Positions 1-64,000 of a stretch of 64,000 bases of DNA are shown here, one piece after another. How positions within the stretch are numbered: position 1 is the stretch's first letter; the number at the start of each line of letters is the position of its first letter. A program made the position numbers and the translations under genes. This stretch comes from a virus, in IMG/VR virus record IMGVR_UViG_3300021475_000010, positions 1-64,000 of that record. One strand, 5' to 3'. The notes beneath the pieces are model-generated. The model was not told the origin of the DNA. It did not search any database and saw only the letters and a list, made by a program, of their open reading frames with translations.

Positions 1-40
1 GTCTGCGTTCACCGGTGCAATGGGGTCGACCCCCACCGAC

Positions 41-660
41 TACAGTCCTCCGCTCTCGACTACGGTCAACTACACTCGACCGGGGTCGACTACACTCGGC
101 CCTCCTCAACTAGGGTCGACTACACTCGACTACACCCGCCTCCCCTCGACCGTAGTACAGTTAGTTAGCCTAACGAACTGGACTACACTCGACCGAGGTC
201 GACTACACCCGACTAGGGTCATAGAGGGTCGACTACACTCGGCTACACCCAGCTACAGTCACCTACACCCACCTATCCTCGACTACACCCGTCTAGCCTC
301 GACTAGGGTAGGTTAGGGTAGGGTACAGTAGACTAGGGTAGGCTAGGCTCGACTAGGGTAGGGTACAGTAGGGTAGGGTCAAGGAGGGTAGACTAGGGTC
401 GACTACACTAGGGTAGGGTAGCGTACGGTAGAGTACGCCCGTATACACTAGGCTAGGGTCAAGTACGGTAGGGTAGGGTCGACTACACTAGGGTATAGTC
501 AGCTAGGGTAGGGTACGGTCGAGGGCAGTAGAGTACGGTCAACTACGGTAGGGTCCTCTAGAGTGTACCCGAGTACGGTCAACTACGGTAGCGTACGCTA
601 GAGGGCACCCGACTAGGGTCAACTACGGTAGCATGTAGTCGAGTAGGGTCGAGTATCGAA
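41..660. repeat. Array of degenerate 10-bp repeats, part 1
   Basis: The stretch is built from decamers resembling GACTAGGGTC or GACTACACTC, drifting to GGGTACGGTA. From 181 to 660 there are 48 consecutive units in one unbroken 10-bp register, nearly always with TA at positions 4-5 of the unit. From about 58 to 160 the same unit runs in a shifted register, with a break at about 161-180. Ten is not a multiple of three, so the array does not look coding. Its role is unknown: a protein-binding array, a genome-end structure or curved DNA are all possible. Confidence 0.85.
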
Positions 661-773
661 CGTTAGTACGATCGAACGAACGTTCTATCGAACGGTCGAA
701 AAACGGCGTCCGTTAGAACGAACGTTCTAGAGTACGGTCGAGTACGGTCGACTACACGCGGGGATAAACGAAC

Positions 774-795
774 GGCCCCGACCGAAGTCGGGGCC
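774..795 (-). terminator. Terminator hairpin with UUCG loop
   Basis: Read on the minus strand, a perfect 9-bp stem GGCCCCGAC/GTCGGGGCC closes on TTCG, the very stable cUUCGg tetraloop. It is followed by GTTCGTTTATCC. It lies 16 bases past the stop of the 811-1230 gene and should end that transcript. Confidence 0.8.
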
Positions 796-810
796 GCGCG
801 TCGGTACTCG

Positions 811-1230
811 TTACGCCGCGTCGGCTTCCGCGTCGTCGTCGTCGTCCGCGTCGTCGTCCGCGTCGTCCGCGCGGAGCGCTTCGGCCTTAGCCTTAGCGGC
901 GGCAACCGCCGCCTCTAGCTTCGCGATAGCGGCCGCCTCGCGCTCTTCGGCCTTAACCTTAGCGGTCCGGGCCTTAGCAAGCCGCTCTTCGGCGACCTTC
1001 GCGCGGTTCGCTTCCACGTTCGCGAGGTAGTTACGCGGGTCCGACTTCCACGCGTCCGACTTTTGGAAGTCCATCCGGGTCGATCCGCCGAGGGCAACTC
1101 CCTTACGGAACGACGCGAGGTCTATTCCCTTCGGGAGGGTACCGCCGAAAACTTCGGCGATAAGGAAGTCGGCGAACGCTTCCATCGTAGGCGTAGCGTC
1201 GGCGGTCGCGTAGCGGGTTAGGTCTTTCAC
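811..1230 (-). CDS. Hypothetical protein, paralogue of the 25577-26257 product
   Basis: A 139-residue protein of unknown function. GTG start with GGGAG eight bases upstream. Residues about 15-67 form a conserved block beginning TMEAFADFLI and including FRKGVALGGS and RMDFQ, ending in DPRN. The same block, with few changes, occurs in the protein at 25577-26257. The rest is an Ala/Lys/Glu-rich probable coiled coil (about 70-120) and a very acidic Asp/Ala tail. The gene is isolated among 10-bp repeats, with its own promoter-like TATACT at 1297-1302 and a terminator at 774-795, so it is probably transcribed alone. The shared block suggests a dedicated domain, for example DNA- or protein-binding, but I do not recognise it. 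Confidence 0.8.
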   Translation of the reverse strand: MKDLTRYATADATPTMEAFADFLIAEVFGGTLPKGIDLASFRKGVALGGSTRMDFQKSDAWKSDPRNYLANVEANRAKVAEERLAKARTAKVKAEEREAAAIAKLEAAVAAAKAKAEALRADDADDDADDDDDAEADAA

Positions 1231-1296
1231 GGTAAAACTCCCTACCGGGAGTCCGGCGCGCGGACCGTACCGCGCCGTCCCGAACTCCCTTACGTA

Positions 1297-1326
1297 AGTA
1301 TAACGCGTTAGGACGCTAGTACGTTC
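1297..1326 (-). promoter_or_regulatory. Putative promoter of the 811-1230 gene
   Basis: The minus strand reads GCGTTATACTTACG, with a -10 element TATACT at 1302-1297, about 70 bases upstream of the GTG start. The TATACTTA form matches -10 regions used elsewhere in this genome. A -35 element is not clear. Confidence 0.45.
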
Positions 1327-1333
1327 CCCGTTT

Positions 1334-1356
1334 CGTCCGATAGGACGTTTTTTTTT
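1334..1356 (+). terminator. Short hairpin followed by nine T
   Basis: CGTCC-GATA-GGACG followed by nine T has the form of an intrinsic terminator for + strand transcription. No + strand gene lies upstream in the window, so it would stop transcripts coming out of the repeat array or from before base 1. The core GTCCGATAGGAC recurs at about 1920-1931 without the T run, so it could instead be an operator. Confidence 0.45.
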
Positions 1357-1380
1357 AAGTTAGGTCCCTCAACTACCCTC

Positions 1381-1510
1381 GCCTAGGGTCGGAGGGTCAA
1401 GCCTACGGTCGACTACAGTCGACGGGGGTCGACTACACCCGAGTACGGTCGACTGTAGTCGAGTACGGTTGGGGGTAGTCGACTACACTCGACGGCGCTC
1501 GACTGATTTC
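1381..1510. repeat. 10-bp repeat array, part 2
   Basis: Thirteen decamers of the GACTACAGTC type, such as GACTACACTC and GAGTACGGTC, run without indels. Their register is the same modulo 10 as the 181-660 array. The flanking 1511-1550 stretch shows no gene. Confidence 0.75.
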
Positions 1511-1550
1511 CTACTAGACCGGCGGTTTGCTAGATAGATAGCTCGCGGCG

Positions 1551-1734
1551 ATGTAGTCGACCCTAGTCGAGTAGTCGACCGCAATCGACGACGGTTGAGG
1601 GTAGTCGACTACAGTCGAGACCGGTCGAGCCTAATCGAGAGCAGTCGAGTTTAGTCGAGGCAAATCGAGGTCGGTCGAGTTTAATCAAGCGCTATTGAGT
1701 CTCGTCGAGGCAGGTCGAGTTGTACCTCCGGGGT
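1551..1734. repeat. 10-bp repeat array, part 3 (TCGAG type)
   Basis: About 17 decamers with consensus RRTCGAG plus three variable bases, for example AGTCGAGTTT, AATCGAGAGC and GGTCGAGCCT. Spacing is almost exactly 10 bp. A few more units occur at 1811-1845, followed by a perfect 7-bp hairpin CGACGAT-TGT-ATCGTCG at 1839-1855. The rest of 1735-1890 holds nothing I can recognise. Confidence 0.75.
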
Positions 1735-1894
1735 TCACGTAGCCGGAGCACGTCTAGGCACATCCGCGCCACATCTAGCTGGGCCAGGTTCGAGTTTAGG
1801 CCCTGAGAGGCATGTAGTCGAGCCTAGTCGAGGTAGATCGACGATTGTATCGTCGCGTTATTGAATCGTTACCCTCTGAAGGTCAGAAAACGGG

Positions 1895-1925
1895 AATTTT
1901 TTCGGCCGTTCGGACGTTAGTCCGA
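1895..1925 (+). promoter_or_regulatory. Possible promoter of the left + strand operon
   Basis: TTTCGGCCGTTCG followed by GACGTTAGTCC closely resembles the clear promoter at 38852-38881, but the -10 part is degenerate (TTAGTCC in place of GTAGACT). It sits about 45 bases before the first gene of the operon. Confidence 0.4.
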
Positions 1926-1967
1926 TAGGACGCCGGAACGGCGACCGATCGCGACTAGGGAGCAAGG

Positions 1968-2297
1968 ATGGCTAGGGCCGGAGGCGATAAGCGAGGTAGC
2001 AACGGCGACCGTAAGAAGCGGCGCGAGTGGTTGGTATCTCCCGAAGCAGGGTTCGGCGGCAACGGTAGCGAGGTCAAGTGCTTCTGGGAGTGTGGACGTG
2101 AACTCAACGTCTGGATCGTGGAAGCTGACCGGATCGTGCCGGGCGGTAGCTACCGACGCGACAACATCGTGCCTGCTTGCCGTCCTTGTAATCTCGCGCG
2201 ATCGGACGATGCCTTCCTAACTGTGCAAGAGATAGCCGAGCGGGTAGCTCGAACTGCAGCCAAGCGGGGCAGCCTAGTGCCTGCCCTTGCAGGGTGA
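1968..2297 (+). CDS. HNH endonuclease-like protein
   Basis: A 109-residue protein with the layout of a small HNH nuclease: a CxxC-like pair (CFWEC), then ADRIVPGGS, then RRDNIVPACRPCN. The DN and CxxCN elements match the second half of the HNH fold. The usual first His (D-H-I) is replaced by Arg (DRI), a variation known in some phage HNH proteins, though activity is uncertain. ATG start with GGGAGCAAGG immediately upstream. It opens the left early operon. HNH proteins often sit beside cos or terminase genes or act as homing-type nucleases, and nothing here decides between these. Confidence 0.8.
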   Translation: MARAGGDKRGSNGDRKKRREWLVSPEAGFGGNGSEVKCFWECGRELNVWIVEADRIVPGGSYRRDNIVPACRPCNLARSDDAFLTVQEIAERVARTAAKRGSLVPALAG

Positions 2298-2308
2298 GGA
2301 GGAAACTG

Positions 2309-2713
2309 ATGACGCGGAAAGAAGAGCTTGCGAAAGCTCTTGCAGAGCTGGCTGAGGCGGAAGCCGCGCTAGCTGCAGCCCAAGCCGGGGTTGGGGTAGC
2401 GAAAGCTGCAGCGCCGGAAGCGCGCCCGGCTCGTAAGGCTGCAGCCCCGAAGCGGACGACGCGCCCGGTACACCGTAGCGAGCTGCGATCGGAATGCAGC
2501 GGGACGGGCGAACGGTTCCCGTCAGATACGCGACTACGGGTCGACATGACTCCGGTCGTGACGAAACAGTATGACCCGATGGATCGGCCGAACGAGTACA
2601 AGCATGAGGGCGTCGAATGCCTGCTCGTCTTCGACGTCAAGCAAGGGTTCATGGACAGCGACAGCTGGAAGCGCTGCAAGTGCCTCGGCTGCGTAGAGAT
2701 TAGGAGAGGGTAA
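2309..2713 (+). CDS. Hypothetical coiled-coil protein with a C-terminal Cys motif
   Basis: 134 residues with no family recognised. The start at 2309 is chosen for its GGAGGAAACTG site; it follows the HNH gene directly. Residues 1-40 are Ala/Glu/Leu heptad-like coiled coil. An Ala/Pro/Lys/Arg linker follows, then a folded-looking half ending in CKCLGC, possibly a metal site. Confidence 0.7.
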   Translation: MTRKEELAKALAELAEAEAALAAAQAGVGVAKAAAPEARPARKAAAPKRTTRPVHRSELRSECSGTGERFPSDTRLRVDMTPVVTKQYDPMDRPNEYKHEGVECLLVFDVKQGFMDSDSWKRCKCLGCVEIRRG

Positions 2714-2717
2714 CAAC

Positions 2718-2963
2718 ATGGAGATCAAGCGAGTATTCATCGTCGCGTTCGACGACGCGGAGCGTACTGCTATCGCGAACACCATCCCGTTCCTGCGCAA
2801 GAAGAATCTGCCGGTGGCTGCAGATGAGCTGCAAGGAATCCTGGACAGGTACGACGATGGCGAGGCGCTCACCGCGAGCGACATCAACCGCGTGCAGATA
2901 TGGGTCAAGCACCGGCTGGGCAAGAGCAACTGGACAGAAGAGATGAGGAGGGCATCACTGTGA
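2718..2963 (+). CDS. Hypothetical protein
   Basis: 81 residues, mixed charge, probably soluble and helical. GGAGAGGG precedes the ATG. The stop overlaps the GTG of the next gene (GTGA), which points to translational coupling. Family not recognised. Confidence 0.75.
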   Translation: MEIKRVFIVAFDDAERTAIANTIPFLRKKNLPVAADELQGILDRYDDGEALTASDINRVQIWVKHRLGKSNWTEEMRRASL

Positions 2964-3166
2964 GGCAAGGCGTCATAACTCAGATCATCGCGGCTCTGCG
3001 GTCGGAAGACCCGGATGTCCGTGCATATGCCGCGCACTACCTCGATGAGGTCGCGCGAACCCGCGCTGGGCACTGGCACCCTGATGCCGTCGAGTGCAGC
3101 GAGCGTTGCCCGATGGGTGACGAGCGTACGCGGGAATCATTCAACAAGATACTACTGGAGGCATGA
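2960..3166 (+). CDS. Hypothetical protein
   Basis: 68 residues starting VRQGVITQII. GTG at 2960 is chosen because GAGGAGG lies at the right distance and it overlaps the preceding stop. An in-frame ATG at 2900 lies inside the previous gene and lacks such a site. It looks helical, with two Cys near CSERC. Function unknown. Confidence 0.7.
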   Translation: MRQGVITQIIAALRSEDPDVRAYAAHYLDEVARTRAGHWHPDAVECSERCPMGDERTRESFNKILLEA

Positions 3167-3167
3167 A

Positions 3168-3398
3168 GTGACCGTCCAAGCAATCCCGAGTCGCAAGCGC
3201 GAGGTAACCCGCGCGGCCATTGCGCTCACCATCGAGATTCTGATCGTTGCGGCGATCGGCCTGCTGGTTAGCCACATGTTCACCATCGACCACTTCGATC
3301 GTGTCTACGGCTTCAGCTTCGGCACCAACAGCCACTACTGCTACCTGGACCTGGACCAGTGGCACGCGCTCGTGTGGGGATGTGAGAGTGCGCGATGA
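3168..3398 (+). CDS. Small membrane protein
   Basis: 76 residues. GTG start with GGAGG six bases upstream. A basic N-terminus (SRKREVTR) is followed by one membrane segment at about residues 15-37, then an outside-type segment rich in aromatic residues and Cys (YCYLD, WGCES). Predicted inner-membrane protein of unknown role. Confidence 0.7.
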   Translation: MTVQAIPSRKREVTRAAIALTIEILIVAAIGLLVSHMFTIDHFDRVYGFSFGTNSHYCYLDLDQWHALVWGCESAR

Positions 3399-3559
3399 GC
3401 ATCAACGACAAGACATGGGAGATGACAGTCCGCGTCCGTGTGACGACCATGAGCGGCTGGGAGCCAGAAGGCTCTGATGTCGAGGGGTGGCTTGAGGATG
3501 GCAGCACCCTTGAGTTCGTAGCGCTCGATCGAGTGCAGGAAGTCAAGCAGGTCGGCTAG
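3395..3559 (+). CDS. Hypothetical small protein
   Basis: 54 residues beginning MSINDKTWEM. The ATG overlaps the previous stop (ATGA). The composition is protein-like, with alternating beta-type residues (TVRVRVTTM) and an acidic middle. Function unknown. Confidence 0.65.
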   Translation: MSINDKTWEMTVRVRVTTMSGWEPEGSDVEGWLEDGSTLEFVALDRVQEVKQVG

Positions 3560-3568
3560 TCCAGCTGG

Positions 3569-3602
3569 GGTCGGGGTGGCGCTCGGATGCACCGTCCCGC
3601 TC
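3569..3602 (+). repeat. Dispersed GC-rich intergenic element, copy A
   Basis: GGTCGGGGTGG, a variable part, then GATGCACC. Related copies lie at 5344-5377 (+) and 8035-8060 (-), all outside genes. It may be a structured RNA or terminator element; its role is unknown. Confidence 0.5.
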
Positions 3603-3642
3603 CCGGCTAGTCTCGCCGAAGGCGCGAGATGCAACAGGAGGA

Positions 3643-3828
3643 ATGATGGAAGCCCTGTACGGATTTCTGATAACCGTCGCGAGCGTGGCGATGTACTGGC
3701 TGCCCACAATTGTGGCTGCAAGGAGGAAGGTGCCTCACGTCGGCAGCGTTGCGGTCATCGACGGCTTGCTGGGCTGGACTGTGATCGGATGGGTCATCGC
3801 GATGGCCATGGCGTGCCGCAATCGCTAG
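3643..3828 (+). CDS. imm: Superinfection immunity protein (Imm family)
   Basis: 61 residues with two membrane segments. The sequence YWLPTIVAARR, a short loop, then GLLGWTVIGWVIAMAMA matches the superinfection-immunity (T4 Imm-like, PF14373) pattern: LPT near the first segment and GWTxIGWxxA in the second. Members sit in the host membrane and block DNA entry by later phages. AGGAGG lies just before tandem ATGs at 3643 and 3646; the second has the more usual spacing. It stands alone between two intergenic gaps inside the early operon, which fits early expression. Confidence 0.85.
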   Translation: MMEALYGFLITVASVAMYWLPTIVAARRKVPHVGSVAVIDGLLGWTVIGWVIAMAMACRNR

Positions 3829-3927
3829 CGGCTAGCGTAGCTGGTCCCGCGCTCGGCTAGCTTTCGGACGCGGCACCGGCTAGGCTTACCGACTAGGCAG
3901 GTAGGCAGGAACAAGGAGGAATGCAAC

Positions 3928-4260
3928 ATGGCTCTTGGAAGCGCGAGCATCTTCGACGACATCCAGGCTGGCTATTGGGATGACGGGCTCGACGCCATCA
4001 TCGAGATAGCGGTCGCACGGCGCACCTTCCTGCGTGATGCGAAGGGTGCAGAGAACAAGATCGACTTCGTGCCAGGTACTGCGGTCAGGGTGATCAACAT
4101 CAAGCCGAAGTACCTGTCCGGTATCACCGGCGTCGTCAGCACGAGGATTGCAGACCGTCGCGGCGACCTGATGGTGGAGGTCGACCCCAGGTTCTACCGT
4201 CGGCTCGGACGCTACAGCACTACGCTGAGCATTCCGGCGTCAAGTCTGGAGAAGGTGTGA
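3928..4260 (+). CDS. Hypothetical protein, possible SH3/KOW-like fold
   Basis: 110 residues with AAGGAGG before the ATG. The middle (GTAVRVINIKPKYLSGITGV) reads like a KOW or SH3-type barrel that could bind nucleic acid, but this is weak. The N-terminal third is helical. It is followed by a chain of genes that overlap by four bases. Confidence 0.7.
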   Translation: MALGSASIFDDIQAGYWDDGLDAIIEIAVARRTFLRDAKGAENKIDFVPGTAVRVINIKPKYLSGITGVVSTRIADRRGDLMVEVDPRFYRRLGRYSTTLSIPASSLEKV

Positions 4261-4430
4261 TGGAGCAAGACCCGCCGCAGCCGACCAAGGAAGAAATGCA
4301 GAAGGCTGGCTGCCTATACATCATGTCAACCATCGATGTGTACTCAGAAGCTCACGCTGAACACATGCGCATCAACGGGGACTGCCCGTGGTGCGGCGCG
4401 TACGACAAGAGCAAGTGGCTCAAGTCATGA
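4260..4430 (+). CDS. Hypothetical small CxxC protein
   Basis: 56 residues starting MEQDPPQPTK, with CPWC near the end. The ATG overlaps the previous TGA. Too small to classify; it may bind one metal ion or be redox-active. Confidence 0.65.
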   Translation: MEQDPPQPTKEEMQKAGCLYIMSTIDVYSEAHAEHMRINGDCPWCGAYDKSKWLKS

Positions 4431-4549
4431 GCGCACGAACCGATGCAGCGCTTCGCGTGTACGGCGAGGCGCTGCTCACCGGCAATACTGAGGATGTCCT
4501 CGCGGCAGACGCCGAGGTGGACGCGGCAATCAAGGAGGAACTATCATGA
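4427..4549 (+). CDS. Hypothetical 40-residue protein
   Basis: Begins MSARTDAALR. It is coupled by ATGA overlaps on both sides, and its last codons carry the AAGGAGG site of the next gene. It is acidic and helical. It could be mainly a translational spacer, but the composition is protein-like. Confidence 0.55.
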   Translation: MSARTDAALRVYGEALLTGNTEDVLAADAEVDAAIKEELS

Positions 4550-4905
4550 GTGGTCAAATCCCGCCGTATGGCGAGAACTTCAGACACGGGCGGGTTGGTA
4601 CGTGGAACCCGATCTTCTCTGACACGATCTACCAGCTCAAGGCGAACAACGAGTGGTTCATCCGCTCGGACAAGAAGTCGAAGAAGTGGTACGTGTTCGT
4701 CGGGTGGAACCGCGACATGGCCACAAGAATGGGCAAGGTTCAGCCCAGCCTGACCAAGGCGATGCAGCTGCTGCTCGACGGCATCGCGGGCGAGTTCTAC
4801 GACATCACCGGGGCCGCACACGCTCCCGACTGCGGGCTGCAGGGTAGCGGCCTGAACAAGCGCTGCACGTGCGGCATTGATGAGAAGGCGGCAAGCAATG
4901 TGTGA
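4546..4905 (+). CDS. Hypothetical protein with C-terminal metal-binding motif
   Basis: 119 residues. The N-terminal part is rich in Trp and Tyr (KKSKKWYVFVGW), a mixed beta-rich domain. The C-terminus has HAPDC and CTCG, a possible zinc site. The ribosome site is AAGGAGG. Function unknown. Confidence 0.75.
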   Translation: MSGQIPPYGENFRHGRVGTWNPIFSDTIYQLKANNEWFIRSDKKSKKWYVFVGWNRDMATRMGKVQPSLTKAMQLLLDGIAGEFYDITGAAHAPDCGLQGSGLNKRCTCGIDEKAASNV

Positions 4906-5116
4906 ACACGAGGGCAAGCCATGCCCAGGACGATCCTGCAGGTGCGTATGTGACAACTGCGTGCTCGGCGACGGCGACGAAGAGACATTCGAGGTGCACG
5001 AAAAGACCTACAGCTGGGGCACGGTCGTCAGCGTGTACCGTGGAGGAAGGAGGACTATGTTCGTCGACGTGTACAACACCGGCAAGTACGCCGTGTACGC
5101 GGAGTCATCATGGTGA
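4898..5116 (+). CDS. Hypothetical Cys-rich protein
   Basis: 72 residues. The first 28 contain six Cys and a His (MCEHEGKPC, then CRCVCDNC), typical of a small zinc-binding knuckle; a beta-rich second half follows. ATG at 4898 is preferred over an upstream ATG for its AAGGCGG site. It overlaps the previous gene by eight bases. Confidence 0.7.
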   Translation: MCEHEGKPCPGRSCRCVCDNCVLGDGDEETFEVHEKTYSWGTVVSVYRGGRRTMFVDVYNTGKYAVYAESSW

Positions 5117-5325
5117 GGGAATGCCAGATATGCGGACTCAGCATGCGCATGTGCCGTGAGCATAAGAAGGTCATGGCGTACAGACAATGCATGGTGATCA
5201 TCTTCATCATGGATGCTGTGTTCGGTTCTGGCATAGCGCTAGCTGTAGCGGCCCGTAGCTATGCAGCGCTGGGTATCTTCGTTGTGGCGGCAGTTACATC
5301 CGTCGTGCTGACGGTGAAGAGCTGA
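5110..5325 (+). CDS. Small membrane protein with zinc-knuckle N-terminus
   Basis: 71 residues. The N-terminus has CQICG and CREH, like a small zinc site. Two membrane segments follow (about 27-46 and 51-69). It overlaps the upstream gene and is the last gene before an intergenic promoter. Function unknown. Confidence 0.7.
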   Translation: MVRECQICGLSMRMCREHKKVMAYRQCMVIIFIMDAVFGSGIALAVAARSYAALGIFVVAAVTSVVLTVKS

Positions 5326-5343
5326 CTCCGCGCGGGCAGGGTC

Positions 5344-5377
5344 GGTCGGGGTGGTGCCCAGGTGCATCCTCCCGGTC
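5344..5377 (+). repeat. Dispersed GC-rich intergenic element, copy B
   Basis: GGTCGGGGTGGTGCCCAGG followed by TGCATCC. Together with a downstream CCCCGAC it can form a long stem that may end the upstream transcript. Confidence 0.5.
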
Positions 5378-5397
5378 GGCCCCGACTGCACGGTGCG

Positions 5398-5427
5398 GTC
5401 GACGTACGTCCGAACGTACGGTATAAT
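5398..5427 (+). promoter_or_regulatory. Promoter of the 5477-7722 gene group
   Basis: The -10 is a perfect TATAAT (5422-5427), preceded by CGTACGG. A -35-like GTCGAC sits 18 bases upstream. The GTACGGTA core is shared with the promoters at 19056, 22924, 28381 and 38876. Confidence 0.8.
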
Positions 5428-5476
5428 TACCGTAGGGCCGAACGAATCAAATCCGACAAGTACGGAAGGCAACAAC

Positions 5477-5707
5477 ATGAGCACCGACTCAAACGGCAGG
5501 AGCGATCGTCACTTCTTTATGACGATCGTGCCGACCAACACTAGCGGCGAGGGAGACCCTGCTTGCAAGCTCGTGGTAATCGAGCACATTTGTGTCATCA
5601 GCGAGCCGATCAACGCGACACATGCGAACGACATGGACGTCTTGGACAGGGCGCGCGTGCAGGTAGCGCAGCGTCTCGGCGTGCCGGTCGAGAATGTGGA
5701 GTACTGA
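5477..5707 (+). CDS. Hypothetical protein
   Basis: 76 residues, starting MSTDSNGRSD, with GGAAGG seven bases before the ATG. First gene after the 5398 promoter. A beta-rich start (HFFMTIVPT) is followed by a helical end. The codons upstream of 5477 run through the promoter and are not coding. Confidence 0.75.
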   Translation: MSTDSNGRSDRHFFMTIVPTNTSGEGDPACKLVVIEHICVISEPINATHANDMDVLDRARVQVAQRLGVPVENVEY

Positions 5708-5708
5708 C

Positions 5709-6089
5709 ATGAGCCACTACGACGAACGCGACTATGAGGAAGAGGCGGCCAACGCTGCCTTGATGCAAGAGAACGACGACGACTACTGGCTCGGACCGCC
5801 ATGCCCCGACTGCGTTCACGCGCGTACGTGCGAAGCCTGCAAGGCCGAGGATGCATACTACGCGTGGATGGAAGAACGCGTTGAGCGGCTCGGCCCAGAC
5901 CTCGCGATGGTGCCGGACGAGATGCCGTGCTATGACTGCGGCAGGCACCTCCCCAAGCGCATCTGCCAGACCGACGAATGGGGCATGAGTTTCGTCATGC
6001 GTCGAGTGGTCGCGCTCGGCCCCATTGCAGAACCTCACCGTGACCCGACGCAAACCTACCGGCTCGTATGCCACCACGGAGCTATGTGA
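5709..6089 (+). CDS. Hypothetical protein with zinc-ribbon motifs
   Basis: 126 residues. CPDC with CEAC, and CYDCG with a later C and CHH, give two possible zinc sites. The N-terminus is acidic. Such small zinc proteins are common in actinophage early operons, but no function can be assigned. Coupled to the next gene by ATGA. Confidence 0.75.
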   Translation: MSHYDERDYEEEAANAALMQENDDDYWLGPPCPDCVHARTCEACKAEDAYYAWMEERVERLGPDLAMVPDEMPCYDCGRHLPKRICQTDEWGMSFVMRRVVALGPIAEPHRDPTQTYRLVCHHGAM

Positions 6090-6373
6090 TGGACATACCT
6101 CGACAGAACACCGAGCCATACCTCAAAACATACGACCTCAGCCCAGAAGACATGGAAGACGGGCCTGACGGCGAAAAGACGATGGTCACTGACAAGGCCA
6201 TCCGCAAATACATCGTCATTACCATCGATGACGAGTTCTGGGACCAGGTCGACACTGACAGACTCATCATCGAAGACAACACCTGGTACTCACCGCAGAC
6301 ATTCGGGTCGTTCGGCGGGGAATGGCACATCGACGGTCCTATCATCCAAATCACTATGGACCCGGAAGATTAG
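6089..6373 (+). CDS. Hypothetical acidic protein
   Basis: 94 residues, strongly acidic. The end is beta-rich (KYIVITIDDEFW, HIDGPIIQITM). The ATG overlaps the previous stop. Family not recognised. Confidence 0.75.
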   Translation: MDIPRQNTEPYLKTYDLSPEDMEDGPDGEKTMVTDKAIRKYIVITIDDEFWDQVDTDRLIIEDNTWYSPQTFGSFGGEWHIDGPIIQITMDPED

Positions 6374-6381
6374 GAGGCACC

Positions 6382-6597
6382 ATGAACGAGCACGAGGTCG
6401 GCGACGCTAAGGATGCAGCGTTCTTCGTGGCGAACGAGGTCGTGAACGAGTACCACGCGTTCCCGGTCGTACAGCGTGCAGACATCGGCGGGGCGAACGT
6501 CATGTTCATCCTGATCAACCAGACATGGTACAAGTTCGAGGTCAAAAAGGTCATGGACCCGGAACTCGTTATGAAGCTGGAGGCACTCACCCCATGA
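6382..6597 (+). CDS. Hypothetical protein
   Basis: 71 residues with GGAGG before the ATG. A helical N-terminal half precedes a beta hairpin-like end (VMFILINQTWYKFEV). Function unknown. Confidence 0.75.
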   Translation: MNEHEVGDAKDAAFFVANEVVNEYHAFPVVQRADIGGANVMFILINQTWYKFEVKKVMDPELVMKLEALTP

Positions 6598-6767
6598 GGT
6601 CCACTGCAGAGATCGAACAGGAGATGGAGCAAGTCAGGCAAAAGCGAGCTAAGCTGGTGACTGATCAGCCGCCCGGATGGATGGCTGACTACGCCCCGCT
6701 GCAAGTAAAGGTCAGCGAACTAGCTGCCGAATGGATGGCAGCAAGGCAGGAGGAAGAAGGCAAATGA
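6594..6767 (+). CDS. Hypothetical coiled-coil protein
   Basis: 57 residues, starting MRSTAEIEQE. Glu/Gln/Lys-rich, probably one or two helices. Overlapping ATGA junctions on both sides. Confidence 0.7.
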   Translation: MRSTAEIEQEMEQVRQKRAKLVTDQPPGWMADYAPLQVKVSELAAEWMAARQEEEGK

Positions 6768-7066
6768 GCCACATCATCCAGAACTACACCGACGAGGCGG
6801 AAATCTGGCGCGACGCATGGCGCATCGCTGACCCCGGTGCAGCCAACCCGGTCGCGGTCGCGCGTACGCTGTTCGCGGCGTCGGCGTTCCTGGACCATCA
6901 GATCGGCACGGACGGAGTGCGAAAGCATCCCGCGCTTCGGCTCATCGCGGCGCAGCTGGCCTCGCTGTACAGCGTCAATGCTGACGGCGGTGGTATGGGA
7001 GACGACGACGACTTCATCAGCATCGTCCAGCGCGAGGCGAAGGCACAGGAGGCGGAAGCACAATGA
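6764..7066 (+). CDS. Hypothetical protein
   Basis: 100 residues, mainly helical (VAVARTLFAASAFLDHQ), with an acidic Gly-rich loop (GGGMGDDDD). AGGAGGAAG lies upstream. Function unknown. Confidence 0.75.
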   Translation: MSHIIQNYTDEAEIWRDAWRIADPGAANPVAVARTLFAASAFLDHQIGTDGVRKHPALRLIAAQLASLYSVNADGGGMGDDDDFISIVQREAKAQEAEAQ

Positions 7067-7434
7067 AGACCATCACGGTCGACTGCCCGATCTGCAGCGC
7101 CAAGGTATCACGTGACCTCGATATCATCGAGCAACCGCTGACTCTCAACCAGGCCGACCTGATCGGCGTCCTCATGCGAGGAGTCAGTAACAACTCCAAG
7201 CTGAACTGGTACCAGTTCGGCAGCCGTGACGCCGACCACCCGCTGACTATGGTGATGCGAGCGTTCACTCACGACGGTGGCGGCTTCCTCAGCGAAACCG
7301 ATGACATCCGCGAGGCGTACGTCTGGTGCTCAGGCTTCATGGAGCGCTGGTTCAGCGTCAGCGACATCATCAAGGCCCTCGACAACCTCGACGGCAAGCA
7401 CGGTACGGAAAACCCCATCGCAACGATCGACTAG
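7063..7434 (+). CDS. Hypothetical protein with N-terminal CxxC
   Basis: 123 residues. CPIC near the N-terminus suggests half of a zinc site; a helical body follows. ATGA overlap with the previous gene. Not recognised. Confidence 0.75.
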   Translation: MKTITVDCPICSAKVSRDLDIIEQPLTLNQADLIGVLMRGVSNNSKLNWYQFGSRDADHPLTMVMRAFTHDGGGFLSETDDIREAYVWCSGFMERWFSVSDIIKALDNLDGKHGTENPIATID

Positions 7435-7443
7435 GAGAAAACC

Positions 7444-7722
7444 ATGAACAAGCAGCAGATGACCGATCTGGTCAGCCTCATCGTGGAACGCGTGTATGGC
7501 GACACGGGCAACGTGAGCCTGGGCAGTTCGCCCGGATGCGGACCCGTGAAGCTCCAGATCGGCTTCGTGAACAACATTGTCATGCACGACGGCGTCATCA
7601 TCACCGACGCACCGCCCGTCGTCGCCGAACTGGTGATGGACTGGGTCGGCAAGAATGGTTCCGGGGACGATGGCCCTCCGGTGGCTGCCTCGCCTGGATA
7701 TGGCGGTCTGTTCATCCGCTAG
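7444..7722 (+). CDS. Hypothetical protein, last gene of the left operon
   Basis: 92 residues with TAGGAGAAAACC before the ATG. A helical start (NKQQMTDLVSLIVERVYG) is followed by a Gly-rich beta part. A strong hairpin terminator follows at once. Confidence 0.75.
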   Translation: MNKQQMTDLVSLIVERVYGDTGNVSLGSSPGCGPVKLQIGFVNNIVMHDGVIITDAPPVVAELVMDWVGKNGSGDDGPPVAASPGYGGLFIR

Positions 7723-7733
7723 CTCAGCACGCA

Positions 7734-7771
7734 AGAACGCCCCGGCCTATGCGGGTAGGTCGGGGCGTTCT
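7734..7771 (+). terminator. Terminator of the left + operon
   Basis: A perfect 11-bp stem AGAACGCCCCG/CGGGGCGTTCT with a 16-base loop, 11 bases past the last stop. It has no clear T run. The symmetric stem could also act on minus-strand transcripts. Confidence 0.75.
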
Positions 7772-8087
7772 GCGTTGCGGCACCAGTGGCCGGGAATCGA
7801 ACCGCGGTTACCATGCTGCTTCTCACTGGTACCTGGGGCCCCGCAGCAACGTGGAGAGGCCGGGGTCCGACCCCTGCCGGAAGCACGGCTCAGCGCGAGC
7901 CTCCCCTGGTGCAGCCGGTACGTTGCTCAGCTGCAGCTTCAACCTCTTGAGTTGTCAGACCCATTGCGCCGAGAAAGTCCAGGTGTCGAACAACAGACTC
8001 ACCTCCATCCGGGCTCGGCCCCGACGCTACGATTCTATGCACCTGCCGACCACCCCGACCGGGCTTGTACCGTCCGAAGGGGCGGAC
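7772..8087. other. Gene-free stretch with structured segments
   Basis: No convincing gene on either strand. On the minus strand 7780-7834 forms a 10-bp stem GGTACCAGTG/CACTGGTGCC enclosing a tRNA T-loop-like GGTTCGATTCC, too short to be a tRNA. The third copy of the GGTCGGGGTGG element lies at 8035-8060 (-). It may encode a small RNA, but that is unproven. Confidence 0.4.
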
Positions 8088-8143
8088 GTACTAACTAAAC
8101 GAAGTTAATCCTGCAATGATGATTTAGTTCGTTAAGTTAGTAG
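8088..8143. repeat. Inverted pair of the GTACTAACTTAACGAAC dispersed motif
   Basis: The left arm starts GTACTAACTAAACGAA. The right arm is the inverse complement, starting CTACTAACTTAACGAA; 18 of 21 arm positions pair around a 10-base loop. It lies between the ends of converging operons. Other copies lie at 22934 (+), 24276-24303 (-) and 44417 (+). It is AT-rich with no T run, so a protein-binding site is as likely as a terminator. Confidence 0.7.
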
Positions 8144-8155
8144 GGCCAGCCCTAA

Positions 8156-8392
8156 CTATGTATCCTTACGCCCGAGCAGGTCGCCGTTGACGCGGTCACG
8201 GATCGCGCCGTGTGCATGAGGGATGCCAAACGCCTTGCCGTTCTCCTTGGCCAGACCTTTTCGCTCACGATCTCCAAGGCCCTCATCCTCGGGCAGTGCA
8301 GCGTTCTTGCCAGCGCGGAGGCCATGCTTGTTGATAAGCCGATGCCGAACCTTATTGGCATTCGGGTCATCACCGCGACTTGATCTGGACAT
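8156..8392 (-). CDS. Hypothetical basic protein
   Basis: 78 residues, Lys/Arg/Asn-rich, starting MSRSSRGDDP. Last gene of the minus-strand group; its ATG overlaps the stop of the upstream gene. A competing reading in another frame (8152-8373) has poor composition. Possibly nucleic-acid-binding; not recognised. Confidence 0.65.
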   Translation of the reverse strand: MSRSSRGDDPNANKVRHRLINKHGLRAGKNAALPEDEGLGDRERKGLAKENGKAFGIPHAHGAIRDRVNGDLLGRKDT

Positions 8393-8631
8393 CAGTACTC
8401 CCTGCGGTTGTTCCTTGCTCGCCTACCGCCGGTAGCGGGCTGGCCCGCGTCACGCTTGGCGTTGTTGGTGTCCTGGCGTGCCTTCTTGGCTGCACTGGTG
8501 CGACCGCCACCGACCCTGGCCTTGATCGCACCTTGCGGGTTGTCGGCTTCCCACTGCTGGTGGTTGGCCGTGCGCCGGTCCATTTCGCCTGACGCTACGA
8601 GCGCGTGAAGCGCTCTGCTCAGCTTAGGCAC
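8392..8631 (-). CDS. Hypothetical basic protein
   Basis: 79 residues. GTG start with AAGGAG nine bases upstream. The N-terminus looks like a short helix-turn segment (KLSRALHALVASGEM); the rest is Arg/Lys/Gln-rich and probably disordered. DNA-binding is possible. Confidence 0.65.
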   Translation of the reverse strand: MPKLSRALHALVASGEMDRRTANHQQWEADNPQGAIKARVGGGRTSAAKKARQDTNNAKRDAGQPATGGRRARNNRREY

Positions 8632-8866
8632 TTGTCGTCACTCCTTGCCGAGGCTGCATGCCCTCGCTGCTAATGGTGCGAATGGTTGATATCTCACCTG
8701 AGTTCACACTGTCGAACTCGATGCCGAGCATGTTGCCGTGGCCATCCCAGACCAGGGTAACGCCGAACTTGCGGAACTGATGAGTGTGCTGCGGCTCAAC
8801 GCCTGGAGGTGTCGGCTCACGCTTTACGTAGACACGTCCGGTGTCCTTGTCGAGTATGACTTCCAC
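8624..8866 (-). CDS. Hypothetical protein
   Basis: 80 residues, beta-rich (MEVILDKDTGRVYVKRE, FGVTLVWDG), with a compact barrel-like pattern. It overlaps its neighbours by a few bases. Function unknown. Confidence 0.7.
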   Translation of the reverse strand: MEVILDKDTGRVYVKREPTPPGVEPQHTHQFRKFGVTLVWDGHGNMLGIEFDSVNSGEISTIRTISSEGMQPRQGVTTSA

Positions 8867-9141
8867 TAGCTGCCCCTTCTAGCGCGCATTGCACGTCCTG
8901 TTATGGCGATCCTGCCGCTGCCTATCTTGCCGTTGTTTTCGCGTTCAAGCGCATCTATCTCGCGCTGGCCAAGCCCAGCATTCTCTGGCCTAGCAGATGC
9001 ACGAGGTGACGCGCCACCTCGATGACGCGTCACCTTGCCGGCCTTGAGCTGCTTGTCAGCGTCCCTGTCGCGTTTGGCCTGTGCAGACTTACGGGCTTTC
9101 TCAGTCCGCGCTTGCTCTGCACGCCTTGCTGCACCAGACAT
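8866..9141 (-). CDS. Hypothetical basic protein
   Basis: 91 residues, rich in Arg, Lys and Ala. The first half is helical (ARRAEQARTEKARKSAQAKR). Likely to bind nucleic acid or a structural partner, but not recognised. Confidence 0.65.
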   Translation of the reverse strand: MSGAARRAEQARTEKARKSAQAKRDRDADKQLKAGKVTRHRGGASPRASARPENAGLGQREIDALERENNGKIGSGRIAITGRAMRARRGS

Positions 9142-9150
9142 GACTCGACC

Positions 9151-9309
9151 TCATGCAGCGGCGACCTGCGGCCTCGTGGCTTCCTGCAGCTTGGCCATGA
9201 TCACGGCCGCACCGTTGTCGGTGTTCTCCTCAACGAGCGCCCTGGCGGCCCGCTCGTCTCCACCGTTGGTAACCATCTCAGCCTCTACGGCTGCGTCCAT
9301 CCCTGGCAT
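9151..9309 (-). CDS. Hypothetical small acidic protein
   Basis: 52 residues, starting MPGMDAAVEA, helical and acidic. The ATG has AGGAGG seven bases upstream, a strong site that supports a real gene. Upstream, a minus-strand TAGACT at about 9350 may be a promoter. Confidence 0.65.
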   Translation of the reverse strand: MPGMDAAVEAEMVTNGGDERAARALVEENTDNGAAVIMAKLQEATRPQVAAA

Positions 9310-9392
9310 GTTCCTGCCTCCTGTAGTTCCGGCACCGTACCGGGTATCGCCCGAGTCTATACGAAAAGTCGTTCGAGCGCTACTGCAAGAAT

Positions 9393-10265
9393 CTAGGCAG
9401 CTGCACGCCTGGTCGACTCCGGGTGTGCACGCCTGTAGGCTCGGAGTCCATCGATGGGGATGCGACCGTTATGGCCAAGCTTGCCGCCTTGCTCGACCCA
9501 CCATGCAGCTATCTCCATGTTCTTGGTCGTCGGGCGTGAACGCCTACCTGCAGGCCGTGAGGACTTGGGCCGGGTACGCGTGCGAGAAACCGAATGCAGG
9601 CGCGGTCCGGGTGGGCCCTGCGGCTCTGGGCGAGGCTGAGCCGGCGGCTTGGGCTTCTCAGGCTTGGGCGGCTTGGGCGCTGGCTCGGGCATGAGCACGG
9701 GCTGAGCGTCTTCCTCCAGCTTGAAGCGTGCAAGGTTGCCCTCGGTGATGAAGTCCCTTCGTGCACGAAGACCATCGCGGTACTCCCTGAACGTGCCGCC
9801 GAGTAGGAGCCAGGTTGCAGGACCGTACCCGGACTTGGCCGAAGGGTGAACGTAGCCGTGCCTGATGAGCTGCTTCCGGTGAACCCAGCCTAGGTGCAGC
9901 TCGTACGCGAGGACGGCTGCGACGGGCGCGGTCGCCCAAACGATCCAGGCGTGTTCGTGCACCCAGAGCGCGGTGTCGCTGTGGAAGCTCTGCACGAATG
10001 CGCCGAGGGCTGCGAACGCGATAACGGTGGCTCGTGCAAGCCATCCGCTGAAACCCTTGCGCCGGTGCTTCAGGCCGATTCGTGCAGCGAAGAGCGCCAC
10101 GCCGTCGAACGCTGCAGACATACCGGCTGCGAAGATCGGCGGCACGCCCACCGCCCGAGCGATCGTGTAGAAACCGAGCCAGCTGATTGCGAGGATGGGA
10201 ACGAGGATGCACGCCCACAGGAACTCTCCGGTTAGTGCATCCAGCACTTTCTTAGCTCTGTCCAC
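9393..10265 (-). CDS. Membrane protein (DUF2637-like) with C-terminal Lsr2-like DNA-binding domain
   Basis: 290 residues. GTG at 10265 is chosen for GGAAGG seven bases upstream. The first 130 residues hold about four membrane segments in a pattern like DUF2637 proteins of actinobacteria and their plasmids (ISWLGFYTIARAVGVPP, then AAFDGVALF). Then come a cytosolic helical stretch, a Pro/Lys-rich linker with repeated PKPP, an Arg-rich stretch, and a final 40 residues (IAAWWVEQGG, then NGRIPIDGLRAYRRAHPE) like the Lsr2 C-terminal domain, whose RGRIP-type loop enters the minor groove. This suggests a protein that tethers DNA to the membrane or competes with host Lsr2; that is inference. The two domain assignments rest on pattern likeness only. 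Confidence 0.75.
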   Translation of the reverse strand: MDRAKKVLDALTGEFLWACILVPILAISWLGFYTIARAVGVPPIFAAGMSAAFDGVALFAARIGLKHRRKGFSGWLARATVIAFAALGAFVQSFHSDTALWVHEHAWIVWATAPVAAVLAYELHLGWVHRKQLIRHGYVHPSAKSGYGPATWLLLGGTFREYRDGLRARRDFITEGNLARFKLEEDAQPVLMPEPAPKPPKPEKPKPPAQPRPEPQGPPGPRLHSVSRTRTRPKSSRPAGRRSRPTTKNMEIAAWWVEQGGKLGHNGRIPIDGLRAYRRAHPESTRRAAA

Positions 10266-10372
10266 TTTTCTGCCTTCCGTCTGGACGAGCTTTAAGCGTA
10301 ACGCTCTCACGGCCGGAAGTCCTAACGTCTGGGAGAAAAGCCTGATCGGACCGGCGAGTCGCGATCCCAGCG

Positions 10373-10558
10373 TTACTGCACGCGAGGATCATCGAGGGTA
10401 GTCGACCGTAGTCGAGCCAGGGTAGCGGCGAGACATCGTGCAGCGTCGACCGGGTACTTGTGCCAGCAGACAGACGATGGGCCATAATCGTAGCAGAACA
10501 GGATCGGCTTGCCGCATAGCCTGCAGTTCCAGCCGAGGTCTAGTCCTTCGATGCACAT
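10373..10558 (-). CDS. Hypothetical Cys-rich protein
   Basis: 61 residues, starting MCIEGLDLGW. CRLCG and later Cys (FCYD, VCWHK) suggest a zinc site. GGAGG lies seven bases before the ATG. It overlaps the upstream gene by 19 bases. The following gap (10266-10372) shows only two or three TAGTCGA decamers at 10388-10412, like those at the left end. Confidence 0.65.
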   Translation of the reverse strand: MCIEGLDLGWNCRLCGKPILFCYDYGPSSVCWHKYPVDAARCLAATLARLRSTTLDDPRVQ

Positions 10559-10749
10559 TGCTCTGCCTCCGGCGGAATGCGTAGTTGATAGCAGTCGGCG
10601 TAGTAGAACTTGTCTGTTCCGACGGTCGGCTGATGTATCTCGATGATCGGCGGCGTTATCATGCCGAATGGGACATCGAGTACTGCCCACTTCGAGCTGT
10701 CCTGGGTGACGTAGACTACCCTGTTGCGCTCTGGGTCTGGCTGTGACAT
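10540..10749 (-). CDS. Hypothetical protein
   Basis: 69 residues, beta-rich (NRVVYVTQDSSKWAVLDV). AGGAAGGG lies before the ATG. It overlaps the HNH gene upstream by 34 bases. Not recognised. Confidence 0.65.
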   Translation of the reverse strand: MSQPDPERNRVVYVTQDSSKWAVLDVPFGMITPPIIEIHQPTVGTDKFYYADCYQLRIPPEAEQCASKD

Positions 10750-11069
10750 AACATACCCTTCCTGTATCCTGGATGTGGTTCCTGTGGACGCTTGCGGGTT
10801 CGCATCGTAGCTGCCTTGCCTGCCGCTCCCTGACGGCCTGATCGAGTGGCGTGGTGATTAACACATAGTCCGCGCAAGGCTTCTACACGATGGTCCCAAG
10901 GCTCGCCTATGTGATCCGCGTCGGTCGAGCGGTTAGGACAGCGCCCAGGTTCTGCCTGATCTTCTTTGAGGCTGCCCCACATGCACTGCGGATCACGTGT
11001 TAGCACAAACGCGCGTATCTGTCCCCAGTTTGGCGGCAGCGGGACTCTGCGCCAGCTACCGGTCGACAT
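10716..11069 (-). CDS. HNH endonuclease
   Basis: 117 residues. The core reads TRDPQCMW, CPNRSTDADHIGE, then LRGLCVNHHATRS: a treble-clef HNH motif with DH, an intervening turn and HH. The basic C-terminal tail is probably disordered. Small HNH proteins of this type are frequent in actinophages and nick or cut DNA. It sits beside a DUF559 nuclease and near the candidate origin. Confidence 0.88.
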   Translation of the reverse strand: MSTGSWRRVPLPPNWGQIRAFVLTRDPQCMWGSLKEDQAEPGRCPNRSTDADHIGEPWDHRVEALRGLCVNHHATRSGRQGAAGKAATMRTRKRPQEPHPGYRKGMLCHSQTQSATG

Positions 11070-11211
11070 TCCGGTCCGTAATCGTGATCAAACGCTTGCC
11101 GCTGAATACCTGCCGGCTACGGACTATGATCGGCGCGCAGTAGTGCGGCAAGAACTCACCGCACACTTCGCAGATGTTCATTGGTATCGCCAGCTCTTCG
11201 ATTTCAATCAT
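11056..11211 (-). CDS. Hypothetical small CxxC protein
   Basis: 51 residues, starting MIEIEELAIP, with CEVCG and a later HYC as a likely zinc site. ATG at 11211 is chosen for GGAGG five bases upstream and its ATGA overlap with the DUF559 gene. A longer reading upstream would cross that gene. Confidence 0.65.
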   Translation of the reverse strand: MIEIEELAIPMNICEVCGEFLPHYCAPIIVRSRQVFSGKRLITITDRNVDR

Positions 11212-11600
11212 CTCCGCCTCCTTTGCCTCTGCACTAGCGTAGCTGCCTCGCGTACGCATCCGTCGACATCTTGGAATACCTCCAAGCCGCCGAACCTGAT
11301 GATATACCAGCCATTGGCCTCTAGCCAACGCTGCCGCCTACGATCGGCCGCAATAGCCTGCGTACTGCTATGCGTTCGATGGCCGTCTAGCTCTATGCCT
11401 ATCATTTGCCTGGGCAGAGCAAAGTCGAGACGATACTGACCGACCTTGTATTGATGTACCAGTCCATTGAGAGGTCGTAGCCGTAGCTTCTGGTGTGCAC
11501 GCCAGAATGCGTCCTCAATGGGCGAGACGAGCAGTACCGACCTCCGCGCGGGCGTAGGTACTGATTTGAATATGAATGGGAATCTGCGATGTTCGGCCAT
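11208..11600 (-). CDS. DUF559-type (Vsr-like) endonuclease
   Basis: 130 residues. SPIEDAFW (a conserved first Glu), QYRLDFALP with the catalytic Asp, then IGIELDGHRTH, QAIAADRRRQRWLEANGW and IIRFGG follow the DUF559 pattern of the PD-(D/E)XK fold related to Vsr mismatch endonucleases. Likely a DNA nuclease. The ATG follows AGGATATACTC; that TATACT could also be a promoter -10, which would give an almost leaderless message. It lies directly beside the GTACGAGC repeat cluster. Confidence 0.85.
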   Translation of the reverse strand: MAEHRRFPFIFKSVPTPARRSVLLVSPIEDAFWRAHQKLRLRPLNGLVHQYKVGQYRLDFALPRQMIGIELDGHRTHSSTQAIAADRRRQRWLEANGWYIIRFGGLEVFQDVDGCVREAATLVQRQRRRR

Positions 11601-11706
11601 GAGTATATCCTACCCCGCGTCACGGGATTCTTTCTGCAACTGAATTGTCAAAACTTGCCTCCGATAATTTTGCGCCAATCCTACTATTCCGAACCGCGTA
11701 AACCCC

Positions 11707-11879
11707 GTACGAGCTTCCCCCTCCGACTTGCCAAGTGAGCTGCCGTAACCCATACAGCTCGTACCGGAAAGGGCGCTCGTACCGACCTCCCTTCGGGAGG
11801 TACGAGCTTCCGGCGTACGAGCATGGGTGTACGGGTCGTACGAGCATGGGTCCTCGGACCGTACGAGCTTCGTACGAGC
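11707..11879. repeat. Cluster of eight GTACGAGC repeats, candidate replication origin
   Basis: GTACGAGC occurs at 11707, 11800, 11815, 11838, 11861 and 11872 on the + strand, and inverted at 11757 and 11775. A CCTCCC-TTC-GGGAGG hairpin sits at about 11787-11800 between oppositely oriented copies. An AT-richer stretch (11620-11700) lies to one side, and the replication ATPase and primase-polymerase genes lie to the other. The layout resembles iterons plus an unwinding element. Spacing is irregular, so it is not CRISPR. Confidence 0.6.
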
Positions 11880-11895
11880 TTGGCAACATAGATTA

Positions 11896-13068
11896 TTAGG
11901 CATCTGGATTATAGTCCTTAGCATAGCGTAGCGGAGCTATGTTACTACTACCAGACTGGCCTGCCTTTACTAGACAGTTGTTCACTACGAGTATCTGAAT
12001 CGCGGCGCGGACGTGACGCGCTCCTGCGCCCTTGTATGCCTTCTCAATGTCGGCCTTGGCAGCGCCTGTCTTTCCGACTCGACGGTAGATGTCGAGCACC
12101 TTGTCGATAACGGCACGCGGAACGTCCTCGTATTCAGTGCCTTCGCGACGCGCATTGGCTCTATCCTTCACCACGCTTCCACGCTCTGGGTGCTTAACGT
12201 CGACGCGAAGACTGAATCCATTCTCCTTGTCTCCAGTCGACTTGACGACGAGAGTACCTGCATACATCACGGTAGGGTCGCGCTCGATGCGAGCGCACTC
12301 TGACTTGACGAAGCCAGGCCTGTCCTTAGTCAGGATGATCCTCGACCGACCCACAGCGCCACGGATGATAGGATCAATAGCCTCTAGCATATACGCCGCA
12401 CCAGTGACCCAGTTGAGCTTAGCGATTCCGCCCGCCGCGTAACGAGAACCATTGTTCCTAGCATCAGCATTCACCTTGGTGACATGGTCGGTTGTGATCA
12501 CACATCGGCCTCGCTTCAGCAGAGGCGCGACGAGCGCACGACGGAACATCACAGGTGAGTTCGGGTCGAATAGCTCCCAGCCGAACAGTCCGTATGCGGA
12601 CTGGAGCCCATTGAATATGACAAGGTCGCACCGATGCTCGACCGCATCCCACACCGAGTCCTGCGCTGCGTCGACATCCTCTGGAGTCGAGAACCTGAAC
12701 AGCCATTGGTCACAGACGGCATCCCTGTCGGCACCCATCTCCCTGAGACGGCTGGCGATGTCTATCTCGTCGCCTTCCTCAAAGTCGATCCAGCACACAG
12801 AGTGCCCGAAGTCTAGCGCTTGCGACACTGTCTCTGCGAGCAGCATGTCCTTGCCCGCCTCGGTCGCGCCATAGATAGCATTCTCCTTGCCGGCATAGAA
12901 CATGAACTGCTTGTCTTCGCGCATACCGAATACAGGCTCTTCACGCTTCTTCTTGCCGTCGAATGCAGCCTGCATAGAATGCAGCTTGGCTGGCTTACGC
13001 CGACGCCGCTTGGCACGCTCGATGATGGAGTCCTCGGCCTGGACGGCGTGCATCTTAGGGGGCGGCAT
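11896..13068 (-). CDS. RepA/RecA-like replicative ATPase
   Basis: 390 residues. The RecA-type core (AAA_25/RepA-like) spans about 55-270: Walker A region IYGATEAGKDMLL (66-78), CWIDFEEGDE (92-101), DLVIFNGLQSAYG (148-160) as the Walker B strand, and ITTDHVTK. The Arg/Lys-rich first 35 residues may bind DNA. The last 80 look like a winged helix. Two oddities: the Walker A Thr/Ser after Lys is Asp, and the Walker B Asp is Asn. It directly follows the primase-polymerase gene with touching ends and is probably the helicase or loader in the same initiation complex. Confidence 0.82.
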   Translation of the reverse strand: MPPPKMHAVQAEDSIIERAKRRRRKPAKLHSMQAAFDGKKKREEPVFGMREDKQFMFYAGKENAIYGATEAGKDMLLAETVSQALDFGHSVCWIDFEEGDEIDIASRLREMGADRDAVCDQWLFRFSTPEDVDAAQDSVWDAVEHRCDLVIFNGLQSAYGLFGWELFDPNSPVMFRRALVAPLLKRGRCVITTDHVTKVNADARNNGSRYAAGGIAKLNWVTGAAYMLEAIDPIIRGAVGRSRIILTKDRPGFVKSECARIERDPTVMYAGTLVVKSTGDKENGFSLRVDVKHPERGSVVKDRANARREGTEYEDVPRAVIDKVLDIYRRVGKTGAAKADIEKAYKGAGARHVRAAIQILVVNNCLVKAGQSGSSNIAPLRYAKDYNPDA

Positions 13069-14078
13069 CAGAAGCCCTCCAACTCATCGCAGACCTCATC
13101 CTCTGCGGCTACCTCACCCCCATACCTCGCCACCGCTCCTGTCACCAGCGAGCGCCACTCCTGCACCGCCTTGCCTTCCCCGCGTCGGCGCTGACCCGCG
13201 CCACGCTGACCGAGCTTATAGATGAACAGCTCTCGCATCGGAGCGAGTGCAGCGTTGATGCCGACATGCCCTTCGGCCGCAGCCTTTACCAGCTGAGCGA
13301 TGCCTAGCTTGGCCGCCTCATGCATCGAGCCGCCATTGCTCATGCCGTCCAGGACCCGCACGCCGATCGACTCAACATACCTGCACGGCTCGCCGACCCC
13401 ATAGTCGATCAGCCACTGGCGCGCGGAGCCATCGAAGCTGCTCTCATTCCATCGCTCGTTGTCTCCGCCGGCCAGCCCGGTGAGGTAGTCGCACCACTCA
13501 GTAGGCAGTACCGACATATGCTGCGGAGTAGGCAGCTTGTCGAATGCGCGCATTTCCTTGAACGTATCGACTTGCCTGTACCAGCGGTACTGCCCGCCAT
13601 TGCGATGTACCGACGGCGAGCAGATCACATACCGCTCATACCAGGTGATCATGTCGATGTCGACCGCAGCCTGAGACGGCCACGCACACGACACATAATC
13701 ACCCGGCACGATGAACAGCCGGATACCGCTCACGCCGTCCGTCCGCGAGGTCGATACGAACGTCCCAGGTAGCGGGCCCAGCTTATCCTGCAGATCGCCT
13801 AGCGAATCGCCGCCATACTTGTCGTCGTACTCGTCTACATCCAGGCCCACGATCCACCGCGGCAGCCTGAGAGCTATGTTGGATCGGGCATACCTGTTAG
13901 CCCACATCCTGTTCGTCGTGTCGTCAGGCCAGACACCTTCGCGCCCGTGATACCCGCGTACCATAGGCTGCTTGTCCCTGACTCCGCCCTTCCAGATGGG
14001 CAGCGCTTCAGGCCATCCTGCCTTCACGTACCTAAGCGCGGCTTGTCCGTACGGACCTGTCCTTTCTTCGAGGCTCAT
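13068..14078 (-). CDS. Bifunctional primase-polymerase (Prim-Pol, AEP-like)
   Basis: 336 residues. The N-terminal half matches the primase-polymerase domain: SNIALRLPRWIVGLDVDEYD gives the DxD metal pair (D80, D82), VSGIRLF the second motif, and VDIDMITWYERYVICSPSVH with GGQYRW the third. The His usually present in the second motif appears as Arg120. AAGGAG lies before the ATG. Expected to prime, and perhaps extend, DNA together with the adjacent ATPase. The C-terminal helical part (about 220-330) is of unknown use. Confidence 0.85.
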   Translation of the reverse strand: MSLEERTGPYGQAALRYVKAGWPEALPIWKGGVRDKQPMVRGYHGREGVWPDDTTNRMWANRYARSNIALRLPRWIVGLDVDEYDDKYGGDSLGDLQDKLGPLPGTFVSTSRTDGVSGIRLFIVPGDYVSCAWPSQAAVDIDMITWYERYVICSPSVHRNGGQYRWYRQVDTFKEMRAFDKLPTPQHMSVLPTEWCDYLTGLAGGDNERWNESSFDGSARQWLIDYGVGEPCRYVESIGVRVLDGMSNGGSMHEAAKLGIAQLVKAAAEGHVGINAALAPMRELFIYKLGQRGAGQRRRGEGKAVQEWRSLVTGAVARYGGEVAAEDEVCDELEGF

Positions 14079-14159
14079 TCAGTTATCTCCTTGTTTGCAG
14101 AGCTGCCCTCACAGCCCTGACCCCGGCCCCGGAAAACTCCGGGTAGCGCGCTACTCGAA

Positions 14160-14172
14160 AGTAGGGTAGAAT
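14160..14172 (+). promoter_or_regulatory. Possible promoter toward the + block
   Basis: AGTAGGGTAGAAT resembles the AGTACGGTAGACT promoter core, with -10 TAGAAT at 14167-14172. No clear -35. Confidence 0.45.
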
Positions 14173-14244
14173 CACGGTAGTGGCACCCCTCCTTAGTAGG
14201 TTGCCCAGTCTGCCGGACCCTGCCTTCCGCGCGACTGCACCGTA

Positions 14245-14279
14245 GGGCCCACCAGGTGTCGCGTTCCCCTGGTGGGCCC
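14245..14279. terminator. Perfect 12-bp hairpin
   Basis: GGGCCCACCAGG/CCTGGTGGGCCC with an 11-base loop, no T run. It lies in the leader between the 14167 site and the RuvC gene, so it could terminate, attenuate or insulate either operon. Confidence 0.55.
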
Positions 14280-14389
14280 AGGTCGCAATTGAGGCCTGGA
14301 CCAGCAAGCTGGTTTGGTCATGTCTCATTCGGGCGAACGGACGTAACCTCCCTAGCCTACTACGGACGGGGCCGCTACGCTAGACCACG

Positions 14390-15277
14390 ATGAAGGCAGG
14401 CATTGTGAGCAACAGCATATACGTCATGGGCGTCGACCCAGGCTTCACTTCCGGGGTCACCATTATCGGTGTACCCTATCTCTCCATGTACGGGAACAGC
14501 CCGTACCATCGCAGCTACTTCGAGATGTTCGAAGTGTCCGGCAATTACGCCTCTCAGGCCCTCGAAATTGTGGATGCTACACGCGAGTTCTTCCCGCTCG
14601 CACTGGTCGTCGAGTCATTCTATCCGGCCAAGCCAATCACTAGCGAAGAGTACCTCAGCCCCGTCCATGTTGGCGACCGTATCGCCTTCTGCGTTGAGAC
14701 TCACTACGTCCTCTGCCCCTTCTTCTGGCAGACGCCATCCCAGGCAATGGAGACGGCACCGGACTCTCGCCTGAAGCTCTGGAACCTATACAAGCCAGGC
14801 CCGGACCACATGAAGGATAGCACACGCCATGTCGTGACCTTCCTTCGACGCTGCCGCGAAGACACTCAGCTCCGCGACTCCGCATGGGGACCAGCCCAGG
14901 CCCGGACGCGCCCTGCAAAGCGGGGTTCCCGTCGCTCCCCGCGTCGGTTATACTTAACGTACGGACGCGCGAACGGAAGGCAGACAACAGAGATGCTCCA
15001 TACGGATAAGACAGACCAGGCACACAGGCTGCTCAGGAGCTACGCCCACACGCCAGGGCAGCAGCAGCAAGTCGATGAGACGTACGTCGACATCCTTGCT
15101 GACACCGACAACGAGGACACAGCGATCATGCACCTGGTCGGCCTCGTCCTCGACGGCATCCGGTTCGGCAACTGGTTCTGGAACATGCCGCCTAATGCAC
15201 AGACGGTCAGGTGCCCGGAGCACGGACACTCACATGCATACGGAGAGTCCCGCAGCCCGCGCAAGGGGCAGTACTGA
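14390..15277 (+). CDS. RuvC-like Holliday junction resolvase (N-terminal part)
   Basis: The 295-codon frame has two unlike parts. Residues 11-155 match the RuvC/RNase H fold: MGVDPGFTSG with catalytic Asp16, ALVVESFY with Glu75, and PDHMKDSTRHVV with Asp143/His146. Typical phage RuvC proteins are about this size. Residues 165-200 are an Arg/Pro-rich stretch that looks like non-coding DNA and holds a hairpin and a promoter-like TATACTTAACG. A second, well-formed domain begins at Met202 (base 14993). Either this is a true fusion or two genes that happen to share an open frame. The start ATG has only a weak ribosome site. Confidence 0.78.
   Translation: MKAGIVSNSIYVMGVDPGFTSGVTIIGVPYLSMYGNSPYHRSYFEMFEVSGNYASQALEIVDATREFFPLALVVESFYPAKPITSEEYLSPVHVGDRIAFCVETHYVLCPFFWQTPSQAMETAPDSRLKLWNLYKPGPDHMKDSTRHVVTFLRRCREDTQLRDSAWGPAQARTRPAKRGSRRSPRRLYLTYGRANGRQTTEMLHTDKTDQAHRLLRSYAHTPGQQQQVDETYVDILADTDNEDTAIMHLVGLVLDGIRFGNWFWNMPPNAQTVRCPEHGHSHAYGESRSPRKGQY
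14949..14954 (+). promoter_or_regulatory. Promoter-like -10 inside the RuvC reading frame
   Basis: GGTTATACTTAACGTACGG carries -10 TATACT, preceded by GCGGGG/CCCCGC arms that could form a terminator. It is followed by GGAAGGCAG and the ATG at 14993, the same arrangement as other operon starts in this genome. Confidence 0.5.
14993..15277 (+). CDS. Alternative separate gene: hypothetical protein
   Basis: If translation starts at ATG 14993 (GGAAGG 12 bases upstream), a 94-residue protein results. It is helical, with an acidic middle (DILADTDNEDTA), then LVGLVLDGIRFGNWFWNMP and a His/Cys-containing tail (VRCPEHGHSH). It is in frame with the RuvC-like sequence, without an intervening stop. Function unknown. 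Confidence 0.5.
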   Translation: MLHTDKTDQAHRLLRSYAHTPGQQQQVDETYVDILADTDNEDTAIMHLVGLVLDGIRFGNWFWNMPPNAQTVRCPEHGHSHAYGESRSPRKGQY

Positions 15278-15549
15278 TGGTCCGTCCATACATGGTAGCA
15301 CTGCCCGAAGTGTTCCCCTACCTCATACGTGGTCCTCTCCACTCGATCGAGGGCATCGTCACCATGCTGATGCGTGGCGGCGTCGGCTGCCCTAACGGCT
15401 CATCGTTTGCCCTGACCAGTGAGGGCCCATCTGGCTACCGCTATCTCTACCTCAGCGAGGCCAGCTACAAGACGCTGCTCGACGCCCACATCGTGCCCGG
15501 CTTGTTCCAGGTCGAGGTCAAGGAGGAAGCTACCAATGGGTCTGACTGA
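15277..15549 (+). CDS. Hypothetical protein
   Basis: 90 residues. The ATG overlaps the previous stop (TGATGG). Mixed alpha/beta with no recognised motif. It contains the AAGGAGG site of the next gene near its end. Confidence 0.7.
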   Translation: MVRPYMVALPEVFPYLIRGPLHSIEGIVTMLMRGGVGCPNGSSFALTSEGPSGYRYLYLSEASYKTLLDAHIVPGLFQVEVKEEATNGSD

Positions 15550-15721
15550 AGAGGACTTCAAGTGCATCTGTGGCGAAGAGTTCGACTCCATGGAGCTGCT
15601 CCAAGCGCACTGGGCGGACGTCACAGCCAAGCCTACCGGCAAGCTGCACTACCGACTCATCAGCATGGCCGGTGAATTCGAGTTCCCGCCCAAGTCAGAG
15701 AAGTCCAAGCCTAAGGAGTGA
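15536..15721 (+). CDS. Small zinc-finger-like protein
   Basis: 61 residues. CICGEEFDSMELLQAHW is a C2H2-like finger with a later His. A Lys/Pro-rich tail follows. AAGGAGGAAG lies upstream of the ATG. Possible nucleic-acid binder. Confidence 0.7.
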   Translation: MGLTEEDFKCICGEEFDSMELLQAHWADVTAKPTGKLHYRLISMAGEFEFPPKSEKSKPKE

Positions 15722-15723
15722 AG

Positions 15724-15939
15724 ATGAGCGTGGTCCGTGACTGGTGGCTAGACAATCGCAAGTGCTGCTGCGGTCACGCGCGCTCTCCTCACCGTCACTA
15801 CCGCTCCAGGAGCAACAGGCTATACCTAGAGTGCTCGACGTGCGACCCTGGCGTATGCGAACACTTCCAATGGCGACTATTCAAGTGGGTTTACTTATGG
15901 ACATCTACGGACCGTACGTCGTCACGGCGTACAAGGTAG
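15724..15939 (+). CDS. Hypothetical Cys/His-rich protein
   Basis: 71 residues, with CCCGH, HRHY, CSTC and CEHF in the first 50 residues, likely a zinc ribbon. ATG at 15724 is chosen because AAGGAG lies five bases upstream; a GTG at 15718 falls in that site. Confidence 0.7.
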   Translation: MSVVRDWWLDNRKCCCGHARSPHRHYRSRSNRLYLECSTCDPGVCEHFQWRLFKWVYLWTSTDRTSSRRTR

Positions 15940-16106
15940 ACAGGCAGATCAAGGATGCCGGGCTCCATCACTTCGGCCCGTTCGAGAGTGAAGACGAAGC
16001 CCAGACATTCGCAGACACAGTGGCCTCCCATCCCGAATGGGAGCTGAGCGAGGTCCCAGTCCTCAACAAGCCAGAGGTATTCGGCACGGGTGAAGAGAGA
16101 CTCTGA
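15897..16106 (+). CDS. Hypothetical protein
   Basis: 69 residues, starting MDIYGPYVVT. It resembles small phage proteins in which FGPFESEDEAQTFADTV forms a beta strand plus helix. The ribosome site is weak. Overlaps both neighbours. Confidence 0.65.
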   Translation: MDIYGPYVVTAYKVDRQIKDAGLHHFGPFESEDEAQTFADTVASHPEWELSEVPVLNKPEVFGTGEERL

Positions 16107-16498
16107 TGCAACCTGACTGGCCGGCGTGGGCCATGGTCCTCGCCGTAGCACTTGTCCTCACCATAATCTTCTTCGTCCGACGCGAATACAGGAGGCGTCC
16201 CCTTGCTCCCCAAGAGGTTGGACTGGTGGATAGCACACCACCTAGGCGAGGACTTCTACACCTTCCTATGGTATCTCCATCTCGTACGCAACGAGCCCCC
16301 GCCGACGAAATGCCGTGGAACAGACCGCCAAGGAGATCCACCCGCATGAAGATATATCTCGTCACGGTCGCGGACCAGGCTGTCATCAATGCTCTCGACG
16401 CGGCCATCGAGAGTGATGAGCCGCTCTTCATCGGAGACACGACCAACCACGGCCCGATCGCTGAGATTCAGGAGTACGTGAATGTCGACAGCCCCTAG
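16106..16498 (+). CDS. Small membrane protein, or two genes in one open frame
   Basis: The frame runs 130 codons. Residues 1-30 (MQPDWPAWAM, then a membrane segment up to FFVRREYRR) look real. Residues 31-80 are Arg/Pro/Ser-rich, typical of a shadow frame, and overlap a better gene at 16203-16349. Residues 81-130 (MKIYLVTVAD onward) form a compact alpha/beta protein that could start independently at ATG 16346, with AAGGAG upstream. I favour at least two separate products here. Confidence 0.55.
   Translation: MQPDWPAWAMVLAVALVLTIIFFVRREYRRRPLAPQEVGLVDSTPPRRGLLHLPMVSPSRTQRAPADEMPWNRPPRRSTRMKIYLVTVADQAVINALDAAIESDEPLFIGDTTNHGPIAEIQEYVNVDSP
16203..16349 (+). CDS. Hypothetical small protein with TTG start
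   Basis: 48 residues with a convincing composition: RLDWWIAHHLGEDFYTFLWY, then HLVRNEPPP. TTG has AGGAGG seven bases upstream. It overlaps the 16106 frame almost completely and its TGA overlaps ATG 16346. A +1 frameshift from the membrane segment upstream is another possible reading. Confidence 0.5.
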   Translation: MLPKRLDWWIAHHLGEDFYTFLWYLHLVRNEPPPTKCRGTDRQGDPPA

Positions 16499-17684
16499 GG
16501 CGGGCGTCCTGCTCGACCGCGACGGCACGATCATTGTCGACTATCACTACGTCGGCCACATCGAGCGTGTCCAGTTCATCCCAGGCGCCATCGAGGCAAT
16601 TAGGCGCTTCAACGAGGCAGGCATCCCCGTCGCCATTGTCACGAACCAAGGCGGCGTAGCTCGCGGCTTCTATCCAGAAGACAATGTCATGGAGGTTCAT
16701 AGCTACATCCAGCGCATACTAGCGCAGCAGAACGCCTGGATCGACCTGTTCCTGTACAGTCCGTACCACCCGGACGCTAACACGGACAAGTACAGGGGCA
16801 ACGACATCTGGCACAAGCCGAACGCTGGTATGGCACGCGCAGCAGCGCGGAGTCTCAGCCTCGACCTCACGCAATGCTTCGTCGTTGGAGACCGGCCTAC
16901 CGATGTCGAGATGGCGCGCCGGATCGGAGCCACGGCAATCTACCTCGGCGCGGAGCCTATACCGTTCTACCACTACGCTAACGAACAGACCGTATCATTC
17001 AAATCACTAGGTGACGCAGCAACCTACATCATCGAGAGGATCACGGGTATGTCTCACAGCGAGTTCCCGACCATGCGGTACTCAGGTGTCATCAGCTTCT
17101 TCCAGCACTACTCCGACGAGATCACCTCCACGCTCAGCCAGGTCAACAAGTTCGAGGTCGAGCTGGCAGTCGAGCACCTGTACAAGGCGTACAGCGATGG
17201 CTCCGCAGTCTGGGTCGCCGGCAACGGCGGAGCTGCAGCTATCGCGGACCACATGGCGACCGATCACGCCAAGCACATGGCCGCGACCGACACGCTGTTC
17301 CATAACGTGCACAGCCTTGCGGCGAACAACGTACTCTCCACGGCACTCGCCAACGACATCGGCTATGACGCCGTGTTCTCTTGGCAGCTCGAACAGTTCG
17401 GCGTCAAGGGTGACGTGTTCGTCGTGTTCTCCGTATCCGGCGAGAGCAAGAACATCATCCGCGGCCTCCAGGCAGCCAAAGAGCTAGGCATGGTCTCCAT
17501 CGCCATCGTCGGCGGCGAGGCCGTCACCATCAAGGACGCGAACCTGGCCAACGTAACCATCACCATCCCGGCAACGAACTACGGCGTGGTCGAGGATGTC
17601 ATGTCGATCATCCAGCACGCCCTCGCTCAGTACATCAGACAGACACAGATGACCGACAAGCAGATCCAGTCCGCTAGGTTCTAG
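16482..17684 (+). CDS. GmhB-GmhA-like fusion: HAD phosphatase plus SIS sugar isomerase
   Basis: 400 residues, two domains. The first (about 7-155) is a GmhB-type HAD phosphatase: LLDRDGTI (D12, D14), VTNQGG, HKPNAGM and GDRPTDVEMA. It lacks the Cys-rich zinc loop of classical GmhB. The second (about 195-385) is an SIS domain like GmhA sedoheptulose-7-phosphate isomerase: AGNGGAAAIADH, SLAANN, ANDIGYD and FSVSGESKN. In heptose biosynthesis GmhA and GmhB act at separate steps of the same pathway. A fused phage copy suggests production of a heptose-phosphate or similar sugar for DNA, host glycan or virion modification. No kinase (HldE-like) is seen in the window. Confidence 0.88.
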   Translation: MSTAPRAGVLLDRDGTIIVDYHYVGHIERVQFIPGAIEAIRRFNEAGIPVAIVTNQGGVARGFYPEDNVMEVHSYIQRILAQQNAWIDLFLYSPYHPDANTDKYRGNDIWHKPNAGMARAAARSLSLDLTQCFVVGDRPTDVEMARRIGATAIYLGAEPIPFYHYANEQTVSFKSLGDAATYIIERITGMSHSEFPTMRYSGVISFFQHYSDEITSTLSQVNKFEVELAVEHLYKAYSDGSAVWVAGNGGAAAIADHMATDHAKHMAATDTLFHNVHSLAANNVLSTALANDIGYDAVFSWQLEQFGVKGDVFVVFSVSGESKNIIRGLQAAKELGMVSIAIVGGEAVTIKDANLANVTITIPATNYGVVEDVMSIIQHALAQYIRQTQMTDKQIQSARF

Positions 17685-17685
17685 C

Positions 17686-17820
17686 ATGGACGGCCACTGT
17701 CAAAAGTGGGCCGCCCTCGGCTACTGGGCTGGCGTCGTAGCGTTCGCAGTATCCCCCAACACCACCGGCCTCATCGTCGGCTGGGTCATCTGTCAAATAA
17801 CCGCAGCAATAGCAGGATAG
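17686..17820 (+). CDS. Small membrane protein
   Basis: 44 residues, starting MDGHCQKWAA. Hydrophobic stretches about 9-21 and 27-43 are separated by SPNTTG, so one hairpin or one long membrane segment. The ribosome site is weak (CTAGGTTCTAGC). Confidence 0.55.
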   Translation: MDGHCQKWAALGYWAGVVAFAVSPNTTGLIVGWVICQITAAIAG

Positions 17821-17827
17821 GATCAAC

Positions 17828-18679
17828 ATGCCTGACGAAGTCATTATCGAGAGCCAGACCATGATGAATGGTGAGCTTATCATCGACCATGAGAACGGGG
17901 TCGCCACGTTCAAGGACGGCTGGGGCCGTACCATACTCCGCGTCACGCACCTGCCGACGCCAGTGCCACTCGACGTAGGCATCGACCTTGTAGCGATCAG
18001 CAACGTGACCAGCTACACGCCGCTCACGATGCGAGAGCTGGCGCCACCGATAGGCATTCCTCGTCACACCGAGTCATTCAAGGAGTGGCTGGACGACGGC
18101 ATCGTGCCGGTCGCACAACACCGGGAAAAGTCAGCGCTGGCAGAGTGGCTGGAACGTCAGAGCGGAGAGGGCATGGTCAAGTTCGACCTGCCGTGCCCGA
18201 TCTGCCGCAAGGCTCACGTCTCGGCCGACTTCACCAAGTGGGGTCCGTACACACTCGTCAAGGATCACGAGTACATCATCTGGACCCGGACCAGCCAGCA
18301 GAAATACGCGCACCGCGGTCGCATGCAGTTCCTCGGCCAGGGCCCCAGCGACTTCAAGTACCAGCTCACCTTCAACGCACGCGGCCCGGATCGCTCAACC
18401 GATGACCAGTTCGGCGGCACGCAGATGCTCGATGCGCGGAACATCGTCAGGCTGGAAGAGGTCGAGCGCGACCCCAGCAAGCGCTACGTCGATGAGACAG
18501 ACCGAGACATGAAGAGGGAGTTATGTCTAAGAGCGAGGACCCGGAATGGCACAACGACGACATCCACGTCATGTGGCGGCCTCCACCTCGCTGCATTACC
18601 TGCGGAGGTCACCGAGTGCCCAGCGTTAGAGGCAGGCGTCCGATCGCGACGCACAAGCTCTGGTGCTGGGCCTGGCTAG
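17828..18679 (+). CDS. Hypothetical protein
   Basis: 283 codons. Residues 1-232 look like a real mixed protein with CPICRKAH as a possible zinc half-site, and with FDLPCPIC, KDHEYIIWTR and KYQLTFNARG in the second half. The final 50 residues (Thr/Ser/Ala/Arg) overlap the next gene by 157 bases and read like its shadow, so the stop may have been lost by drift. AGGATAGGAT precedes the ATG. Not recognised. Confidence 0.7.
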   Translation: MPDEVIIESQTMMNGELIIDHENGVATFKDGWGRTILRVTHLPTPVPLDVGIDLVAISNVTSYTPLTMRELAPPIGIPRHTESFKEWLDDGIVPVAQHREKSALAEWLERQSGEGMVKFDLPCPICRKAHVSADFTKWGPYTLVKDHEYIIWTRTSQQKYAHRGRMQFLGQGPSDFKYQLTFNARGPDRSTDDQFGGTQMLDARNIVRLEEVERDPSKRYVDETDRDMKRELCLRARTRNGTTTTSTSCGGLHLAALPAEVTECPALEAGVRSRRTSSGAGPG

Positions 18680-18840
18680 CAGAGCTACCGATGCGCTGGC
18701 TCGCCCGTAGCCTACGCAAGCGTGACTCCCGAACCTGGGACATGGAAGAGGATGTGCCGACAGTTGAGTTCGGCACCCACATCCATGAACAGCTCGAACA
18801 GTACTACAGGGACATGGGCAAGGAACTAGGCCCGGAATGA
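18523..18840 (+). CDS. Hypothetical protein with CxxC
   Basis: 105 residues. GAGGGAG lies before the ATG. CITCGGH then a Trp/Leu/Arg-rich middle (HKLWCWAWLAELPMRWLARS), possibly membrane-associated, with an acidic end. Function unknown. Confidence 0.7.
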   Translation: MSKSEDPEWHNDDIHVMWRPPPRCITCGGHRVPSVRGRRPIATHKLWCWAWLAELPMRWLARSLRKRDSRTWDMEEDVPTVEFGTHIHEQLEQYYRDMGKELGPE

Positions 18841-19028
18841 ACAAGACTCAAATCCTCATCCTGCTGCGCGGGATACACGAGAAGAATCGCAAGCTCCGCG
18901 CCGGCACACGTGACCACTTCAACTCAGGCAGATGGGATTCAGAACAGAACGGCAAGGTGGCCGCCCGCCTGCTTGACGAGATTATCGACCTCGCGACTAC
19001 AGCGAGGCAGGAACTTACCTTAGCATAA
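18837..19028 (+). CDS. Hypothetical protein
   Basis: 63 residues, helical and charged (ILILLRGIHEKNRKLRAG). ATGA overlap with the previous gene. Last gene before the 19056 promoter. Confidence 0.7.
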   Translation: MNKTQILILLRGIHEKNRKLRAGTRDHFNSGRWDSEQNGKVAARLLDEIIDLATTARQELTLA

Positions 19029-19029
19029 A

Positions 19030-19061
19030 ACGACCTAAACGGTCCGAACGTACGGTATACT
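19030..19061 (+). promoter_or_regulatory. Promoter of the helicase gene group
   Basis: GAACGTACGGTATACT with -10 TATACT at 19056-19061 and the shared CGTACGG in front. The -35 is poor (CGACCT). It stands 71 bases before the next gene. Confidence 0.75.
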
Positions 19062-19132
19062 AGACGCTAGCGGGACGCGCCCGCGAGGCTGGTCAACGGG
19101 ACCGGCGGAAGTACCAGGCGAGAAGAGACGAA

Positions 19133-19906
19133 ATGGCATTCAAATGCGGCCATTGTCGAGAGCGACATGACACGTTCGCGGAAGGACGCGAGTGTGCCGA
19201 GCGCAAGAGGCAGGCAAGGGGCGACGACAGCCCCGCTACACCCGACTTCCTCAAGGAGGATGTCGACGCGCAGACCGAGCACATGCGGTCGGGCGCGCAG
19301 AAGTTCCTTGGCGATCTGCTGAGGCAGTTCGGGCTCGTGCTCACCAATGACATGACCCCAGAGACTATCCCCTGGCAGGACGGCAAGAAGATACTTGCGG
19401 GCCTGATCGACGCGCGGCGTCTCAAGTCCTCAAGCAAGCCCTACTCCCTCCCTGATGGCGTCCTCCATGACCCCAGGGCCAGAACCGCTCCGGGCAGCGT
19501 CAAGCGCCCTACTCAAAGACTCCCTGACTGCGCGCCCGGCTACTACGCCGTGCCTGACTGGACCGGCAAGGAAGAGCTGAAGTTCTTCTGGGTCAAGGTC
19601 AAGAAGGGCACCGGCCCGTACGCGGGCTGGACGTTCATCGACCAAGTTGTCGGCGGTCACGTCGACCAGCCCTGCCGAGGCAAGTTCGCAGTCCAGGCAA
19701 TCAACGCCATCCTTGACTTCGGTGTCGAGGACGCCGGTATGCTCTACGCGACCAGGCTAAAGCACTGCTGGAAGTGTAACAAGCATCTGACCAAGAAGGC
19801 GAGCCGCATCCTCAACATGGGGCGGCACTGCGCCTACCAGAACGGCAAGGGCGAAGACTGGGACGCCCTCAACGCAACCTACCATGATGAGGACGCAGAT
19901 GACTAA
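19133..19906 (+). CDS. DUF6011-like zinc protein
   Basis: 257 residues. The N-terminus is a finger (MAFKCGHCRERHDTF, then a C at AEGREC). The C-terminus CWKCNKHLTKKASRILNMGRHC matches the DUF6011 zinc-ribbon pattern (CxxCxRxLT, then SxxxGxxC). The middle domain (about 85-205) is unassigned, with YYAVPDW, FFWVKVKKG and GPYAGWTFID. Similar proteins occur in actinophage replication regions, and a nucleic-acid role is likely. Start ATG after GAAGAGACGAA, weak site. Confidence 0.7.
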   Translation: MAFKCGHCRERHDTFAEGRECAERKRQARGDDSPATPDFLKEDVDAQTEHMRSGAQKFLGDLLRQFGLVLTNDMTPETIPWQDGKKILAGLIDARRLKSSSKPYSLPDGVLHDPRARTAPGSVKRPTQRLPDCAPGYYAVPDWTGKEELKFFWVKVKKGTGPYAGWTFIDQVVGGHVDQPCRGKFAVQAINAILDFGVEDAGMLYATRLKHCWKCNKHLTKKASRILNMGRHCAYQNGKGEDWDALNATYHDEDADD

Positions 19907-20372
19907 CAACGAGTCAAACACCGAGGCCCGCGACCGTGGCTACAAGGACGGCGAGGCCGGCAGCGAGCCGACCCCAGCTCACGACCAGGCCGACCAGCGC
20001 CACGAGGCGTACATGGACGGCTACCGCCTCGGCGCTATGGTCTACCGCCATGACCATGAGCAGGACAAGGAGCTGGACATCATCTGGCCCATCGATGAAG
20101 AGGACGTCACCATCAAGGTCACTCGTCAGGCTGGTGACATCTTCGTCATCGATGATGTCAACTCAGATCGGAAGCTGACCCTGTCATGGAACCATGGCAT
20201 CGGCAGCGACCCGAGCCGTCTGCTCTTCAACGGCCAGGACATCGAGACTGAGGACTACATGGGTTACCTCGGCCTCATGGACACGGTAGTTGAGGCACTC
20301 GGCGCCAAGGGCGTCGGCACTGTCCTCATGACCGATGAGGCAGTCACCGTTCTCGATGACGTAGAGTCCTGA
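19899..20372 (+). CDS. Hypothetical acidic protein
   Basis: 157 residues, starting MTNNESNTEA. This ATG fits GAGGACGCAG better than the one at 19884. A His/Asp-rich segment (YRHDHEQDKELD) precedes a beta-rich domain. Overlaps the previous gene by eight bases. Not recognised. Confidence 0.7.
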   Translation: MTNNESNTEARDRGYKDGEAGSEPTPAHDQADQRHEAYMDGYRLGAMVYRHDHEQDKELDIIWPIDEEDVTIKVTRQAGDIFVIDDVNSDRKLTLSWNHGIGSDPSRLLFNGQDIETEDYMGYLGLMDTVVEALGAKGVGTVLMTDEAVTVLDDVES

Positions 20373-20536
20373 TGATTGATGATCCGTTCCCAGGGCACCC
20401 AGACCCTCAGTGCAAGCACTGCTATGCCCGAAAGAGTCTGACGGGCAAATGGTACTGGCCCTGGGACGACGACCCGAGCGACAGCCATCTCCCAATGGAC
20501 CACCAGCACGAGGCAAGGGGAGGCGACACGGTATGA
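20372..20536 (+). CDS. Hypothetical small CxxC protein
   Basis: 54 residues, starting MIDDPFPGHP. CKHC near the N-terminus, then WYWPWDDD and a His-rich end. Coupled by overlapping stop and start codons on both sides. Confidence 0.6.
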   Translation: MIDDPFPGHPDPQCKHCYARKSLTGKWYWPWDDDPSDSHLPMDHQHEARGGDTV

Positions 20537-20739
20537 TACTCCACATCAGCCACGGCGCTGGCGACGGCGACGGCCATTACGACTGGTTCGTCGTACACCC
20601 GCTCGCGGGCGAGACAGAGAAGTCGATCGTCAACACAGACATCACTCACGAGATGGCTCTCGAATCTCTGCTAGGCGCGGGCCGTGTCGTCTTCGAGGTC
20701 GACCTTGTCAACAAGACTGTGACCCAAAAGGTTCGGTGA
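20533..20739 (+). CDS. Hypothetical protein
   Basis: 68 residues, starting MILHISHGAG. Beta-rich, with AGGGGAGGCG upstream. It ends just before the helicase gene. Function unknown. Confidence 0.65.
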   Translation: MILHISHGAGDGDGHYDWFVVHPLAGETEKSIVNTDITHEMALESLLGAGRVVFEVDLVNKTVTQKVR

Positions 20740-20740
20740 C

Positions 20741-22753
20741 ATGACCAGGGCCAAGGTCAAAATCGAGCGGTGGGGCGATGACCGTATAGCAGCGGTCATC
20801 CCCTTTCCGTTCGGCAGAGACGCTCGCACCCGCGTGCCAGGGTCAAGCGCCGTCTGGGATCGCACTGTCTTCCCCGAGCGGTTCCGGTTCTGGAGCTACC
20901 CGCTCACCATGTACACCTGCAGGCGGTTCAGGGAAGTGTTTGAGGATAGCCTCGACATCGGCCCCGAGCTGACGGAATGGGCATGGGACAACAGGCGCAC
21001 TGAAGAGTCGCTTGAAGAACTCCGCGCGGGCGGCGCGGATGTAGACCTGCCTACCGTGCGCGCGGACGCGCCCGAGCTATGGAATGCTCTGCTAGCGCGC
21101 CCATACCAGATAGAGGGCGCAGCGTTCATCATTGCGGGCAAGCGCGTGTGCCTCGGCGACGAACCCAGGCTAGGCAAAACGTACCAGGCGCTCGCAGCAG
21201 CCATCGAGTCCGGGTCAGAGGCAGTCCTCATCGCCTGCCCTCGCACTGCAGTACGCAGCGTCTGGTATCGCAAGATCAAGGAACTGGTCGGCGAAGAGGC
21301 ATTCGTTGCGCAAGGCGATCATGCGAAGCGAGAGCTGACCATCAGGCAGTTCCACAAGACACCAGGCCCGCGCTTTCTCATCATCAACAAGGAGATGATG
21401 CGCGTCCGTCGCATGTACCGTTGCAAGCTGCGACCGGATGAGGCCGACGAATGGGTCAAGGTCAAGGGCAAGCGTAACCCCGTCCCCAAGATCAAAGGAG
21501 TCATCGGCTGGCCAGAGCGCGCACAGCGTCCCGCCCACAAGGGCGGCTGCTACAAGAGCCATCCGCACGACAGCGTTGAGTACCCAGAGTTCCCTGGCCT
21601 GTTCAGCAAGCCATTCGACATGATCATCCTCGACGAGAGCCATCACGCCCTGGCGACTACCAAGCACGTCATCAGCGGAGGCATCTCGCAGATCAGGCTC
21701 GGCGCAATGAAGCTGCCGTTCCATGCGAACACGATCAAGGTAGCTAGCTCGGGCACCCCGTTCCGCAGTAGCAACCTCAAGGCGTGGGGCACGCTCAACT
21801 GGCTATGGCCCGACATCTTCTCTAGCTTCTGGCGATTCGCAGAAGAGCACTGGGGCACTACACCTACAGGATTCCAAGGCGCCAAGGTCATCGGCAAGAA
21901 GCTCAAGGACGAGGTCAAGTTCCGCGACATGCTCCGGCCCTACTACCTCGCGCGGACCAAGGCCGAGGTCGCGCCCTATCTCAAGCCGGTCGAGTATGCT
22001 GGCACACATCCGCCCGGCCACCCCGACGGGCCTGTCGGTATCTACCTTGACATGGTCACTGAGAGCGGTATGCCGACACGTCAGGGCAAGGCGTATCTCC
22101 AGATGGAGCAGATGGGCCTGACAACACTCGCGAACGGCAGGCGGCTCACGGCCAACGGCGTGCTCGCAGAGCTGACCAGGCTCAAGCAGTTCAGCTCGGC
22201 CTACGGCACCTGGCGACTCGACCAGTTCTACCCGGAGGTCCCAAGCATCAAGCTGGAGTGGATACTTGACTTCCTAGCCGAACGCGAAGCGCTAGACGGC
22301 AAGGTCGTCATAGCCTCACAGTTCACGAAGTTCGTCAAGTTCTACGCCAAGCACATCCGCAAGGCAGGATGGGAAGTCGTCACAATAACTGGCGAGACAA
22401 GCGACCAGCGACGGCTCGACGTGCAGGACCTGTTCATGCAGAAGAATGGACCACGTGTCTGCATCATCAACATGTTCGCGGGCGGCGAGGCTATCGACCT
22501 CAGCTCTGCCGACGAGATCGTGCTCACAGACGAGCCATGGTCAGCTCACATCATTGAGCAGACCGAGAACCGCATCCAGAACCTAGCCAAGCGCAACCAG
22601 ACAACAGTATACCGGCTCCGCGCGGCGGGTACTATCGAGCAGGACATCGCAGGCATGACAAGCGAGCAGCTTGCAGCGCTACTAGCGGGCAAGCCTGAGG
22701 CCCTGGATGAGCTGCTCGATGCACGAGACGCACGCATGGAAGAGGCAGCATAA
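20741..22753 (+). CDS. SNF2/SWI2-type DNA helicase
   Basis: 670 residues of the SF2 SNF2 branch. Motif I is LGDEPRLGKT (138-147), like the SNF2 GDEMGLGKT. IACPRTA is motif Ia, ILDESHHAL (296-304) motif II as DESH, SSGTPFRSS motif III. The second RecA lobe has VIASQFTKF, then GGEAIDLSSAD and the arginine-finger region IEQTENRIQNLAKRN. An insertion (about 225-290) contains Cys and His. Phage proteins of this type act in replication or recombination as dsDNA translocases. It starts two bases after the previous stop, with AAAAGGTTCGGTGAC upstream. Confidence 0.92.
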   Translation: MTRAKVKIERWGDDRIAAVIPFPFGRDARTRVPGSSAVWDRTVFPERFRFWSYPLTMYTCRRFREVFEDSLDIGPELTEWAWDNRRTEESLEELRAGGADVDLPTVRADAPELWNALLARPYQIEGAAFIIAGKRVCLGDEPRLGKTYQALAAAIESGSEAVLIACPRTAVRSVWYRKIKELVGEEAFVAQGDHAKRELTIRQFHKTPGPRFLIINKEMMRVRRMYRCKLRPDEADEWVKVKGKRNPVPKIKGVIGWPERAQRPAHKGGCYKSHPHDSVEYPEFPGLFSKPFDMIILDESHHALATTKHVISGGISQIRLGAMKLPFHANTIKVASSGTPFRSSNLKAWGTLNWLWPDIFSSFWRFAEEHWGTTPTGFQGAKVIGKKLKDEVKFRDMLRPYYLARTKAEVAPYLKPVEYAGTHPPGHPDGPVGIYLDMVTESGMPTRQGKAYLQMEQMGLTTLANGRRLTANGVLAELTRLKQFSSAYGTWRLDQFYPEVPSIKLEWILDFLAEREALDGKVVIASQFTKFVKFYAKHIRKAGWEVVTITGETSDQRRLDVQDLFMQKNGPRVCIINMFAGGEAIDLSSADEIVLTDEPWSAHIIEQTENRIQNLAKRNQTTVYRLRAAGTIEQDIAGMTSEQLAALLAGKPEALDELLDARDARMEEAA

Positions 22754-22872
22754 TGGGGAAGCACGGACCCACCGCAAAGCTATGGCCAAGCATCCTCGGC
22801 CTCGTCGCTGCAGCATGCGCGGTCGCGGCGCTCCTTATCCTGGTCTTCGCTTTTCCGCAATGGCACCCATAG
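22753..22872 (+). CDS. Small membrane protein
   Basis: 39 residues, starting MGKHGPTAKL, with one membrane segment (ILGLVAAACAVAALLILVFA). The ATG overlaps the helicase stop (TAATG) and GGAAGAGGCAG lies upstream. Function unknown. Confidence 0.6.
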   Translation: MGKHGPTAKLWPSILGLVAAACAVAALLILVFAFPQWHP

Positions 22873-22899
22873 GTCGCCGGAAAATACCTGGTCGGACGA

Positions 22900-22929
22900 T
22901 TCGACTTTCGGCCTAAAGTACGGTAGACT
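22900..22929 (+). promoter_or_regulatory. Promoter of the DUF3987-like gene
   Basis: -35 TTCGAC (22900-22905), 18-base spacer, -10 TAGACT (22924-22929), nearly the same sequence as the 38852 promoter. The dispersed motif GTACTAACTTAACGAAC starts five bases later, so initiation falls within or beside it. Confidence 0.8.
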
Positions 22930-22933
22930 TAGG

Positions 22934-22955
22934 GTACTAACTTAACGAACGAAAT
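22934..22955 (+). repeat. Dispersed GTACTAACTTAACGAAC motif, + copy
   Basis: GTACTAACTTAACGAACGAA lies between the -10 at 22924 and the gene. An inverted copy with 19 of 22 matches lies at the 3' end of the same gene (24276-24303). The position fits an operator overlapping the transcription start. Confidence 0.65.
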
Positions 22956-22977
22956 AGGCAAGAGGGAAGGAGGGCGA

Positions 22978-24300
22978 GTGCCAACATCAAGAGACGAGCT
23001 TCTGCGGCCGGTACTACCGGACGACGCGCTGTACGGTCTTCCAGGCAGGGTCGCGCTGAAGCTCGCCGAATCAACCGGGGCTGACCCGGCTTCGATTCTC
23101 GGTATGTTCATGACGAGCTTCGGCAACGCGATAGGCAGGCAGCCGCACGTCATGTTCTACGGCCACGACGAGCCTGGACTGCTGTTCACACTGATCGTCG
23201 GCAAGTGGGCTCGCGGCCGTAAGGGTACGGCGTGGAACGCAGTCAAGAAGCTGTTCGGTCAGGCTGAGCCAGAGTGGTCAGCAAACCGGATCGAGTCCGG
23301 GCTCCAGTCGTCTGAGGCAATGATCGAGGCCGTCGCGGACAGCCCGAACGGTGACCCGAGACTGCTGATCCTGGAGACTGAGTTCGCCCGGTTCATTGCA
23401 GCGATGTCGGCTCAGCGCAAGTTCGCCTCGCGGATGCGTACCGCGTACGACGGCGAGACGCTAGCCGCAAGGCGGGTCAAGCAGCCACCGCTGATCTCAA
23501 CGCAGCACATGATCAGCATCATCGGCATGATCACTCCGGGCGAGCTACTCGCCCTGATGAAGATGTCGGGCGGGCTCGAAAGCAGGATGCTCTATTTCTA
23601 CTCCGCCCCCGCGCGTAAGACAAGAACCGATCCGTTCAAGGTTGACGAGAGCGAGATCAACCTAGCCGATGAGGTCAAGGAAGCGATCGGGCACGCGTGG
23701 GATAGCATACTGCTAACATGCGGGCCGATCACCGCTGCACTGGCAGAGCTGCGGGGCGTCGCTCCCAAGACCAAGTTCCCGATCGCCGATGACGTCGCGG
23801 AACGGTGGAAGGATGAGATCGAGCCTGCAATCGAGGACATCGCCGACGCTGTAGGCGAGGACTACGAGCGCTACACGGCCCGAGCCCAGACGCACGTTGT
23901 CCGTCTCGCCCTACTCTACGCGCTCGCGGACGGGGCAAGCGAGATAGACTGGCCGCACATCAAGGCAGCGATGGCGCTTACCGAGTTCTGCATGTTCTCG
24001 GCGCGGCGTATCTTCTCTGTCCCCGACGATCCCAAGCCGAAGATCAGCCCGCTCCAAGAGGGCAAGGTGTTCGACTTCCTGCTGGAACTGACGCGGGACG
24101 CGGAACTGTCGGGAGACGAGGATGACGCCTGGGCGTCAATCGTCGAGATCACGAACGACGTGCTCAGCAACAACACGCCGGGTACGCCGATCCTCGATGA
24201 CCTCGAAGAGCAGGGGCTCGTGCAGAAGCGGACTATACGGACGGGGAATAAGGGCAAGCCCCGAGTCGAGTACCGTGCAGTAATTAGTTCGTTAACTTAG
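22978..24300 (+). CDS. DUF3987-like protein (primase/helicase C-terminal type)
   Basis: 440 residues. GTG start with AGGAGGG upstream. GLLFTLIVGKWARGRKGTAW, SGLQSSEAMIEAV, RLLILETEFARFIAAM and FASRMRTAYDG follow the DUF3987 pattern, found in phage and plasmid proteins related to replication helicases; a nucleotide-binding core is expected but the P-loop is degenerate here (GKWARGRKGT). The C-terminal 100 residues resemble a winged helix (ILDDLEEQGLVQKRTI). It is a single-gene unit framed by the dispersed motif at both ends. Confidence 0.72.
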   Translation: MPTSRDELLRPVLPDDALYGLPGRVALKLAESTGADPASILGMFMTSFGNAIGRQPHVMFYGHDEPGLLFTLIVGKWARGRKGTAWNAVKKLFGQAEPEWSANRIESGLQSSEAMIEAVADSPNGDPRLLILETEFARFIAAMSAQRKFASRMRTAYDGETLAARRVKQPPLISTQHMISIIGMITPGELLALMKMSGGLESRMLYFYSAPARKTRTDPFKVDESEINLADEVKEAIGHAWDSILLTCGPITAALAELRGVAPKTKFPIADDVAERWKDEIEPAIEDIADAVGEDYERYTARAQTHVVRLALLYALADGASEIDWPHIKAAMALTEFCMFSARRIFSVPDDPKPKISPLQEGKVFDFLLELTRDAELSGDEDDAWASIVEITNDVLSNNTPGTPILDDLEEQGLVQKRTIRTGNKGKPRVEYRAVISSLT

Positions 24301-24303
24301 TAC
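24276..24303 (-). repeat. Dispersed GTACTAACTTAACGAAC motif, inverted copy
   Basis: Minus strand GTACTAAGTTAACGAACTAA, then TTACTGCA. It overlaps the last codons of the DUF3987-like gene. The CTGCA end is shared with the copies at 8088 and 44417. Confidence 0.65.
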
Positions 24304-24352
24304 GACCGCCTCGACAAACCTACTAAGGAAACTAAGGAATAAGGACAAGACC

Positions 24353-24535
24353 GTGAACATAGGCGAAGAAGAAGAAGCAATTGAGGTTCCGATGCCTCTC
24401 GCGCCCGGCAAGCAGCCGGTACACGAGCCCTCCCCGCAGGTCGAGCCCGTTAAGGAGCCTGCTCACGCTCGCCACCTGCACTTCCACACGAGCGAGGGCA
24501 AGATCGAGAAGATGGAGCTGGCTGACAATGGCTGA
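24353..24535 (+). CDS. Hypothetical acidic small protein
   Basis: 60 residues. GTG start after AAGGAATAAGGAC. Glu/Pro-rich, probably disordered (EEEEAIEVPMPLAPGKQP), with a His-rich end. Overlaps the next gene by eight bases. Confidence 0.65.
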   Translation: MNIGEEEEAIEVPMPLAPGKQPVHEPSPQVEPVKEPAHARHLHFHTSEGKIEKMELADNG

Positions 24536-25250
24536 CCACATCGGCGACGACATCCTGTCGGACGGCACTCCGGTGCCGGACGTACCGCAGACCTTCCTCG
24601 CGTTCCGTACCTGGAGGCTGAGCGAGAGCAACAGGCTGCTCAGCATCAACGCGCCTAACCTCACGGGCAAGGCCGGAGGCTCCGGCCAGCAAGGCGTCCG
24701 CAAGATCGGATGGATACATCGCCACCTGGCAGACGAAGAGGGCCAGAACGGATGGCCGATCGCGGAACCGCTTATGGCGCACTGCGGCGTCAAGGGCGCG
24801 GCTGCAGAGGCGAACCCCGATCACGGCAAGATTCCGTCCAAGGAATGCTCGTGCGGTATCTACGCGACGACCGAGATCAAGGTCATCAACAGCTACCTCG
24901 GCAACGAGCAGTACATGGGCGTGGCCATCCGGGGTCCGGTGCTCGGCATTGTCGAGATGGGCGGCAAGGTTATCCCCGCAACGCAAGGCTACCGCGCCCG
25001 GTACGCGCGGGTTGCCGGGATCATCGCCATCGGCGACGTGTTCTCGCTCTCCCACTCGCACTTGCTCCAGATCGCGGAGCTATACCAGGTGCCGTTGCTC
25101 GACGACATCTCCAAGGACCCCGAAGACTACCGCCAGGCCATCGGCCAGATGCCTGCGGTCACTGATCCCTCGTCCATCGGCGATGAGCTGGAGGAATGGC
25201 TGAAGGGCGAAGAGGACAAGAAGAAAGATGATGAGGAGGGAGGTGAATGA
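24528..25250 (+). CDS. Hypothetical protein
   Basis: 240 residues, starting MADHIGDDIL. ATG at 24528 follows GATGGAGCTG. A well-folded alpha/beta composition (FLAFRTWRLSESNRLLS, HCGVKGA with CSCGIYA as a possible metal site, MGVAIRGPVLGIVEMGG). The acidic Lys/Asp/Glu tail resembles tails used to contact DNA-replication partners. Not recognised. Confidence 0.72.
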   Translation: MADHIGDDILSDGTPVPDVPQTFLAFRTWRLSESNRLLSINAPNLTGKAGGSGQQGVRKIGWIHRHLADEEGQNGWPIAEPLMAHCGVKGAAAEANPDHGKIPSKECSCGIYATTEIKVINSYLGNEQYMGVAIRGPVLGIVEMGGKVIPATQGYRARYARVAGIIAIGDVFSLSHSHLLQIAELYQVPLLDDISKDPEDYRQAIGQMPAVTDPSSIGDELEEWLKGEEDKKKDDEEGGE

Positions 25251-25510
25251 CCGTGCCAACCACAACTAGGAAGGGCCATCGCCAAGTGGGTGAGGGAGGT
25301 GAGCCGCAGTTCTCGTTCTGGCTGTTCATCGAGGCGCTGCAGGATGCGCGAGGCGGCGAGGGAATGTCGCCCCTGGAGCTGGCCAATGAGATGGGCGCCA
25401 GTCACGAGGCTGTAGCTCGCTGGATGGCCGGGATCGCTGTCCCGAAGGCCGGATACCTCAAGAGAGCATCACAGCTCTTGGGCAAGGCCCCTGAAGATTT
25501 CTACGAATAG
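25247..25510 (+). CDS. XRE-like helix-turn-helix protein
   Basis: 87 residues. Residues 39-80 (MSPLELANEMGASHEAVARW, then GIAVPKAGYLKRASQLLG) match a Cro/CI-type HTH: the recognition-helix region is SHEAVARWMAG. GGAGGGAGGTGA lies before the ATG. A likely phage transcription regulator and one candidate binder of the dispersed motif, though nothing links them directly. It is followed by a promoter-like site. Confidence 0.8.
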   Translation: MTVPTTTRKGHRQVGEGGEPQFSFWLFIEALQDARGGEGMSPLELANEMGASHEAVARWMAGIAVPKAGYLKRASQLLGKAPEDFYE

Positions 25511-25512
25511 GT

Positions 25513-25542
25513 ATAGCGTTCTGCCAGAGCGTACGCTATACT
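25513..25542 (+). promoter_or_regulatory. Promoter of the 25577 gene
   Basis: GAGCGTACGCTATACT with -10 TATACT at 25537-25542; CGTACGC resembles the CGTACGG of other promoters. The -35 is poor. An AGGAGG site and ATG follow 35 bases on. Confidence 0.65.
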
Positions 25543-25576
25543 CCCGGTAAGGCAGAATAACCCACTAGGAGGAAAG

Positions 25577-26257
25577 ATGCCAGCACGAGCCCGTGCCGCC
25601 CAGACCACCACTCGCCGTCGTCAGCGCGACCCCGAGCCCGAGCCTGAGGTCGAGGAGACCAAGGCCGCGTCCAACGGTGAGAAGGACTACACCGCCTACG
25701 CCGACAAGGACATCACGACCACGATGGAGGCGTTCGCCGACTTCCTGATCGACGAGGTGTACGAGGGCGAACTGCCCGAGGACTATGACGAGGAATCGTT
25801 CCGCAAGGGCGTGTCCCTCGGCGGCTCCGTCCGCATGGACTTCCAGCGGTCCACCTACTGGGCCGAGGACCCGCGCAACCGCAAGAACCGCGAGCCCGAG
25901 GAAGATGATGAGGAAGAGGCCCCAGCCCCGCGTCGCAGCGGTCGCGCCTCGCGGCGAGCTGCAGAGGCCGAAGAGGCACCGGCCCCGCGCAGCAGGCGCG
26001 GCAAGGGCAAGCCCGCTCCCGACCCCGAGCCCGAGGATGACGACGAGCCCGAGGACATCGATGACGAGGACGTTGACGACGAGGACGTGGAGCCCGAGCC
26101 CGAGCCCGAGCCCGCCAAGCCCGCGCGTCGGTCACGTCGAGGCGCGGCTGCGCCAAAGGGTAAGGTAGCAGAAACCGAAGCCGAAGAGCCGGCAGCTCCG
26201 CGCCGGTCTCGTCGCGGCGGCAAGTCCGCTGAGGCGAGCGGCGCTGCGCCTTACTAG
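25577..26257 (+). CDS. Hypothetical protein, paralogue of the 811-1230 product
   Basis: 226 residues. Residues about 50-107 (TMEAFADFLIDEV, FRKGVSLGGSVRMDFQ, DPRN) match the isolated left-end protein almost position by position. The tail differs: alternating Arg-rich (RRSRRG) and Asp/Glu/Pro-rich segments, certainly disordered. AGGAGGAAAG lies before the ATG. Own promoter upstream and a strong terminator downstream, so again a one-gene unit, as for the paralogue. Possibly a nucleoid- or ssDNA-associated protein; unproven. Confidence 0.82.
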   Translation: MPARARAAQTTTRRRQRDPEPEPEVEETKAASNGEKDYTAYADKDITTTMEAFADFLIDEVYEGELPEDYDEESFRKGVSLGGSVRMDFQRSTYWAEDPRNRKNREPEEDDEEEAPAPRRSGRASRRAAEAEEAPAPRSRRGKGKPAPDPEPEDDDEPEDIDDEDVDDEDVEPEPEPEPAKPARRSRRGAAAPKGKVAETEAEEPAAPRRSRRGGKSAEASGAAPY

Positions 26258-26266
26258 TGCAGTCGA

Positions 26267-26304
26267 GCGGACGCCCCTAGCACCCTACCGCTAGGGGCGT
26301 CCGC
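26267..26304 (+). terminator. Strong terminator hairpin
   Basis: A perfect 15-bp stem GCGGACGCCCCTAGC/GCTAGGGGCGTCCGC with an 8-base loop, 9 bases past the stop. No T run. Confidence 0.8.
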
Positions 26305-26312
26305 GAACAAGC

Positions 26313-26423
26313 GGAACCCCGTCTGGTATTGACGGTGAGGCTCTCTGAATGCGCGTGGGATGGACTTCGACCCCCTGTCCCCGACTATGCACAACCTCCC
26401 GAAGAATCGCCAGGCGGGGTTCC
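26313..26423 (+). ncRNA. Possible structured leader RNA
   Basis: GGAACCCCG-T-CTGG (26313-26326) pairs with CCAG-G-CGGGGTTCC (26410-26423), enclosing about 83 bases. The 3' arm is followed by TTCATTTCT and then the ribosome site of the next gene. It could be a terminator, an attenuator or the base of a small RNA. I see no gene in it. Confidence 0.45.
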
Positions 26424-26442
26424 TTCATTTCTAGGAGCCAAA

Positions 26443-26697
26443 ATGTCAGTAGGATGGTCTCGCCGCAGGCCCGAAGAGCCCGACCACCCCGAGCACCCGT
26501 TCATACTCGCCGTCGTAGGAATCGACCCCGCTAACCCCGACGCGGTATCCGTCGCTAGGGTAGCGCTTCAGCCGGTACGGTACGCGGCCCCGGACGAATT
26601 GCAGGACGGCGTTATCGAGCCGACCGCAGTCTTCAAGCCGTGGCTACCGTTCACCGACTGGGACAATGTAGAGATCACGGTGGAGTACCATGACTGA
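26443..26697 (+). CDS. Hypothetical protein
   Basis: 84 residues, starting MSVGWSRRRP, with TAGGAG before the ATG. Beta-rich (PFILAVVGIDPANPDAVSVA). Codons upstream of 26443 run through the hairpin and are not coding. Overlaps the methyltransferase-like gene by eight bases. Confidence 0.7.
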   Translation: MSVGWSRRRPEEPDHPEHPFILAVVGIDPANPDAVSVARVALQPVRYAAPDELQDGVIEPTAVFKPWLPFTDWDNVEITVEYHD

Positions 26698-27328
26698 TAT
26701 CCTCTCGCTCGATGACCTGTTCCGCATGGAGATGGACCAGCTAGAAAAAGAGCACGGCCGCGACCCCGACCCTGACTCTTGGCGCTGGAGCCCATCAGAC
26801 ATTCGCCTCTGGGATGAGATGCTACGCACGGCGTACAACTACTACAGAGAAACTGATTCTCATAGCAGAGGGCCTATCTGCATATGGGAGGCCGGCAGCG
26901 GCATCGGCACCAAGCTGTACAGGGCCAAGCACGAGTACAACATGATCGAGTACGGCTTTGAGAGGTTCGACTACTATGTCGCAGCCGCCCATGAGCTTGG
27001 CGTGGCCTGTGAGCAGCGCGACCTCAGCGACCTCGATGACCAACCGGCCTGGGAAGTGCCGGACATAGTCTTCACCGCTCGTCCGTTCAAGGATGACCTG
27101 CTTGAGGTCAAGTGGGAGCAGCTTATCCAAGACCGGATGCGTCCCGGCACTGTACTGATCTCAACGTTCACGGCGCGGAAACCATATGGCTGGACGGTGC
27201 TCTACCGAGCTACATTCCGTGGTGTTTGGGTTAAGCCCGATACATCACCGGACGAGCCCGAGAGCGTGCAGAGAGCCGTTACGCGATCGTTATACGTATC
27301 CGTCCCGGCCGGTAAACCTACCCGCTAG
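26690..27328 (+). CDS. Class I SAM methyltransferase-like protein
   Basis: 212 residues. ICIWEAGSGIGTKLYRAKHE is the glycine-rich SAM loop, followed by IEYGFERFDYYVAAAHELGV as the second strand and CEQRDLSDLDD as the acidic turn. DIVFTARPFKD and MRPGTVLIST complete a Rossmann pattern. DPPY-type DNA methyltransferase motifs are absent, so the target is more likely a small molecule, sugar or protein. ATG 26690 overlaps the previous gene. Confidence 0.72.
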   Translation: MTDILSLDDLFRMEMDQLEKEHGRDPDPDSWRWSPSDIRLWDEMLRTAYNYYRETDSHSRGPICIWEAGSGIGTKLYRAKHEYNMIEYGFERFDYYVAAAHELGVACEQRDLSDLDDQPAWEVPDIVFTARPFKDDLLEVKWEQLIQDRMRPGTVLISTFTARKPYGWTVLYRATFRGVWVKPDTSPDEPESVQRAVTRSLYVSVPAGKPTR

Positions 27329-27389
27329 GTTAGGCGTCGTATAGGTAGGGCCGGGGAAAAGCCCTTGCCCAAACAGCGGAAGGGACGAT

Positions 27390-28205
27390 ATGTCCAGCAA
27401 GAAGATGTGGGTCGCCGGTATGGGACTCGTGGCGGGGCTGACGCTCGCGGGATCAACGGCCGCAATGGCCGGGACGCCCAGTCCGTCTCCGAGCCCGAGC
27501 CAGCAGAGCACGTGTACCCCGGCTCCCAATCACACTGACTCGCCGTACGGCAGCCCGGCTGCGACACCGCAGTTCGGCTACAACCCGTGCCCGACGCCGG
27601 CACCCAAGCCGGTGTGCCCTGTCGTGGTCGCGCCGATCCCGCTGCCCATCGTTCCGGGCACGGACCTCCGCAACTGCCGGGTCCACCAGCAGGAGTTCGA
27701 CATCGCGGACACCGCGTTCCAGGTCTTCCCTGGACACCTCCGCGAGACGGACACGGTGCTCGGCTCCGGCCCCATTCGGTTCGACCTTGGCCGGGACGTC
27801 ACCCTGACGTCCACGACCGATCGTCTCCGTGACCGCTTCGGCGACTCTGTCGTGATCCACCACGCCGCCCTCTCTGGCGTGACCGTGGACCGCGCAACCT
27901 GCTCTCTCAACATCGACCAGAACGATGTCCCCTGGTGGATCCGTGGAGGCGGAACCGGCATCGACCGCAACGAGATCGGCGCTGGCCTCTACGACCTGCG
28001 CGGAGTGGTCTCGTTCCCGACCCGCAACTTCGTCTGCTCTCTGCCGGTCGGCCTGACCGCCACCCAGGCGGCGAACGACCTCAACAGCAACACCGGTCTC
28101 CCGCTGCCCCTGATGTTCAACATCGGCGTCCAGGCCACCGGCTGGAGCGCCAACCTGCACAGGGACCGCGACAACCACGACGTGCTGTCCTCGTACGTCC
28201 GCTAA
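27390..28205 (+). CDS. Predicted secreted protein with signal peptide
   Basis: 271 residues. N-terminal signal: MSSKKMW, a hydrophobic core (VAGMGLVAGLTLAGSTAA) and an AMA-G cleavage site at about 27. A Pro/Ser linker (TPSPSPSPS) and a Cys-containing segment follow, then a mature domain from about 95, beta-rich with three or four Cys. GGAAGGGACG lies before the ATG. Codon use is richer in C-ending codons than its neighbours, suggesting recent gain. It is flanked by a weak hairpin upstream and tandem terminators downstream, so it is a cassette-like unit. A secreted phage protein may alter the host surface or exclude other phages; speculative. Confidence 0.8.
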   Translation: MSSKKMWVAGMGLVAGLTLAGSTAAMAGTPSPSPSPSQQSTCTPAPNHTDSPYGSPAATPQFGYNPCPTPAPKPVCPVVVAPIPLPIVPGTDLRNCRVHQQEFDIADTAFQVFPGHLRETDTVLGSGPIRFDLGRDVTLTSTTDRLRDRFGDSVVIHHAALSGVTVDRATCSLNIDQNDVPWWIRGGGTGIDRNEIGAGLYDLRGVVSFPTRNFVCSLPVGLTATQAANDLNSNTGLPLPLMFNIGVQATGWSANLHRDRDNHDVLSSYVR

Positions 28206-28241
28206 CCCATCCGCCAGCTAGCCTAGCTAGCTCCTGACGCG

Positions 28242-28275
28242 GGGGCGTCCAGCCGCTGACCTGACTGGGCGCCCC
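28242..28275 (+). terminator. Terminator hairpin 1 after the secreted-protein gene
   Basis: GGGGCGTCCAG/CTGGGCGCCCC, an 11-bp stem (one T-G pair) with a 12-base loop. Confidence 0.7.
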
Positions 28276-28303
28276 TGCCCCATGTAAGACCTGTCTCGGG
28301 GGC

Positions 28304-28340
28304 AAGGGCCCAGTGGTGTCGAGGTGACCACTGGGCCCTT
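28304..28340 (+). terminator. Terminator hairpin 2 after the secreted-protein gene
   Basis: A perfect 14-bp stem AAGGGCCCAGTGGT/ACCACTGGGCCCTT with a 9-base loop, followed by CCGCATTTCT. Confidence 0.8.
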
Positions 28341-28356
28341 CCGCATTTCTAGGGGG

Positions 28357-28386
28357 CTAGACTTTCCGCCGTTCGTACGGTAGACT
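28357..28386 (+). promoter_or_regulatory. Promoter of the recombination gene group
   Basis: CTAGAC, an 18-base spacer containing CGTTCGTACGG, and -10 TAGACT (28381-28386). Matches the 38852 promoter over most of its length. It lies directly after the double terminator, marking a fresh transcription unit. Confidence 0.82.
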
Positions 28387-28422
28387 TAGCCTAGGCGGGA
28401 AGTCCAGGCAGGAGTAAGCCAT

Positions 28423-29412
28423 ATGAGTGCTGTACCTATCATCAGCAATAGCGAGCGGAACACCTTCGGCAGGTGCCCGCAGCGTTGGTGGTGGGCGTAT
28501 ATCGATGGCCTCCGTCCCAGGGCCAAGCCAGCCGACGCACTCTGGTTCGGTATAGGTGTCCATGAGGCTCTCGCGCTGTTCTATAACGAGGGATTTGAGC
28601 GCGGCCCACTTCCTGCCCTAACGTGGAAACAATGGGTTGGCGACGAGATCAGGTACATCAAGGCCAACTACGCGGATCATGACCGCGAATGGTTTGAGCA
28701 GCCCGTGTATGAAGACGCGGGCGATCTAGGCCAGGCAATGCTTGAAGCCTACGTAGGCGAGTATGGCTCCGACCCGTACCTTGAGGTGCTGGCCGTCGAG
28801 CAGCCCTTCGAGCTAGAGCTTGTACGCGACGATGAGGTCATCGCGATCTTCATCGGAATCTTCGATGGCGTCGCCATCGACCACTGGTGGAACAACATGG
28901 TCCTCCTAGAGCACAAGACTGCCGGGACGATCAAGACCATGCACCTGGGACTGGACAATCAAGCGGGCTCCTACTTCTCGGCCGCAACCATCGTACTCAG
29001 GCACCAGGGCATCATAGGCCCCAAGGATACCATCGACGGTATCAAGTATAACTTCCTCCGCAAGTCGAAGCCGGATGAGCGTCCGCGTAACCCCCAAGGT
29101 GCTTACCTCAACAAGGACCTCAGCGTTAGCAAGAAGCAACCCGCCAAGGCATTTGTGCGTGAGTTTGTGGATCGTCATCCGCGTGAGGTCGGCAGTCAGA
29201 TGCGACGACTAGCCAACGAGGTCTACGTCATGAACCTCGTACGCAACGGCACTCTGCCGGTCAACAAGGTGGTCACCGACATGTGCACCTACTGCCCGTT
29301 CTTCACGATGTGCACGATGCATGAGCGCGGCGGTAGGGAATGGATGGAATACCGAGACGCGATGTATACACGAGCCGAGCAATCACCGCTACGCAAGTCG
29401 GCGGCAGAGTAG
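28423..29412 (+). CDS. Cas4/RecB-like PD-(D/E)XK exonuclease
   Basis: 329 residues. Cas4-type layout: an N-terminal Cys in GRCPQRWWW (C18), nuclease motifs FDGVAID (D148) and EHKTA (E163, K165), a downstream Tyr/Gln region (DNQAGSYFSAA), and a C-terminal three-Cys cluster MCTYCPFFTMC for an iron-sulfur cluster. The four Cys would hold a 4Fe-4S centre. In phages this nuclease resects DNA ends for recombination; the neighbouring ATPase and SSB-like genes fit that. Confidence 0.9.
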   Translation: MSAVPIISNSERNTFGRCPQRWWWAYIDGLRPRAKPADALWFGIGVHEALALFYNEGFERGPLPALTWKQWVGDEIRYIKANYADHDREWFEQPVYEDAGDLGQAMLEAYVGEYGSDPYLEVLAVEQPFELELVRDDEVIAIFIGIFDGVAIDHWWNNMVLLEHKTAGTIKTMHLGLDNQAGSYFSAATIVLRHQGIIGPKDTIDGIKYNFLRKSKPDERPRNPQGAYLNKDLSVSKKQPAKAFVREFVDRHPREVGSQMRRLANEVYVMNLVRNGTLPVNKVVTDMCTYCPFFTMCTMHERGGREWMEYRDAMYTRAEQSPLRKSAAE

Positions 29413-29421
29413 GAGCACATC

Positions 29422-30309
29422 ATGGCAACCAGGCGTCCATCAGCACCTCGACGGCGAGCGCGGAGCAGTACCGGTCAAGGCGACGGCAACGTTACCACTC
29501 TCCATGCCGTCCGCGAACGGCCCAAGATCACGGTCAAGGTTGAAGAACTCTCTGACTTCAACGAATCGTTCAACTGGTGCATCTACGGTGACAGCGGCGC
29601 AGGCAAGACGGTGTTCGGATCGTTCGCTCCAGGCGGCTATATCCTTAGCACTGAGAAGGGCGTCATATCGGCCAAGCGTGTCGGCTCCAAGGCCAAGCTA
29701 CTCCGCGCCCCGGATTGGGATCATGTTGAGGTCAGCATCGAGTGGGCCGACAAACACCTCGGGCCCAAGCATGTACTCATCGTCGACAGCGTCACGAAGA
29801 TGCAGGACATGGCCCTCGACTGGTGGCTCGGTATCCAGCACGACGAGAACGCCGCGCGGGACAGGGACATACCGCAGATTCAAGACCACCAGAAGTGGCA
29901 GCGTATGTTCATGAGGTTCATCAACCACCTCATCGACGCCAAGTACAACACCATCTTCATAGCCACGGCGATGCGCAAGGAAGATGAAGAGGGCGACGAC
30001 CTTGTGCTGCCGAACATCGTCGGCAAGGACTACGCCATCGCTCAGAACTTCTGCGCGGCCATGGACATCGTGTCCTGCCTCCGCGTCAAGAAGCGTAGCA
30101 ACATGGACGACCCGCGCGAGTCTCTGCTCATCAACGACACGTTCCCGCCGTACTTCGCGAAGGACAGGTTCAATGTCCTGCCCCGGTGGGAGACCATACC
30201 AGACGGTGAAGACGAAGAGAATGGAGGGTACGACTCGATAGCAGGCATGATCGAAGACATCATGGCGCTAGCGCCGGAAGAACGACAGGCAGCAAAGGCA
30301 GGAAGGTAA
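29422..30309 (+). CDS. Sak4-like / RecA-like ATPase
   Basis: 295 residues. Walker A GDSGAGKT (56-63), Walker B VLIVDSVTK, and a sensor-like IFIATAMRKEDE. The N-terminal 30 residues are basic and disordered. The single-domain RecA-like core resembles phage Sak4 or UvsX-type annealing ATPases (AAA_24). With the Cas4-like nuclease upstream and the SSB-like protein downstream it forms a recombination cassette. GTAGGAGCAC lies before the ATG. Confidence 0.87.
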   Translation: MATRRPSAPRRRARSSTGQGDGNVTTLHAVRERPKITVKVEELSDFNESFNWCIYGDSGAGKTVFGSFAPGGYILSTEKGVISAKRVGSKAKLLRAPDWDHVEVSIEWADKHLGPKHVLIVDSVTKMQDMALDWWLGIQHDENAARDRDIPQIQDHQKWQRMFMRFINHLIDAKYNTIFIATAMRKEDEEGDDLVLPNIVGKDYAIAQNFCAAMDIVSCLRVKKRSNMDDPRESLLINDTFPPYFAKDRFNVLPRWETIPDGEDEENGGYDSIAGMIEDIMALAPEERQAAKAGR

Positions 30310-30324
30310 CAGGAGGGACACGAC

Positions 30325-31326
30325 ATGGTACGGATGAAGCTCAGTCGAGACGAGTTCGATGCCAAGGCTCTCGACGTCAAGGTCGAGAAGTCAACATTCA
30401 AGCGGTACAGGGGCGAGATACCTCGCAACGGTACCATCCTCATATTCCGCGTCACGCGGATGTGGTGGACCCAGTCCAAGCAGGGAGACTCGCAGATATA
30501 CCTGATGGCGTTCGCCGAGGGCAACAAGGGGGCGCTCAAGCAGTTCAACGGACTCCCCGTCCGCGAGTACCTCACGTTCATACCGGAGGCCGCGTTCAGG
30601 TACCAGAACTTCCTACAGAACTTCGGCCTCACGACCAAGGACATCTTCAACAGGATGGATGTCGAGCCCGAACCCGACAGTATCGGCGATGTCATCAACT
30701 CGATCGGCCCGTGGGTTGTCGGCAGCGACGATGCCCTCTGCAGGATCGCCCTTGTCCGTGACCGTTACGACCCGGACGAGCTCAAGGCCAAGGTCGACCG
30801 CGACGGCTGGCTGCCTCTCGATGAGGACGACGAGCCAGAAGATGTCGACGACGAAGATGACGAGGATGACGACGACGATGAGGATGATGAGCCGCCCGCG
30901 CGTCCCGCCCGTCGCAGTCGTACCGCCGCCAAGCCCGCCGCTACCAGGTCACGCCGTCGCTCTGAGCCCGAGCCGGAGGATGACGACGACGAAGATGACG
31001 AAGATGACGAAGATGACGACGAGGATGGAGAGGAGGGCGACATAGATGCCGAAGAAGAAGACCAAGAGGAAGAAGGGCAAGAAGAAGACGACGACGACGA
31101 GCCAGACGAGCCGCCAGCACGTACACGTCGATCCCGTGACACGGGGCGGACTGCCGCCAGGACTCGTCCTGCCGCAAGTGGACGTCGAGGCGCTGGTACG
31201 TCCGGTCGCCGAGATGGTGAACGCACTCGGACGAGCCGTGCGTCAACAGCCCGGACTGATCGCACGGTTGGACCCCGAGGTAGTAAGGGACGCGATGGCG
31301 GCAGCCGCGAAGACCCGCCGTTCTGA
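30325..31326 (+). CDS. Probable ssDNA-binding-type protein with long acidic tail
   Basis: 333 codons. Residues 1-175 form a folded domain (FKRYRGEIPRNGTILIFRV, QIYLMAFAEG, VREYLTFIPE) that could be an OB-like fold. After it come Asp/Glu runs separated by Arg/Ala-rich segments. The position after the Cas4 and Sak4 genes and the acidic tail suggest an SSB role; no clear SSB signature is seen. The last 281 bases overlap another gene in a different frame, so the true end of the tail is uncertain. CAGGAGGGAC lies before the ATG. Confidence 0.7.
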   Translation: MVRMKLSRDEFDAKALDVKVEKSTFKRYRGEIPRNGTILIFRVTRMWWTQSKQGDSQIYLMAFAEGNKGALKQFNGLPVREYLTFIPEAAFRYQNFLQNFGLTTKDIFNRMDVEPEPDSIGDVINSIGPWVVGSDDALCRIALVRDRYDPDELKAKVDRDGWLPLDEDDEPEDVDDEDDEDDDDDEDDEPPARPARRSRTAAKPAATRSRRRSEPEPEDDDDEDDEDDEDDDEDGEEGDIDAEEEDQEEEGQEEDDDDEPDEPPARTRRSRDTGRTAARTRPAASGRRGAGTSGRRDGERTRTSRASTARTDRTVGPRGSKGRDGGSREDPPF

Positions 31327-31345
31327 ATCGTCCGAGGACACCTGA
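31046..31345 (+). CDS. Hypothetical basic protein overlapping the SSB-like tail
   Basis: 99 residues, starting MPKKKTKRKKGKKK: the same bases read as Glu/Asp runs in the upstream gene give Lys/Thr runs here. Residues 30-90 look like a genuine fold (GGLPPGLVLPQVDVEALVRP, LDPEVVRDAMAAA). GGAGGGCGACATAG lies before the ATG. Function unknown. Confidence 0.65.
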   Translation: MPKKKTKRKKGKKKTTTTSQTSRQHVHVDPVTRGGLPPGLVLPQVDVEALVRPVAEMVNALGRAVRQQPGLIARLDPEVVRDAMAAAAKTRRSESSEDT

Positions 31346-31415
31346 GCGTCGAAGCCACGCTGCTTAAGCTCAGGCTCCAAGTAGCCCAGGAACTGAAACG
31401 CAGGAGGGAACAACA

Positions 31416-32216
31416 GTGAAGATCGCGGTTATCGGCTGCGGACCGGCAGGACTAGCGGCGGCTCATGCAGCGCATGGCCTAGGCGCGGGCGTAGTCATCT
31501 ACTCGCCAGGCGACAAGTCACCGCAGCGCGGACCGCTAGTGCTACAGCGGCCGATACCCGCGATCTCAACTGACCACCCGGACGGCTATATCAAACAGCT
31601 CGTCATCGGCGGTAGCATCCTCGACTACCGATACAAGCTGTACGGCGACATCAACATCAGCATCCAGGGCAACATCCTGCAGGAGGGCTACCACTGCTGG
31701 GAGTTCATCAAGACGTATAACAGGCTATGGGAACTGTACATGACGCCGGGCGAGGGCCGGGCTGTCCAGGTCCTGACGATGATCGGGGCAGAAGACCTCA
31801 GCCATATGGTGCATGAGTTCGACCTCGTCATCAACACGGCCCCGCTCAACAAGATCTGCTACCAAGGCCATACCTTCCGGTCCAAGGTGGTCGAGATCAC
31901 GATGGAGCACTCGTATCCGAACCAGCCCGAAGACACAACGATCTTCAACGCCGGCAACTACTACCCGTGGGTGCGGTCGGCGTGGCTGCTAGGCAACGAG
32001 TGCACCGAATGGCTCCCCGGTACAGTACCTGAGGGCCTAGAGTCAATCACGATACGCAAGCCCCTCGGTCACAACTGCGACTGCTACCCGGACGTTCTGC
32101 TCACCGGACGGTTCGGCGCATGGAAGAACGAAACGTGGGTGGACACCGCGTACTACGACACGCGTGACGCACTGATCTCAGTTCTGCGGAAGAGCGGCTG
32201 GGACAGGGTCAAGTGA
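31416..32216 (+). CDS. FAD/NAD(P)-binding Rossmann oxidoreductase-like protein
   Basis: 266 residues. GTG start with GGAGGGAACAACA upstream. The N-terminus MKIAVIGCGPAGLAAAHAAH is a GxGxxG dinucleotide fold. FDLVINTAPL and a C-terminal VLLTGRFGAWKN (the second FAD-binding GD/GR region) suggest a small flavoprotein of the amine-oxidase or mutase type. The substrate is unknown. It directly precedes the ThyX-like gene; a flavin-related or nucleotide-modifying partner role is possible but unproven. Confidence 0.75.
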   Translation: MKIAVIGCGPAGLAAAHAAHGLGAGVVIYSPGDKSPQRGPLVLQRPIPAISTDHPDGYIKQLVIGGSILDYRYKLYGDINISIQGNILQEGYHCWEFIKTYNRLWELYMTPGEGRAVQVLTMIGAEDLSHMVHEFDLVINTAPLNKICYQGHTFRSKVVEITMEHSYPNQPEDTTIFNAGNYYPWVRSAWLLGNECTEWLPGTVPEGLESITIRKPLGHNCDCYPDVLLTGRFGAWKNETWVDTAYYDTRDALISVLRKSGWDRVK

Positions 32217-32338
32217 ACAAGGACCTGGAGGATGCCGTACTAGCTATGGCAGACAAGTACGGCGTCCAGGCCGTCATCGACGCGCTAGAGATGATGGACC
32301 AGGATATGCAGGATCGCAAGGCACATCAACCCAAGTAG
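32213..32338 (+). CDS. Hypothetical small helical protein
   Basis: 41 residues, starting at GTG (VNKDLEDAVL), which overlaps the previous stop (GTGA). Two amphipathic helices are likely. Small and unassigned. Confidence 0.6.
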   Translation: MNKDLEDAVLAMADKYGVQAVIDALEMMDQDMQDRKAHQPK

Positions 32339-32351
32339 GCAGGACACGGAA

Positions 32352-33278
32352 ATGGAAAAGCAACTGCTAGCATACATGGCGGCTCAGGACATTGAGTTCG
32401 GGCCGGATGCCGAGCCAGACGCTCACACCAGGCAGACCTCGCGGAGCATCATCGACTCGACCTGGCACGGCACGATCAACCGCAACAGCCGTCGGCTCAC
32501 GCAGGACATGCGACGTACCGAGTCGCCCAGCAACACCGGGCTTGTCCAGGTAGGCACCGACGGTATCGAGATCATCCTGGCCGTCGACTTCGACGACGAC
32601 AAGCTGGAGGCGTTCTCCAGGTGGGCACAGTCGGCGGGTTCTGGAGCGCCCGAGGAACTTCGCATGAGCAAGGACCCGGCTGAGTTCCTTGAAGGCGGGC
32701 TCGCGATGCAGAGCCTTGAGGACATCCGGTTCGCGTTCGCAGTGCGCGGAGTCTCGCGAGCCGTCACCCACATGATCGTCCGTACCCGCGCGGCGGCGTT
32801 CAAGCAGCAGTCGCAGCAGGACACCTGGCAGGGTGACTACCCTGAGTTCAGGATGCCGGAGAGCATCTGGGTCGATCGCAACCTCCGCGCGGAGTGGATC
32901 AGGGTACTCATCGAGTGCCACAAGGCGTACAATCTGGCGATCGACGCCGACGTTCAGTACAAGGACGCTCGCTACATCCTGCCGGAGGGTACGACCACCT
33001 TCATCTTCTGCGAGTACAGCCTGCGTACGTTCCTGGAGATGTACGCCTACCGCGCGTGCGTCATGTTCCAGGAGGAACTGGTCCACGTCACTCGTGAGAT
33101 GGGCAGGCTCCTGGTCGAGGCTCACCCGTACTTGGAGCCACACGTCAAGATCAGCTGCGAGAAGATCAAGAAGTGCACGTTCCAGGGCCCAGAGCGCGTC
33201 GAGGAAACATGCGAGTTCCCCTGGGCCAGGGAAGACAACCGGGTGTTCCGCCAGGGCAAGAGCGGGTTCGACAAGTGA
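32352..33278 (+). CDS. thyX: ThyX-like flavin-dependent thymidylate synthase homologue
   Basis: 308 residues. The ThyX signature appears as RTRAAAFKQQS (144-154), spaced like RHRx7S but with Thr in place of His, followed by QQD. ARYILPEGTTT (206-216) and EYSLRTFLEMYAYR with QEE match the C-terminal substrate- and flavin-binding part. ThyX methylates dUMP with folate, FAD and NADPH. Phage homologues can make dTMP or modified pyrimidines. The changed signature His, the long N-terminal part (about 60 residues more than usual) and methyltransferase neighbours make a variant activity plausible. Confidence 0.85.
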   Translation: MEKQLLAYMAAQDIEFGPDAEPDAHTRQTSRSIIDSTWHGTINRNSRRLTQDMRRTESPSNTGLVQVGTDGIEIILAVDFDDDKLEAFSRWAQSAGSGAPEELRMSKDPAEFLEGGLAMQSLEDIRFAFAVRGVSRAVTHMIVRTRAAAFKQQSQQDTWQGDYPEFRMPESIWVDRNLRAEWIRVLIECHKAYNLAIDADVQYKDARYILPEGTTTFIFCEYSLRTFLEMYAYRACVMFQEELVHVTREMGRLLVEAHPYLEPHVKISCEKIKKCTFQGPERVEETCEFPWAREDNRVFRQGKSGFDK

Positions 33279-33832
33279 GCCCCGAGCCGATGTCCGGCCT
33301 GCCAGACCTGGACCCCAACGCTCTCAAGGCCCTGGGGTTCGGCAAGCTAGACAAGGAAACCATCCAGCGAATATGCGATCTGCGTAGCGCCACGCGGGGC
33401 GACCCTGATGCCTGGCGTCACCCTGACCTGACTGACGTACTCCCTGACCGGGAGGAAGTCAACATGGCCGCGCCGATGCCGGTCGAGTATGAGGCCGCGC
33501 ACGAGTTCATGGCCAAGCTGTTCGGCCCAGAGGGCTACACGCCAGACTCGGTAGGCCAGCTAGTCCAGGTGTTCGTGCCGTGCCTCCGCATCATGGTCGA
33601 GCGCGGCTACGAGCCCCATGGACGTCTCTGGCAGAGGGCAGGCGTACTCGGAACCATCTGGGACGTGCGCAAGAAGTTCGAGAGGTTCTGGTTCCGAACC
33701 TGGACACTCGGCGTCCGACACGACGACAGCGGCTTCGACCTGATCAACCACACAGGGTTCACGATGCGCGCCGACCCTGACAGCAGGTTCGGGGACGCGG
33801 GCGAGCCGGCCATGCCGAAGGTCGAGTCGTGA
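33275..33832 (+). CDS. Hypothetical protein, possibly DUF1599-like
   Basis: 185 residues from GTG 33275 (GTGA overlap with the ThyX-like gene); ATG 33290 is an alternative start. The segment GRLWQRAGVLGTIWDVRKKFERFW recalls the KxxxYGxxW and KxxR helices of DUF1599 (Nmad1), a domain tied to nucleotide modification. The match is partial. The C-terminal part is unassigned. Position beside ThyX supports nucleotide metabolism. Confidence 0.6.
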   Translation: MSPEPMSGLPDLDPNALKALGFGKLDKETIQRICDLRSATRGDPDAWRHPDLTDVLPDREEVNMAAPMPVEYEAAHEFMAKLFGPEGYTPDSVGQLVQVFVPCLRIMVERGYEPHGRLWQRAGVLGTIWDVRKKFERFWFRTWTLGVRHDDSGFDLINHTGFTMRADPDSRFGDAGEPAMPKVES

Positions 33833-34572
33833 CATTCAACATCGACATGTATCTCGAACTGCTCAAGCGTACGCTCACGGGCATGATCTACGAGGACCCG
33901 GCCATACCAGTGCGATGGCGACCACTGAACACCTTCAACCTCAGCGAACGCCTTAGAGGCAGGGACTGGCCGCTCAACGCTCACACCATGATCGGATACA
34001 AGCGACTGGAGAACATCCAGAACTGCATGGAGATGATCATCGCCGACGGCATACCGGGTGACGTCATCGAGACGGGAGTCTGGCGCGGAGGCGCTTGCAT
34101 CTTCATGCGCGGCGTACTAAGCGCACACCACATAACCAATCGTGTCGTCTGGGTCGCTGACTCGTTCGACGGGTTCCCGCCGTTCGCAAAGCGAGCTGAC
34201 GACAACGAGCTACTCGCTCAGCCCGAGCAATCGCACCTAGCCGTACCGATGCAGGATGTACGGCACAACTTTCAGCTATACGGGCTCATGGACAAGCAAG
34301 TCAAGTTCATACCAGGCTGGTTCAGCCAGACGCTACCCGGCCCGGTCAAGCGGCTCTCGCTGCTACGGCTCGACGGCGACCTGTACGAGTCCACCATGGA
34401 CGCGCTAACCGCGCTCTACCCTCTGCTTGAGCCGGGCGGCTTCTGCATCATCGATGACTGGAACGTCCCGATGTGCAGGAAGGCCGTCTGGGACTACCTG
34501 AAGCTGCACGTGATCGACGTTCAGTTCACCGACATCGACGGGCACAGCATATACTGGAGGAAGGATGCCTGA
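33829..34572 (+). CDS. TylF-like (macrocin O-) methyltransferase
   Basis: 247 residues. Start GTG after GAAGGTCGAG. IPGDVIETGVWRGGACIFMR (SAM loop), WVADSFDGFPP, RLSLLRLDGDLYESTMDAL and LEPGGFCIIDDW follow TylF/macrocin-O-methyltransferase family proteins, metal-dependent SAM enzymes that methylate sugar hydroxyls. DDW supplies a likely metal-binding Asp. In this phage it may methylate a sugar attached to DNA or surface glycan, in line with the heptose-type fusion at 16482. Confidence 0.87.
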   Translation: MTFNIDMYLELLKRTLTGMIYEDPAIPVRWRPLNTFNLSERLRGRDWPLNAHTMIGYKRLENIQNCMEMIIADGIPGDVIETGVWRGGACIFMRGVLSAHHITNRVVWVADSFDGFPPFAKRADDNELLAQPEQSHLAVPMQDVRHNFQLYGLMDKQVKFIPGWFSQTLPGPVKRLSLLRLDGDLYESTMDALTALYPLLEPGGFCIIDDWNVPMCRKAVWDYLKLHVIDVQFTDIDGHSIYWRKDA

Positions 34573-34852
34573 GGTAACTCCAGAAGCAATACGACGCTCG
34601 TCAGAGAGCGAGCTACAAGCCCTGGCCGCCGAGCTGAATGCTCTACGCGACGAGAATGACTCTCTGCGGCAGGAGTCCCAAGAGCTGAGGGCAGAAAAGA
34701 AAGAGCATGAGGACTTCATCGAAGAGATAAGCAGCCTGATGCCTCCGTCATATGACGCGGACGAGGCCGTGGAGGCAATCATCCTCGGCTTCGTCAAGGA
34801 CATGTCCGAGGTCGGCCGTATCGTCGCCAAGCTAACGGCCGACTACAGATGA
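34565..34852 (+). CDS. Hypothetical coiled-coil protein
   Basis: 95 residues. Residues 12-60 are a Leu-heptad coiled coil (ELQALAAELNALRDENDSLR). A helical end follows. Eight-base overlap with the TylF-like gene; GGAGGAAGG lies upstream. Confidence 0.72.
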   Translation: MPEVTPEAIRRSSESELQALAAELNALRDENDSLRQESQELRAEKKEHEDFIEEISSLMPPSYDADEAVEAIILGFVKDMSEVGRIVAKLTADYR

Positions 34853-35106
34853 GCCGCCGACTGGTTGGTTTCATATCAGCGTACTGGAAGCGCCCCGATC
34901 CTGCCCGGCTGGCGCTGACCGTATTGATCGTGGCGCTCCTAGTGATCGCGATCAGTACATGGTACGTGGTCCGGTACGGCACCCCCGCTCCAAACACCGT
35001 ACCGAGGGGAACCAACCAGTCGGCCTGTCCTAGCCCACCGCCAGGCTTCTCGCCTTGCGATCCAACTCCTACCAACACGGGTTTCCAGACAGGAGACGTA
35101 GGATGA
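34849..35106 (+). CDS. Single-pass membrane protein
   Basis: 85 residues. A basic N-terminus, one membrane segment at about 23-42 (ALTVLIVALLVIAIS), then an external Pro/Thr-rich tail with two Cys. ATGA overlap. Unknown role. Confidence 0.7.
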   Translation: MSRRLVGFISAYWKRPDPARLALTVLIVALLVIAISTWYVVRYGTPAPNTVPRGTNQSACPSPPPGFSPCDPTPTNTGFQTGDVG

Positions 35107-35261
35107 TCTTCATCGTAGTAGCACTATTCATAACAACGTACCTGTTCATGCGTCCGGTCTTCGGGCGCAAGCTCACCCGCAAGGAAACATCAGTACTGTT
35201 CGTCATCTACCTATCCGTCGGACTGATCGTCCGCACGATCCTCTTCATGTTCGGGATGTGA
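35103..35261 (+). CDS. Small membrane protein
   Basis: 52 residues, starting MIFIVVALFI, with two membrane segments separated by FGRKLTRKE. Overlaps the previous stop; CAGGAGACGTAGG lies upstream. Confidence 0.68.
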   Translation: MIFIVVALFITTYLFMRPVFGRKLTRKETSVLFVIYLSVGLIVRTILFMFGM

Positions 35262-35262
35262 C

Positions 35263-35490
35263 ATGGACTTCATCATCAGCATGTGGCGTAGCACCTGGCT
35301 CAAGGTTTTGATCTACGTCGTCATCGGCATCGGCGTCAACACCGCCGCTCCGCACTACCCGCAGTTCGGGCAGAACTTCGGCCCTGGTGTTCTGCTCCAC
35401 TCGCTCGTACAGTATATTATCTCGGTCATGCTCTGGCCGCTCAGCCTCTGGAGCCCGACCTTTACTGTCGGGAAGTGGACGGGGCTCTAG
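35263..35490 (+). CDS. Membrane protein
   Basis: 75 residues, about two membrane segments (LIYVVIGIGV, then LLHSLVQYIISVMLW). Last of three consecutive membrane-protein genes before the polymerase promoter. Unknown function. Confidence 0.68.
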   Translation: MDFIISMWRSTWLKVLIYVVIGIGVNTAAPHYPQFGQNFGPGVLLHSLVQYIISVMLWPLSLWSPTFTVGKWTGL

Positions 35491-35589
35491 ATGCAACGCG
35501 CTAGGATCGCCTCTAAGGCTCCGAACGGGCCGACCCTAGCCGCGCTACTCCCTAGCGCTAGAAAACGCCGCTATCGCGCCCCGGTAGCT

Positions 35590-35619
35590 TTGTAGAGGCT
35601 ATCGGGCGCGCGGTAGAGT
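35590..35619 (+). promoter_or_regulatory. Promoter of the DNA polymerase gene
   Basis: -35-like TTGTAG (35590-35595), 18-base spacer, -10 TAGAGT (35614-35619) preceded by GCGCGG. Weaker than the others. The intergenic stretch 35491-35651 holds otherwise only a doubtful 34-codon frame. Confidence 0.55.
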
Positions 35620-35651
35620 CGAGCTAGGACCGATCGAGGCAGGCCGGGACA

Positions 35652-38600
35652 ATGCCAAAGGCAGTAAGTCTACACCACCATACGACGTACAGTTTCCTGG
35701 ACGGGCACGGTACGCCGGAGCAACACCTGCAGCGAGCAGCCGACCTCGGCTACACGCACCTCGCGTTTACCGAGCACGGCAATACTTCGTCACACTTCCG
35801 CGCGGAGAAAGCCGCCAAGAAGATTGGGGCCGTCACACCCATCTTCGGTATCGAGGGCTACACTGCGCCCGACGACGAGATGGATCGGCAGACCAAGTAC
35901 CACCTCACTATGCTGGCGATGAACCAGCGCGGGTATCGCAACCTGAACCTCTCTGTCACGCGGAGCTTCAAGCAGCACAAGTGGCACCCGACGATAACAG
36001 GCTCGGACCTGGTAGAGTTCAATGACGGGCTCATCGTCCTGTCCGGTTGCTCCGGTAGCCGCCTCGCGTGCGAGATGATCGGCGGCAAGGGTATCCCCGC
36101 GCCAGAGACTACGAAACAAAAATGGGCAGCGTTTGAGAAATGCGAAGGCATCGCGACCAGGTTCGCTAAGTCGTTCAACGACGGCCGGTTCTACATCGAG
36201 GTACAGGCGTTCCCAGAGCTAGAGTCGACGCGCAAGATCAACACGGCGTACGCGAAGCTGAGCAAGGTTACCGGCATACCGCTCGCAATGACTCTCGACT
36301 GCCACTACGTACTCCCGACCGATAACGAGATGCAGGTTATCCTGCACGCCTGCGGTCCGCAAGGCCGAGGCATGGCTACCGCCGATGAGATGCTGCGACG
36401 CTGGAACTACGACGTACTGCTCACGCTGCCGACATCTGATAAGATAATCGTCAAGAAGCTAATCGACACCGGCATTCCGCGTGAACAGGCATGGGAAGCC
36501 GTCATGAACACGGCCGACATCGCCGCTCGCTGTAACGTTACACTGCCCAAGGCTGAGCGACTCCAGTACCCCTGCCCGGACGGATGGACAGCTGAGGAGC
36601 TGATCTGGGAATGGCTGCGCGAAGGGTGGCGCTACCGCAACATCGGTAACCGCTCGCGTAAGGACCAGGACTGGTTCGCTGAGCGAGTCCAGTACGAGAT
36701 GAAGCATATCACTGAGAAAGACTTCATCGACTTCTTCCTGGCCACCGCGGACGTGATCCGCTGGTGTAAGCACGACGGTAACGGCGTCCCCATTCCGGTC
36801 GGACCCGGCCGAGGTAGCGCGGCCGCATCCGTTGTATGCTGGCTGCTGGAGATTACCGAGATTGACCCGGCCCGGTATCCGGGCATGATCTTCGAGCGGT
36901 TCATCGACACGACGCGAGTCGACCCGCCCGACATTGACCTGGACTTCGCCGACGACCGCCGTCATGAAGTGCGCGAGTACCTGGAGAGGAAATATGGTGT
37001 TGACTGTGTGGGCACTATTGCTAACTTCATCCGCTATCGAGGCAAGAACGCTCTGGTCGATGTCGCTAGGGTGCATAGCGTACCAAAGGCTGCCAAGGAT
37101 GTCGTCTCCAACCTCATCATCGAGAGGTCTGGTGGTGATTCACGGTTCGATGCTTCCCTGGCGGATACGGCCGAGATGTTCCCTAACGCTAAGGCAATCT
37201 TCGATGCCTTCCCTGCGCTGTGGCTGGCTACAAGACTCGAAGGCGGCGTGCGCGGAATGTCCGTTCATGCGGCCGGACTGGTTGTCGCCAACTCGCCGCT
37301 CACAGATGTATGCGCCGTATATGAACGGGACGGACGACGAGTCCTAAGCATTGACAAGTATGACGCCGAGTACGCGGGCATGCTCAAGATGGACTTCCTT
37401 GGGCTGACTACCATGGGCATGATCGCCCGGTGCCTGGAGCTGACCGGCCTGACGCTGAAGGACCTCTATGCGATTCCAGATGACGATCCAGATACGCTCC
37501 GTGTATTTCAGCTCAATGATGTGGTCGGGATATTTCAGTTTGCGGGTCGCGCTACGAGGATTGTCTGTCGGGACGTACATCCAGACAACTTCGATGAAGT
37601 GGCTGCTGTCAATGCGCTATCACGACCAGGACCGCTGTTTTCGGGTACGACTGCGACGTATTGCGATGTCAAGCATAAGCGGGAAAAGGCTGTACGTTAC
37701 CATCCCCTGGTTGACGAGATCACATCAAATACCTTCGGCCAGATCATATACCAGGAACAAATCCTGAAGATACTTCAGGTGATAGGCGGCTTCGAGTGGA
37801 CGGACCTCAATGAGATTCGGCGCATCATTGCGAAGAAGATTGGCCAGGCTGCGTTCCAAGTCTCAATGCAGAACTTCATCGACGGCGCAAAGAGACTGCA
37901 TGGCATGGACGCTAAAACTGCTGAGGAAGTATGGAAGCATCTAGTCACGTCGGGGACATACGCATTTAACATTGCCCACGCCGTCAGCTACTCAGTCGTG
38001 GCATGGTGGTGTGCCTACCTCAAGACGCACTACCCTGTCGAGTTCTACGCCTCGTCTCTCTCCAAGGCCGAGCCCGGCAAGGAAACTGAGTTCAAGCTGA
38101 TGCGCGACGCAGTGGCCCATGGCGTCCCAGTCCGCGCGCCGAACTGGAACAGCGGCCCAACCTGGCAGCCTGCCCAGGGCAAGAACGGACCCTACCTTAC
38201 CGCTGGCCTAACCGTAGTGCCCGGTATCGCAGACAAGACCGCGGCCTCCATCCTCAACGCGCGGAAGGAACAGCCCTTCACCGGATGGGCCGACATGATC
38301 CGCGCGCACGGCGTCGGGCCCAAGACTGTCGAGTCGATGAAGCAGTTCGCGGATGACGATGACCCGTTCGGGCTAGAGCGAGCGCGGAGGATCATTGATA
38401 AGGTCACTGCCGCTATAATCGAGAAAGAACTGAAGGCTCCGATCCCAACTCACAACGGCGACGACGTATCGAAGATCATACCGCCGAAGTGGATGACGCA
38501 TAACAAGGGCGAGACGGTCGTATATGTCGGTATCGTCAAGGGCCGGTACTATCAGGACATCGTAGAGAACATCCATTCGAGGACAGGCAAGGACGTTGAT

Positions 38601-38837
38601 GAGATTCTAGAAACGCTCAAGGACAAGAACCTGCGCAAGTATTGCACGCTCCAGTGCTACGACGATAGCATCGAGGAAGTCTACGGCCGTATCACTCGGT
38701 ACGCATTCCCCAAGCTGAGGTCGCTACTGGAGCTAATCGAGGTCGGTCATGATGTCGTGGTCATGCGTGGCCGCAAGACTCCATTCTTCGGCAATAGTAT
38801 CGCGATAGATGATCTGTGGGTAGTCGACCCGGACTAG
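35652..38837 (+). CDS. dnaE: DNA polymerase III alpha-type replicative polymerase (DnaE-like)
   Basis: 1061 residues. The PHP domain starts at once (LHHHTTYSFLDG, FTEHGNTS, FGIEGYTA). The C-family polymerase core has GPGRGSAAAS (about 383-392) and the catalytic PDIDLDFADDRRHEVREY (about 426-443). YQEQILKILQ and HAVSYSVVAWWCAYLKTHYP are typical of DnaE. The later region includes a helix-hairpin-helix (FTGWADMIRAHGVGPKTVES). About 100 residues shorter than E. coli DnaE. It is the phage's main replicase and a single-gene unit between two promoters. Confidence 0.95.
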   Translation: MPKAVSLHHHTTYSFLDGHGTPEQHLQRAADLGYTHLAFTEHGNTSSHFRAEKAAKKIGAVTPIFGIEGYTAPDDEMDRQTKYHLTMLAMNQRGYRNLNLSVTRSFKQHKWHPTITGSDLVEFNDGLIVLSGCSGSRLACEMIGGKGIPAPETTKQKWAAFEKCEGIATRFAKSFNDGRFYIEVQAFPELESTRKINTAYAKLSKVTGIPLAMTLDCHYVLPTDNEMQVILHACGPQGRGMATADEMLRRWNYDVLLTLPTSDKIIVKKLIDTGIPREQAWEAVMNTADIAARCNVTLPKAERLQYPCPDGWTAEELIWEWLREGWRYRNIGNRSRKDQDWFAERVQYEMKHITEKDFIDFFLATADVIRWCKHDGNGVPIPVGPGRGSAAASVVCWLLEITEIDPARYPGMIFERFIDTTRVDPPDIDLDFADDRRHEVREYLERKYGVDCVGTIANFIRYRGKNALVDVARVHSVPKAAKDVVSNLIIERSGGDSRFDASLADTAEMFPNAKAIFDAFPALWLATRLEGGVRGMSVHAAGLVVANSPLTDVCAVYERDGRRVLSIDKYDAEYAGMLKMDFLGLTTMGMIARCLELTGLTLKDLYAIPDDDPDTLRVFQLNDVVGIFQFAGRATRIVCRDVHPDNFDEVAAVNALSRPGPLFSGTTATYCDVKHKREKAVRYHPLVDEITSNTFGQIIYQEQILKILQVIGGFEWTDLNEIRRIIAKKIGQAAFQVSMQNFIDGAKRLHGMDAKTAEEVWKHLVTSGTYAFNIAHAVSYSVVAWWCAYLKTHYPVEFYASSLSKAEPGKETEFKLMRDAVAHGVPVRAPNWNSGPTWQPAQGKNGPYLTAGLTVVPGIADKTAASILNARKEQPFTGWADMIRAHGVGPKTVESMKQFADDDDPFGLERARRIIDKVTAAIIEKELKAPIPTHNGDDVSKIIPPKWMTHNKGETVVYVGIVKGRYYQDIVENIHSRTGKDVDEILETLKDKNLRKYCTLQCYDDSIEEVYGRITRYAFPKLRSLLELIEVGHDVVVMRGRKTPFFGNSIAIDDLWVVDPD

Positions 38838-38851
38838 CTCTCAGCTCGCGA

Positions 38852-38881
38852 TTCGACTTTCGGCCGTTCGTACGGTAGACT
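38852..38881 (+). promoter_or_regulatory. Promoter of the 38925-42536 gene group
   Basis: -35 TTCGAC (38852-38857), 18-base spacer with CGGCCGTTCGTACGG, -10 TAGACT (38876-38881), then TAACGGG. The clearest member of the genome's promoter family. Confidence 0.85.
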
Positions 38882-38924
38882 TAACGGGTAGGGCGGGAGC
38901 GCGCCCGGTGCAGGAAGGCAGAGG

Positions 38925-39170
38925 ATGGAATGCCCCAGATGTCATTCCGCAAATACCAGAGTTACCGACTCCAGACCAAGAGCCGGAACAATTCGGAGAC
39001 GCCGTGAATGCAATGAATGCAGCTTCAGGTTCTCCACTGAGGAAATCGTAATCAATTCGAGGACACGGGCAGGCAATGGGAACAGTAACTCCGATCGTAA
39101 CAGAACTCGCGCGCCAGCAGTGGCTCGCAAAGTACCCCGCGCGCTTTACAGCGTGCCGACAGGGCCATAA
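38925..39170 (+). CDS. NrdR-type zinc-ribbon protein (no ATP-cone)
   Basis: 81 residues. [34 protein letters not shown] matches the NrdR N-terminal zinc ribbon (CPxC, DSR, IRRRRExCxxC, RFTTxE) residue for residue in most places. NrdR normally continues with an ATP-cone of about 100 residues; here the frame ends in a low-complexity Asn/Ser/Arg tail that overlaps the next gene by 95 bases. NrdR represses ribonucleotide reductase genes, so a stand-alone DNA-binding ribbon may mimic or block host NrdR. First gene behind a strong promoter. Confidence 0.82.
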
Positions 39171-39480
39171 CTTCCCCAAGCTCATCCCAGGACAGCGCAA
39201 GCTGACCCGTACCTGGATCGACCTGGACGAAGACCATGGCCGCATCATCAGCCAGCGTTGCACATGTGGGCGCGTCAGGTGGCGTCCTCTCAACCCGAAC
39301 AACACCCTCGGCGGCAAGGGGTGGAAGTACAAGGACCCCGACGGCTATGCTCAGCCTCCCGGCTACGGCTTCACTCGCGCGGACTTCGCGAACGTGTACT
39401 GGCCGGCCATCGTCGAGGACATCGAGCAGTCGGAGCAGGACATGGCCGCCGCTCTCAAGGAGCACAACGGCGATGGCTGA
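39076..39480 (+). CDS. Hypothetical protein with Cys motif
   Basis: 134 residues. Cys and His at CRQGH and CTCGRVRW suggest a zinc site. Mixed alpha/beta. ATG follows GGGCAGGCA, a weak site. Not recognised. Confidence 0.7.
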
Positions 39481-39664
39481 AATGGTAGTGGCATACTACA
39501 TGCCCCACAACGACGGCGTTGAGTCGGGTATCCTGGATGGGCCAGGCCAGGACAGCGGGCTCGACCTAGTGGACCTGTACGAGGTCGATGGCGTAATCAA
39601 GACGTTCGCCAACAGGACCGAAGCAGACGAATGGCTGAGCAGTAAGGGTGTAAGCAATGCGTGA
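39473..39664 (+). CDS. Hypothetical acidic protein
   Basis: 63 residues, starting [11 protein letters not shown] compact beta-beta-alpha pattern ending EADEWLSSKG. Overlaps both neighbours by eight bases. Confidence 0.7.
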   Translation: MAEMVVAYYMPHNDGVESGILDGPGQDSGLDLVDLYEVDGVIKTFANRTEADEWLSSKGVSNA

Positions 39665-40007
39665 CCTCAACCTCGGACCGGATAGCCGGAAGCTCATTGA
39701 CAACTTCAACACGCTAGAGGCTAAGCGCCGCGCGGATGACGGCGCTGCCTACACCGAGAACACCGGCAACATAGCAGCGTGCGCAACGGCTATGGCCGCT
39801 ATGCTACAGCGCTGGATCGAGGTCGCCTGGTGCTGGCCCGATGCATGCCCCTCGCAGATATGCGGAGGCCCACACGTCAAGGTAAGGTACGACTTCGACA
39901 AGACCGTCGAGGTCATGGAACCGGCAAACAGAGTAGGGGAGACGTTCCCAGATGCCAAATACACCGTCGTCACCACTGCCACCGGGCTCACCCGGCGAAC
40001 CGACTAG
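39657..40007 (+). CDS. Hypothetical protein
   Basis: 116 residues. N-terminal helices (LIDNFNTLEAKRRADDGAAY), then WCWPDACPSQICGG with three Cys, then beta strands. Overlaps the following gene by 56 bases. Unknown. Confidence 0.68.
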   Translation: MRDLNLGPDSRKLIDNFNTLEAKRRADDGAAYTENTGNIAACATAMAAMLQRWIEVAWCWPDACPSQICGGPHVKVRYDFDKTVEVMEPANRVGETFPDAKYTVVTTATGLTRRTD

Positions 40008-40398
40008 CGGCTGCAAGGACTGCGACGTGCATCCCGAGCGCCTATGCGACGCCTACCCGAACTGCCCGCGTGGCGAGGCCGAGGTCGAGTTCGCCAAGCG
40101 CATCTCCACTCCGCGCGGCATCATCACGCCGCACGGTATCATGGAGATCATCCCGGCCACCCCATTCCGGCCCGACCTGCTGGAGCCGATGTCCGATGAG
40201 GAGCGGCGCGAGGCCACCCAGCGCTACATACTGGAGAAGTACGCCAAGACGATGCGAGAGCAAACCCTGGAGCCAGGGGACATCGACCCGACCGACATAG
40301 AAGGGGCAAGCGTCAAGAGCATCGCTCATTACTACGACAGGATGATCAGCCGTAGGACGGACGGATCGGACCCGCTAGTTCAAGAGCCGAAGGACTAG
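39952..40398 (+). CDS. Hypothetical protein with N-terminal Cys cluster
   Basis: 148 residues. CKDCDVHPERLCDAYPNC gives four Cys and a His, a likely zinc knuckle. A helical second half follows (EERREATQRYILEKYAKTMR). ATG follows GGGGAGACGTTCCCAG. Confidence 0.7.
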   Translation: MPNTPSSPLPPGSPGEPTSGCKDCDVHPERLCDAYPNCPRGEAEVEFAKRISTPRGIITPHGIMEIIPATPFRPDLLEPMSDEERREATQRYILEKYAKTMREQTLEPGDIDPTDIEGASVKSIAHYYDRMISRRTDGSDPLVQEPKD

Positions 40399-40400
40399 TC

Positions 40401-40736
40401 ATGAACGATGGCCTACCGCATCAGATGCCGCCGCGACCAGGGCCGCCAACGCCACCAACACGGCTGCATCCAACCACCCGAGTCCCACGCGTCTTTAGCC
40501 TACCAGGAACGATCGTGTACGCGGGATGCAGCCTCACCGCCCTGATCTTCATGATAGGGACGGGGTTCGGCCTACAGACGCCATGGTTCGTCATCCTTCC
40601 GTGCTTGCTCTACGTCTTCATCAGCTCCGGCATCATCGCATACGGACGGATCGAAAGCAACCGGGACTCCAAGGTCTACCTCCGATCGCTCCAGAGAGTA
40701 AGCGAAGCGAACAAGCGCATGAGGAAGATGAACTGA
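40401..40736 (+). CDS. Two-pass membrane protein
   Basis: 111 residues. A Pro-rich cytosolic start, then segments at about 37-56 and 60-78 (IVYAGCSLTALIFMIGTGFG; FVILPCLLYVFISSGIIAYG), then a basic helical tail. Unknown function. Confidence 0.72.
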   Translation: MNDGLPHQMPPRPGPPTPPTRLHPTTRVPRVFSLPGTIVYAGCSLTALIFMIGTGFGLQTPWFVILPCLLYVFISSGIIAYGRIESNRDSKVYLRSLQRVSEANKRMRKMN

Positions 40737-40891
40737 TGAAGTGGCCGCCATGTAACGCCAGGTTCTTCACGAAGGAAAGCGCCGACTGGGCTGTCCAACC
40801 CTACATATGGAGGAAATGTAACCGTCCATGGGGCCACTGGTTCGCCGGTCTCAATCATGAAGGGCCGGTGATTGAAGATGCCGATGCCTGA
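40736..40891 (+). CDS. Hypothetical small protein
   Basis: 51 residues, starting MKWPPCNARF, rich in Trp, with RPWGHWFAGLNHEGP near the end, a motif often found in small actinophage proteins. The ATG overlaps the previous stop. Confidence 0.68.
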   Translation: MKWPPCNARFFTKESADWAVQPYIWRKCNRPWGHWFAGLNHEGPVIEDADA

Positions 40892-41195
40892 CCCGGTCAT
40901 GGTGGTCTGCGTCGATGGCCCGACGCGGGGTCGGCTCCGCGCCGTCACGAGCGGAGAGAAGACAAGGTTCCACGCCTACGACATGTCAGCTGTAACAGCG
41001 ACAAGAGTCGAGGACTCACATGACCTCGTCTTCGACGCGCTGACCTATCACGTACATCAGATCGCATTCCTCGGCTTCTGCGTCAGGGTAGCGTCGATGC
41101 AGATAGACCCAGCCAACATCGACCCGTACGATGTCATCTCGTCCCTGTTCAATGAGGCCGGGCGCCAGGCGACCTACAGAGTGAACAGTGAGTAG
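40878..41195 (+). CDS. Hypothetical protein
   Basis: 105 residues from ATG 40878; ATG 40884 or TTG 40872 are possible alternatives. Beta-rich N-terminal half (PVMVVCVDGPTRGRLRAV), helical end. Not recognised. Confidence 0.65.
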   Translation: MPMPDPVMVVCVDGPTRGRLRAVTSGEKTRFHAYDMSAVTATRVEDSHDLVFDALTYHVHQIAFLGFCVRVASMQIDPANIDPYDVISSLFNEAGRQATYRVNSE

Positions 41196-41409
41196 ACTAC
41201 CAGACGGCATGTCGGCAAGGACAGTCGGCTCGCTCGTCAATCGGAGCGAAGCCATCGTCGCCATGTTCGACGCCGAGACCAAGGATTACGCATTCGGCGA
41301 CTCCGGCGACGCAGAGAGCTACGCAGCCGAGATGGCCGACATTCTAGAGAGATGGATACAATCATACAGGGCTAGCCTCGATAGGCACCCGAGCACGAGC
41401 AAGGAGTAG
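41188..41409 (+). CDS. Hypothetical helical protein
   Basis: 73 residues. GTG start overlapping the previous gene. Mostly helical with ILERWIQSYRASLD. Unknown. Confidence 0.65.
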   Translation: MSRLPDGMSARTVGSLVNRSEAIVAMFDAETKDYAFGDSGDAESYAAEMADILERWIQSYRASLDRHPSTSKE

Positions 41410-41411
41410 TC

Positions 41412-41852
41412 ATGGCAGGACTACGGACGGCAGTGAAGCCTCCAAGCGCAAAGCCGCCAGTAATCATCGTCGCGGATAGCGAAATGGACACACCTACATT
41501 CGCCGCTCATTTTACGAAGCGACACAAGAGCAGCCTGGCCGGAATGCCCGAGCTACCAGCCAGTATAGACTTCGGCATGGAGCAGAGCTATCGGGCATTC
41601 CACAGACGGCTACATGGGCTCCGCAGGTACAAGCACGAACACGAACCTGACGCGCCTGAGGTCGGCATCGACCGCGCGCTCGAATGCCTCTTCGAGAACC
41701 ACAACTGGGGGTGGAAGCAGCTAGCTGGTATCGATGCACTGGTCGCAGTGTTCCCAACCGGCGACATAGCCGTCAAGGCCAAGGGCTATAAGATCCAGCA
41801 CTTTAACGAGATAGACGAAGCAACGGACTACCTACTCAAGTTCTCCCTCTAG
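41412..41852 (+). CDS. Hypothetical protein
   Basis: 146 residues. Helical centre with charged residues (FHRRLHGLRRYKHEHEPDAP) and an alpha/beta end (ALVAVFPTGDIAVKAKGYKI). ATG follows GCAAGGAGTAGTC. Confidence 0.7.
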   Translation: MAGLRTAVKPPSAKPPVIIVADSEMDTPTFAAHFTKRHKSSLAGMPELPASIDFGMEQSYRAFHRRLHGLRRYKHEHEPDAPEVGIDRALECLFENHNWGWKQLAGIDALVAVFPTGDIAVKAKGYKIQHFNEIDEATDYLLKFSL

Positions 41853-41874
41853 CAGCAGCCAAAGGCAGGGCAGC

Positions 41875-42144
41875 ATGGAGATACAAACCTTCGCGTGGGC
41901 CGCTCCTATCCCGCGCCACCTGTACCTCGACAAGGAAGCTCTCTACTCGATCATCATGGGCGAGTTTGAGGGTCGGCTACGTGACGAGGGCGGCACCAGG
42001 GTTCCCGGCCCGATACGAATGAGGTTCCTCGGCTTCGGCTACATCGACGATGACAGCATGCAGGAGGTCATGGTCAAGACGGAGCTAAGCCCACTCTGGA
42101 CATACGCGGTATGTCACGTATCATGTCCGGCGGTGAAGGGATGA
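41875..42144 (+). CDS. Hypothetical protein
   Basis: 89 residues, alpha/beta. AAAGGCAGGGCAGC lies before the ATG. Overlaps the next start (ATGA). Not recognised. Confidence 0.68.
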   Translation: MEIQTFAWAAPIPRHLYLDKEALYSIIMGEFEGRLRDEGGTRVPGPIRMRFLGFGYIDDDSMQEVMVKTELSPLWTYAVCHVSCPAVKG

Positions 42145-42536
42145 AGTCAGCTACCGTCGAGCTACCGCCTCTCAAGCGAATGCCCGAGCGCCTGGGTGGA
42201 CACGTCATCTATGCTACCGGTGAGGAGAGCTTGTGCCCAGAGCATCAGTTCTGCTGCTACACCGGAGACGAGAAGCGCAGGTGCCATGTCTGCCATAGCA
42301 ATACACACCTCACCGACGACCATGGCGACCTACCGCCAGAACGCCTCGCGCCATGCCTATGCGGCAAGTGCGGAGAGCTGTTCACCAGCGTGACAGGATT
42401 CAACATGCACTTCGGCCGGGGCTACAAGTGTCGCAACCCCGAGAAGCGCGGACTGATCCTCGTCAGGCAGAAGGACAAGTATGGTACAGTGTGGCAGCTC
42501 TGGGCAAAGCCCGGCTCTAGACCCGAAGACATCTAA
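42141..42536 (+). CDS. Zinc-finger protein, last gene of the main + block
   Basis: 131 residues, starting MKSATVELPP. CPEHQFCC with CHVCHSNTH is one possible site; CLCGKCGELFTSVTGFNMHF, then GYKC, is a C2H2-like second site. GGTGAAGGG lies upstream. Likely nucleic-acid-binding. Confidence 0.72.
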   Translation: MKSATVELPPLKRMPERLGGHVIYATGEESLCPEHQFCCYTGDEKRRCHVCHSNTHLTDDHGDLPPERLAPCLCGKCGELFTSVTGFNMHFGRGYKCRNPEKRGLILVRQKDKYGTVWQLWAKPGSRPEDI

Positions 42537-42777
42537 CCGGTAGCGCGCTAGACCGCGCGGATAGGTCGACCCCTACTCGATACCCTAGAACCGTACGCGA
42601 GGACCGGAGCGTGGCTCCAGTCCTCTTGCGTGGCACCTAGCCTCTCCCCGCCTATCGCGGCAGGTACTGCCATTGGTCTAGACGCAGCCGTCCGATCGGC
42701 GTATCGTCCTAACCGGCAGCCGTCCGAAAAGCACCCCCGCAACCTGTGTAGGACGGACCTTCAAGGAGACGACCATC
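42537..42777. other. Intergenic stretch before the LysM gene
   Basis: Holds a terminator (42599-42625), a palindrome TAGCGCGCTA and a few GTCGAC/TACTCGA units like the left-end decamers (42565-42590). A promoter for the LysM gene is expected between about 42690 and 42750 but I cannot identify one with confidence. Confidence 0.5.
42599..42625 (+). terminator. Terminator of the main + block
   Basis: GAGGACCGGAGC-GTG-GCTCCAGTCCTC, a 12-position stem with a single C/A mismatch and a 3-base loop, followed by TTGCG. Confidence 0.7.
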
Positions 42778-43413
42778 ATGCCCGTCTTGGCCGTAAAGGC
42801 AGCAGCCCTGCTGGTAGCAGCAACAGGCCTGCTTGCCGGAGGCAAAGCGGAACTGGCCGGTCACGAGCAGGCTAGCTCCGCGCAAGTGGTCAAGGTCATC
42901 TACATCGTCAAGCCCGGCGACACGCTAAGCAGAATCGCCGGGTACTTTTGCCACAACCCGTCCAAGTACCGGGAACTGGCATCAGCCAACGGGATTAGCA
43001 ACCCCAACGTCATCGACGTGGGCCAGCGCATCTGGCTTGCCTGCGGCGGTTCCGGCGGCGGCAGTAACAGCGCATCTAGCTCCGCGCGCTCCGGCTCTAT
43101 CAGCGGCTCCAGCTACGCGCAAGGCTCAGCGGTCGTACCAGGCACGTCGGTCGTGTACAGCGAGGCTGGTCTAGCTCGCCTGTGGGTCGCGGCTGGAGGC
43201 TCAGGCGGTACGGCTTGGCACGCGGCCTGCATCGCGGAGCACGAGTCGTCCGGTCGTACATGGGTGGTCTCGCCCACCAACGACTGGGGCCTCTGGCAGA
43301 TTCATGATGGAGGCTACTCGATGCTCAACGCGTTCGCCAACGCACAGAGAGCCATCTCCATGTCCAGCAACGGCAGGGACTGGAGTCAATGGTCTACGCG
43401 CGGCGACTGTTAG
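42778..43413 (+). CDS. Secreted LysM plus transglycosylase-like lysis protein
   Basis: 211 residues. A signal-like N-terminus (ALLVAATGLLAGGKAELAG). LysM domain at about 39-84 (YIVKPGDTLSRIAGYFCHNP, then ANGISN and VIDVGQRIWLAC). A Gly/Ser linker, then a lysozyme/transglycosylase-like domain from about 125: AACIAEHESSGR carries the likely catalytic Glu, followed by WGLWQIHDGGY. Resembles actinobacterial resuscitation-promoting or SLT proteins. AAGGAGACG lies before the ATG. It converges on the late operon and may act in lysis or host wall remodelling. Confidence 0.87.
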   Translation: MPVLAVKAAALLVAATGLLAGGKAELAGHEQASSAQVVKVIYIVKPGDTLSRIAGYFCHNPSKYRELASANGISNPNVIDVGQRIWLACGGSGGGSNSASSSARSGSISGSSYAQGSAVVPGTSVVYSEAGLARLWVAAGGSGGTAWHAACIAEHESSGRTWVVSPTNDWGLWQIHDGGYSMLNAFANAQRAISMSSNGRDWSQWSTRGDC

Positions 43414-43423
43414 CTCCACAAGC

Positions 43424-43468
43424 GAACGGCCGGCCAGGCTCTCCCGAGACAGGACTGGTCGGCCGTTC
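43424..43468. terminator. Bidirectional terminator between converging operons
   Basis: GAACGGCCGGCCAG pairs with CTGGTCGGCCGTTC (one G/T position) around a 17-base loop. It ends both the LysM transcript and the late operon. Confidence 0.75.
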
Positions 43469-43475
43469 CCTTTGC

Positions 43476-43637
43476 CTAGATGTTCTCGACCGTCACATCC
43501 CCGACGGTCACGTTGACCGTCTCGTTGGTGGACTGGTCGACGTAGGTAATGCCGCCAGCCTCTCCGATCGCATCGGCCGTCTTGGTGGCGGCCTCCATGT
43601 TCTCGAAGTTCTTGAGGCGGATGAGTACGTCGGCCAT
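43476..43637 (-). CDS. Hypothetical small protein
   Basis: 53 residues, starting MADVLIRLKN, ending with beta strands (VNVTVGDVTVENI). AAGAGG lies five bases before the ATG. Last gene of the late operon. Overlapped by the C-terminal codons of the next gene upstream. Confidence 0.65.
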   Translation of the reverse strand: MADVLIRLKNFENMEAATKTADAIGEAGGITYVDQSTNETVNVTVGDVTVENI

Positions 43638-43960
43638 AACGGCCTCTTGTTCTCTGTCTGGCTGAGCTGCTGCCGTAGCAGGTAGCCCTCCAGCTCCCAG
43701 ATCTTGTCGCGGGCCTCCGCACGTGCGATGTCCCGGCCGATGCCCTCGTCAAAGTTCTCCGGGCTAGCAGCGGCCGAGCTACCGGTCACGACGAACCCGT
43801 TGACGAGCGTGAGCGCAGCCACGGTCACTGTGGTGCCTGGGAAGACGTAGAACTGCTCGTTCACGATCTTGGCGTCAATGTCCCCAGGCGTGACACGCGG
43901 AGCGTCCAGGCGCTTGGCTCGCACTGCCTCTTCGATCGCGCTCTCGTCCATTGTGCTCAT
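43508..43960 (-). CDS. N4 Gp49 / Sf6 gene 66 family protein
   Basis: 150 codons; the first 108 are the family part. KIVNEQFYVFPGTTVTVAAL, TLVNGFVVTGSSA, PENFDEGIGRDIARAEARDK and IWELEGYLL match the N4 Gp49/Sf6 Gp66 family (PF13876), small phage proteins of unknown biochemical role. Residues after about 108 (Ser/Arg/Pro-rich) overlap the 43476 gene and are probably not functional. Confidence 0.78.
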   Translation of the reverse strand: MSTMDESAIEEAVRAKRLDAPRVTPGDIDAKIVNEQFYVFPGTTVTVAALTLVNGFVVTGSSAAASPENFDEGIGRDIARAEARDKIWELEGYLLRQQLSQTENKRPLWPTYSSASRTSRTWRPPPRRPMRSERLAALPTSTSPPTRRST

Positions 43961-43965
43961 GACTG

Positions 43966-44079
43966 CTACTTCTTCTTTCTCTTGTCCGGCCTCCTGGCCG
44001 GGTCTGGTAGGTCAACTTCGACCTGGACTGGGTACTCGACGCCGCCAACCGTGACAACGCCGGTGATGACGGCGATCAT
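43966..44079 (-). CDS. Hypothetical small basic-tailed protein
   Basis: 37 residues, starting MIAVITGVVT, ending in a Lys/Arg run (RRPDKRKKK). It starts one base after the upstream stop. The ribosome site is weak, so modest confidence. Confidence 0.5.
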   Translation of the reverse strand: MIAVITGVVTVGGVEYPVQVEVDLPDPARRPDKRKKK

Positions 44080-44080
44080 A

Positions 44081-44359
44081 TCACGGCACGACTGCGGTGA
44101 ACTCCGCGTCGCTCGCGCCCTGCACGAACGTCAGGCCGTCGCACGTCGGGACTCCGAACGTGACGTCAGCAGCCGGTGTGCCGGGGAGCGTGATGTCTGT
44201 GGACACGTTGTAGGTCTGCCCAGCGACCACGACCGTACCGCGTACAGTCGCACCCTGCGGGTCGATGGGATCGTTGCCGTCCACCTGGTAGGTAACGATC
44301 AGGGTATCGCCGTGATCCGGCGCGGTAGGGGTTGCGTTGATATCGCACGAGACTGGCAT
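44081..44359 (-). CDS. Hypothetical beta-rich (Ig-like) protein
   Basis: 92 residues with alternating beta strands (DTLIVTYQVDGND, ATVRGTVVVAGQTYNVST), similar to an immunoglobulin-like virion or surface-binding domain. GGAGAG lies before the ATG. Its place in the late operon suggests a virion or lysis-stage role. Confidence 0.7.
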   Translation of the reverse strand: MPVSCDINATPTAPDHGDTLIVTYQVDGNDPIDPQGATVRGTVVVAGQTYNVSTDITLPGTPAADVTFGVPTCDGLTFVQGASDAEFTAVVP

Positions 44360-44416
44360 CTTTGTTCTCTCCGATTTACTTCGTTTCGTTCGTAGGTTTG
44401 CCGGGTAGGGGTCCGG

Positions 44417-44445
44417 GTACTAACTTAACGAGCTTAATCCTGCAA
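44417..44445 (+). repeat. Dispersed GTACTAACTTAACGAAC-type motif, late operon copy
   Basis: GTACTAACTTAACGAGC then TTAATCCTGCAA. 26 of 29 positions equal the copy at 8088-8116. It sits in a gap between two late genes. Confidence 0.7.
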
Positions 44446-44458
44446 GCCCGTTAACTCT

Positions 44459-44641
44459 TCACGCTCGCGGAGTGACTACCGGGAACGTCCAGGCCGTCGC
44501 GGCGATAGCGCACGAGCAGAGCCCGGCCGGTTCTAGCCAGTCGGGGAGCCCGCTGAGAGTGAACGCGAGCTTGAGGACGGCGAGGAAGAGCAGGATGGCG
44601 CCCGCAAGGAAGAACAGCCATGCCGCTCGTCTTGTGTTCAC
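44459..44641 (-). CDS. Small two-pass membrane protein, holin candidate
   Basis: 60 residues from GTG 44641, which overlaps the endolysin stop (GTGA); GTG 44674 would add 11 residues. Two hydrophobic segments (AAWLFFLAGAILLFLAVLKL and LCSCAIAATAWTFPVV). Placement directly after the amidase gene suggests a lysis function. Confidence 0.6.
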   Translation of the reverse strand: MNTRRAAWLFFLAGAILLFLAVLKLAFTLSGLPDWLEPAGLCSCAIAATAWTFPVVTPRA

Positions 44642-45450
44642 TTGGCGTCTAGGTCGTAGGTAGACCAGCCCCACTTACCGCCGACGGGCTGGGTGTACTT
44701 GCAGAGCTTGCCTCCCTGGTTGGTGTAGGTGATGACCTTCGTCCCGTTGGCCTGATTGATATCGAGGCCCACACCGCTCTTGGCATTCGAGCCGGGGTCC
44801 ACGACTCCGCCGTTCATGCAGACCTTGCCGTCCGGCCTGATGTAGGCGTAGTATTCCTTGCCCTCGTAGAAGGCGATTGCCGATGACACTAGGAGTCCTC
44901 CTGTCGGTGCTGGTGTTGAGCCGCCCCCGGAGCTGCCGCCCTTGGCGCGCTTGATGACCTCGTCGAGCGGGAAGCCTGACCCCGCGTCGTGGTGGCCGGA
45001 GCCCATGGAACCGAAATTGACATGCTGGCAGATGCCCTTGACGGTTCCTGACTGGGCTTGCGAGTTCGATAGGACCGTGTACGGGATCTTGTACTTCTCG
45101 CACAAGTACCGTAGCCAGTCGGCCGAGTTGTTGAGCAGAATGTTCTTGCTCATCCAGGTCGAGCGCGACCACGATGCGTAGGCGCACATCTCCAGGGAGA
45201 GGCAGTAGTTGTTTGCGTTGCCCTGAGTCCACGCCTTGTGGTTCTCATAGACGTAAGCTCCGAGCAGCCCGGCCGACGAGTTGTCCGCGCCGTGATGGCT
45301 GGAACACCCCGCGCTCGGGTTAGCGAACCACGAGCCCAGAGACTCGATAGTCATCGCGCCCTCGGTCGTGTGGAACGCGATGACGTTGTACGGTCCGCGC
45401 GAAGACGAGTAGTGCGGCGACGGCATCCACTTCTCTTTGATCGATGCCAT
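44638..45450 (-). CDS. Endolysin: N-acetylmuramoyl-L-alanine amidase
   Basis: 270 residues. Amidase_2-type catalytic domain, about 1-165: NVIAFHTTEG with zinc-ligand H27, CSSHHGADN, LSLEMCAYASW, then CQHVNFGSMGSGHHDAGSGFP with the later His and Asp ligands. After a Gly/Ser/Pro linker, a C-terminal part (about 185-270; GKEYYAYIRPDG, GLDINQANGTKV) is likely wall-binding. It cuts the bond between muramic acid and the stem peptide. Flanked by small membrane proteins that could be holins. Confidence 0.92.
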   Translation of the reverse strand: MASIKEKWMPSPHYSSSRGPYNVIAFHTTEGAMTIESLGSWFANPSAGCSSHHGADNSSAGLLGAYVYENHKAWTQGNANNYCLSLEMCAYASWSRSTWMSKNILLNNSADWLRYLCEKYKIPYTVLSNSQAQSGTVKGICQHVNFGSMGSGHHDAGSGFPLDEVIKRAKGGSSGGGSTPAPTGGLLVSSAIAFYEGKEYYAYIRPDGKVCMNGGVVDPGSNAKSGVGLDINQANGTKVITYTNQGGKLCKYTQPVGGKWGWSTYDLDAK

Positions 45451-45815
45451 TACTCGGGAACCTCCTCAGGCCCATCGTCGGGCGGATCGTCGTGATGTTC
45501 CTCACGCCACTGGCGCAGGAAGTCACGGTACTGGCGCAACCGCTCGCGGGTCTCGCCAGTCTGCGGCTTGTCGGACTCGCCCCACGGCTCGCTGGCTTCG
45601 TCCGAGCCCGACTGGTCCTCGTCTGGGTCCACGTCCTCCAGGACAGCCTCGCCGCTCTCCAGCTTGGCCTCGTCGACGATATCACCCCACCGCACACGGA
45701 TTGCGTCTATGCGCTCGTGTCGCCGGTCGCGCCTGTCACGCCGTCCTTGCCTCCTTTCCACCCGCTGTTCATGCCTGGATTCGACACCCTCGGCTATCTC
45801 CTTGAAACTAACCAT
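45450..45815 (-). CDS. Hypothetical charged protein
   Basis: 121 residues, very rich in Arg, Asp and Glu; likely largely disordered with helical ends (RERLRQYRDFLRQWREEHHD). ATAGGAGG lies before the ATG. Located between endolysin and holin-like genes. Unknown. Confidence 0.7.
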   Translation of the reverse strand: MVSFKEIAEGVESRHEQRVERRQGRRDRRDRRHERIDAIRVRWGDIVDEAKLESGEAVLEDVDPDEDQSGSDEASEPWGESDKPQTGETRERLRQYRDFLRQWREEHHDDPPDDGPEEVPE

Positions 45816-45836
45816 CGTGCACCTCCTATCCCTATT

Positions 45837-46094
45837 CTACTCCTTGGGCGGTTCTGGCGGTCTCCCGCCCCTATTCGTGCCTATGTACGCGCCTAGCAGG
45901 CCGGTTAGTCCTCCCGTCGCGGCTATGAGTACCTGCGTAGCGTTCTCTGATAGCTTGACCTGCGGAAAGCTGCTGTTAATGATCTGAACTGTAGTGGCAA
46001 TAAGGATCATGAGAATTGACAGGCTAAGGCCGAGTGCGAGGACTAGCGCGACCAGATCAACCGGCCGCCACTGCACAGGATTCTTTCTAGACAT
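45837..46094 (-). CDS. Membrane protein, holin candidate
   Basis: 85 residues, starting MSRKNPVQWR. AAGGAGGCGTG lies before this ATG, which overlaps the upstream stop. Two membrane segments (LVALVLALGLSLSILMILIA; ATGGLTGLLGAYIG) and a polar tail with Arg and Pro. Pattern and position fit a class II holin. Confidence 0.7.
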   Translation of the reverse strand: MSRKNPVQWRPVDLVALVLALGLSLSILMILIATTVQIINSSFPQVKLSENATQVLIAATGGLTGLLGAYIGTNRGGRPPEPPKE

Positions 46095-46324
46095 CACGCC
46101 TCCTTCTCTTGCTCGGCTAGCTTCTTGGCCGCCCGCTCGATGCGCCAATGCTCAATCATTCCACCGGCTATCGACAGGAGAGCAGTCCATATCGTAGACA
46201 GCGTATCCTTGATATCTGGGGGCAAGTTCATGAGCGGCCGGTAGTGTATGATAAGGAATACTGACGTCGTGCCGACGATAGCGCCTAGGGCTGATCCTAT
46301 TACAGTCCTTGGTATTCCCCACAT
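46094..46324 (-). CDS. Membrane protein, holin candidate
   Basis: 76 residues from ATG 46324 (GAGG five bases upstream). Two hydrophobic segments (TVIGSALGAIVGTTSVFLII; TIWTALLSIAGGMIEHW), and a charged C-terminus (ERAAKKLAEQEKEA), a common holin layout. Coupled to the next membrane protein; the two may act as holin and partner. Confidence 0.7.
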   Translation of the reverse strand: MWGIPRTVIGSALGAIVGTTSVFLIIHYRPLMNLPPDIKDTLSTIWTALLSIAGGMIEHWRIERAAKKLAEQEKEA

Positions 46325-46331
46325 AGTCACC

Positions 46332-47171
46332 TCACGACTGTATGAATCCGAACTGGTCGTCCAGCGGGAACCGGCCGCCTATGCCGATCTGTGTTGTTGC
46401 GAGCGGGTTCGGCAGGTAGTTAAAGCTCATGGTTCCATTCGCATTGATGGAAACGATCGGAGAGGCCGCTCCATCTGCTACATCAGTGACGAGATACCTC
46501 TGGGCAAGCTGTGGCCGGTAGTTTGTTGGGAAGGTAAAGAACACAACGTTGTTCATGTTCCCGGACGTGTTGTTGGTCTGGACCTTGCCGGCCACCTCTA
46601 CCGCTGTTAGGTCCTGGCTGAATCGGTACTGAGGCGGTGTCATGCCGGCAACAGTGCCGGCCCAGTTAGCTGCCGAGAGCGGCCGCATGTCGTGCCACGG
46701 GTCATTCGTCATCCGGCGCTGGTCGACCAGAGTCGTGATGGCCCCGGCCGAGGTCGAAGTCCACGAACAGACAGGGACATCCCATATGCCGGTCGAAGTC
46801 TGAACTATAGGAGGCATGACCGGAGAGCCAGAAGGCGTACCCGTAATGACAGTTGGTACCACGACGGTCGCGCTCGTAGTTGCGCCCCGCGTCAGGCGTA
46901 GGACTAGCCGGTCAATCCTGTTCTGCGCGGACGCGGCCGGAATGGGAGTGCTCACTGGGGCGTCACAGCGCCATAGCTGACCCTTAATCGCGACCACACC
47001 GTCAGCGATCACAGCATTGCGCCCGCCGGTATCGAGCGACGGAACCATGGCGCTACCGACCGATGCGTCAATGGCAGTGACTGCGCCGATCGCAGTGTGT
47101 AGGTATTCCCACTCGCCGGTCGTCGTCATCTGGGTGAAAGCGCTAGGGCGCGCGTCATATGTAACCATCAT
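46332..47171 (-). CDS. Minor tail protein
   Basis: 279 residues. The N-terminal region (EYLHTAIGAVTAID, then GRNAVIADGVVAIKGQLWRC and RIDRLVLRLTR) is a pattern of phage baseplate/tail-tip proteins that precede fibres. The rest is beta-rich. GAGGA just before tandem ATGs at 47171 and 47168. Likely part of the tail tip for host contact. Confidence 0.78.
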   Translation of the reverse strand: MMVTYDARPSAFTQMTTTGEWEYLHTAIGAVTAIDASVGSAMVPSLDTGGRNAVIADGVVAIKGQLWRCDAPVSTPIPAASAQNRIDRLVLRLTRGATTSATVVVPTVITGTPSGSPVMPPIVQTSTGIWDVPVCSWTSTSAGAITTLVDQRRMTNDPWHDMRPLSAANWAGTVAGMTPPQYRFSQDLTAVEVAGKVQTNNTSGNMNNVVFFTFPTNYRPQLAQRYLVTDVADGAASPIVSINANGTMSFNYLPNPLATTQIGIGGRFPLDDQFGFIQS

Positions 47172-47174
47172 TCC

Positions 47175-48467
47175 TCACTTCGTAGCTAGTGCTTGCTCCA
47201 GCGCCCGTATCCGCGAGGTCAGCTGGCCTATGATAGTCTGATCAGTATTTGTAACATTAGCGTTTTGCCCGATAGTAGGAACAACTGTTATCTCCGGGCT
47301 CTGTGTCGGGTCCGCAGTCAGCAGGACACTGGTCACAACGTCCGAATACACCACACCCGGCCTAACCTCAACCGAAACTAGGTCACCTAGGTAGTAGTCC
47401 CGGCCGAACGTCAGGAACGGGATATCAGTAGCGGTTACGCCCATCGTAGGACCGGCCTGGCCTGATAGCAAGGCATCGTTAGCCGTTGTTTGCAGGTTCG
47501 CAACTACCGTCTCGGACGAGCTATCATTGAATACCTCGACCGCATTCCATATTGTACGGCCAGCCGCTACCGCCTGGATGAAACTCGTGCCCGCGCCCTG
47601 GACGAGAGAGTCGGTACACGTCGGGTCAACGATATTGAAGTTGATCGCCGTTATATTGCCTAGCTGCTCACTGAACCAAGCCTTGCCAGTCAGGTTGCGC
47701 GGAATGAAGACATCGAACGTCAGGTTGTGTGTCGACGGGTTCCTGACTATCTGAACTCCCATCGCGTTACCATTGCCGGTCGAATTGATCAGCGCGCGGA
47801 TCACGTCCATCAGGTTGAGGTCGACTCCGCTGCCGAACTTGACCGTGTACGTTACATTCGTTCCGCGACCGAGACTAGCGGCAATGTTTAGCGAGCTATT
47901 CCTGCGAGAGGCAACAGCGCCAGAGCCTATGTTATTGACGACATAGTGCTTGATGGCCGACTCTAGTGGCGTGTTGGTGACCGGATCGGACGCTGCGGCC
48001 GTCTGCGCATTCCATGCCGCGCCTGGGCTCGGGTAGCATATGCGATTAGCAATCAGGCCTAGCCAGTCCGCGCCGGTCAGGATTATGAACGGCCCAGCGC
48101 CGGTAGCTCCGACCCCTGCCGCGCCAGGTACAGAGTCCTGATAGCCTGGGTTCTCGCACTTACCGCCGAACGTGAATAGCCCTCGCCAGTTGACATTGAC
48201 GAAAAAGTCCCCGGCCATCATAATGTTCCAGAGCGCATTCGTGTACGGTACAGTAATGGTCCATGAGCCAACAGCGTTGTAATAGAGCTGAGCCTGAATG
48301 TTCAGGAACTGGACCGGCCCCTGGCTAACCAGGTTCTTGTCGAGTATCTCTACCCATATTTGATCGGTCGATCCGGCAGACGGGAAGATATACACGGCAG
48401 AAGGCTTGAGCGTGCCAAACGCCTGTGAGCGATGGACTGTGTAGGCATTAACCGGTAGTACAGCCAT
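47175..48467 (-). CDS. Minor tail protein, ReqiPepy6 Gp37-like
   Basis: 430 residues. The layout is typical of the siphovirus Gp37-like tail family: an early beta domain (IWVEILDKN, YYNAVGSWTITVPYTN), GLFTFGGKCE, ILTGADWLGLIANRICYP, and a later beta part (FLTFGRDYYLGDLVSVEV). Ends in a short coiled coil (LTSRIRALEQALA). Tail-tip protein. Confidence 0.82.
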   Translation of the reverse strand: MAVLPVNAYTVHRSQAFGTLKPSAVYIFPSAGSTDQIWVEILDKNLVSQGPVQFLNIQAQLYYNAVGSWTITVPYTNALWNIMMAGDFFVNVNWRGLFTFGGKCENPGYQDSVPGAAGVGATGAGPFIILTGADWLGLIANRICYPSPGAAWNAQTAAASDPVTNTPLESAIKHYVVNNIGSGAVASRRNSSLNIAASLGRGTNVTYTVKFGSGVDLNLMDVIRALINSTGNGNAMGVQIVRNPSTHNLTFDVFIPRNLTGKAWFSEQLGNITAINFNIVDPTCTDSLVQGAGTSFIQAVAAGRTIWNAVEVFNDSSSETVVANLQTTANDALLSGQAGPTMGVTATDIPFLTFGRDYYLGDLVSVEVRPGVVYSDVVTSVLLTADPTQSPEITVVPTIGQNANVTNTDQTIIGQLTSRIRALEQALATK

Positions 48468-49375
48468 TATGCCCTATTCCACCTGTTCACCCATTGGACG
48501 CCGACCGACGTGTTAGCCGACGAACCCGCCATCGCGATGTTTACCTGATTCGGTCCGGCCATCAATGACCAGAGGTTACTCAGCGTGCCTCCTAGTACGA
48601 GCTGATCCCAGACGTTAGTCGAGGTCGTCGTGTTCACAGCCATCTGCTGTCCCGGCTTCGTGACAACCTGTACTACTTGCCCGGACGGGATAGCGGCGTT
48701 CAGCGACCATTGCCGTCCAGTACTCAAGTTCTGGAGCGTCGGCGTACCCGGCCCAGTGATAGTCCACACCGGCCAGGCCTGAGCGCCGCCTGTGTTCACA
48801 ATGGTCGATGACCCAATGATAGAGGCTCCGGCGAGCGGTACGGGCAAGAGAGGCAGGATGCCAGTCGAGGTGTTGATCTTGAATATGAGCGACTGAGCGA
48901 TCAAGTCCTGCCAGTACGGGTCAGGCGTCTGCATCGTGAACGAGAACACGCTGTAATCATTGATCGCTACATCAGGACTGTTCGGACCACCTGTCGTATA
49001 CACGGCAATCTGCCTGCTCGTACCGTCGGGCCGCTGAACCTGTATGTAGCCAGGCTTCGGGGCCTCGTTGCGACGATGGAAGAATGCGCGCGATACCCGG
49101 TCAAGCAAGCCGTAGTAGTCGTTCTCATCCTGACTTGCGGGCATACCGACTAGCATGCCAATGTTTATCGTTCCCGGCTGAGGCAGATAGAAGCTAGCAT
49201 ATGCCGTGCCGTCGAGCAACGGTATTGTCTGGAGCGCTATGCTCAAGCCCTCGATACCTGTGATGCCAGTGCAGACGTAACCGTCCGCCATCGTCAGATC
49301 ACTGAGGTTCCAGTCATTGCCGTCAGGATCAATGTAGTCGATCTGGAGCGGCGACGGTGGTGCTGGCATCACCAT
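48467..49375 (-). CDS. Distal tail / minor tail protein
   Basis: 302 residues. Directly downstream of the tape measure gene, where Dit-like proteins lie. DGNDWNLSD, YGLLDRVSRAFFHRRNEAP, GYIQVQRPDGTSRQIAVYTT and FSFTMQTPDPYWQD recall the Sipho_tail-type proteins. Forms the ring joining tail tube and tip. Confidence 0.82.
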   Translation of the reverse strand: MVMPAPPSPLQIDYIDPDGNDWNLSDLTMADGYVCTGITGIEGLSIALQTIPLLDGTAYASFYLPQPGTINIGMLVGMPASQDENDYYGLLDRVSRAFFHRRNEAPKPGYIQVQRPDGTSRQIAVYTTGGPNSPDVAINDYSVFSFTMQTPDPYWQDLIAQSLIFKINTSTGILPLLPVPLAGASIIGSSTIVNTGGAQAWPVWTITGPGTPTLQNLSTGRQWSLNAAIPSGQVVQVVTKPGQQMAVNTTTSTNVWDQLVLGGTLSNLWSLMAGPNQVNIAMAGSSANTSVGVQWVNRWNRA

Positions 49376-52300
49376 TATGACCTCCTGCCTGCGCGGTTAA
49401 GCGCACCCTGTTGCAACGACATGGCCTTGAACGCCGTGACCACATGCGCCTCGATCGCAGCGCCGGTCAGCCCGTCGAAGTGAGCGTGATACGAATCGCC
49501 ATCGCCTCCGCGAGCACCAGCTTGTCCCTCTGGCAGGACGTACTCGCGACCCTGCTCAGCGAACGTGTAGAACGCTCCGGTATACATGCCAACGCCGCTG
49601 ACCGGCTCGTTGATCCAGCCACCACCCGCGTACCCGTACGGACGCCTATTGGCAGGAACGTGCATCCACCTGATAGCTTCCTCGCCGAGCACCTTACCCA
49701 GATGCTTGAATTGCGCATTCAAGGCGCTCTGCTGTGACTTCAACCCTGCGATGAAGTTAGCGCCAGTGTTGTACGCGCCTCCCGAGACTACCGACGCTAT
49801 CCCGCGCGAGGTGCCCAGGGTAGCCGACGCTAGCGCGGCCTCAGTACTCTTGACCTGCTTCAGGACGGAAGGCCCGGCTGCCTGTATAGCATTTACGTAG
49901 GCGAGCGCCGCATCCGGCCCAAGCGCGACGAGCTGATTGATCATTTCGGGCGCGAGCTTCATCGCGTGCATCTTGTTCAGGGCACTGATCATCTTGCGAG
50001 CGTAGACAGTACCGCTAGCCGGGTCCATCGCCGCAACCGTCTTGAGCAGGGCCTGCGACCCTCCTGCGCGGGATAGGTCCCTGACTGCATAGCCGAAGTT
50101 GCGCATGCTGGTTAGCTGCGAGGTAAGCCCAGACAGGATAGACCGTCCGCCAGCCGCGCCTACGCCCTGAATGCCGATCGCGCCGATACCGCCGGTCGAC
50201 TGGAGATGCGCTAGCTCTTGCTGCTGGAAGGCCGTGGCATTGGCGATGTTAGTAGACAGCGTCTTCATGTGAGCCTGGAGACCCTGCATCTCCTTGATCT
50301 GGTTAATCACTAGCAGCGACCGGGACTTAGCTACACTCGGACTGAAGTAGAGCCTGAGGTCAGCCAGGAACTTAGCCTGATCACTCGCGAACACCGATGC
50401 CGTAGTCGTCGGAGTGATCTTGGCTAGCGTTGCCGCGAGGCTCGTACCTACGCTCACCATCTTGTTATAGGCCGCAATTGCCGCAGCCGACGCCCTACGG
50501 CTTGCGGTAGCCGCCGCTATCAACGCCCTGTTGTGAGCAGCCAGCGCCTCGGCCGCAGACACCGTACCGCTCGCGAAGCCCATCAGGCCACCGGTCGGCA
50601 CTACAGTCTCGCCGCCCATAAAGTTGACTAGCTCTGGCCCGCGCTCTCCGACCCAGGCCCAGCCCGGTGACGCCCCTCCGGTTCCGGTTGCGTACCCATG
50701 ACCGGAGCCCATGCCCATGCCTCCGCGCATCAGGGAAGGCCCGTAGGTATGGACAGCATAGTTGATAGCGGCCGCAATGTTAGCGAGCGGGTCATATATG
50801 TTACTGCTCGTACCAGGCACGTGATATGCAGCGAACGTCGAGCCGATAGTCTGGAGCAATCCGCGTGACGGGTCGCCGTGCTGTGCGTTGATGTCAGTCA
50901 GGTTGATGGCGTTCGGGTTACCGCCAGACTCTGTCTGCATCTGGTAGAGGACTTGCGGCAACAGCGAGGACGGAAGGTGGAGCATACCTAGGGCCTGCAG
51001 TACCGTAGGCGCCCAGCGCTGAACACCCGCACCGGCCGGTCCGCCATGGAACAGGTTGGAGAAGAAATGACCGATCTTCCCGCCCAGACCACCAAGGAGC
51101 TTGAGCGCGCTCGCGGGCAGCTTCTCCAGGGCGATCAGGCCCTTGCCCACTATAGCGCCCAGCGCGTTCGGTATCGAGCCAAATATCTTGAGAACAACCT
51201 TGCCCACGTTTGGAGCGCTGGTCATGAGACCCTTGAGCAGGCCCTCGATGAGGCTCAGTCCGAGCCCAGCCATAAGAGTCGATGGCGACGAAATCCCAAA
51301 GTGGTGCTTCACCCAGTTGACGATCGGGTCTACGACAATCGACTTGACGAAGCTGCCGATACCTCCCATGGCAGACTTCATGCCGTTCTTCAGGCCCTCA
51401 ATGATGAGGTTGCCGGCATTGCTAAGCCAGTTAACTGCGTCGTGGAACCAGTTGATGACATCTTGCTTGATACGGTGGAAAATGTCCAGCAGGTCGTGAT
51501 ATCCGCGTTCCGCGCGCCCGATCGTATTGTTCCAGACAGTATCCCAGATGGATGCTACGTCGTGCCTGAATATGTCATATGCGTTCGCGATATTGTGTAG
51601 GCCGTCGGAGATGAGCTGCTGAAGGTGCCTTTGAGCATTGACTGTACGGCCAACCGTATCCGACCACATCAAATTCCATTGTGCTGCGACCAGATGACGG
51701 CCTGAGTCGAACCAGTGGGCAATATTGTGAAGCCAATCGTTGATCAGTATCTGGAGGTGACGCTGAGCGCTTACCGTACGGGTGACGGTATCTGACCACA
51801 TCAAGTTCCATTGCTGGATAACGACGTGGTTGATAGCTGCAAACGTCTTCTCGATAATGGTCGCAAAGTCTGACAGGTAGGCAATAGTGTTCAGAAGCAG
51901 AATGCCGAGCTGGAAGACAAAGTTCAGGAAGTCAGCGAATGCCTTGGGGTTCTTCGACACGGACGCAGCTATCCTCTCGATAGCGTCCGCGAACGAATTG
52001 ATGATGCCAGGGATGTCAGGCGTGAACGCCTTCATCACATCTGTGAACGCCTTGGTTACGGCTGTGATAGATGACGTTACCTGCGGGTCCTTGAACGACT
52101 TGATAATGGTGTCAGAGAAGACTTCAAACGGACCGGATATGGTTGAAACCGCACCCTTGAATATCGGCGTCAAGAACTTCATCGTCTTGTCGACAGTGTC
52201 AAGGATGTTCTTCATGACCGGCGCCATAGGCGCACCGATCTCAGACAGGCTCTGCTTAGCGTCCTGGGCAAGGTTCTTGAATGACTGGCGCACAGACTCT

Positions 52301-53457
52301 TGTCCGGCCGTAATCTGGTCGGCCTGCGCCTTCTGGTAAGCCTGGCTAGCCTTAGACTGAGCAGCCCGCGCGGATGCTAGCGAAGCCTCAGCCGACGCTA
52401 GCTGAGCCGTCGAAGCCTTGCCTGTAGTTCGCAGCTTGTTTATACGGTCCTGCGCGCTCGCGACCGAAGCCTCAGCGCTGAGGATAGAAGCGGCTGACGT
52501 GCCTCCGCGCGCCGTCGTCAGTCTCTCCTGCGCAGCGGCTAGCCGGTCACCAGCGGCTGTGGCTGCAAGCGCGCTGGGTCCGCTTCCCGCCCCTAGACCG
52601 GCGAGCCTAGCCTGAGCCGCGCGGACCCTCGCGTTAGCGGCCTGAGCCGCTGCCCGAGCCTGAGCAACCTGTGCCTGGGTCGTCCCGCCGACGCCGAACG
52701 CGCCCGCGATGCCAAGTCCAGCAATAGCGCCGCCGCCTAGCGCGGGAATGACCCCGGCTAGCATCTGGCCTAGGAACGGGAGGACCGCGGCAGCTACAGC
52801 ACCAGCGCCTATCAGGACTGGGGTAGGCACAGCCGAGATGGAACCTGACGTGCCGCCTGGCAGCGCCTTGATCAGGGCATTGATTCCTCCGATGAAGCCT
52901 GCGCCACCAGCGGCCTCAGCAGCACCTCCGGTTCCGCCGCCACCGCCGCCACCTCGGCCACCACCGCCGAGATTGACATTGACGCCGCCACCAAGGGAGT
53001 CCCTGATCTCGGCCTTGGCTCTGGCCAGAGAAGCCTTGTTCAGGTCGACATCTACCTTGGCCTTGATACCCTTGAGCGCGTCGTCAAGCCCCTGACGGAA
53101 TGCCCTGCCGTAGGTATCGCCTAGGTCCTTACCGGCCAGCCGCGCGACCGGCTTTGCCTTCCTGGTAGCGTCGACTATGATCTTGCCGATGTCGAAAGTA
53201 TCCGCTACGCCCTTGGTTAGCTCCTTCCCCATCTCCCGGCCCATAACCCTGGCAGCGGCCGTGGCCTTGGGCGTAGCGTCCTTCACTATCTTGGGGAAGT
53301 CGAGACCGGCGATTATGCCCTTGGTCATCTCCTTCCCCATGTCCTGACCGATGCGGTTGGCGGCAGGTATTAGCTCTGCCCGCATACGGTCATTGAAGCC
53401 ACGAAGATCAGGGACGACACCAACTGAGACGCTGCCTACGAAGATGTCGTCAGCCAC
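49375..53457 (-). CDS. Tape measure protein with transglycosylase domain
   Basis: 1360 residues. Long Ala-rich helical regions (about 260-400), Gly-rich stretches (about 165-190), hydrophobic segments, and a central coil. An SLT-like domain at about 815-910 contains LYQMQTESGGNPNA with the probable catalytic Glu and GDPSRGLLQTIGSTF. It sets tail length and may open the cell wall at DNA entry. Two near-identical segments around 51600-51800 (WNLMWSDTV, then QRHLQ) are internal duplications. Overlaps the tail chaperone frame by eight bases. Confidence 0.95.
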   Translation of the reverse strand: MADDIFVGSVSVGVVPDLRGFNDRMRAELIPAANRIGQDMGKEMTKGIIAGLDFPKIVKDATPKATAAARVMGREMGKELTKGVADTFDIGKIIVDATRKAKPVARLAGKDLGDTYGRAFRQGLDDALKGIKAKVDVDLNKASLARAKAEIRDSLGGGVNVNLGGGGRGGGGGGGTGGAAEAAGGAGFIGGINALIKALPGGTSGSISAVPTPVLIGAGAVAAAVLPFLGQMLAGVIPALGGGAIAGLGIAGAFGVGGTTQAQVAQARAAAQAANARVRAAQARLAGLGAGSGPSALAATAAGDRLAAAQERLTTARGGTSAASILSAEASVASAQDRINKLRTTGKASTAQLASAEASLASARAAQSKASQAYQKAQADQITAGQESVRQSFKNLAQDAKQSLSEIGAPMAPVMKNILDTVDKTMKFLTPIFKGAVSTISGPFEVFSDTIIKSFKDPQVTSSITAVTKAFTDVMKAFTPDIPGIINSFADAIERIAASVSKNPKAFADFLNFVFQLGILLLNTIAYLSDFATIIEKTFAAINHVVIQQWNLMWSDTVTRTVSAQRHLQILINDWLHNIAHWFDSGRHLVAAQWNLMWSDTVGRTVNAQRHLQQLISDGLHNIANAYDIFRHDVASIWDTVWNNTIGRAERGYHDLLDIFHRIKQDVINWFHDAVNWLSNAGNLIIEGLKNGMKSAMGGIGSFVKSIVVDPIVNWVKHHFGISSPSTLMAGLGLSLIEGLLKGLMTSAPNVGKVVLKIFGSIPNALGAIVGKGLIALEKLPASALKLLGGLGGKIGHFFSNLFHGGPAGAGVQRWAPTVLQALGMLHLPSSLLPQVLYQMQTESGGNPNAINLTDINAQHGDPSRGLLQTIGSTFAAYHVPGTSSNIYDPLANIAAAINYAVHTYGPSLMRGGMGMGSGHGYATGTGGASPGWAWVGERGPELVNFMGGETVVPTGGLMGFASGTVSAAEALAAHNRALIAAATASRRASAAAIAAYNKMVSVGTSLAATLAKITPTTTASVFASDQAKFLADLRLYFSPSVAKSRSLLVINQIKEMQGLQAHMKTLSTNIANATAFQQQELAHLQSTGGIGAIGIQGVGAAGGRSILSGLTSQLTSMRNFGYAVRDLSRAGGSQALLKTVAAMDPASGTVYARKMISALNKMHAMKLAPEMINQLVALGPDAALAYVNAIQAAGPSVLKQVKSTEAALASATLGTSRGIASVVSGGAYNTGANFIAGLKSQQSALNAQFKHLGKVLGEEAIRWMHVPANRRPYGYAGGGWINEPVSGVGMYTGAFYTFAEQGREYVLPEGQAGARGGDGDSYHAHFDGLTGAAIEAHVVTAFKAMSLQQGALNRAGRRS

Positions 53458-53971
53458 GGCCTCTCACCCCATCCAAAAACGCTTGGGCCTCGTCTGGCTC
53501 CATTCCGCGCAGACGCGGGTCGATCTTCATAGCATCCTCAAGCGTCATGAGCTTACCGCGACGGCCGGTCACGCCAGGACGGCGAATGGGCTCTGGCTTA
53601 GTTACAGTCTGCTCAGAGTGGACCTGCACGTAGGCCCAATTGCCCATTCGTATCTCATCCAGGATGGACGCAAGCATTGAATCAGTGGCACTCCACCTAC
53701 CCCGTGCGGGGTCGGACTGAGCGCTACCTCTGGCCAGCTCGCTTTCTGACGCGTCGTTCCGTATCGCGGTATTCAAGGCGCTCTCCGGCGGAAGGTGTCG
53801 AAGCAGGACCACCAGGCGACGCCACGTAAGCTTGGTATCAGGCAGGAACAAGTCCCTGAAATCCAGGCCGTAGTATCGCTGTAGGTCTACCTCTATTTCC
53901 TCCGCATACGTGCTCGTGAGCCAGAGCGCCTCTGAGATTTTCCCACCGTCAGTCGGGCTTTCTCCCCGCAC
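53450..53971 (-). CDS. Tail assembly chaperone, second frame (made by -1 frameshift)
   Basis: This frame has no separate ribosome site and continues the upstream chaperone after a -1 slip. From the slip (53938) it adds 162 residues, beginning ISEALWLTST and ending LDGVRGRG, giving a fusion of about 277 residues. The content (DLQRYYGLDFRDLF, MEPDEAQAFLDG) fits the gpGT-type long form. Confidence 0.88.
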   Translation of the reverse strand: MRGESPTDGGKISEALWLTSTYAEEIEVDLQRYYGLDFRDLFLPDTKLTWRRLVVLLRHLPPESALNTAIRNDASESELARGSAQSDPARGRWSATDSMLASILDEIRMGNWAYVQVHSEQTVTKPEPIRRPGVTGRRGKLMTLEDAMKIDPRLRGMEPDEAQAFLDGVRGRG

Positions 53972-54282
53972 TTCTGGAAGACGGCCTCGATCTGGTAGTT
54001 CTCCAGGTCAAGCTCCCACCACAGCTTGAGTTCGTCGGGGTCATCAATAACCCCTTGAGCCCAAACGTCCCAGTCGCCCTGGCCGGCCCCTCGCATAGCT
54101 GAGGCAGGCCAGGCCCCTGGATGGAGAATGTGGATAACGTGTCCACCTACCCTGACGGTGATTGGATTCCCGACGCGCTCCTGGCGTAGCTGATCTCCTT
54201 CAAGATCGAGGTCGAGATCAACACTCTCGTTGTCCTCGGGCGTGTCTTGAAGTTCCGGGTCTTCTTGCATCTCGGCTACCAT
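53893..54282 (-). CDS. Tail assembly chaperone, short form
   Basis: 129 residues, located between the major tail protein and the tape measure, as lambda gpG. Acidic N-terminus (EDPELQDTPEDNESVD), then a beta-rich domain with PITVRVGGHVIHI. Contains the slip site 14 codons before its stop; most ribosomes should stop here, a few shift to the 53450 frame. Confidence 0.88.
   Translation of the reverse strand: MVAEMQEDPELQDTPEDNESVDLDLDLEGDQLRQERVGNPITVRVGGHVIHILHPGAWPASAMRGAGQGDWDVWAQGVIDDPDELKLWWELDLENYQIEAVFQKCGEKARLTVGKSQRRSGSRARMRRK
53938..53944 (-). promoter_or_regulatory. Programmed -1 frameshift slippery site
   Basis: The heptamer G GGA AAA (zero-frame codons GGA AAA) is in exact register with the short chaperone and slips to GGG AAA in the second frame. 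It fits the X XXY YYZ rule and is a known actinophage slip sequence. Confidence 0.9.
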
Positions 54283-54300
54283 GGCGGGCTCTCCTGCCTA

Positions 54301-55023
54301 TCAGGTGAAGTAGGAGGTCATGGACTTGCCGTAGTTCACGGCCCGCTGAGCCACGCCGGTCGCGGCACCGATGGTGCCGGGGTAGAACGTGAACGTCAGG
54401 TCGGTCGTTATGATGTCTCCCTGCTGCGCCTGGCGGTTCCCGCGAGCGGTTACCTTGGCGAACGGAGCGTATAGGCGCTCCTGCTTTGCGCCATCGATGC
54501 TGTCGAAGATCAGGCCGTAGCGATTGTCGGCCGGAGGGTCGGGGATGATGTAGACCGCGGAATGGAGCGGCAGCGCCGAAGTCGACGTGGTGCTGTCCTT
54601 GAGAGGAGACGTGGCGGTGGGGAATACTGGCACGTCGTCGTACAGGGCCAGAACGGCCGGGTTCATGCCCTCCAGGAAGGTGGCCTGGGCCGTCTTGCTT
54701 CCGCCGGTTAGGATGGAGCGGACGGGCGTCAGGACCCCGGCAGCTGGGATGTCCTTGATCGTCTCGTCGAGCTTGAAGATGTAGCCGGATACGTCGACCC
54801 AGCCTAGGCAGTGGTAGGTCGCTGCCACGATGGTGCTTGGGTCCTCGAAGCCCAGCGGCGCTCCGACGTTCGGGAGTCCCACCCAGCACACGACGTCACC
54901 GGCCGCGTAGAGCAGCGTGTTGTCCTTGTACGGTCCTGTTGCCGGGACGGGGAGCCCGAACAGGCTGGGGTTGTCTGTGAGCACTTGCGGGTTACGAGCT
55001 ACGGCCTTGGTGTCGTCAGGCAT
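54301..55023 (-). CDS. Major tail protein
   Basis: 240 residues, beta-rich, of the tail-tube type: VDVSGYIFKLDETIKDIPAA, TFLEGMNPAVLALY, ARGNRQAQQGDIITTDLTFT near the C-terminus. Position between head-tail genes and chaperones is the standard place. AGGAGAGGC lies before the ATG. Confidence 0.9.
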   Translation of the reverse strand: MPDDTKAVARNPQVLTDNPSLFGLPVPATGPYKDNTLLYAAGDVVCWVGLPNVGAPLGFEDPSTIVAATYHCLGWVDVSGYIFKLDETIKDIPAAGVLTPVRSILTGGSKTAQATFLEGMNPAVLALYDDVPVFPTATSPLKDSTTSTSALPLHSAVYIIPDPPADNRYGLIFDSIDGAKQERLYAPFAKVTARGNRQAQQGDIITTDLTFTFYPGTIGAATGVAQRAVNYGKSMTSYFT

Positions 55024-55031
55024 TGCCTCTC

Positions 55032-55445
55032 CTATGGGTGGATTCGCACTAGGTACGATGCGTTACTGCGGACTAGGTTCTGATTCAACTCCGGTACGAA
55101 TTTGGGTCCACTAATGACGGTGACGTGCTGTATAACTCCGTTCATGACTTGGGCGCTCATCAGGCTCTGCATGTCGGCCTGAATGTTCCGCGCGGCTTGT
55201 GATACATCGGTTGAGCTGTAACCCTTGTTTGTCTGTCCCCAGATATCAATGTCTACTACCGGATGGTCCATCCAGATGTGAGCCCCGACCGTCCCGCTCA
55301 CGCGCCTGATCCGCGCCGTCAGCGAGGGAAGGTCGCCGGCAGGCATTACAGTCACGAACCGGATGTCCGGCTCCATCGGTACGAGCGCGAATAGTAGCGC
55401 CGCCTCGACGTCAGGTAGCGGGGTGACCATCCGGGTAATAGGCAT
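55032..55445 (-). CDS. Tail terminator-like protein
   Basis: 137 residues. PDVEAALLFALVPM, RIRRVSGTV, VDIDIWGQT, AARNIQADMQSL fit the small alpha/beta tail-completion proteins (gpU-like) that cap the tail tube. Position just before the major tail gene agrees. Confidence 0.8.
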   Translation of the reverse strand: MPITRMVTPLPDVEAALLFALVPMEPDIRFVTVMPAGDLPSLTARIRRVSGTVGAHIWMDHPVVDIDIWGQTNKGYSSTDVSQAARNIQADMQSLMSAQVMNGVIQHVTVISGPKFVPELNQNLVRSNASYLVRIHP

Positions 55446-55446
55446 G

Positions 55447-55773
55447 TTACATCCTTAGCTCTCGCGCCGCGCGTAGAAGTGTATGGTACGGCTCAAGACC
55501 TCGGTGTCCATACTCGACGAACTTGGCCTCAGGCGAGTAGTTCTCCACGATCGCCTCGACCCTGTCTCCGGTAGCTCCACCGAACCGGTGGGACCGGACG
55601 CGGAAGCTAGCCTTGTATCGTCCTGCGTGCTCGTCGCCCAGAGGACTACCGATCGGAGCCATCACGATCGCGCGCTCCATGATCTGAGTTGCCGTGCGCT
55701 CGACTACGCGCATCAGCATCTCGGAGTTCAGGAACTCACGCATGCCCGGCTCGTTTCTTGTGTAGTCGCTCAC
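55447..55773 (-). CDS. HK97 gp10-like head-tail connector
   Basis: 108 residues from GTG 55773, chosen for AAGGGAG seven bases upstream and GTGA overlap with the upstream stop. RTATQIMERAIVMAPIGSP and GRYKASFRVRS, then VEYGHRGLEPYHTLLRAA match the gp10/HK97 family pattern. Joins head and tail. Confidence 0.82.
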   Translation of the reverse strand: MSDYTRNEPGMREFLNSEMLMRVVERTATQIMERAIVMAPIGSPLGDEHAGRYKASFRVRSHRFGGATGDRVEAIVENYSPEAKFVEYGHRGLEPYHTLLRAARELRM

Positions 55774-56120
55774 GGCGATGCTCCCTTCACGATCTGTCCG
55801 CTGACGCGGATCGGGGACGTATGCCCAGAGAACGGGGACATCCATCGGTCTGGTTCGCCTATTACTTCGTACTCAACGCCGTCGACTATCATAGCGTCGA
55901 GATAACCGACATCCGTTCCGTAGGGCACGAACACGAGGATGTTCGTTGCTACTTGATCTGTGAAGTTCACTGCCTCCCGGCTGGTAGTTTGCTGGACTGA
56001 ACAGGGTCCGACCTTCACCTCGGTGAATGAGTAGGTATCGTTGTTGTATTCGTCCTGACCTGCTACTACGCGATGCCGAAGCGTCACGTACTGACCATGC
56101 GGTAGCGCTGGAAACATCAA
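55770..56120 (-). CDS. Head closure protein (head-tail adaptor)
   Basis: 116 residues, beta-barrel type: YVTLRHRVVAGQDEYNNDTY, then VDGVEYEVIGEPDRW. This matches phage head-closure (gp16/SPP1-like) proteins in sequence style and order. Overlaps the connector gene by four bases. Confidence 0.82.
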   Translation of the reverse strand: MMFPALPHGQYVTLRHRVVAGQDEYNNDTYSFTEVKVGPCSVQQTTSREAVNFTDQVATNILVFVPYGTDVGYLDAMIVDGVEYEVIGEPDRWMSPFSGHTSPIRVSGQIVKGASP

Positions 56121-56803
56121 CTACGCCTAACTGCTATTGATCCCACCTTGAATCTGTAGTCCCCTAGTATCTCGTCCATGCCGAAGTCGCGAAGTGCCGC
56201 GTAAAGCCCGGCCATTGCTCCGCCCCCTGTACCACCCCCGCTATAGCTTCTCCGCATGCTATAGCTATACGCACCGATAGATTCACTCTGAAGGGTAGCC
56301 GACATCGTTGGAGTCGACAACTCCGATATGATCGCAGAGCACAGAAGGCCCTCGATGTCTGCCGGTACATTGCGGTAGCCGTGCTCGTATTCTATGTCGT
56401 ACGAGTGGCTGTACCACGCCGCATTGTACCAGAACGTAGGTAGGTTGATGATGCCGGAATAGCGCGGCTCCGGTATGGTGACGGTGTCCACGCCGTCGAA
56501 GATGAACCAGGTTATCGGGATGCTTGGTATTGACCCGACGCCCGCCCGAGCTATGACCGTAATGACCTGGTATATCGGTCGTCCGGGCAGGACGATGAGA
56601 CCATCAGGCGCAGCCATGGTAATGGTGTCTGTTGCCTCATAGATGAACGTGTTCCGCGCTCGCCTGCGGATGATAGCGCTACCATCCTTGAGCATAGCGT
56701 CGACACGCGCTGCCTCAACCTGGTTCAGGTTCCTACCCAGCCTGGCTATAATCGCATCTGGATCAGCCAAGCTGGGTAGCGAACCATCAGTCGGATAGAT
56801 CAC
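56117..56803 (-). CDS. Head-tail connector (gp6/gp15-like)
   Basis: 228 residues. Follows the capsid gene. SLADPDAIIARLGRNLNQVE then helical connector pattern, beta insertion with RPIYQVITVIAR, and a C-terminal helix-rich part with SYSMRRSYSGG. The size exceeds the simplest adaptors (about 110 residues), as in other actinophages. Confidence 0.8.
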   Translation of the reverse strand: MIYPTDGSLPSLADPDAIIARLGRNLNQVEAARVDAMLKDGSAIIRRRARNTFIYEATDTITMAAPDGLIVLPGRPIYQVITVIARAGVGSIPSIPITWFIFDGVDTVTIPEPRYSGIINLPTFWYNAAWYSHSYDIEYEHGYRNVPADIEGLLCSAIISELSTPTMSATLQSESIGAYSYSMRRSYSGGGTGGGAMAGLYAALRDFGMDEILGDYRFKVGSIAVRRS

Positions 56804-56806
56804 CGA

Positions 56807-58042
56807 CTACTCCTTGTTGTCGCGCTCCCTGGTTGCGGCCCTGCGCGCGGGACGCGTGCGCTCCTGGCGACGGTGGGCTGCGGTCTCCAGACCCTCGCGC
56901 GCCTCGGACTCGACCTGCTCCGCGTACTCGCGCTGGGCGAGCATGGCGTCCGTCTCCTGCTCGTTGTCCAGGTCCACCTCGGACGCCGCGCCCTCGACGG
57001 CATAGCTGCCGACGTACGGGTACGGCGGTGCCTGGATGACGCTGATCGCTGCGGCTGCTGGCGGGGTCGCGCCGACAGGAAGGATCGCGCCGAACGGCCA
57101 ACGGTTGTTGGGCGGGGGAGTACCGGTCATTGGCTTGGTCGGCTCCATGATCGTGACCGGGTTGACCGTCGCGTACGCGAGACGCATCGTCATACGCATG
57201 GCGACCGTGTCCTGCTGCATCAGGTTCAGGATGACCTGGCCGGAGTCGTTGGAGATGACGCCCTCGGTGAACATCTTGAAGCTGATGTCGCGCCGGATAC
57301 CGATCATGGCCTTGGTGAAGTCCCCGGCGAGCATAACCGCGCCGCCGAGCCCCATCTGCCACGAGCCGTTGTTGATCTCGTTCATGCCGTAGCCGTACAG
57401 GACTCCGCCCGGCCGACCGGTCATGTCCGGCTGATAGATCGGGACGCCCTGCGCGGAACGCAGACCGGCGAGGTTCCAGCTCGTACCCGGCATGGCCGCG
57501 AAGCCGTTGACGGTGTAGCCGGTCGTCGCCATCATCGCGCCGAGCTTGGTCACGTCCTGGCCGAGGTCGACGCCAGTACCCTGGACGACGAAGTGCTGGG
57601 ACTTGGCCGCACCGGGGAAGACAGCCTCGCCCCAGGTGGACGGCTTGTTGATGCCCCAGAGGACGGCGAGGTCGATCAGCTGTCCGACAGCCTCTGTGAT
57701 ACGCGGCTGGACCTGGCCCCAGAGCGGGACATCCGCGTCGTCCAGATATGCCTCAGGGATGGGAACGATGCAGGCGATCTCTTCGACCACCAGCACAACG
57801 TTCTTCCACTGCTGCATGGTCGTCTGCTTCATGCCGGTGTCGCCGCCAACCCAGTAGGCGACGGGCAGAACGTCCAGGACCGGCATGCGCTGGGTCTTGG
57901 AGGATAGGGGCGTACTCGCCATCAAGCTCAGCGCCGCGCTAGCCTTGGGGGCTTCCTGAATGATAGCTGTCGCCAGCGGCTCAGGAACAAGCGGGTCCGA
58001 GCCCGTCGTAGTACGCCCGACATGGGTGTTGTACGTGGGCAT
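56807..58042 (-). CDS. Major capsid protein, HK97 fold
   Basis: 411 residues. Phage_capsid family: LATAIIQEAPKASAALSLM (N-arm), MPVLDVLPVAYWVGGDTG, EEIACIVPIPEAYLDD, AVLWGINKP. The C-terminal 60 residues (acidic then Arg-rich: ARREGLE type) extend past the usual fold and could contact DNA or accessory proteins. No protease gene is visible in the window. Confidence 0.93.
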   Translation of the reverse strand: MPTYNTHVGRTTTGSDPLVPEPLATAIIQEAPKASAALSLMASTPLSSKTQRMPVLDVLPVAYWVGGDTGMKQTTMQQWKNVVLVVEEIACIVPIPEAYLDDADVPLWGQVQPRITEAVGQLIDLAVLWGINKPSTWGEAVFPGAAKSQHFVVQGTGVDLGQDVTKLGAMMATTGYTVNGFAAMPGTSWNLAGLRSAQGVPIYQPDMTGRPGGVLYGYGMNEINNGSWQMGLGGAVMLAGDFTKAMIGIRRDISFKMFTEGVISNDSGQVILNLMQQDTVAMRMTMRLAYATVNPVTIMEPTKPMTGTPPPNNRWPFGAILPVGATPPAAAAISVIQAPPYPYVGSYAVEGAASEVDLDNEQETDAMLAQREYAEQVESEAREGLETAAHRRQERTRPARRAATRERDNKE

Positions 58043-58088
58043 GGGTGCTCTTTCCGCGCGGACGCGGCGTTACTGCTTGGCGCTCGCG

Positions 58089-58724
58089 CTAACTGTCGTC
58101 TCCGTGGACGAGCTGCCGGAACAACTGTTCAGGACCCGTAAGGCTGACGCCAGTGGCGGGTGATGACCCGGTCCGCATCGTACCGACTGGAGCCTGACCA
58201 CGGACAGTAGGGCGTCCGTTGTTGGTGCCAGTAGGCTGCTTAGACCGCGCCTCAATGCGACTGGTGATTTCTTCCTCAATGAGCCTTGACAGCGTTGCTG
58301 CCCGATCGCCAATCTCCTCAGCGGTTCCATCACCGAGGTACTCGATCAGGTCGGGTGACAGGTCATTCGCGGCGGCAGCGAGCATCCGGTTCTGCTGAGT
58401 CGCCAAGGCGTCTCGCTCTTGTTCAGCAGCTATCCGGGCCTCTTGTGCCCTCTCCAGCTCGGACTTGTTGGCATCCTGCTGCTCGCGCCAGTTCTTGGCA
58501 GCGGCAGAGTTATCCCGTGCGGTCTTTTCGTGCCGCTGGGCCAACTTCTTCCAGCGTGCTAGCTCCTTGTTCAGCTCATCAGGGTCCTGCTGCTGCATGA
58601 CCTCGTGAAGCTGCTCTTCGGCCGCCTGGTCTTCAGGATGGCCTTCTTGCGTGGAGTCAGCACCGCCGGTGGGGTCGACCACTCCGGTGTCGCCAGCTAG
58701 TCCTTCAACTGCAGATTCGCTCAT
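58089..58724 (-). CDS. Scaffold protein
   Basis: 211 residues from ATG 58724 (AAGGA six bases upstream). Gln/Glu/Lys-rich coiled coil (LNKELARWKKLAQRHEKTAR, EQQDANKSELERAQEARI), an acidic N-terminus and a basic C-terminal half, the classic layout of scaffolding proteins just upstream of a capsid gene. Confidence 0.88.
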   Translation of the reverse strand: MSESAVEGLAGDTGVVDPTGGADSTQEGHPEDQAAEEQLHEVMQQQDPDELNKELARWKKLAQRHEKTARDNSAAAKNWREQQDANKSELERAQEARIAAEQERDALATQQNRMLAAAANDLSPDLIEYLGDGTAEEIGDRAATLSRLIEEEITSRIEARSKQPTGTNNGRPTVRGQAPVGTMRTGSSPATGVSLTGPEQLFRQLVHGDDS

Positions 58725-58812
58725 TCCCATTCCTTGCTCGCGTAGATTATAGCTGATCCGCGTCGTTTCGTCTAGTCCCGTCGCGGACGCTCTATATACG
58801 GGGCAGCGTTGT

Positions 58813-59049
58813 CTACTGCTCCGAGGGTGCATGACCAGGCCTGAACCCGGTCGCGCGCTGATGTAGATTCGAGCACAGGCCCTTGACTATCTCCTGGCTC
58901 ACGTACTTGCTGAGAAGCGCCTCGCACCTGTAGAAGTCGTCCTTCGTACCCCAGCCGATCTTGGCCGCGCCTGGCCCCTCGGCCCAGTACCGCATAAGCC
59001 GTTCTGTATCCTCTACGTCCTGTGCCGACGCTTCGCGCCCAGCTACCAT
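58813..59049 (-). CDS. Conserved hypothetical protein, head region
   Basis: 78 residues: DVEDTERLMRYWAEGPGAAK, IGWGTKDDFYRC, then HQRATGFRPGHAPSE. I recognise this style (WAEGxGAAKIxWG, ATGFxPGHAP) from many actinophage head modules, without a known role. Confidence 0.82.
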   Translation of the reverse strand: MVAGREASAQDVEDTERLMRYWAEGPGAAKIGWGTKDDFYRCEALLSKYVSQEIVKGLCSNLHQRATGFRPGHAPSEQ

Positions 59050-59050
59050 A

Positions 59051-59377
59051 TCACACCGCCTCGATGAGCAGAGGACCCTGGCTAGCGGTCCTCACGTTGT
59101 CGAACGGGTCGAAGACCCTGACCTTCCACCACCAGGCTCCAGTCACCTGGGTGTCAGCAGACGGGATGGCAAACGTGGAGAGCGTAGCGCCCAAGTTGTC
59201 GGGGTCGTCTAGCACTTCGCTATCGTACTTGATCACTTCTGGATCAGTGTCAGGTATCGTCTTGTCATCCTTGACATAGAATGTAGCCGTCATGCCCGTG
59301 CCGTCTGATATCTCAGGGAACCGCGCGGTCACGACGATGTCGTCTCCCTGCTTGAAGAACAGCGCTATCATGTCCAT
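59051..59377 (-). CDS. Beta-rich structural protein
   Basis: 108 residues, beta strands throughout (GDDIVVTARFPEISDG, MTATFYVKDD, GAWWWKVRVFDPFDN), resembling Ig-like or BppU-type domains of phage fibres. Directly after the repeat protein, so perhaps its partner. Confidence 0.72.
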   Translation of the reverse strand: MDMIALFFKQGDDIVVTARFPEISDGTGMTATFYVKDDKTIPDTDPEVIKYDSEVLDDPDNLGATLSTFAIPSADTQVTGAWWWKVRVFDPFDNVRTASQGPLLIEAV

Positions 59378-61488
59378 TATGTCACCTCTGCAGATATTTC
59401 GTTAGTTTCGATAGTAGCGGCGGCTGTATCGGACTCAACCGCCGCAACGACACTGTCTGCTACGACCGACGCCGAGAGCACGTTCACGCTTAGCTCCGCG
59501 CCAAGCTCATTACTAACCCAAACGATAGCCGTGACCTCTTCGGGCAGCGAACCCGCCACAAACGGCAAGCCTATCCAGCCACTCGCTTGACTCTGAGATA
59601 GCGCCAGTCCGGTGATTACTTCAAGCCCGGCCAGATAACCATCAGCGCTGCTATCCGTCTCCGCGCTACCGGACACGCTCATCACGAGGACGACCCCACC
59701 CAAGCCTACCGATACCGCGCGGGAGGTCCCTGAGAGCGCTCCCTGGGAACTTATACTACCGGACGCCGAGGACGCGTTAAAAGCCGTACCGGAGAGCATC
59801 ATAACCGATACGACCGCGCCGCTTGCCGTCGACACGGTAGCTGAGAAGCCTGCAATAGTCAGAGGCGGCTTGCCAACTATAGTAACATCGCCAGAGCCCT
59901 GGCTAGCTGTGGCGCTGGTCCCGGAGATTGCAGCCTCAAGCCCCAACCAACCGGTAGCACTCGATTGCGTCGATGCCGAGCCCGACATCGGTCCACCAGC
60001 TAGCCAGCCGTCTCCCTTGCTCGACGTGGCCGAAACACCGGCGACCACCCCGGCCAGCATAATGGAGCCCGCAGCAACACTGGCCGAGGTGGCCATACCA
60101 GTGACAGCCCCGACCAGTTGGATGGAGCCCGTAGCACCACTGGCCGAGACCGCACTGCCGGCTAGCACGCCCAAACGCGTCAACGCGCCGGTCGCTGCCG
60201 ACGCACTAACTGACATGCCAGCCAGAGCCGCGAAGAGGGACACGGTTCCATTCGCGGCGCTCTGCGTAGAGGCTACGCCATTCACATCATAAGTGATAGC
60301 CCCTACATGAATAACCACCGCGCCAGACGCAGAGCTGATTGCGGCAGAAGAACCCGCAACGGGCGACAGTCTGCCGAGGGTGCCTGACGCGGTGGAGGTT
60401 GTGGAGGACGACCCCGCGCAGGCCAGGGTCATAGTAATAGAGCCAGATGCAGCAGATGCGGTCGAGGCCGAGCCAGATACTATGTCCTCTCCGCCAATTG
60501 CCCCAGTAGCAGAGGACGCGGTAGCGGACGAACCTGACAGAACAAGTATAGCGACCACCGCGCCTGAGGCAGCGCTAACCGTGGTGGCGGTCCCACTGAT
60601 TGGAGAAAGCGTGCCGAGGGAACCTGACGCGGTGGTCGCGGTCGAGGACGTACCCGATACGGAACCGATCAAAACCACGGCACCGTTAGCCTGGGACGCG
60701 GTGGCGGATTGCCCAGCCATCGGAGAGAACCGAGACACAGACCCGGAGGCTGTACTCATTGTGACGGACGAACCCGCCACCGCGCCGATCAACACTACTG
60801 AGCCCGCTGCGGATGACGCAGTAGACGAGTAACCAGATATGGCAGCAGCTGTAAATGCACCGGTAGCAGATGAGGAGGATGCGCCTGACCCCGCGCAGGC
60901 AAGTATCTGGGCTATCGTTCCTGACGCGGCCGAGGTCGTTGTGGCGAAACCGTTAATGCCGCCGAGACCAGAAATGGTGCCGAACGCTGACGAAGCAGAA
61001 AGCGCGGTGCCTGAAATGACGCCTATGCGTACAACTGTGCCTGACGCCGACGAGGTAGTCGAGGCCGAGCCGTTGATCGAACCAAGCGCACTGATGGAGC
61101 CCGTAGCGGTCGATGTGCTCGACGCGGAGCCCGCAATGCGCATCGTAGTAGTGATGGCACCGGTCGCGGATGATGATGAAGCGCTAGAGCCTGATATGAC
61201 GGCGGTTCGCCCGAGCGAGCCGGTCGCGGATGATGTGCTAACCGCTAGGCCGTCAAGCTCCTGACCGGGCAGCCATACCGGAAGCACTGGCAGAACGCCC
61301 CAGGACGCCGGGAATGGTACTATCTGGTCGTCTGTGATAACACCTGGGTATGAATGCGATAGCGGCTGAATCTCGGCAAGAATACTAGGCGGGGGAGTTA
61401 CGGCAATGGCAGGACGTGTGCCGAATCCCGGCACGGTGTTGCCCCAGGGCTTACCGGCCGGAGTGACCTGGTACGGGTCCTGTGCCAT
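59377..61488 (-). CDS. Large 20-residue-repeat structural protein
   Basis: 703 residues. After a Pro-rich N-terminal section (1-77) come about 28 tandem units of 20 residues, consensus hydrophobic-x-G-S/T-S-A-T-x-S-x-A-S/T-G-x-V-x-x-L, such as VSGTSSTATTASGSLGTLSP. Two units are extended by 4-5 residues. The final 60 residues form an acidic beta-rich cap. Regular Gly/Ser/Ala repeats suggest a beta-solenoid or fibre. It lies among head genes, so a head fibre or decoration is likelier than a tail fibre. Family not identified. Confidence 0.85.
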   Translation of the reverse strand: MAQDPYQVTPAGKPWGNTVPGFGTRPAIAVTPPPSILAEIQPLSHSYPGVITDDQIVPFPASWGVLPVLPVWLPGQELDGLAVSTSSATGSLGRTAVISGSSASSSSATGAITTTMRIAGSASSTSTATGSISALGSINGSASTTSSASGTVVRIGVISGTALSASSAFGTISGLGGINGFATTTSAASGTIAQILACAGSGASSSSATGAFTAAAISGYSSTASSAAGSVVLIGAVAGSSVTMSTASGSVSRFSPMAGQSATASQANGAVVLIGSVSGTSSTATTASGSLGTLSPISGTATTVSAASGAVVAILVLSGSSATASSATGAIGGEDIVSGSASTASAASGSITMTLACAGSSSTTSTASGTLGRLSPVAGSSAAISSASGAVVIHVGAITYDVNGVASTQSAANGTVSLFAALAGMSVSASAATGALTRLGVLAGSAVSASGATGSIQLVGAVTGMATSASVAAGSIMLAGVVAGVSATSSKGDGWLAGGPMSGSASTQSSATGWLGLEAAISGTSATASQGSGDVTIVGKPPLTIAGFSATVSTASGAVVSVMMLSGTAFNASSASGSISSQGALSGTSRAVSVGLGGVVLVMSVSGSAETDSSADGYLAGLEVITGLALSQSQASGWIGLPFVAGSLPEEVTAIVWVSNELGAELSVNVLSASVVADSVVAAVESDTAAATIETNEISAEVT

Positions 61489-61922
61489 TACTCCTCGTAA
61501 GTAGCATACCCGCCAAACACGGAAGTTGACGCACCTATGTTCCAGACCACAAGCTCGGCAGGCCCGGACGGGATAACCAGTCCTCTACCCCAGCTCCAGA
61601 CGATACCCGCGCCTAGGGTAGCAGGCATACCGAACCGTCTCATGAAGTTAGCCGGGGATGTCGGCTTGGTCGTTGCCGCGACAGCTCCCATGCAAGCAGC
61701 AGCAGCAGCCGACGTGTCCTGCGGCTGCGGCGTTAGTGCGGTAGGCGTAACCGAGACAGCTGCCGGTCGTCCCAGGCCGACAACCGAGGCAGCCGCTGTT
61801 CCCGATTCAAGGAACACACCCATCTCGAACAAGCGCATATCCTTGCCCGCTGTGCTCCTGAGCCAGAATAGCGCGGATGCGGAAACTCCAGTCACCGTCC
61901 ACGCGACGTCATATAGAGCCAT
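61488..61922 (-). CDS. Hypothetical structural protein
   Basis: 144 residues, beta-rich with Ala/Thr-rich middle (FEMGVFLESGTAAASV, RRFGMPATLGAGIVWSWGRG). Style of phage virion accessory proteins. Touches both neighbours. Confidence 0.75.
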   Translation of the reverse strand: MALYDVAWTVTGVSASALFWLRSTAGKDMRLFEMGVFLESGTAAASVVGLGRPAAVSVTPTALTPQPQDTSAAAAACMGAVAATTKPTSPANFMRRFGMPATLGAGIVWSWGRGLVIPSGPAELVVWNIGASTSVFGGYATYEE

Positions 61923-62203
61923 TACGTAAACCTCATCGGTTCCGATAGCAGGGTTAGGACGACAGGAACAACGCCGCCTGCTTTAGCGCACTCCTGACAG
62001 ATGGCGCCACCGCAGGCCGCGATCGTCGCGTGTATAGGACATAGCCATATCTTCCGGTCATGCCCGACTACGCCACAGTACCTCTGGTACAAGGCCGCCG
62101 GAGTGGCTCCACACTCGACGCCCACGTCCACGATAGCGCTACACGGATACGCCCGCACTACCTTGAGGTCTGGAACAACCGGGCTGATCGTAAAGATTGT
62201 CAT
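61922..62203 (-). CDS. Hypothetical Cys-rich protein
   Basis: 93 residues from ATG 62203, one base after the upstream stop. Seven or eight Cys with His (CPIHATIAACGGAICQEC) suggest a zinc site. Located in the head region. Unknown. Confidence 0.7.
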   Translation of the reverse strand: MTIFTISPVVPDLKVVRAYPCSAIVDVGVECGATPAALYQRYCGVVGHDRKIWLCPIHATIAACGGAICQECAKAGGVVPVVLTLLSEPMRFT

Positions 62204-62204
62204 G

Positions 62205-62672
62205 TCACACCTGGCAGAGGAAGCCCACACCCGCGCTGCCAGTACCAGCAGCAGCCTGGAGGCTGTCTCCGATTGCCGGGGTACGCGACGACGCGAGTAG
62301 GAATGCTGCGATGGGATGAGCAGCGCCACCAGACACCGCGTCGGTAGCAATGCCCCAGTTGGCCGTGCCTGGCGCGGACGTGAACGGTCCCCAAGTGATC
62401 AGGGATGTGTTGTAGATGACCGAAGGGCTCGCGCCAGTAGCGGCCACGGGGCCATACGCCTGACGCGCGTACGCGCTCGCGGTAGGCAGCTCATTGATAC
62501 TGGCCCCGGACATGAGCACCTCGGTCGAGTTGAGCACACCCGAGGTCGCTGCGCTTGACAGCGCCAGGTAGGTCGCAGCTACGGCAGGGCTCTGGGCCTT
62601 CAGGAACACTGCGTTGAGGGCCTGCTGCTGCGCGTACTGCATGAGCTGGCCGGCTGATAGGAGAGTCATCAT
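62205..62672 (-). CDS. Hypothetical structural protein
   Basis: 155 residues, Ala/Ser/Thr-rich (AATYLALSSAATSGVLNSTE, TASAYARQAYGPVAATGASP), like phage head or tail accessory proteins. Overlaps the next gene upstream by four bases. Confidence 0.75.
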   Translation of the reverse strand: MMTLLSAGQLMQYAQQQALNAVFLKAQSPAVAATYLALSSAATSGVLNSTEVLMSGASINELPTASAYARQAYGPVAATGASPSVIYNTSLITWGPFTSAPGTANWGIATDAVSGGAAHPIAAFLLASSRTPAIGDSLQAAAGTGSAGVGFLCQV

Positions 62673-62923
62673 GCCTCCACTAGCTGGAAGGTGCTGTCGA
62701 ATATGTCTGGTTCAACCGTTGTGATACGGTTGATACCGGTTCCGTCGGTCCACTCGATGATGGGCCATTCTGAGTCCTCATCGAATGCGATCAGGGTGAC
62801 CTCTTGTCCATCCTTGAGGTCAAGTTCCCTCATCTCTGCGGTCAGGGGCTCGCCCTTGGCCAGCTCGCCGAAGCCAAGGCCGTCCGCATGACCGAATGCG
62901 TACCTCTCGCCTACGTTTGCCAT
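62669..62923 (-). CDS. Hypothetical protein
   Basis: 84 residues, acidic, with SH3-like strands (DGQEVTLIAFDEDSEWPIIE). The ATG overlaps the previous stop (TAATG). Unknown. Confidence 0.72.
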   Translation of the reverse strand: MANVGERYAFGHADGLGFGELAKGEPLTAEMRELDLKDGQEVTLIAFDEDSEWPIIEWTDGTGINRITTVEPDIFDSTFQLVEA

Positions 62924-63099
62924 TACTTCTTGCCTCGCTTCTTTGCGACCATCTCTCGGAATGCGTCCTCACGCTTCTGCGCGTCGGACTTGTTGCTGTC
63001 GTCCTCCTGCTCTTGATCCTCGTCGTCGCCCTTGTCGTTCTGGTCTTCTGCGTCGTCGGCCTGCTTGGCCTTTGCCTTCTTACTCGTTGTTCCGGCCAC
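62923..63099 (-). CDS. Hypothetical small charged protein
   Basis: 58 residues from GTG 63099, which overlaps the upstream stop (TAGTG); its own stop overlaps the next ATG. Composition is Lys/Asp/Glu/Gln-rich (KKAKAKQADDAEDQNDKG), a disordered or coiled chain. GGGAG lies nine bases before the GTG. Confidence 0.68.
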   Translation of the reverse strand: MAGTTSKKAKAKQADDAEDQNDKGDDEDQEQEDDSNKSDAQKREDAFREMVAKKRGKK

Positions 63100-63359
63100 T
63101 AGCTTGTACTCCCGTCTGAGTTCCAGTTGTCTGGGATGAGGTTCCGCGCGTTCAGGGCGTTAGCACGCCTGATCAGGTAGCGCCTGATCACCGAGTGATC
63201 GCCCTTGCCACGTCCGACAGCGCGGATTGCCTTCTTGAGGTACGCCACGTTAGGCGTCGGGTAGCGCGGAGCCCCACCGCTCTTGCTGGGCAGTGCTGCG
63301 CCCTTGCTGGCCGCTGCCTTTCGCCCGGCTGCCGTCTCATGAACTGGTGTCGTTGCCAT
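63099..63359 (-). CDS. Hypothetical protein of the head module
   Basis: 86 residues. Ala/Lys-rich N-terminal half, then TPNVAYLKKAIRAVGRGKGD and RRYLIRRANALNARNLIPDN, a segment I associate with phage head or protease-adjacent proteins in actinophages. Overlaps the MuF-like gene by 23 bases. Confidence 0.72.
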   Translation of the reverse strand: MATTPVHETAAGRKAAASKGAALPSKSGGAPRYPTPNVAYLKKAIRAVGRGKGDHSVIRRYLIRRANALNARNLIPDNWNSDGSTS

Positions 63360-63984
63360 GTTCTCTCCAGTATTGATCCCAGGCAGCTCTCGCTTCCTTG
63401 CCGGTGAATGTCTCTGTTATACGGTTCCACTCATCTCGCAGTCCCGCATTCGGGCTCTCATCGCTCACTCCGCGCAACACCGGCTTAGCCAGACAGCTAC
63501 AGTAGTCGTGAGCGCGGAAGCTGGTATTGCCGGACTTGAATGGTCCCTTCGCAGCCTGTGCTGCGCAATACGAACACGCGGTCGGACTAAGCAGCCTTTC
63601 CCAGCCCGTCGCGAGCGGGTCGCGAGCTACGGCCGCAGTCACTGTATTCCGTGCGCCGTTCAGGGCGAACCGGGCACCAGCGCCAGAGAGGGTGTTGCGC
63701 GCTACCTCCGATGCTCTGCCCGGTTCCTCTCCCTTCGTGTTCAGATGATGGTAGAAGGTTCCGTTTGCTACGGAGCCCGTCATCCGGTGGAGATGCTGAG
63801 CATTGAACGGTGCTGTCCGTACGACCGGGAAGTCGAGGCCATGGACAACATGTAGGTTGCGGTAATACTCAGCAGCGTTAGCGGCCGATCCAGCGTAGGC
63901 CTGAGCAATCAGTATCTTGAGGATCGGCCCCATGTCCTTCCAGCTCGCTGAGAACCGCTCCGGGTCGATATGCGCATCCCACAT
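63337..63984 (-). CDS. MuF-like / minor head protein (may continue beyond window)
   Basis: At least 215 residues. NLHVVHGLDFPVV, LHRMTGSVANG, GWERLLSPTACSYCAAQAAK and HDYCSCLAKPVLRG match VG15/MuF-type head morphogenesis proteins, with the Cys/His cluster. ATG 63984 may be the start or an internal Met, since the window ends 16 bases upstream. A portal gene is expected just beyond. Confidence 0.82.
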   Translation of the reverse strand: MWDAHIDPERFSASWKDMGPILKILIAQAYAGSAANAAEYYRNLHVVHGLDFPVVRTAPFNAQHLHRMTGSVANGTFYHHLNTKGEEPGRASEVARNTLSGAGARFALNGARNTVTAAVARDPLATGWERLLSPTACSYCAAQAAKGPFKSGNTSFRAHDYCSCLAKPVLRGVSDESPNAGLRDEWNRITETFTGKEARAAWDQYWREHGNDTSS

Positions 63985-64000
63985 CGCCCGGATGGAGTTC

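Follow-up and report, generated by a model that had tools for sequence, protein, structure and literature searches.

We have found that a 70,172-bp virus record (G000), from an uncultured actinobacteria-type virus, carries at its left end about sixty degenerate 10-base units in helical register, beside what looks like the cos site of the phage, and that arrays of this kind adjoin cos in two relatives as well. Operator-like copies of the unit occur elsewhere in the genome. From the sequence comparisons described below, it is well supported that the array is under selection on helical phase; such selection over 500 bp of degenerate DNA is rarely so clear, and here it is seen beside cos in three diverged phages. 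With regard to function, the explanation we favor, tentatively and at somewhat less than an even chance, is that the array is a docking site for a cooperative phage DNA-binding protein, with an operator and an end-organizing role. The window referred to throughout is the whole stretch analyzed, the first 64,000 nucleotides of the record.

A first-pass annotation of this DNA, made from the letters alone, had described a strict 10-bp array of 48 units without an indel at positions 181-660, within a region bounded at 41 and 660. Autocorrelation bore this out. Self-identity at a lag of 10 bases was 0.568 for 181-660, as compared with 0.259 (sd 0.024) in dinucleotide-preserving shuffles (z 13.1), and 0.544 for 41-660, as compared with a shuffle mean of 0.254 (sd 0.020; z 14.5). 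Identity at multiples of 10, up to lag 40, was between 0.54 and 0.67. When the whole 64-kb window was scanned in 100-bp windows, lag-10 identity above 0.5 was seen only at 25-659, 1391-1518 and 1546-1736. Units do precede position 181, as had been said, although the first array extends from about 38 to 659, its register can be traced leftward to ~25, and two further arrays (1371-1510 and 1548-1735) lie beyond it. Register tracking showed 181-660 to be in a single phase through all 48 units with no net slip (~47 consecutive in-register windows, versus 5 or fewer in random 480-bp stretches); left of 151 the phase was again single, out to ~25, but offset by 3 relative to 181-660. We accordingly divide array 1 as follows.

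38 to 150, plus strand: array 1a, ~12 units of 10 bp in one register, consensus GACTANNNTC
151 to 180, no strand assigned: interruption of 30 bp, with a GTTAG/CTAAC inverted repeat and a register shift of 3
181 to 659, plus strand: array 1b, 48 units with no net slip of phase and with higher-order similarity at 40 bp

The plus-strand consensus of 181-660 is G-A-(C/G)-T-A-(C/G)-(G/A)-(G/C)-T-(C/A), which amounts to ~9.6 bits per unit. The first-pass annotation had placed all TA and TCGA steps on one face of the helix; TA steps do fall at phase 4 in 40 units, but they fall at phase 9 in 20 units, and there is a weaker sub-period of 5 bp (lag-5 identity 0.45). Two explanations of the periodicity found no support. 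The region does not encode a repetitive protein, since all six frames of 181-660 contain 9-15 stops. Nor is it likely to be intrinsically bent DNA, as had been suggested: the predicted end-to-end ratio was 0.994 versus 0.992 in shuffles, so that predicted curvature does not exceed that of shuffled sequence, and the roll signal has a period of 5, not 10.

The units are only ~57% alike, and yet there are no net slips, which we take to reflect selection on phase. This had also been proposed earlier, together with the view that recent copying was not involved; the second part needs amendment. Units 4 apart (40 bp) agree at 6.7 of 10 positions, as compared with 5.7 of 10 for neighbors, and the array of a related contig (L003, below) contains an exact 59-base repeat, 40 bp apart, so that 40-bp duplications contributed to the growth of the array. 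Copying in multiples of 10 is what would be expected of a functionless array of satellite type, maintained by slippage or unequal exchange. We regard that explanation as very improbable, however, given that units so unlike each other show no net slip over 460-500 bp in three phages, that the freer positions within the unit use restricted alphabets, and that there are operator-like copies elsewhere.

The comparison with other viruses rests on two metagenomic phages: L003 (18 kb), recovered by protein search, and L055 (46.5 kb), recovered by pattern search. The features of the left end that enter into this comparison are listed here.

674 to 685, no strand assigned: GAACGAACGTTC palindrome, with a GAACGTTCGTTC copy at the same place in L003 (near 5735-5752)
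716 to 727, no strand assigned: second GAACGAACGTTC palindrome, between the terminator and array 1
772 to 797, minus strand: terminator-like hairpin behind gene 811-1230
811 to 1230, minus strand: island gene (139 aa), encoding a helical N-terminal domain, an alanine/lysine-rich helix and an acidic tail; TG and CA almost absent
1968 to 2297, plus strand: gene for an HNH endonuclease, the first in the rightward arm, with 72% identity to its L003 counterpart

Flanking proteins of L003 are 64-80% identical to those of G000, and the order in L003 is HNH, short array pieces, island gene, palindromes, an array in one register over 500 bp, cos element, and TerS. L055 is a more distant, collinear relative (capsid 82% and portal 67% identical, many proteins 40-60%), with a cos element, a 460-bp array in one register, further arrays, and an island-protein homologue whose gene is in the opposite orientation relative to cos. 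A single register is maintained for 480-500 bp in G000, for 500 bp in L003 and for 460 bp in L055. The unit itself is TCGACTANNN in G000 and L003 and TTGACATGAC or TAGTTGACCG in L055; a core common to the three, TC(G/A)A(C/G)T, can be aligned in register, and in the main arrays the related cores TCGACTA and TTGAC agree both in register and in how they are oriented to the island gene. It is this retention of register over 460-500 bp in three phages, despite a changed unit sequence, that makes selection on phase well supported. Inverted repeats of GTTAG/CTAAC interrupt the arrays in two phages, at 151-180 of the window and at 9220-9270 of L055, where GTTAGCGAGGCTAAC stem-loops lie within the array.

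We rejected a tandem array of -10 promoters (TAnnnT per 10 bp in G000), for A at the second position, A5 of the unit, is lost in L055 (frequency 0.25) and has a frequency of 0.64 in L003. Also set aside were contigs from the pattern search with (GACTATAATC)x2-3, which appear to be leaderless promoters in a different group of phages and not arrays; in L051, L053, L054 and L056-L061 these are -10 hexamers spaced by 10 bp, mostly preceded by TTGACN and terminating in what may be a leaderless ATG. The palindromes resemble the actinobacterial SOS (LexA) box; they were not noticed in L055. No island match was found among the named phages and plasmids searched by DNA, and the genome contigs yielded neither an island-protein homologue nor a match to the array pattern.

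We next consider the position of the array, which begins directly behind a conserved element at the genome end, away from the terminase side.

1 to 13, no strand assigned: left record end, read as the physical cos end; CGGC is missing between the record's two ends
14 to 37, minus strand: conserved cos-proximal element GGTGGGGGTCGACCCCATTGCACC (GGTGGGGGTCGACCCC), the same in L003 and similar in L055

Contigs L003 and L009 read across the junction CAGAC-CGGC-GAAGC, which the two ends of G000 fit minus exactly CGGC, and the right end of the G000 record lies within 7 bases of the points at which L008 and L010 stop. From these coincidences, as judged from assembly ends, we take the two record ends to be a probable cos site whose 3' overhang is short (CGGC); 4-base cos overhangs are known (PMC3706429). 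Leftward from the right end are TerS (Terminase_7), a TerL-like protein, portal, capsid and tape measure, the best TerL matches being to phages of actinobacteria at no more than 51% identity. The cos element also occurs at a distance of ~40-50 bp from the right end of L003, of L055, and of the phages Juicebox, Nergal, MalagasyRose and Kalimba; in the latter four it is GGTGGGG, and HNH genes are likewise found near the right end. Several other observations concern this neighborhood. On the terminase side of cos (L002 9650-10172 and L009 1-90), TGCA motifs and TGCAATTTTGCA inverted repeats are abundant, whereas the opposite side is TG/CA-poor. L003 has a DNA methyltransferase gene (6544-7233) between array and TerS, where G000 has no room for one.

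The adjacency to cos, at the end distal to TerS and TerL and in three phages, would be accounted for if the array were a packaging or ejection element, that is, an extended cosQ-like or terminase-engaging site, or one that serves the first-exiting genome end. A packaging site had been among the earlier suggestions, and the placement of array 1 beside cos is compatible with it. We nevertheless consider it unlikely, since the GGTGGGG element, but no 10-bp array, is present in Juicebox, Nergal, MalagasyRose and Kalimba, whose TerL is related, which indicates that generic packaging works without one. Further, arrays 2 and 3 and a mini-array upstream of a DUF2637 gene (below) are distant from cos, and the 15 bp that TerS of HK97 binds are located across cos, on its downstream side (PMC11331095). 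The period of 10 that the first-pass annotation had proposed to look for at related actinophage ends was present in L003 and L055 but in none of these four phages, nor was a 10-bp array found in TinyMiny, JacoRen57 or ReT1v-1. The right end of Mycobacterium phage JacoRen57 (L069) is unusually rich in GGAATTCG and CGCG words, with a lag-8 identity of 0.51.

Copies of the unit away from array 1 bear upon a regulatory role.

1357 to 1367, minus strand: box GGACCTAACTT, which flanks array 2 on the gene-proximal side
1371 to 1510, plus strand: array 2, upstream of the island gene; lag-10 identity 0.492, z 5.5
1548 to 1735, minus strand: array 3, in opposite orientation (TAGTCGANNN on the plus strand), upstream of the HNH gene; lag-10 identity 0.50, z 7.0
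10389 to 10415, plus strand: mini-array of 2-3 units, ~80-110 bp upstream of the DUF2637 gene at 9393-10310

In each of arrays 2 and 3, TAGTCGA is oriented towards the array's own gene, the island gene and the HNH gene, respectively, and all 4 copies of box GGACCTAACTT in the three phages are located between array and gene. A 3-unit mini-array (1227-1253) likewise precedes the DUF2637 homologue of L003; the mini-arrays of the two phages are far from the island and mutually inverted, and none was seen in the sequenced part of L055. Two-unit matches with 2 or fewer mismatches number 32 in the window, versus 0.4 expected, and all except the DUF2637 copies are within the island.

These observations suggest to us the following mechanism. 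The contiguous, helically phased sites, with a unit of 10 bp, would bind a sequence-specific protein, which the phage itself probably encodes; its subunits or dimers, one to each turn, would be placed side by side, and the resulting filament or wrapped complex would cover ~0.6 kb at the cos end distal to the terminase. Shorter runs, of 2-17 units, that precede the island gene, the right-arm operon and the DUF2637 gene would be operators for the same protein, which would thereby control promoters near the end and also organize the end, the operator role being coupled to a centromere-like or end-organizing one. A docking array of this sort would explain why the register is constant although changes of base are tolerated, why lineages differ in their unit, and why there are short operator-like copies, and a landing array for a cooperative protein, as first proposed, still appears to be the best reading, the register having been kept while the unit changed. 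We count in its favor that runs of units precede the island gene and the right-arm operon, that no integrase family match was found in the genome, that Prim-Pol and DUF2637 genes are present, as in plasmids, and that there are working precedents in ParR/parC, where DNA with 10-bp repeats is wound on a helix of protein, and in omega/parS (PMC5016525). Against it, no protein was recognized as the binder (a search for Lsr2, suggested earlier, gave no match), the island protein is without a family match, and the DUF2637 mini-array is inverted between G000 and L003 and absent from the sequenced part of L055. What regulation by itself chiefly fails to explain is the position against cos. If a phage protein does coat the end, this system would offer a compact model of how filaments nucleate on phased sites and of the organization of phage ends.

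The island protein has a predicted N-terminal helical domain of ~75 aa, followed by a long helix and an acidic tail. It gave no Pfam, PHROG or significant PDB match, and two structural models were of low confidence (mean pLDDT 67) with no significant fold match; its best viral matches are uncharacterized phage proteins at 28-35% identity, one of them from Arthrobacter phage Wollypog. A paralogue is encoded elsewhere in the genome.

25577 to 26257, plus strand: island-protein paralogue (226 aa), in the recombination module; normal TG/CA content

The paralogue shares the N-terminal domain, and its neighbors are a RecB-like nuclease and a RecA-like protein. An HTH_3 protein is encoded at 25247-25510 and, like the island protein and the paralogue, is a candidate for the array-binding protein. 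Microbacterium phage TinyMiny, the right end of which is without an array, has a homologue of the 226-aa paralogue (gp45) in a similar neighborhood.

The dinucleotides TG and CA are nearly absent from 601-1350 of G000 (1-7 per 200 bp versus about 25-30); the depletion recurs at 4800-5700 of L003 and, more weakly, at 9200-10800 of L055 outside its TG-rich main array. At synonymous sites, the island gene of G000 has 9 TG/CA versus 38.3 ± 4.5 expected from genome codon usage, that of L003 has 7 versus 33.0 ± 4.3, and that of L055 has 27 versus 40.8 ± 4.4 (10 versus 23.4 ± 3.3 in a second gene), while the paralogue has 56 versus 52.9 expected. The island is thus under a second constraint, which extends to the choice of synonymous codons, and the literature searched offered no cause for it. 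Taken together, the phased filament of ~0.6 kb beside cos, the paralogue of a recombination-module protein within the island and the exclusion of TG/CA could belong to a dedicated genome-end system of one actinophage lineage, which would guard, sort or start the entering end and replace Ku-like or other end-handling functions. No Ku match was found, and we think this broader proposal doubtful.

Two other functions have to be weighed against the docking array. In favor of a replication origin with short iterons are the phased direct repeats, which adjoin a small gene and an A-tract, and the replication genes in the same genome arm. But the cumulative GC-skew maximum is near 6-8 kb, away from the array, no initiator site was found, and iterons are usually about 20 bp long and few, so that an origin seems to us quite improbable. 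The array could instead be a true centromere, or partition site, of a prophage living as a plasmid, with a motor that we did not recognize. Its form is near that of parC/parS arrays (PMC5016525), and the lack of an integrase family match and the Prim-Pol and DUF2637 genes would suit such a putative lysogeny. However, the AAA_31 ParA profile (PF13614) found nothing in this genome, whereas it matched 14 of 14 controls, and no plasmid relative was found; we judge a true centromere to be rather unlikely. The StbA/ParM profile (PF06406) matched neither this genome nor any of the control genomes.

That no phage element of this form had been described, as the first-pass annotation stated, is uncontradicted by the literature we searched, in which there was no 10-bp end array, although two plasmid systems are close in form. 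In ParR/parC of the ParMRC plasmids R1 and pB171, contiguous 10-11-bp direct repeats surround a promoter, and one dimer per repeat wraps the DNA (PMC5016525). Array 1 similarly has contiguous ~10-bp direct repeats, 48 plus ~12 units in register; it differs in having ~60 repeats, not ~ten, in its location beside cos, and in that no ParR or ParM was recognized, whereas their genes adjoin parC. In omega/parS of pSM19035, contiguous short direct and inverted repeats extend over several promoters, and the system combines regulator and centromere (PMC5016525). The phage arrays are alike in that short contiguous repeats, in both orientations, are associated with several promoters of one replicon, but the unit is 10 bp with no ParA recognized, as opposed to 7-bp heptads with a delta ParA partner. 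Since ParA was not found and the ParM profile had no control matches, we do not claim membership in either system. The cos regions of actinophages and HK97 share with G000 an element ~40-50 bp from the end, a nearby HNH gene, and TerS and TerL beyond the other end; those of the actinophages examined lack the 10-bp array, and HK97 has a single TerS site on the opposite side of cos. Finally, the stoperators and operators of cluster A mycobacteriophages are many copies of a short, asymmetric repressor site, 13 bp long, nearly invariant and scattered singly. The array resembles them in consisting of many short sites, but its sites are 10 bp long, degenerate and contiguous.

Follow-up and report, generated by a model that had tools for sequence, protein, structure and literature searches.

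The gene at positions 9,393–10,265 (minus strand) raises the question of what use a phage would make of a membrane protein that ends in the DNA-binding domain of the host silencing protein Lsr2. The window, meaning the whole stretch of 64,000 nucleotides that was analysed, comes from an uncultivated virus, and pieces of the record beyond the window were read along with it. The host is probably an actinobacterium, judging by the Lsr2-type tail and by the relatives of the gene. The product has 290 amino acids and consists of four membrane helices of the DUF2637 family, a linker rich in Pro and Arg, and an Lsr2-type DNA-binding domain at the C-terminus. Translation is taken to start at a GTG at 10,265 and to end at the stop codon at 9,393–9,395, as read from the ORF list, a relative and conservation of the DNA. 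The mechanically called ORF begins further upstream, at a GTG at 10,310, but the relative in L028 (68% identical) has no in-frame start codon before the equivalent of 10,265 and the DNA around that GTG is conserved between the two; 10,265 is therefore the better start, and the longer form was rejected. No Rfam match and no tRNA gene were found, and a model of the full-length protein (mean pLDDT 68) gave no meaningful match in the PDB.

The preliminary description of this locus had recognised four membrane segments of DUF2637 style, which was borne out. Hydropathy places four hydrophobic segments at residues of about 15–33, 43–61, 76–94 and 108–126 of the 290-residue form, giving a module at 9,876–10,229 (minus strand), and the positive-inside rule predicts both ends of the protein to be cytoplasmic. 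The Pfam score of the window protein for DUF2637 (PF10935) is 21.8 bits, just under the cut-off of 22.8, which the relatives in L028 and L030 exceed, and the PHROGs family phrog_10376 matches the module at 3.5e-18. When a profile of ten phage sequences was compared with one of seven plasmid-borne DUF2637-type proteins, the match had a probability of 99.6% (E 6e-25) and the reversed control one of 0.2%, and for this reason the window module is counted as a member of the family. A comparison with the SpdB family of plasmid pIJ101 using hhalign gave 48% (E 2e-4; reversed 1.3%), a match that is suggestive only, and pIJ101 SpdB itself has no Pfam hit to DUF2637. No description of a function for DUF2637 was found in the literature searched.

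The long Pro-rich linker that had been noted earlier spans residues of about 173–247 (9,525–9,749, minus strand); it is rich in Pro, Arg and Lys and is mostly of low confidence in the structural model. After it comes a tail of about 43 residues (9,396–9,524, minus strand), containing WWVEQGGKLGHNGRIPIDGLRAY, for which several lines of evidence agree on an Lsr2-type identity. As a single sequence the tail scores about 15–16.1 bits against Pfam Lsr2_DNA-bd (PF23359), for which the cut-off is 26.9. Both domains of the window protein thus fall below their single-sequence Pfam cut-offs, and their identity was settled through relatives and independent HMMs; in L030 both domains are above the Pfam cut-offs (29.0 and 23.3 bits). 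An Lsr2 HMM was built from the C-domains of three ordinary Lsr2 proteins (from a Rhodococcus plasmid, phage Muntaha and phage Thibault), and when run against 1,240 ORFs from all six frames of the window it picked out the ORF of this gene alone as a clear hit, at 28.1 bits (E 7e-8); no other real ORF exceeded 7.7 bits, and among 12,400 shuffled ORFs the highest score was 12.3 bits. In addition, a profile of six tails matches the solved C-domain of Mycobacterium tuberculosis Lsr2 (2kng, 6qkp, 6qkq) at E 2e-10 to 4e-10. The structural comparison with Lsr2 that had been proposed as a check points the same way: AlphaFold2, run on the tail without templates, gave a model (mean pLDDT 81, about 91 over the core) for which a Foldseek search of 350,542 chains placed 6qkp first and 2kng second, with weak E-values (0.24 and 1.2) that are attributable to the small size of the domain, whilst VIA-align of the tail with Lsr2 gave a Z of 4.0, modest support at most. 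A BLAST match of the tail in a Thermobifida phage was set aside, as it is annotated as no membrane fusion.

The tail is, judging by its residues, an Lsr2-type domain with an altered loop rather than a canonical Lsr2 domain. Where Lsr2 has R-G-R, the AT-hook-like loop of the window protein reads N-G-R-I-P (residues 266–270), its N-G-R as already given in the preliminary description, and in the relatives the corresponding residues are RDR (L028), RGR (L010 only), HGR (L011 and L012) and FAR (L030). The last Arg is invariant in all six tails, and even at about 33% identity the tail keeps its length and position. The VGR loop of Ler inserts its last Arg alone (PMC4466236), and that Arg is essential (PMC3219716), which makes DNA binding by the NGR tail plausible by analogy. 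Binding by the window tail and its relatives may nevertheless be weaker or changed, since Asn replaces the first Arg of RGR in the window protein and two relatives have R-D-R or F-A-R. No match to the N-terminal oligomerisation domain of Lsr2 was found in the window protein with Pfam or PHROGs, and the membrane module occupies the place of that domain.

Relatives of the membrane part were found in seven uncultivated phage contigs, four of them (L010–L013) by scans of uncultivated virus contigs and three more (L028, L030 and L034) with a better alignment. Five of these relatives have Lsr2-like tails (L010, L011, L012, L028 and L030), the one in L013 is cut by the end of the contig, and the one in L034 (7,980–8,834) joins the same membrane module to a Cys-rich, zinc-finger-like tail. 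In PHROGs, the latter tail also has a weak match to parts of HNH endonuclease families. The contigs of L010, L030 and L034 have virion and polymerase genes in common with the window, and they therefore belong to one broad phage lineage; no tyrosine integrase was found by Pfam in the window record or in three relatives. Among named phages, the membrane module was found in 90 Streptomyces phage records at about 31% identity over the membrane part only, and the examples that were translated share a different tail, which by our own reading is HTH-like. In each of these 90 records less than 80% of the query is covered, the listed matches reach no further than about residue 204, and no Lsr2 tail was found in a named phage. 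A structure search also returned gp25 of phage phiC31 and a DUF2637 protein of a Gordonia phage. The product of phiC31 gene 25 (L066, 36,291–37,007), for which the record states no function, consists of membrane segments followed by a linker rich in Pro and Glu and by an HTH-like end, and Pfam makes no DUF2637 call for it. No relative turned up when bacterial genomes were scanned with peptide patterns, a method too insensitive to exclude them. One membrane module thus carries three kinds of tail, namely Lsr2 (the window and five contigs), HTH-like (Streptomyces phages) and zinc-finger-like (L034), which suggests that what stays constant is the tethering of a DNA-binding-like domain of one kind or another.

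The family is also linked to DNA translocases. In L029 (which is the same contig as L010), L031, L032 and L034, all from tailed-phage contigs, the next gene encodes an FtsK/TraB-like membrane ATPase (L029, 8,822–10,492; L031, 8,873–10,537; L032, 2,642–4,303; L034, 8,926–10,578), which overlaps the stop codon of the membrane protein gene in the first three (TAATG or TGATG) and begins about 90 bp further on in L034. The ATPase product, of 550 amino acids, has N-terminal membrane segments, a Walker A core of GTGKS and a Walker B motif of the form hhhDE. Against FtsK_SpoIIIE, with its cut-off of 24 bits, two copies reach about 19 bits, and one copy passes in a search of the whole record (24.3). 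Profile comparison links the phage ATPase family to an ATPase of Streptomyces linear plasmids (99.8%, E 3e-30) and to that of Planobispora pPR2 (98.0%), but to pIJ101 TraB only suggestively (41.8%; reversed 0.5%). On these actinobacterial plasmids the ATPase gene adjoins a DUF2637 gene or is one small gene away from it; one ATPase-bearing plasmid has no annotated DUF2637 gene in the stretch that was read. The ATPases had no match among named phages, and no FtsK-like ATPase was detectable in the window record, in the L028 and L030 contigs (both partial) or in phage NootNoot. The putative replication ATPase of the window was considered as an FtsK-like partner and rejected (hhalign 0.1%).

In the window, the gene belongs to a replication cluster and shares its strand with a gene for a bifunctional primase/polymerase (Prim-Pol; 13,068–14,078, minus strand; Pfam 62.2 bits, PHROG 1.5e-33) and one for a putative replication ATPase (11,896–13,068, minus strand) that overlaps the end of the Prim-Pol gene. 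This ATPase has a Walker-A-like motif that was read by eye, no significant Pfam match and a weak PHROG match to DNA repair, and its role is probably in replication. Just past the ATPase gene, in a non-coding gap between it and a DUF559 gene and beside an AT-rich stretch, there are eight copies of GTACGAGC (six on the plus and two on the minus strand) within 173 bp (11,707–11,879), when 3.4 would be expected in the whole window. As this iteron-like array adjoins replication genes, it suggests a candidate replication origin, 1.4 kb from the gene under study; the same array was not found in the L028 or L030 loci. Upstream of the gene there is an HNH endonuclease gene (10,716–11,069, minus strand), a neighbour that is conserved in L028, and downstream there are two small genes of 80 and 91 amino acids (8,624–9,141, minus strand), one or both of which have homologues downstream in L028 and L030.

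Other features of the window were observed in passing. Long non-coding arrays with a 10-bp period (1–760 and 1,370–1,840) flank a gene at 811–1,230, their units ending in TCGA and many of them containing TAGTCGA or CTAGGGTCGA; the homologue of this gene in L030 is flanked by similar arrays (about 7,930–8,160 and 8,735–8,845), and the L028 contig is also rich in copies of the repeat. Such arrays would suit binding sites that all lie on the same side of the helix. A protein encoded at 16,482–17,684 combines HAD phosphatase and SIS (sugar isomerase) domains, as in heptose or sugar-nucleotide pathways, which is unexpected in a phage. At 35,652–38,837 a bacterial-type DNA polymerase III alpha subunit is encoded in addition to the Prim-Pol, which suggests a partly self-supplied replisome.

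The reading that we favour, and to which we give about even chances, is that the protein is an SpdB-like membrane adaptor that anchors phage DNA at the membrane. The DUF2637 module would sit in the cytoplasmic membrane and probably self-associate, whilst the flexible linker would let the Lsr2-type tail reach DNA in the cytoplasm and hold it through the minor groove with little sequence specificity. In this way replicating or newly entered phage DNA, and perhaps also the replication proteins encoded beside the gene, would be fastened to the membrane. Since the tail can be exchanged, the protein probably serves to keep DNA at the membrane and not to imitate Lsr2 in particular. The predicted cytoplasmic position of the tail, the place of the gene within a replication cluster (Prim-Pol, putative ATPase) near an iteron-like array, and the linkage of the module family to translocases in relatives and plasmids are all consistent with anchoring, which of the three roles offered in the preliminary description fits best. 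The absence of a detectable FtsK-like partner from the window record speaks against this reading; for the window phage anchoring is favoured, since the pump is absent but the gene stands among replication genes.

The protein could instead be an SpdB-like part of a DNA translocation machine that, together with the FtsK/TraB-like ATPase, moves phage DNA across the membrane or across hyphal cross-walls, as Streptomyces plasmids do. The direct coupling of the two genes in four relatives, the same pairing on plasmids and the weak match of the module to pIJ101 SpdB agree with this, as does the fact that Prim-Pol and FtsK-type Tra proteins are standard modules of actinobacterial conjugative elements (PMC3218068). 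However, the window record, NootNoot and the partial L028 and L030 contigs lack such an ATPase, and the genomes carry virion genes and have no need of conjugation; for the window protein we consider translocation, which would involve an unseen partner, possible but rather unlikely. A wider version, in which a tailed-phage lineage took over a plasmid-type module for replication and spread (Prim-Pol, a DUF2637 adaptor with an exchangeable tail and an FtsK/TraB-like pump), so that DNA passes between the compartments of a mycelial host without virions, seems to us quite improbable.

Competition with host Lsr2, another of the roles put forward earlier, would have the tail occupy Lsr2 sites or draw phage DNA away from Lsr2 silencing, which accords with a true Lsr2-type DNA-binding domain by HMM and with the commonness of phage-encoded Lsr2 proteins, for which interference with silencing has been proposed (PMC8612146). 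It is weakened, and in our view unlikely, because the oligomerisation domain is absent, related phages have non-Lsr2 tails at the same place and the N-G-R loop may bind less well. Sensing of incoming DNA, the third role, found no support of its own. The protein might also regulate transcription from phage promoters as a single membrane-bound component of CadC type, perhaps by way of the 10-bp repeats that precede its gene: a short run (10,397–10,428, about 130–160 bp upstream) contains TAGTCGA twice, TAGTCGA at 10-bp spacing is seen upstream of the gene both in the window (10,399–10,415) and in L028 (1,227–1,243), and some relatives have HTH-like tails. Yet Lsr2-type domains bind with little sequence specificity, the outer loops are short and form no sensory outer domain, and far larger arrays of the repeat lie elsewhere, all of which makes such a regulator quite improbable. 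Finally, the high variability of the AT-hook-like loop could mean that the tail is a decayed Lsr2 relic and that the protein works through its membrane part alone, but the retention of the last Arg throughout, the example of Ler, in which the last Arg alone is inserted and is essential, and the conserved length and position of the tail make this very unlikely.

In phi29, a protein-primed phage of Bacillus, the integral membrane protein p16.7 binds DNA and serves to organise replication at the membrane (PMC4974454); its likeness to the window protein is one of proposed function, with no homology claimed. SpdB2 of plasmid pSVH1 is likewise integral to the membrane and binds DNA non-specifically, oligomerises and interacts with TraB (PMC4170104); like SpdB of pIJ101 it accompanies an FtsK-type translocase, a neighbour that the four relatives have and the window record lacks. 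The comparison with the window protein is one of described function, and the profile match, a suggestive one, is to the pIJ101 SpdB family. SpdB2 and p16.7 show that translocation and replication versions of holding DNA at the membrane both exist. Closer in architecture are the DUF2637 proteins of Streptomyces and other actinobacterial plasmids, which have the membrane module, a long variable linker and a small C-terminal domain, although in those examined this end is mostly HTH-like and other than Lsr2. The same plan of membrane segments, a charged or Pro-rich linker and a DNA-binding-like tail is seen in the phrog_10376 proteins of Streptomyces phages (NootNoot, Mildred21 and others) and in phiC31 gp25, the former differing from the window protein in their HTH-like tail and in an identity confined to the membrane part, and gp25, likewise HTH-tailed, sharing structural resemblance only. 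The earlier remark that no described phage protein of this architecture was known has to be qualified: the general plan occurs in Streptomyces phages, phiC31 among them, but with HTH-like tails, and no named phage with the Lsr2 tail was found.

Compared with mycobacterial Lsr2 and phage Lsr2-like proteins, the window protein lacks the N-terminal oligomerisation domain, has N-G-R for R-G-R and is predicted to be membrane-bound. The Ku-Lsr2 fusions of the cluster J mycobacteriophages Omega and Corndog are a precedent for an Lsr2 DNA-binding tail on another phage protein, but they have a Ku domain and no membrane module, and they retain RGR (PMC8612146). Phage proteins of other kinds that bear an Lsr2 tail, and DUF2637-type proteins of named phages that end differently, are therefore already known; no description of a DUF2637-Lsr2 fusion was found in the literature searched.

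These findings link DUF2637, a domain of undescribed function on Streptomyces plasmids and phages, to the handling of DNA at the membrane, through an interchangeable DNA-binding-like tail and a frequent translocase neighbour. As phiC31 gp25 has the same layout, the question can be tested in a standard laboratory phage. If anchoring is true, the protein would be an actinophage counterpart of phi29 p16.7, and if translocation is true, it would represent a new way for a phage to spread.
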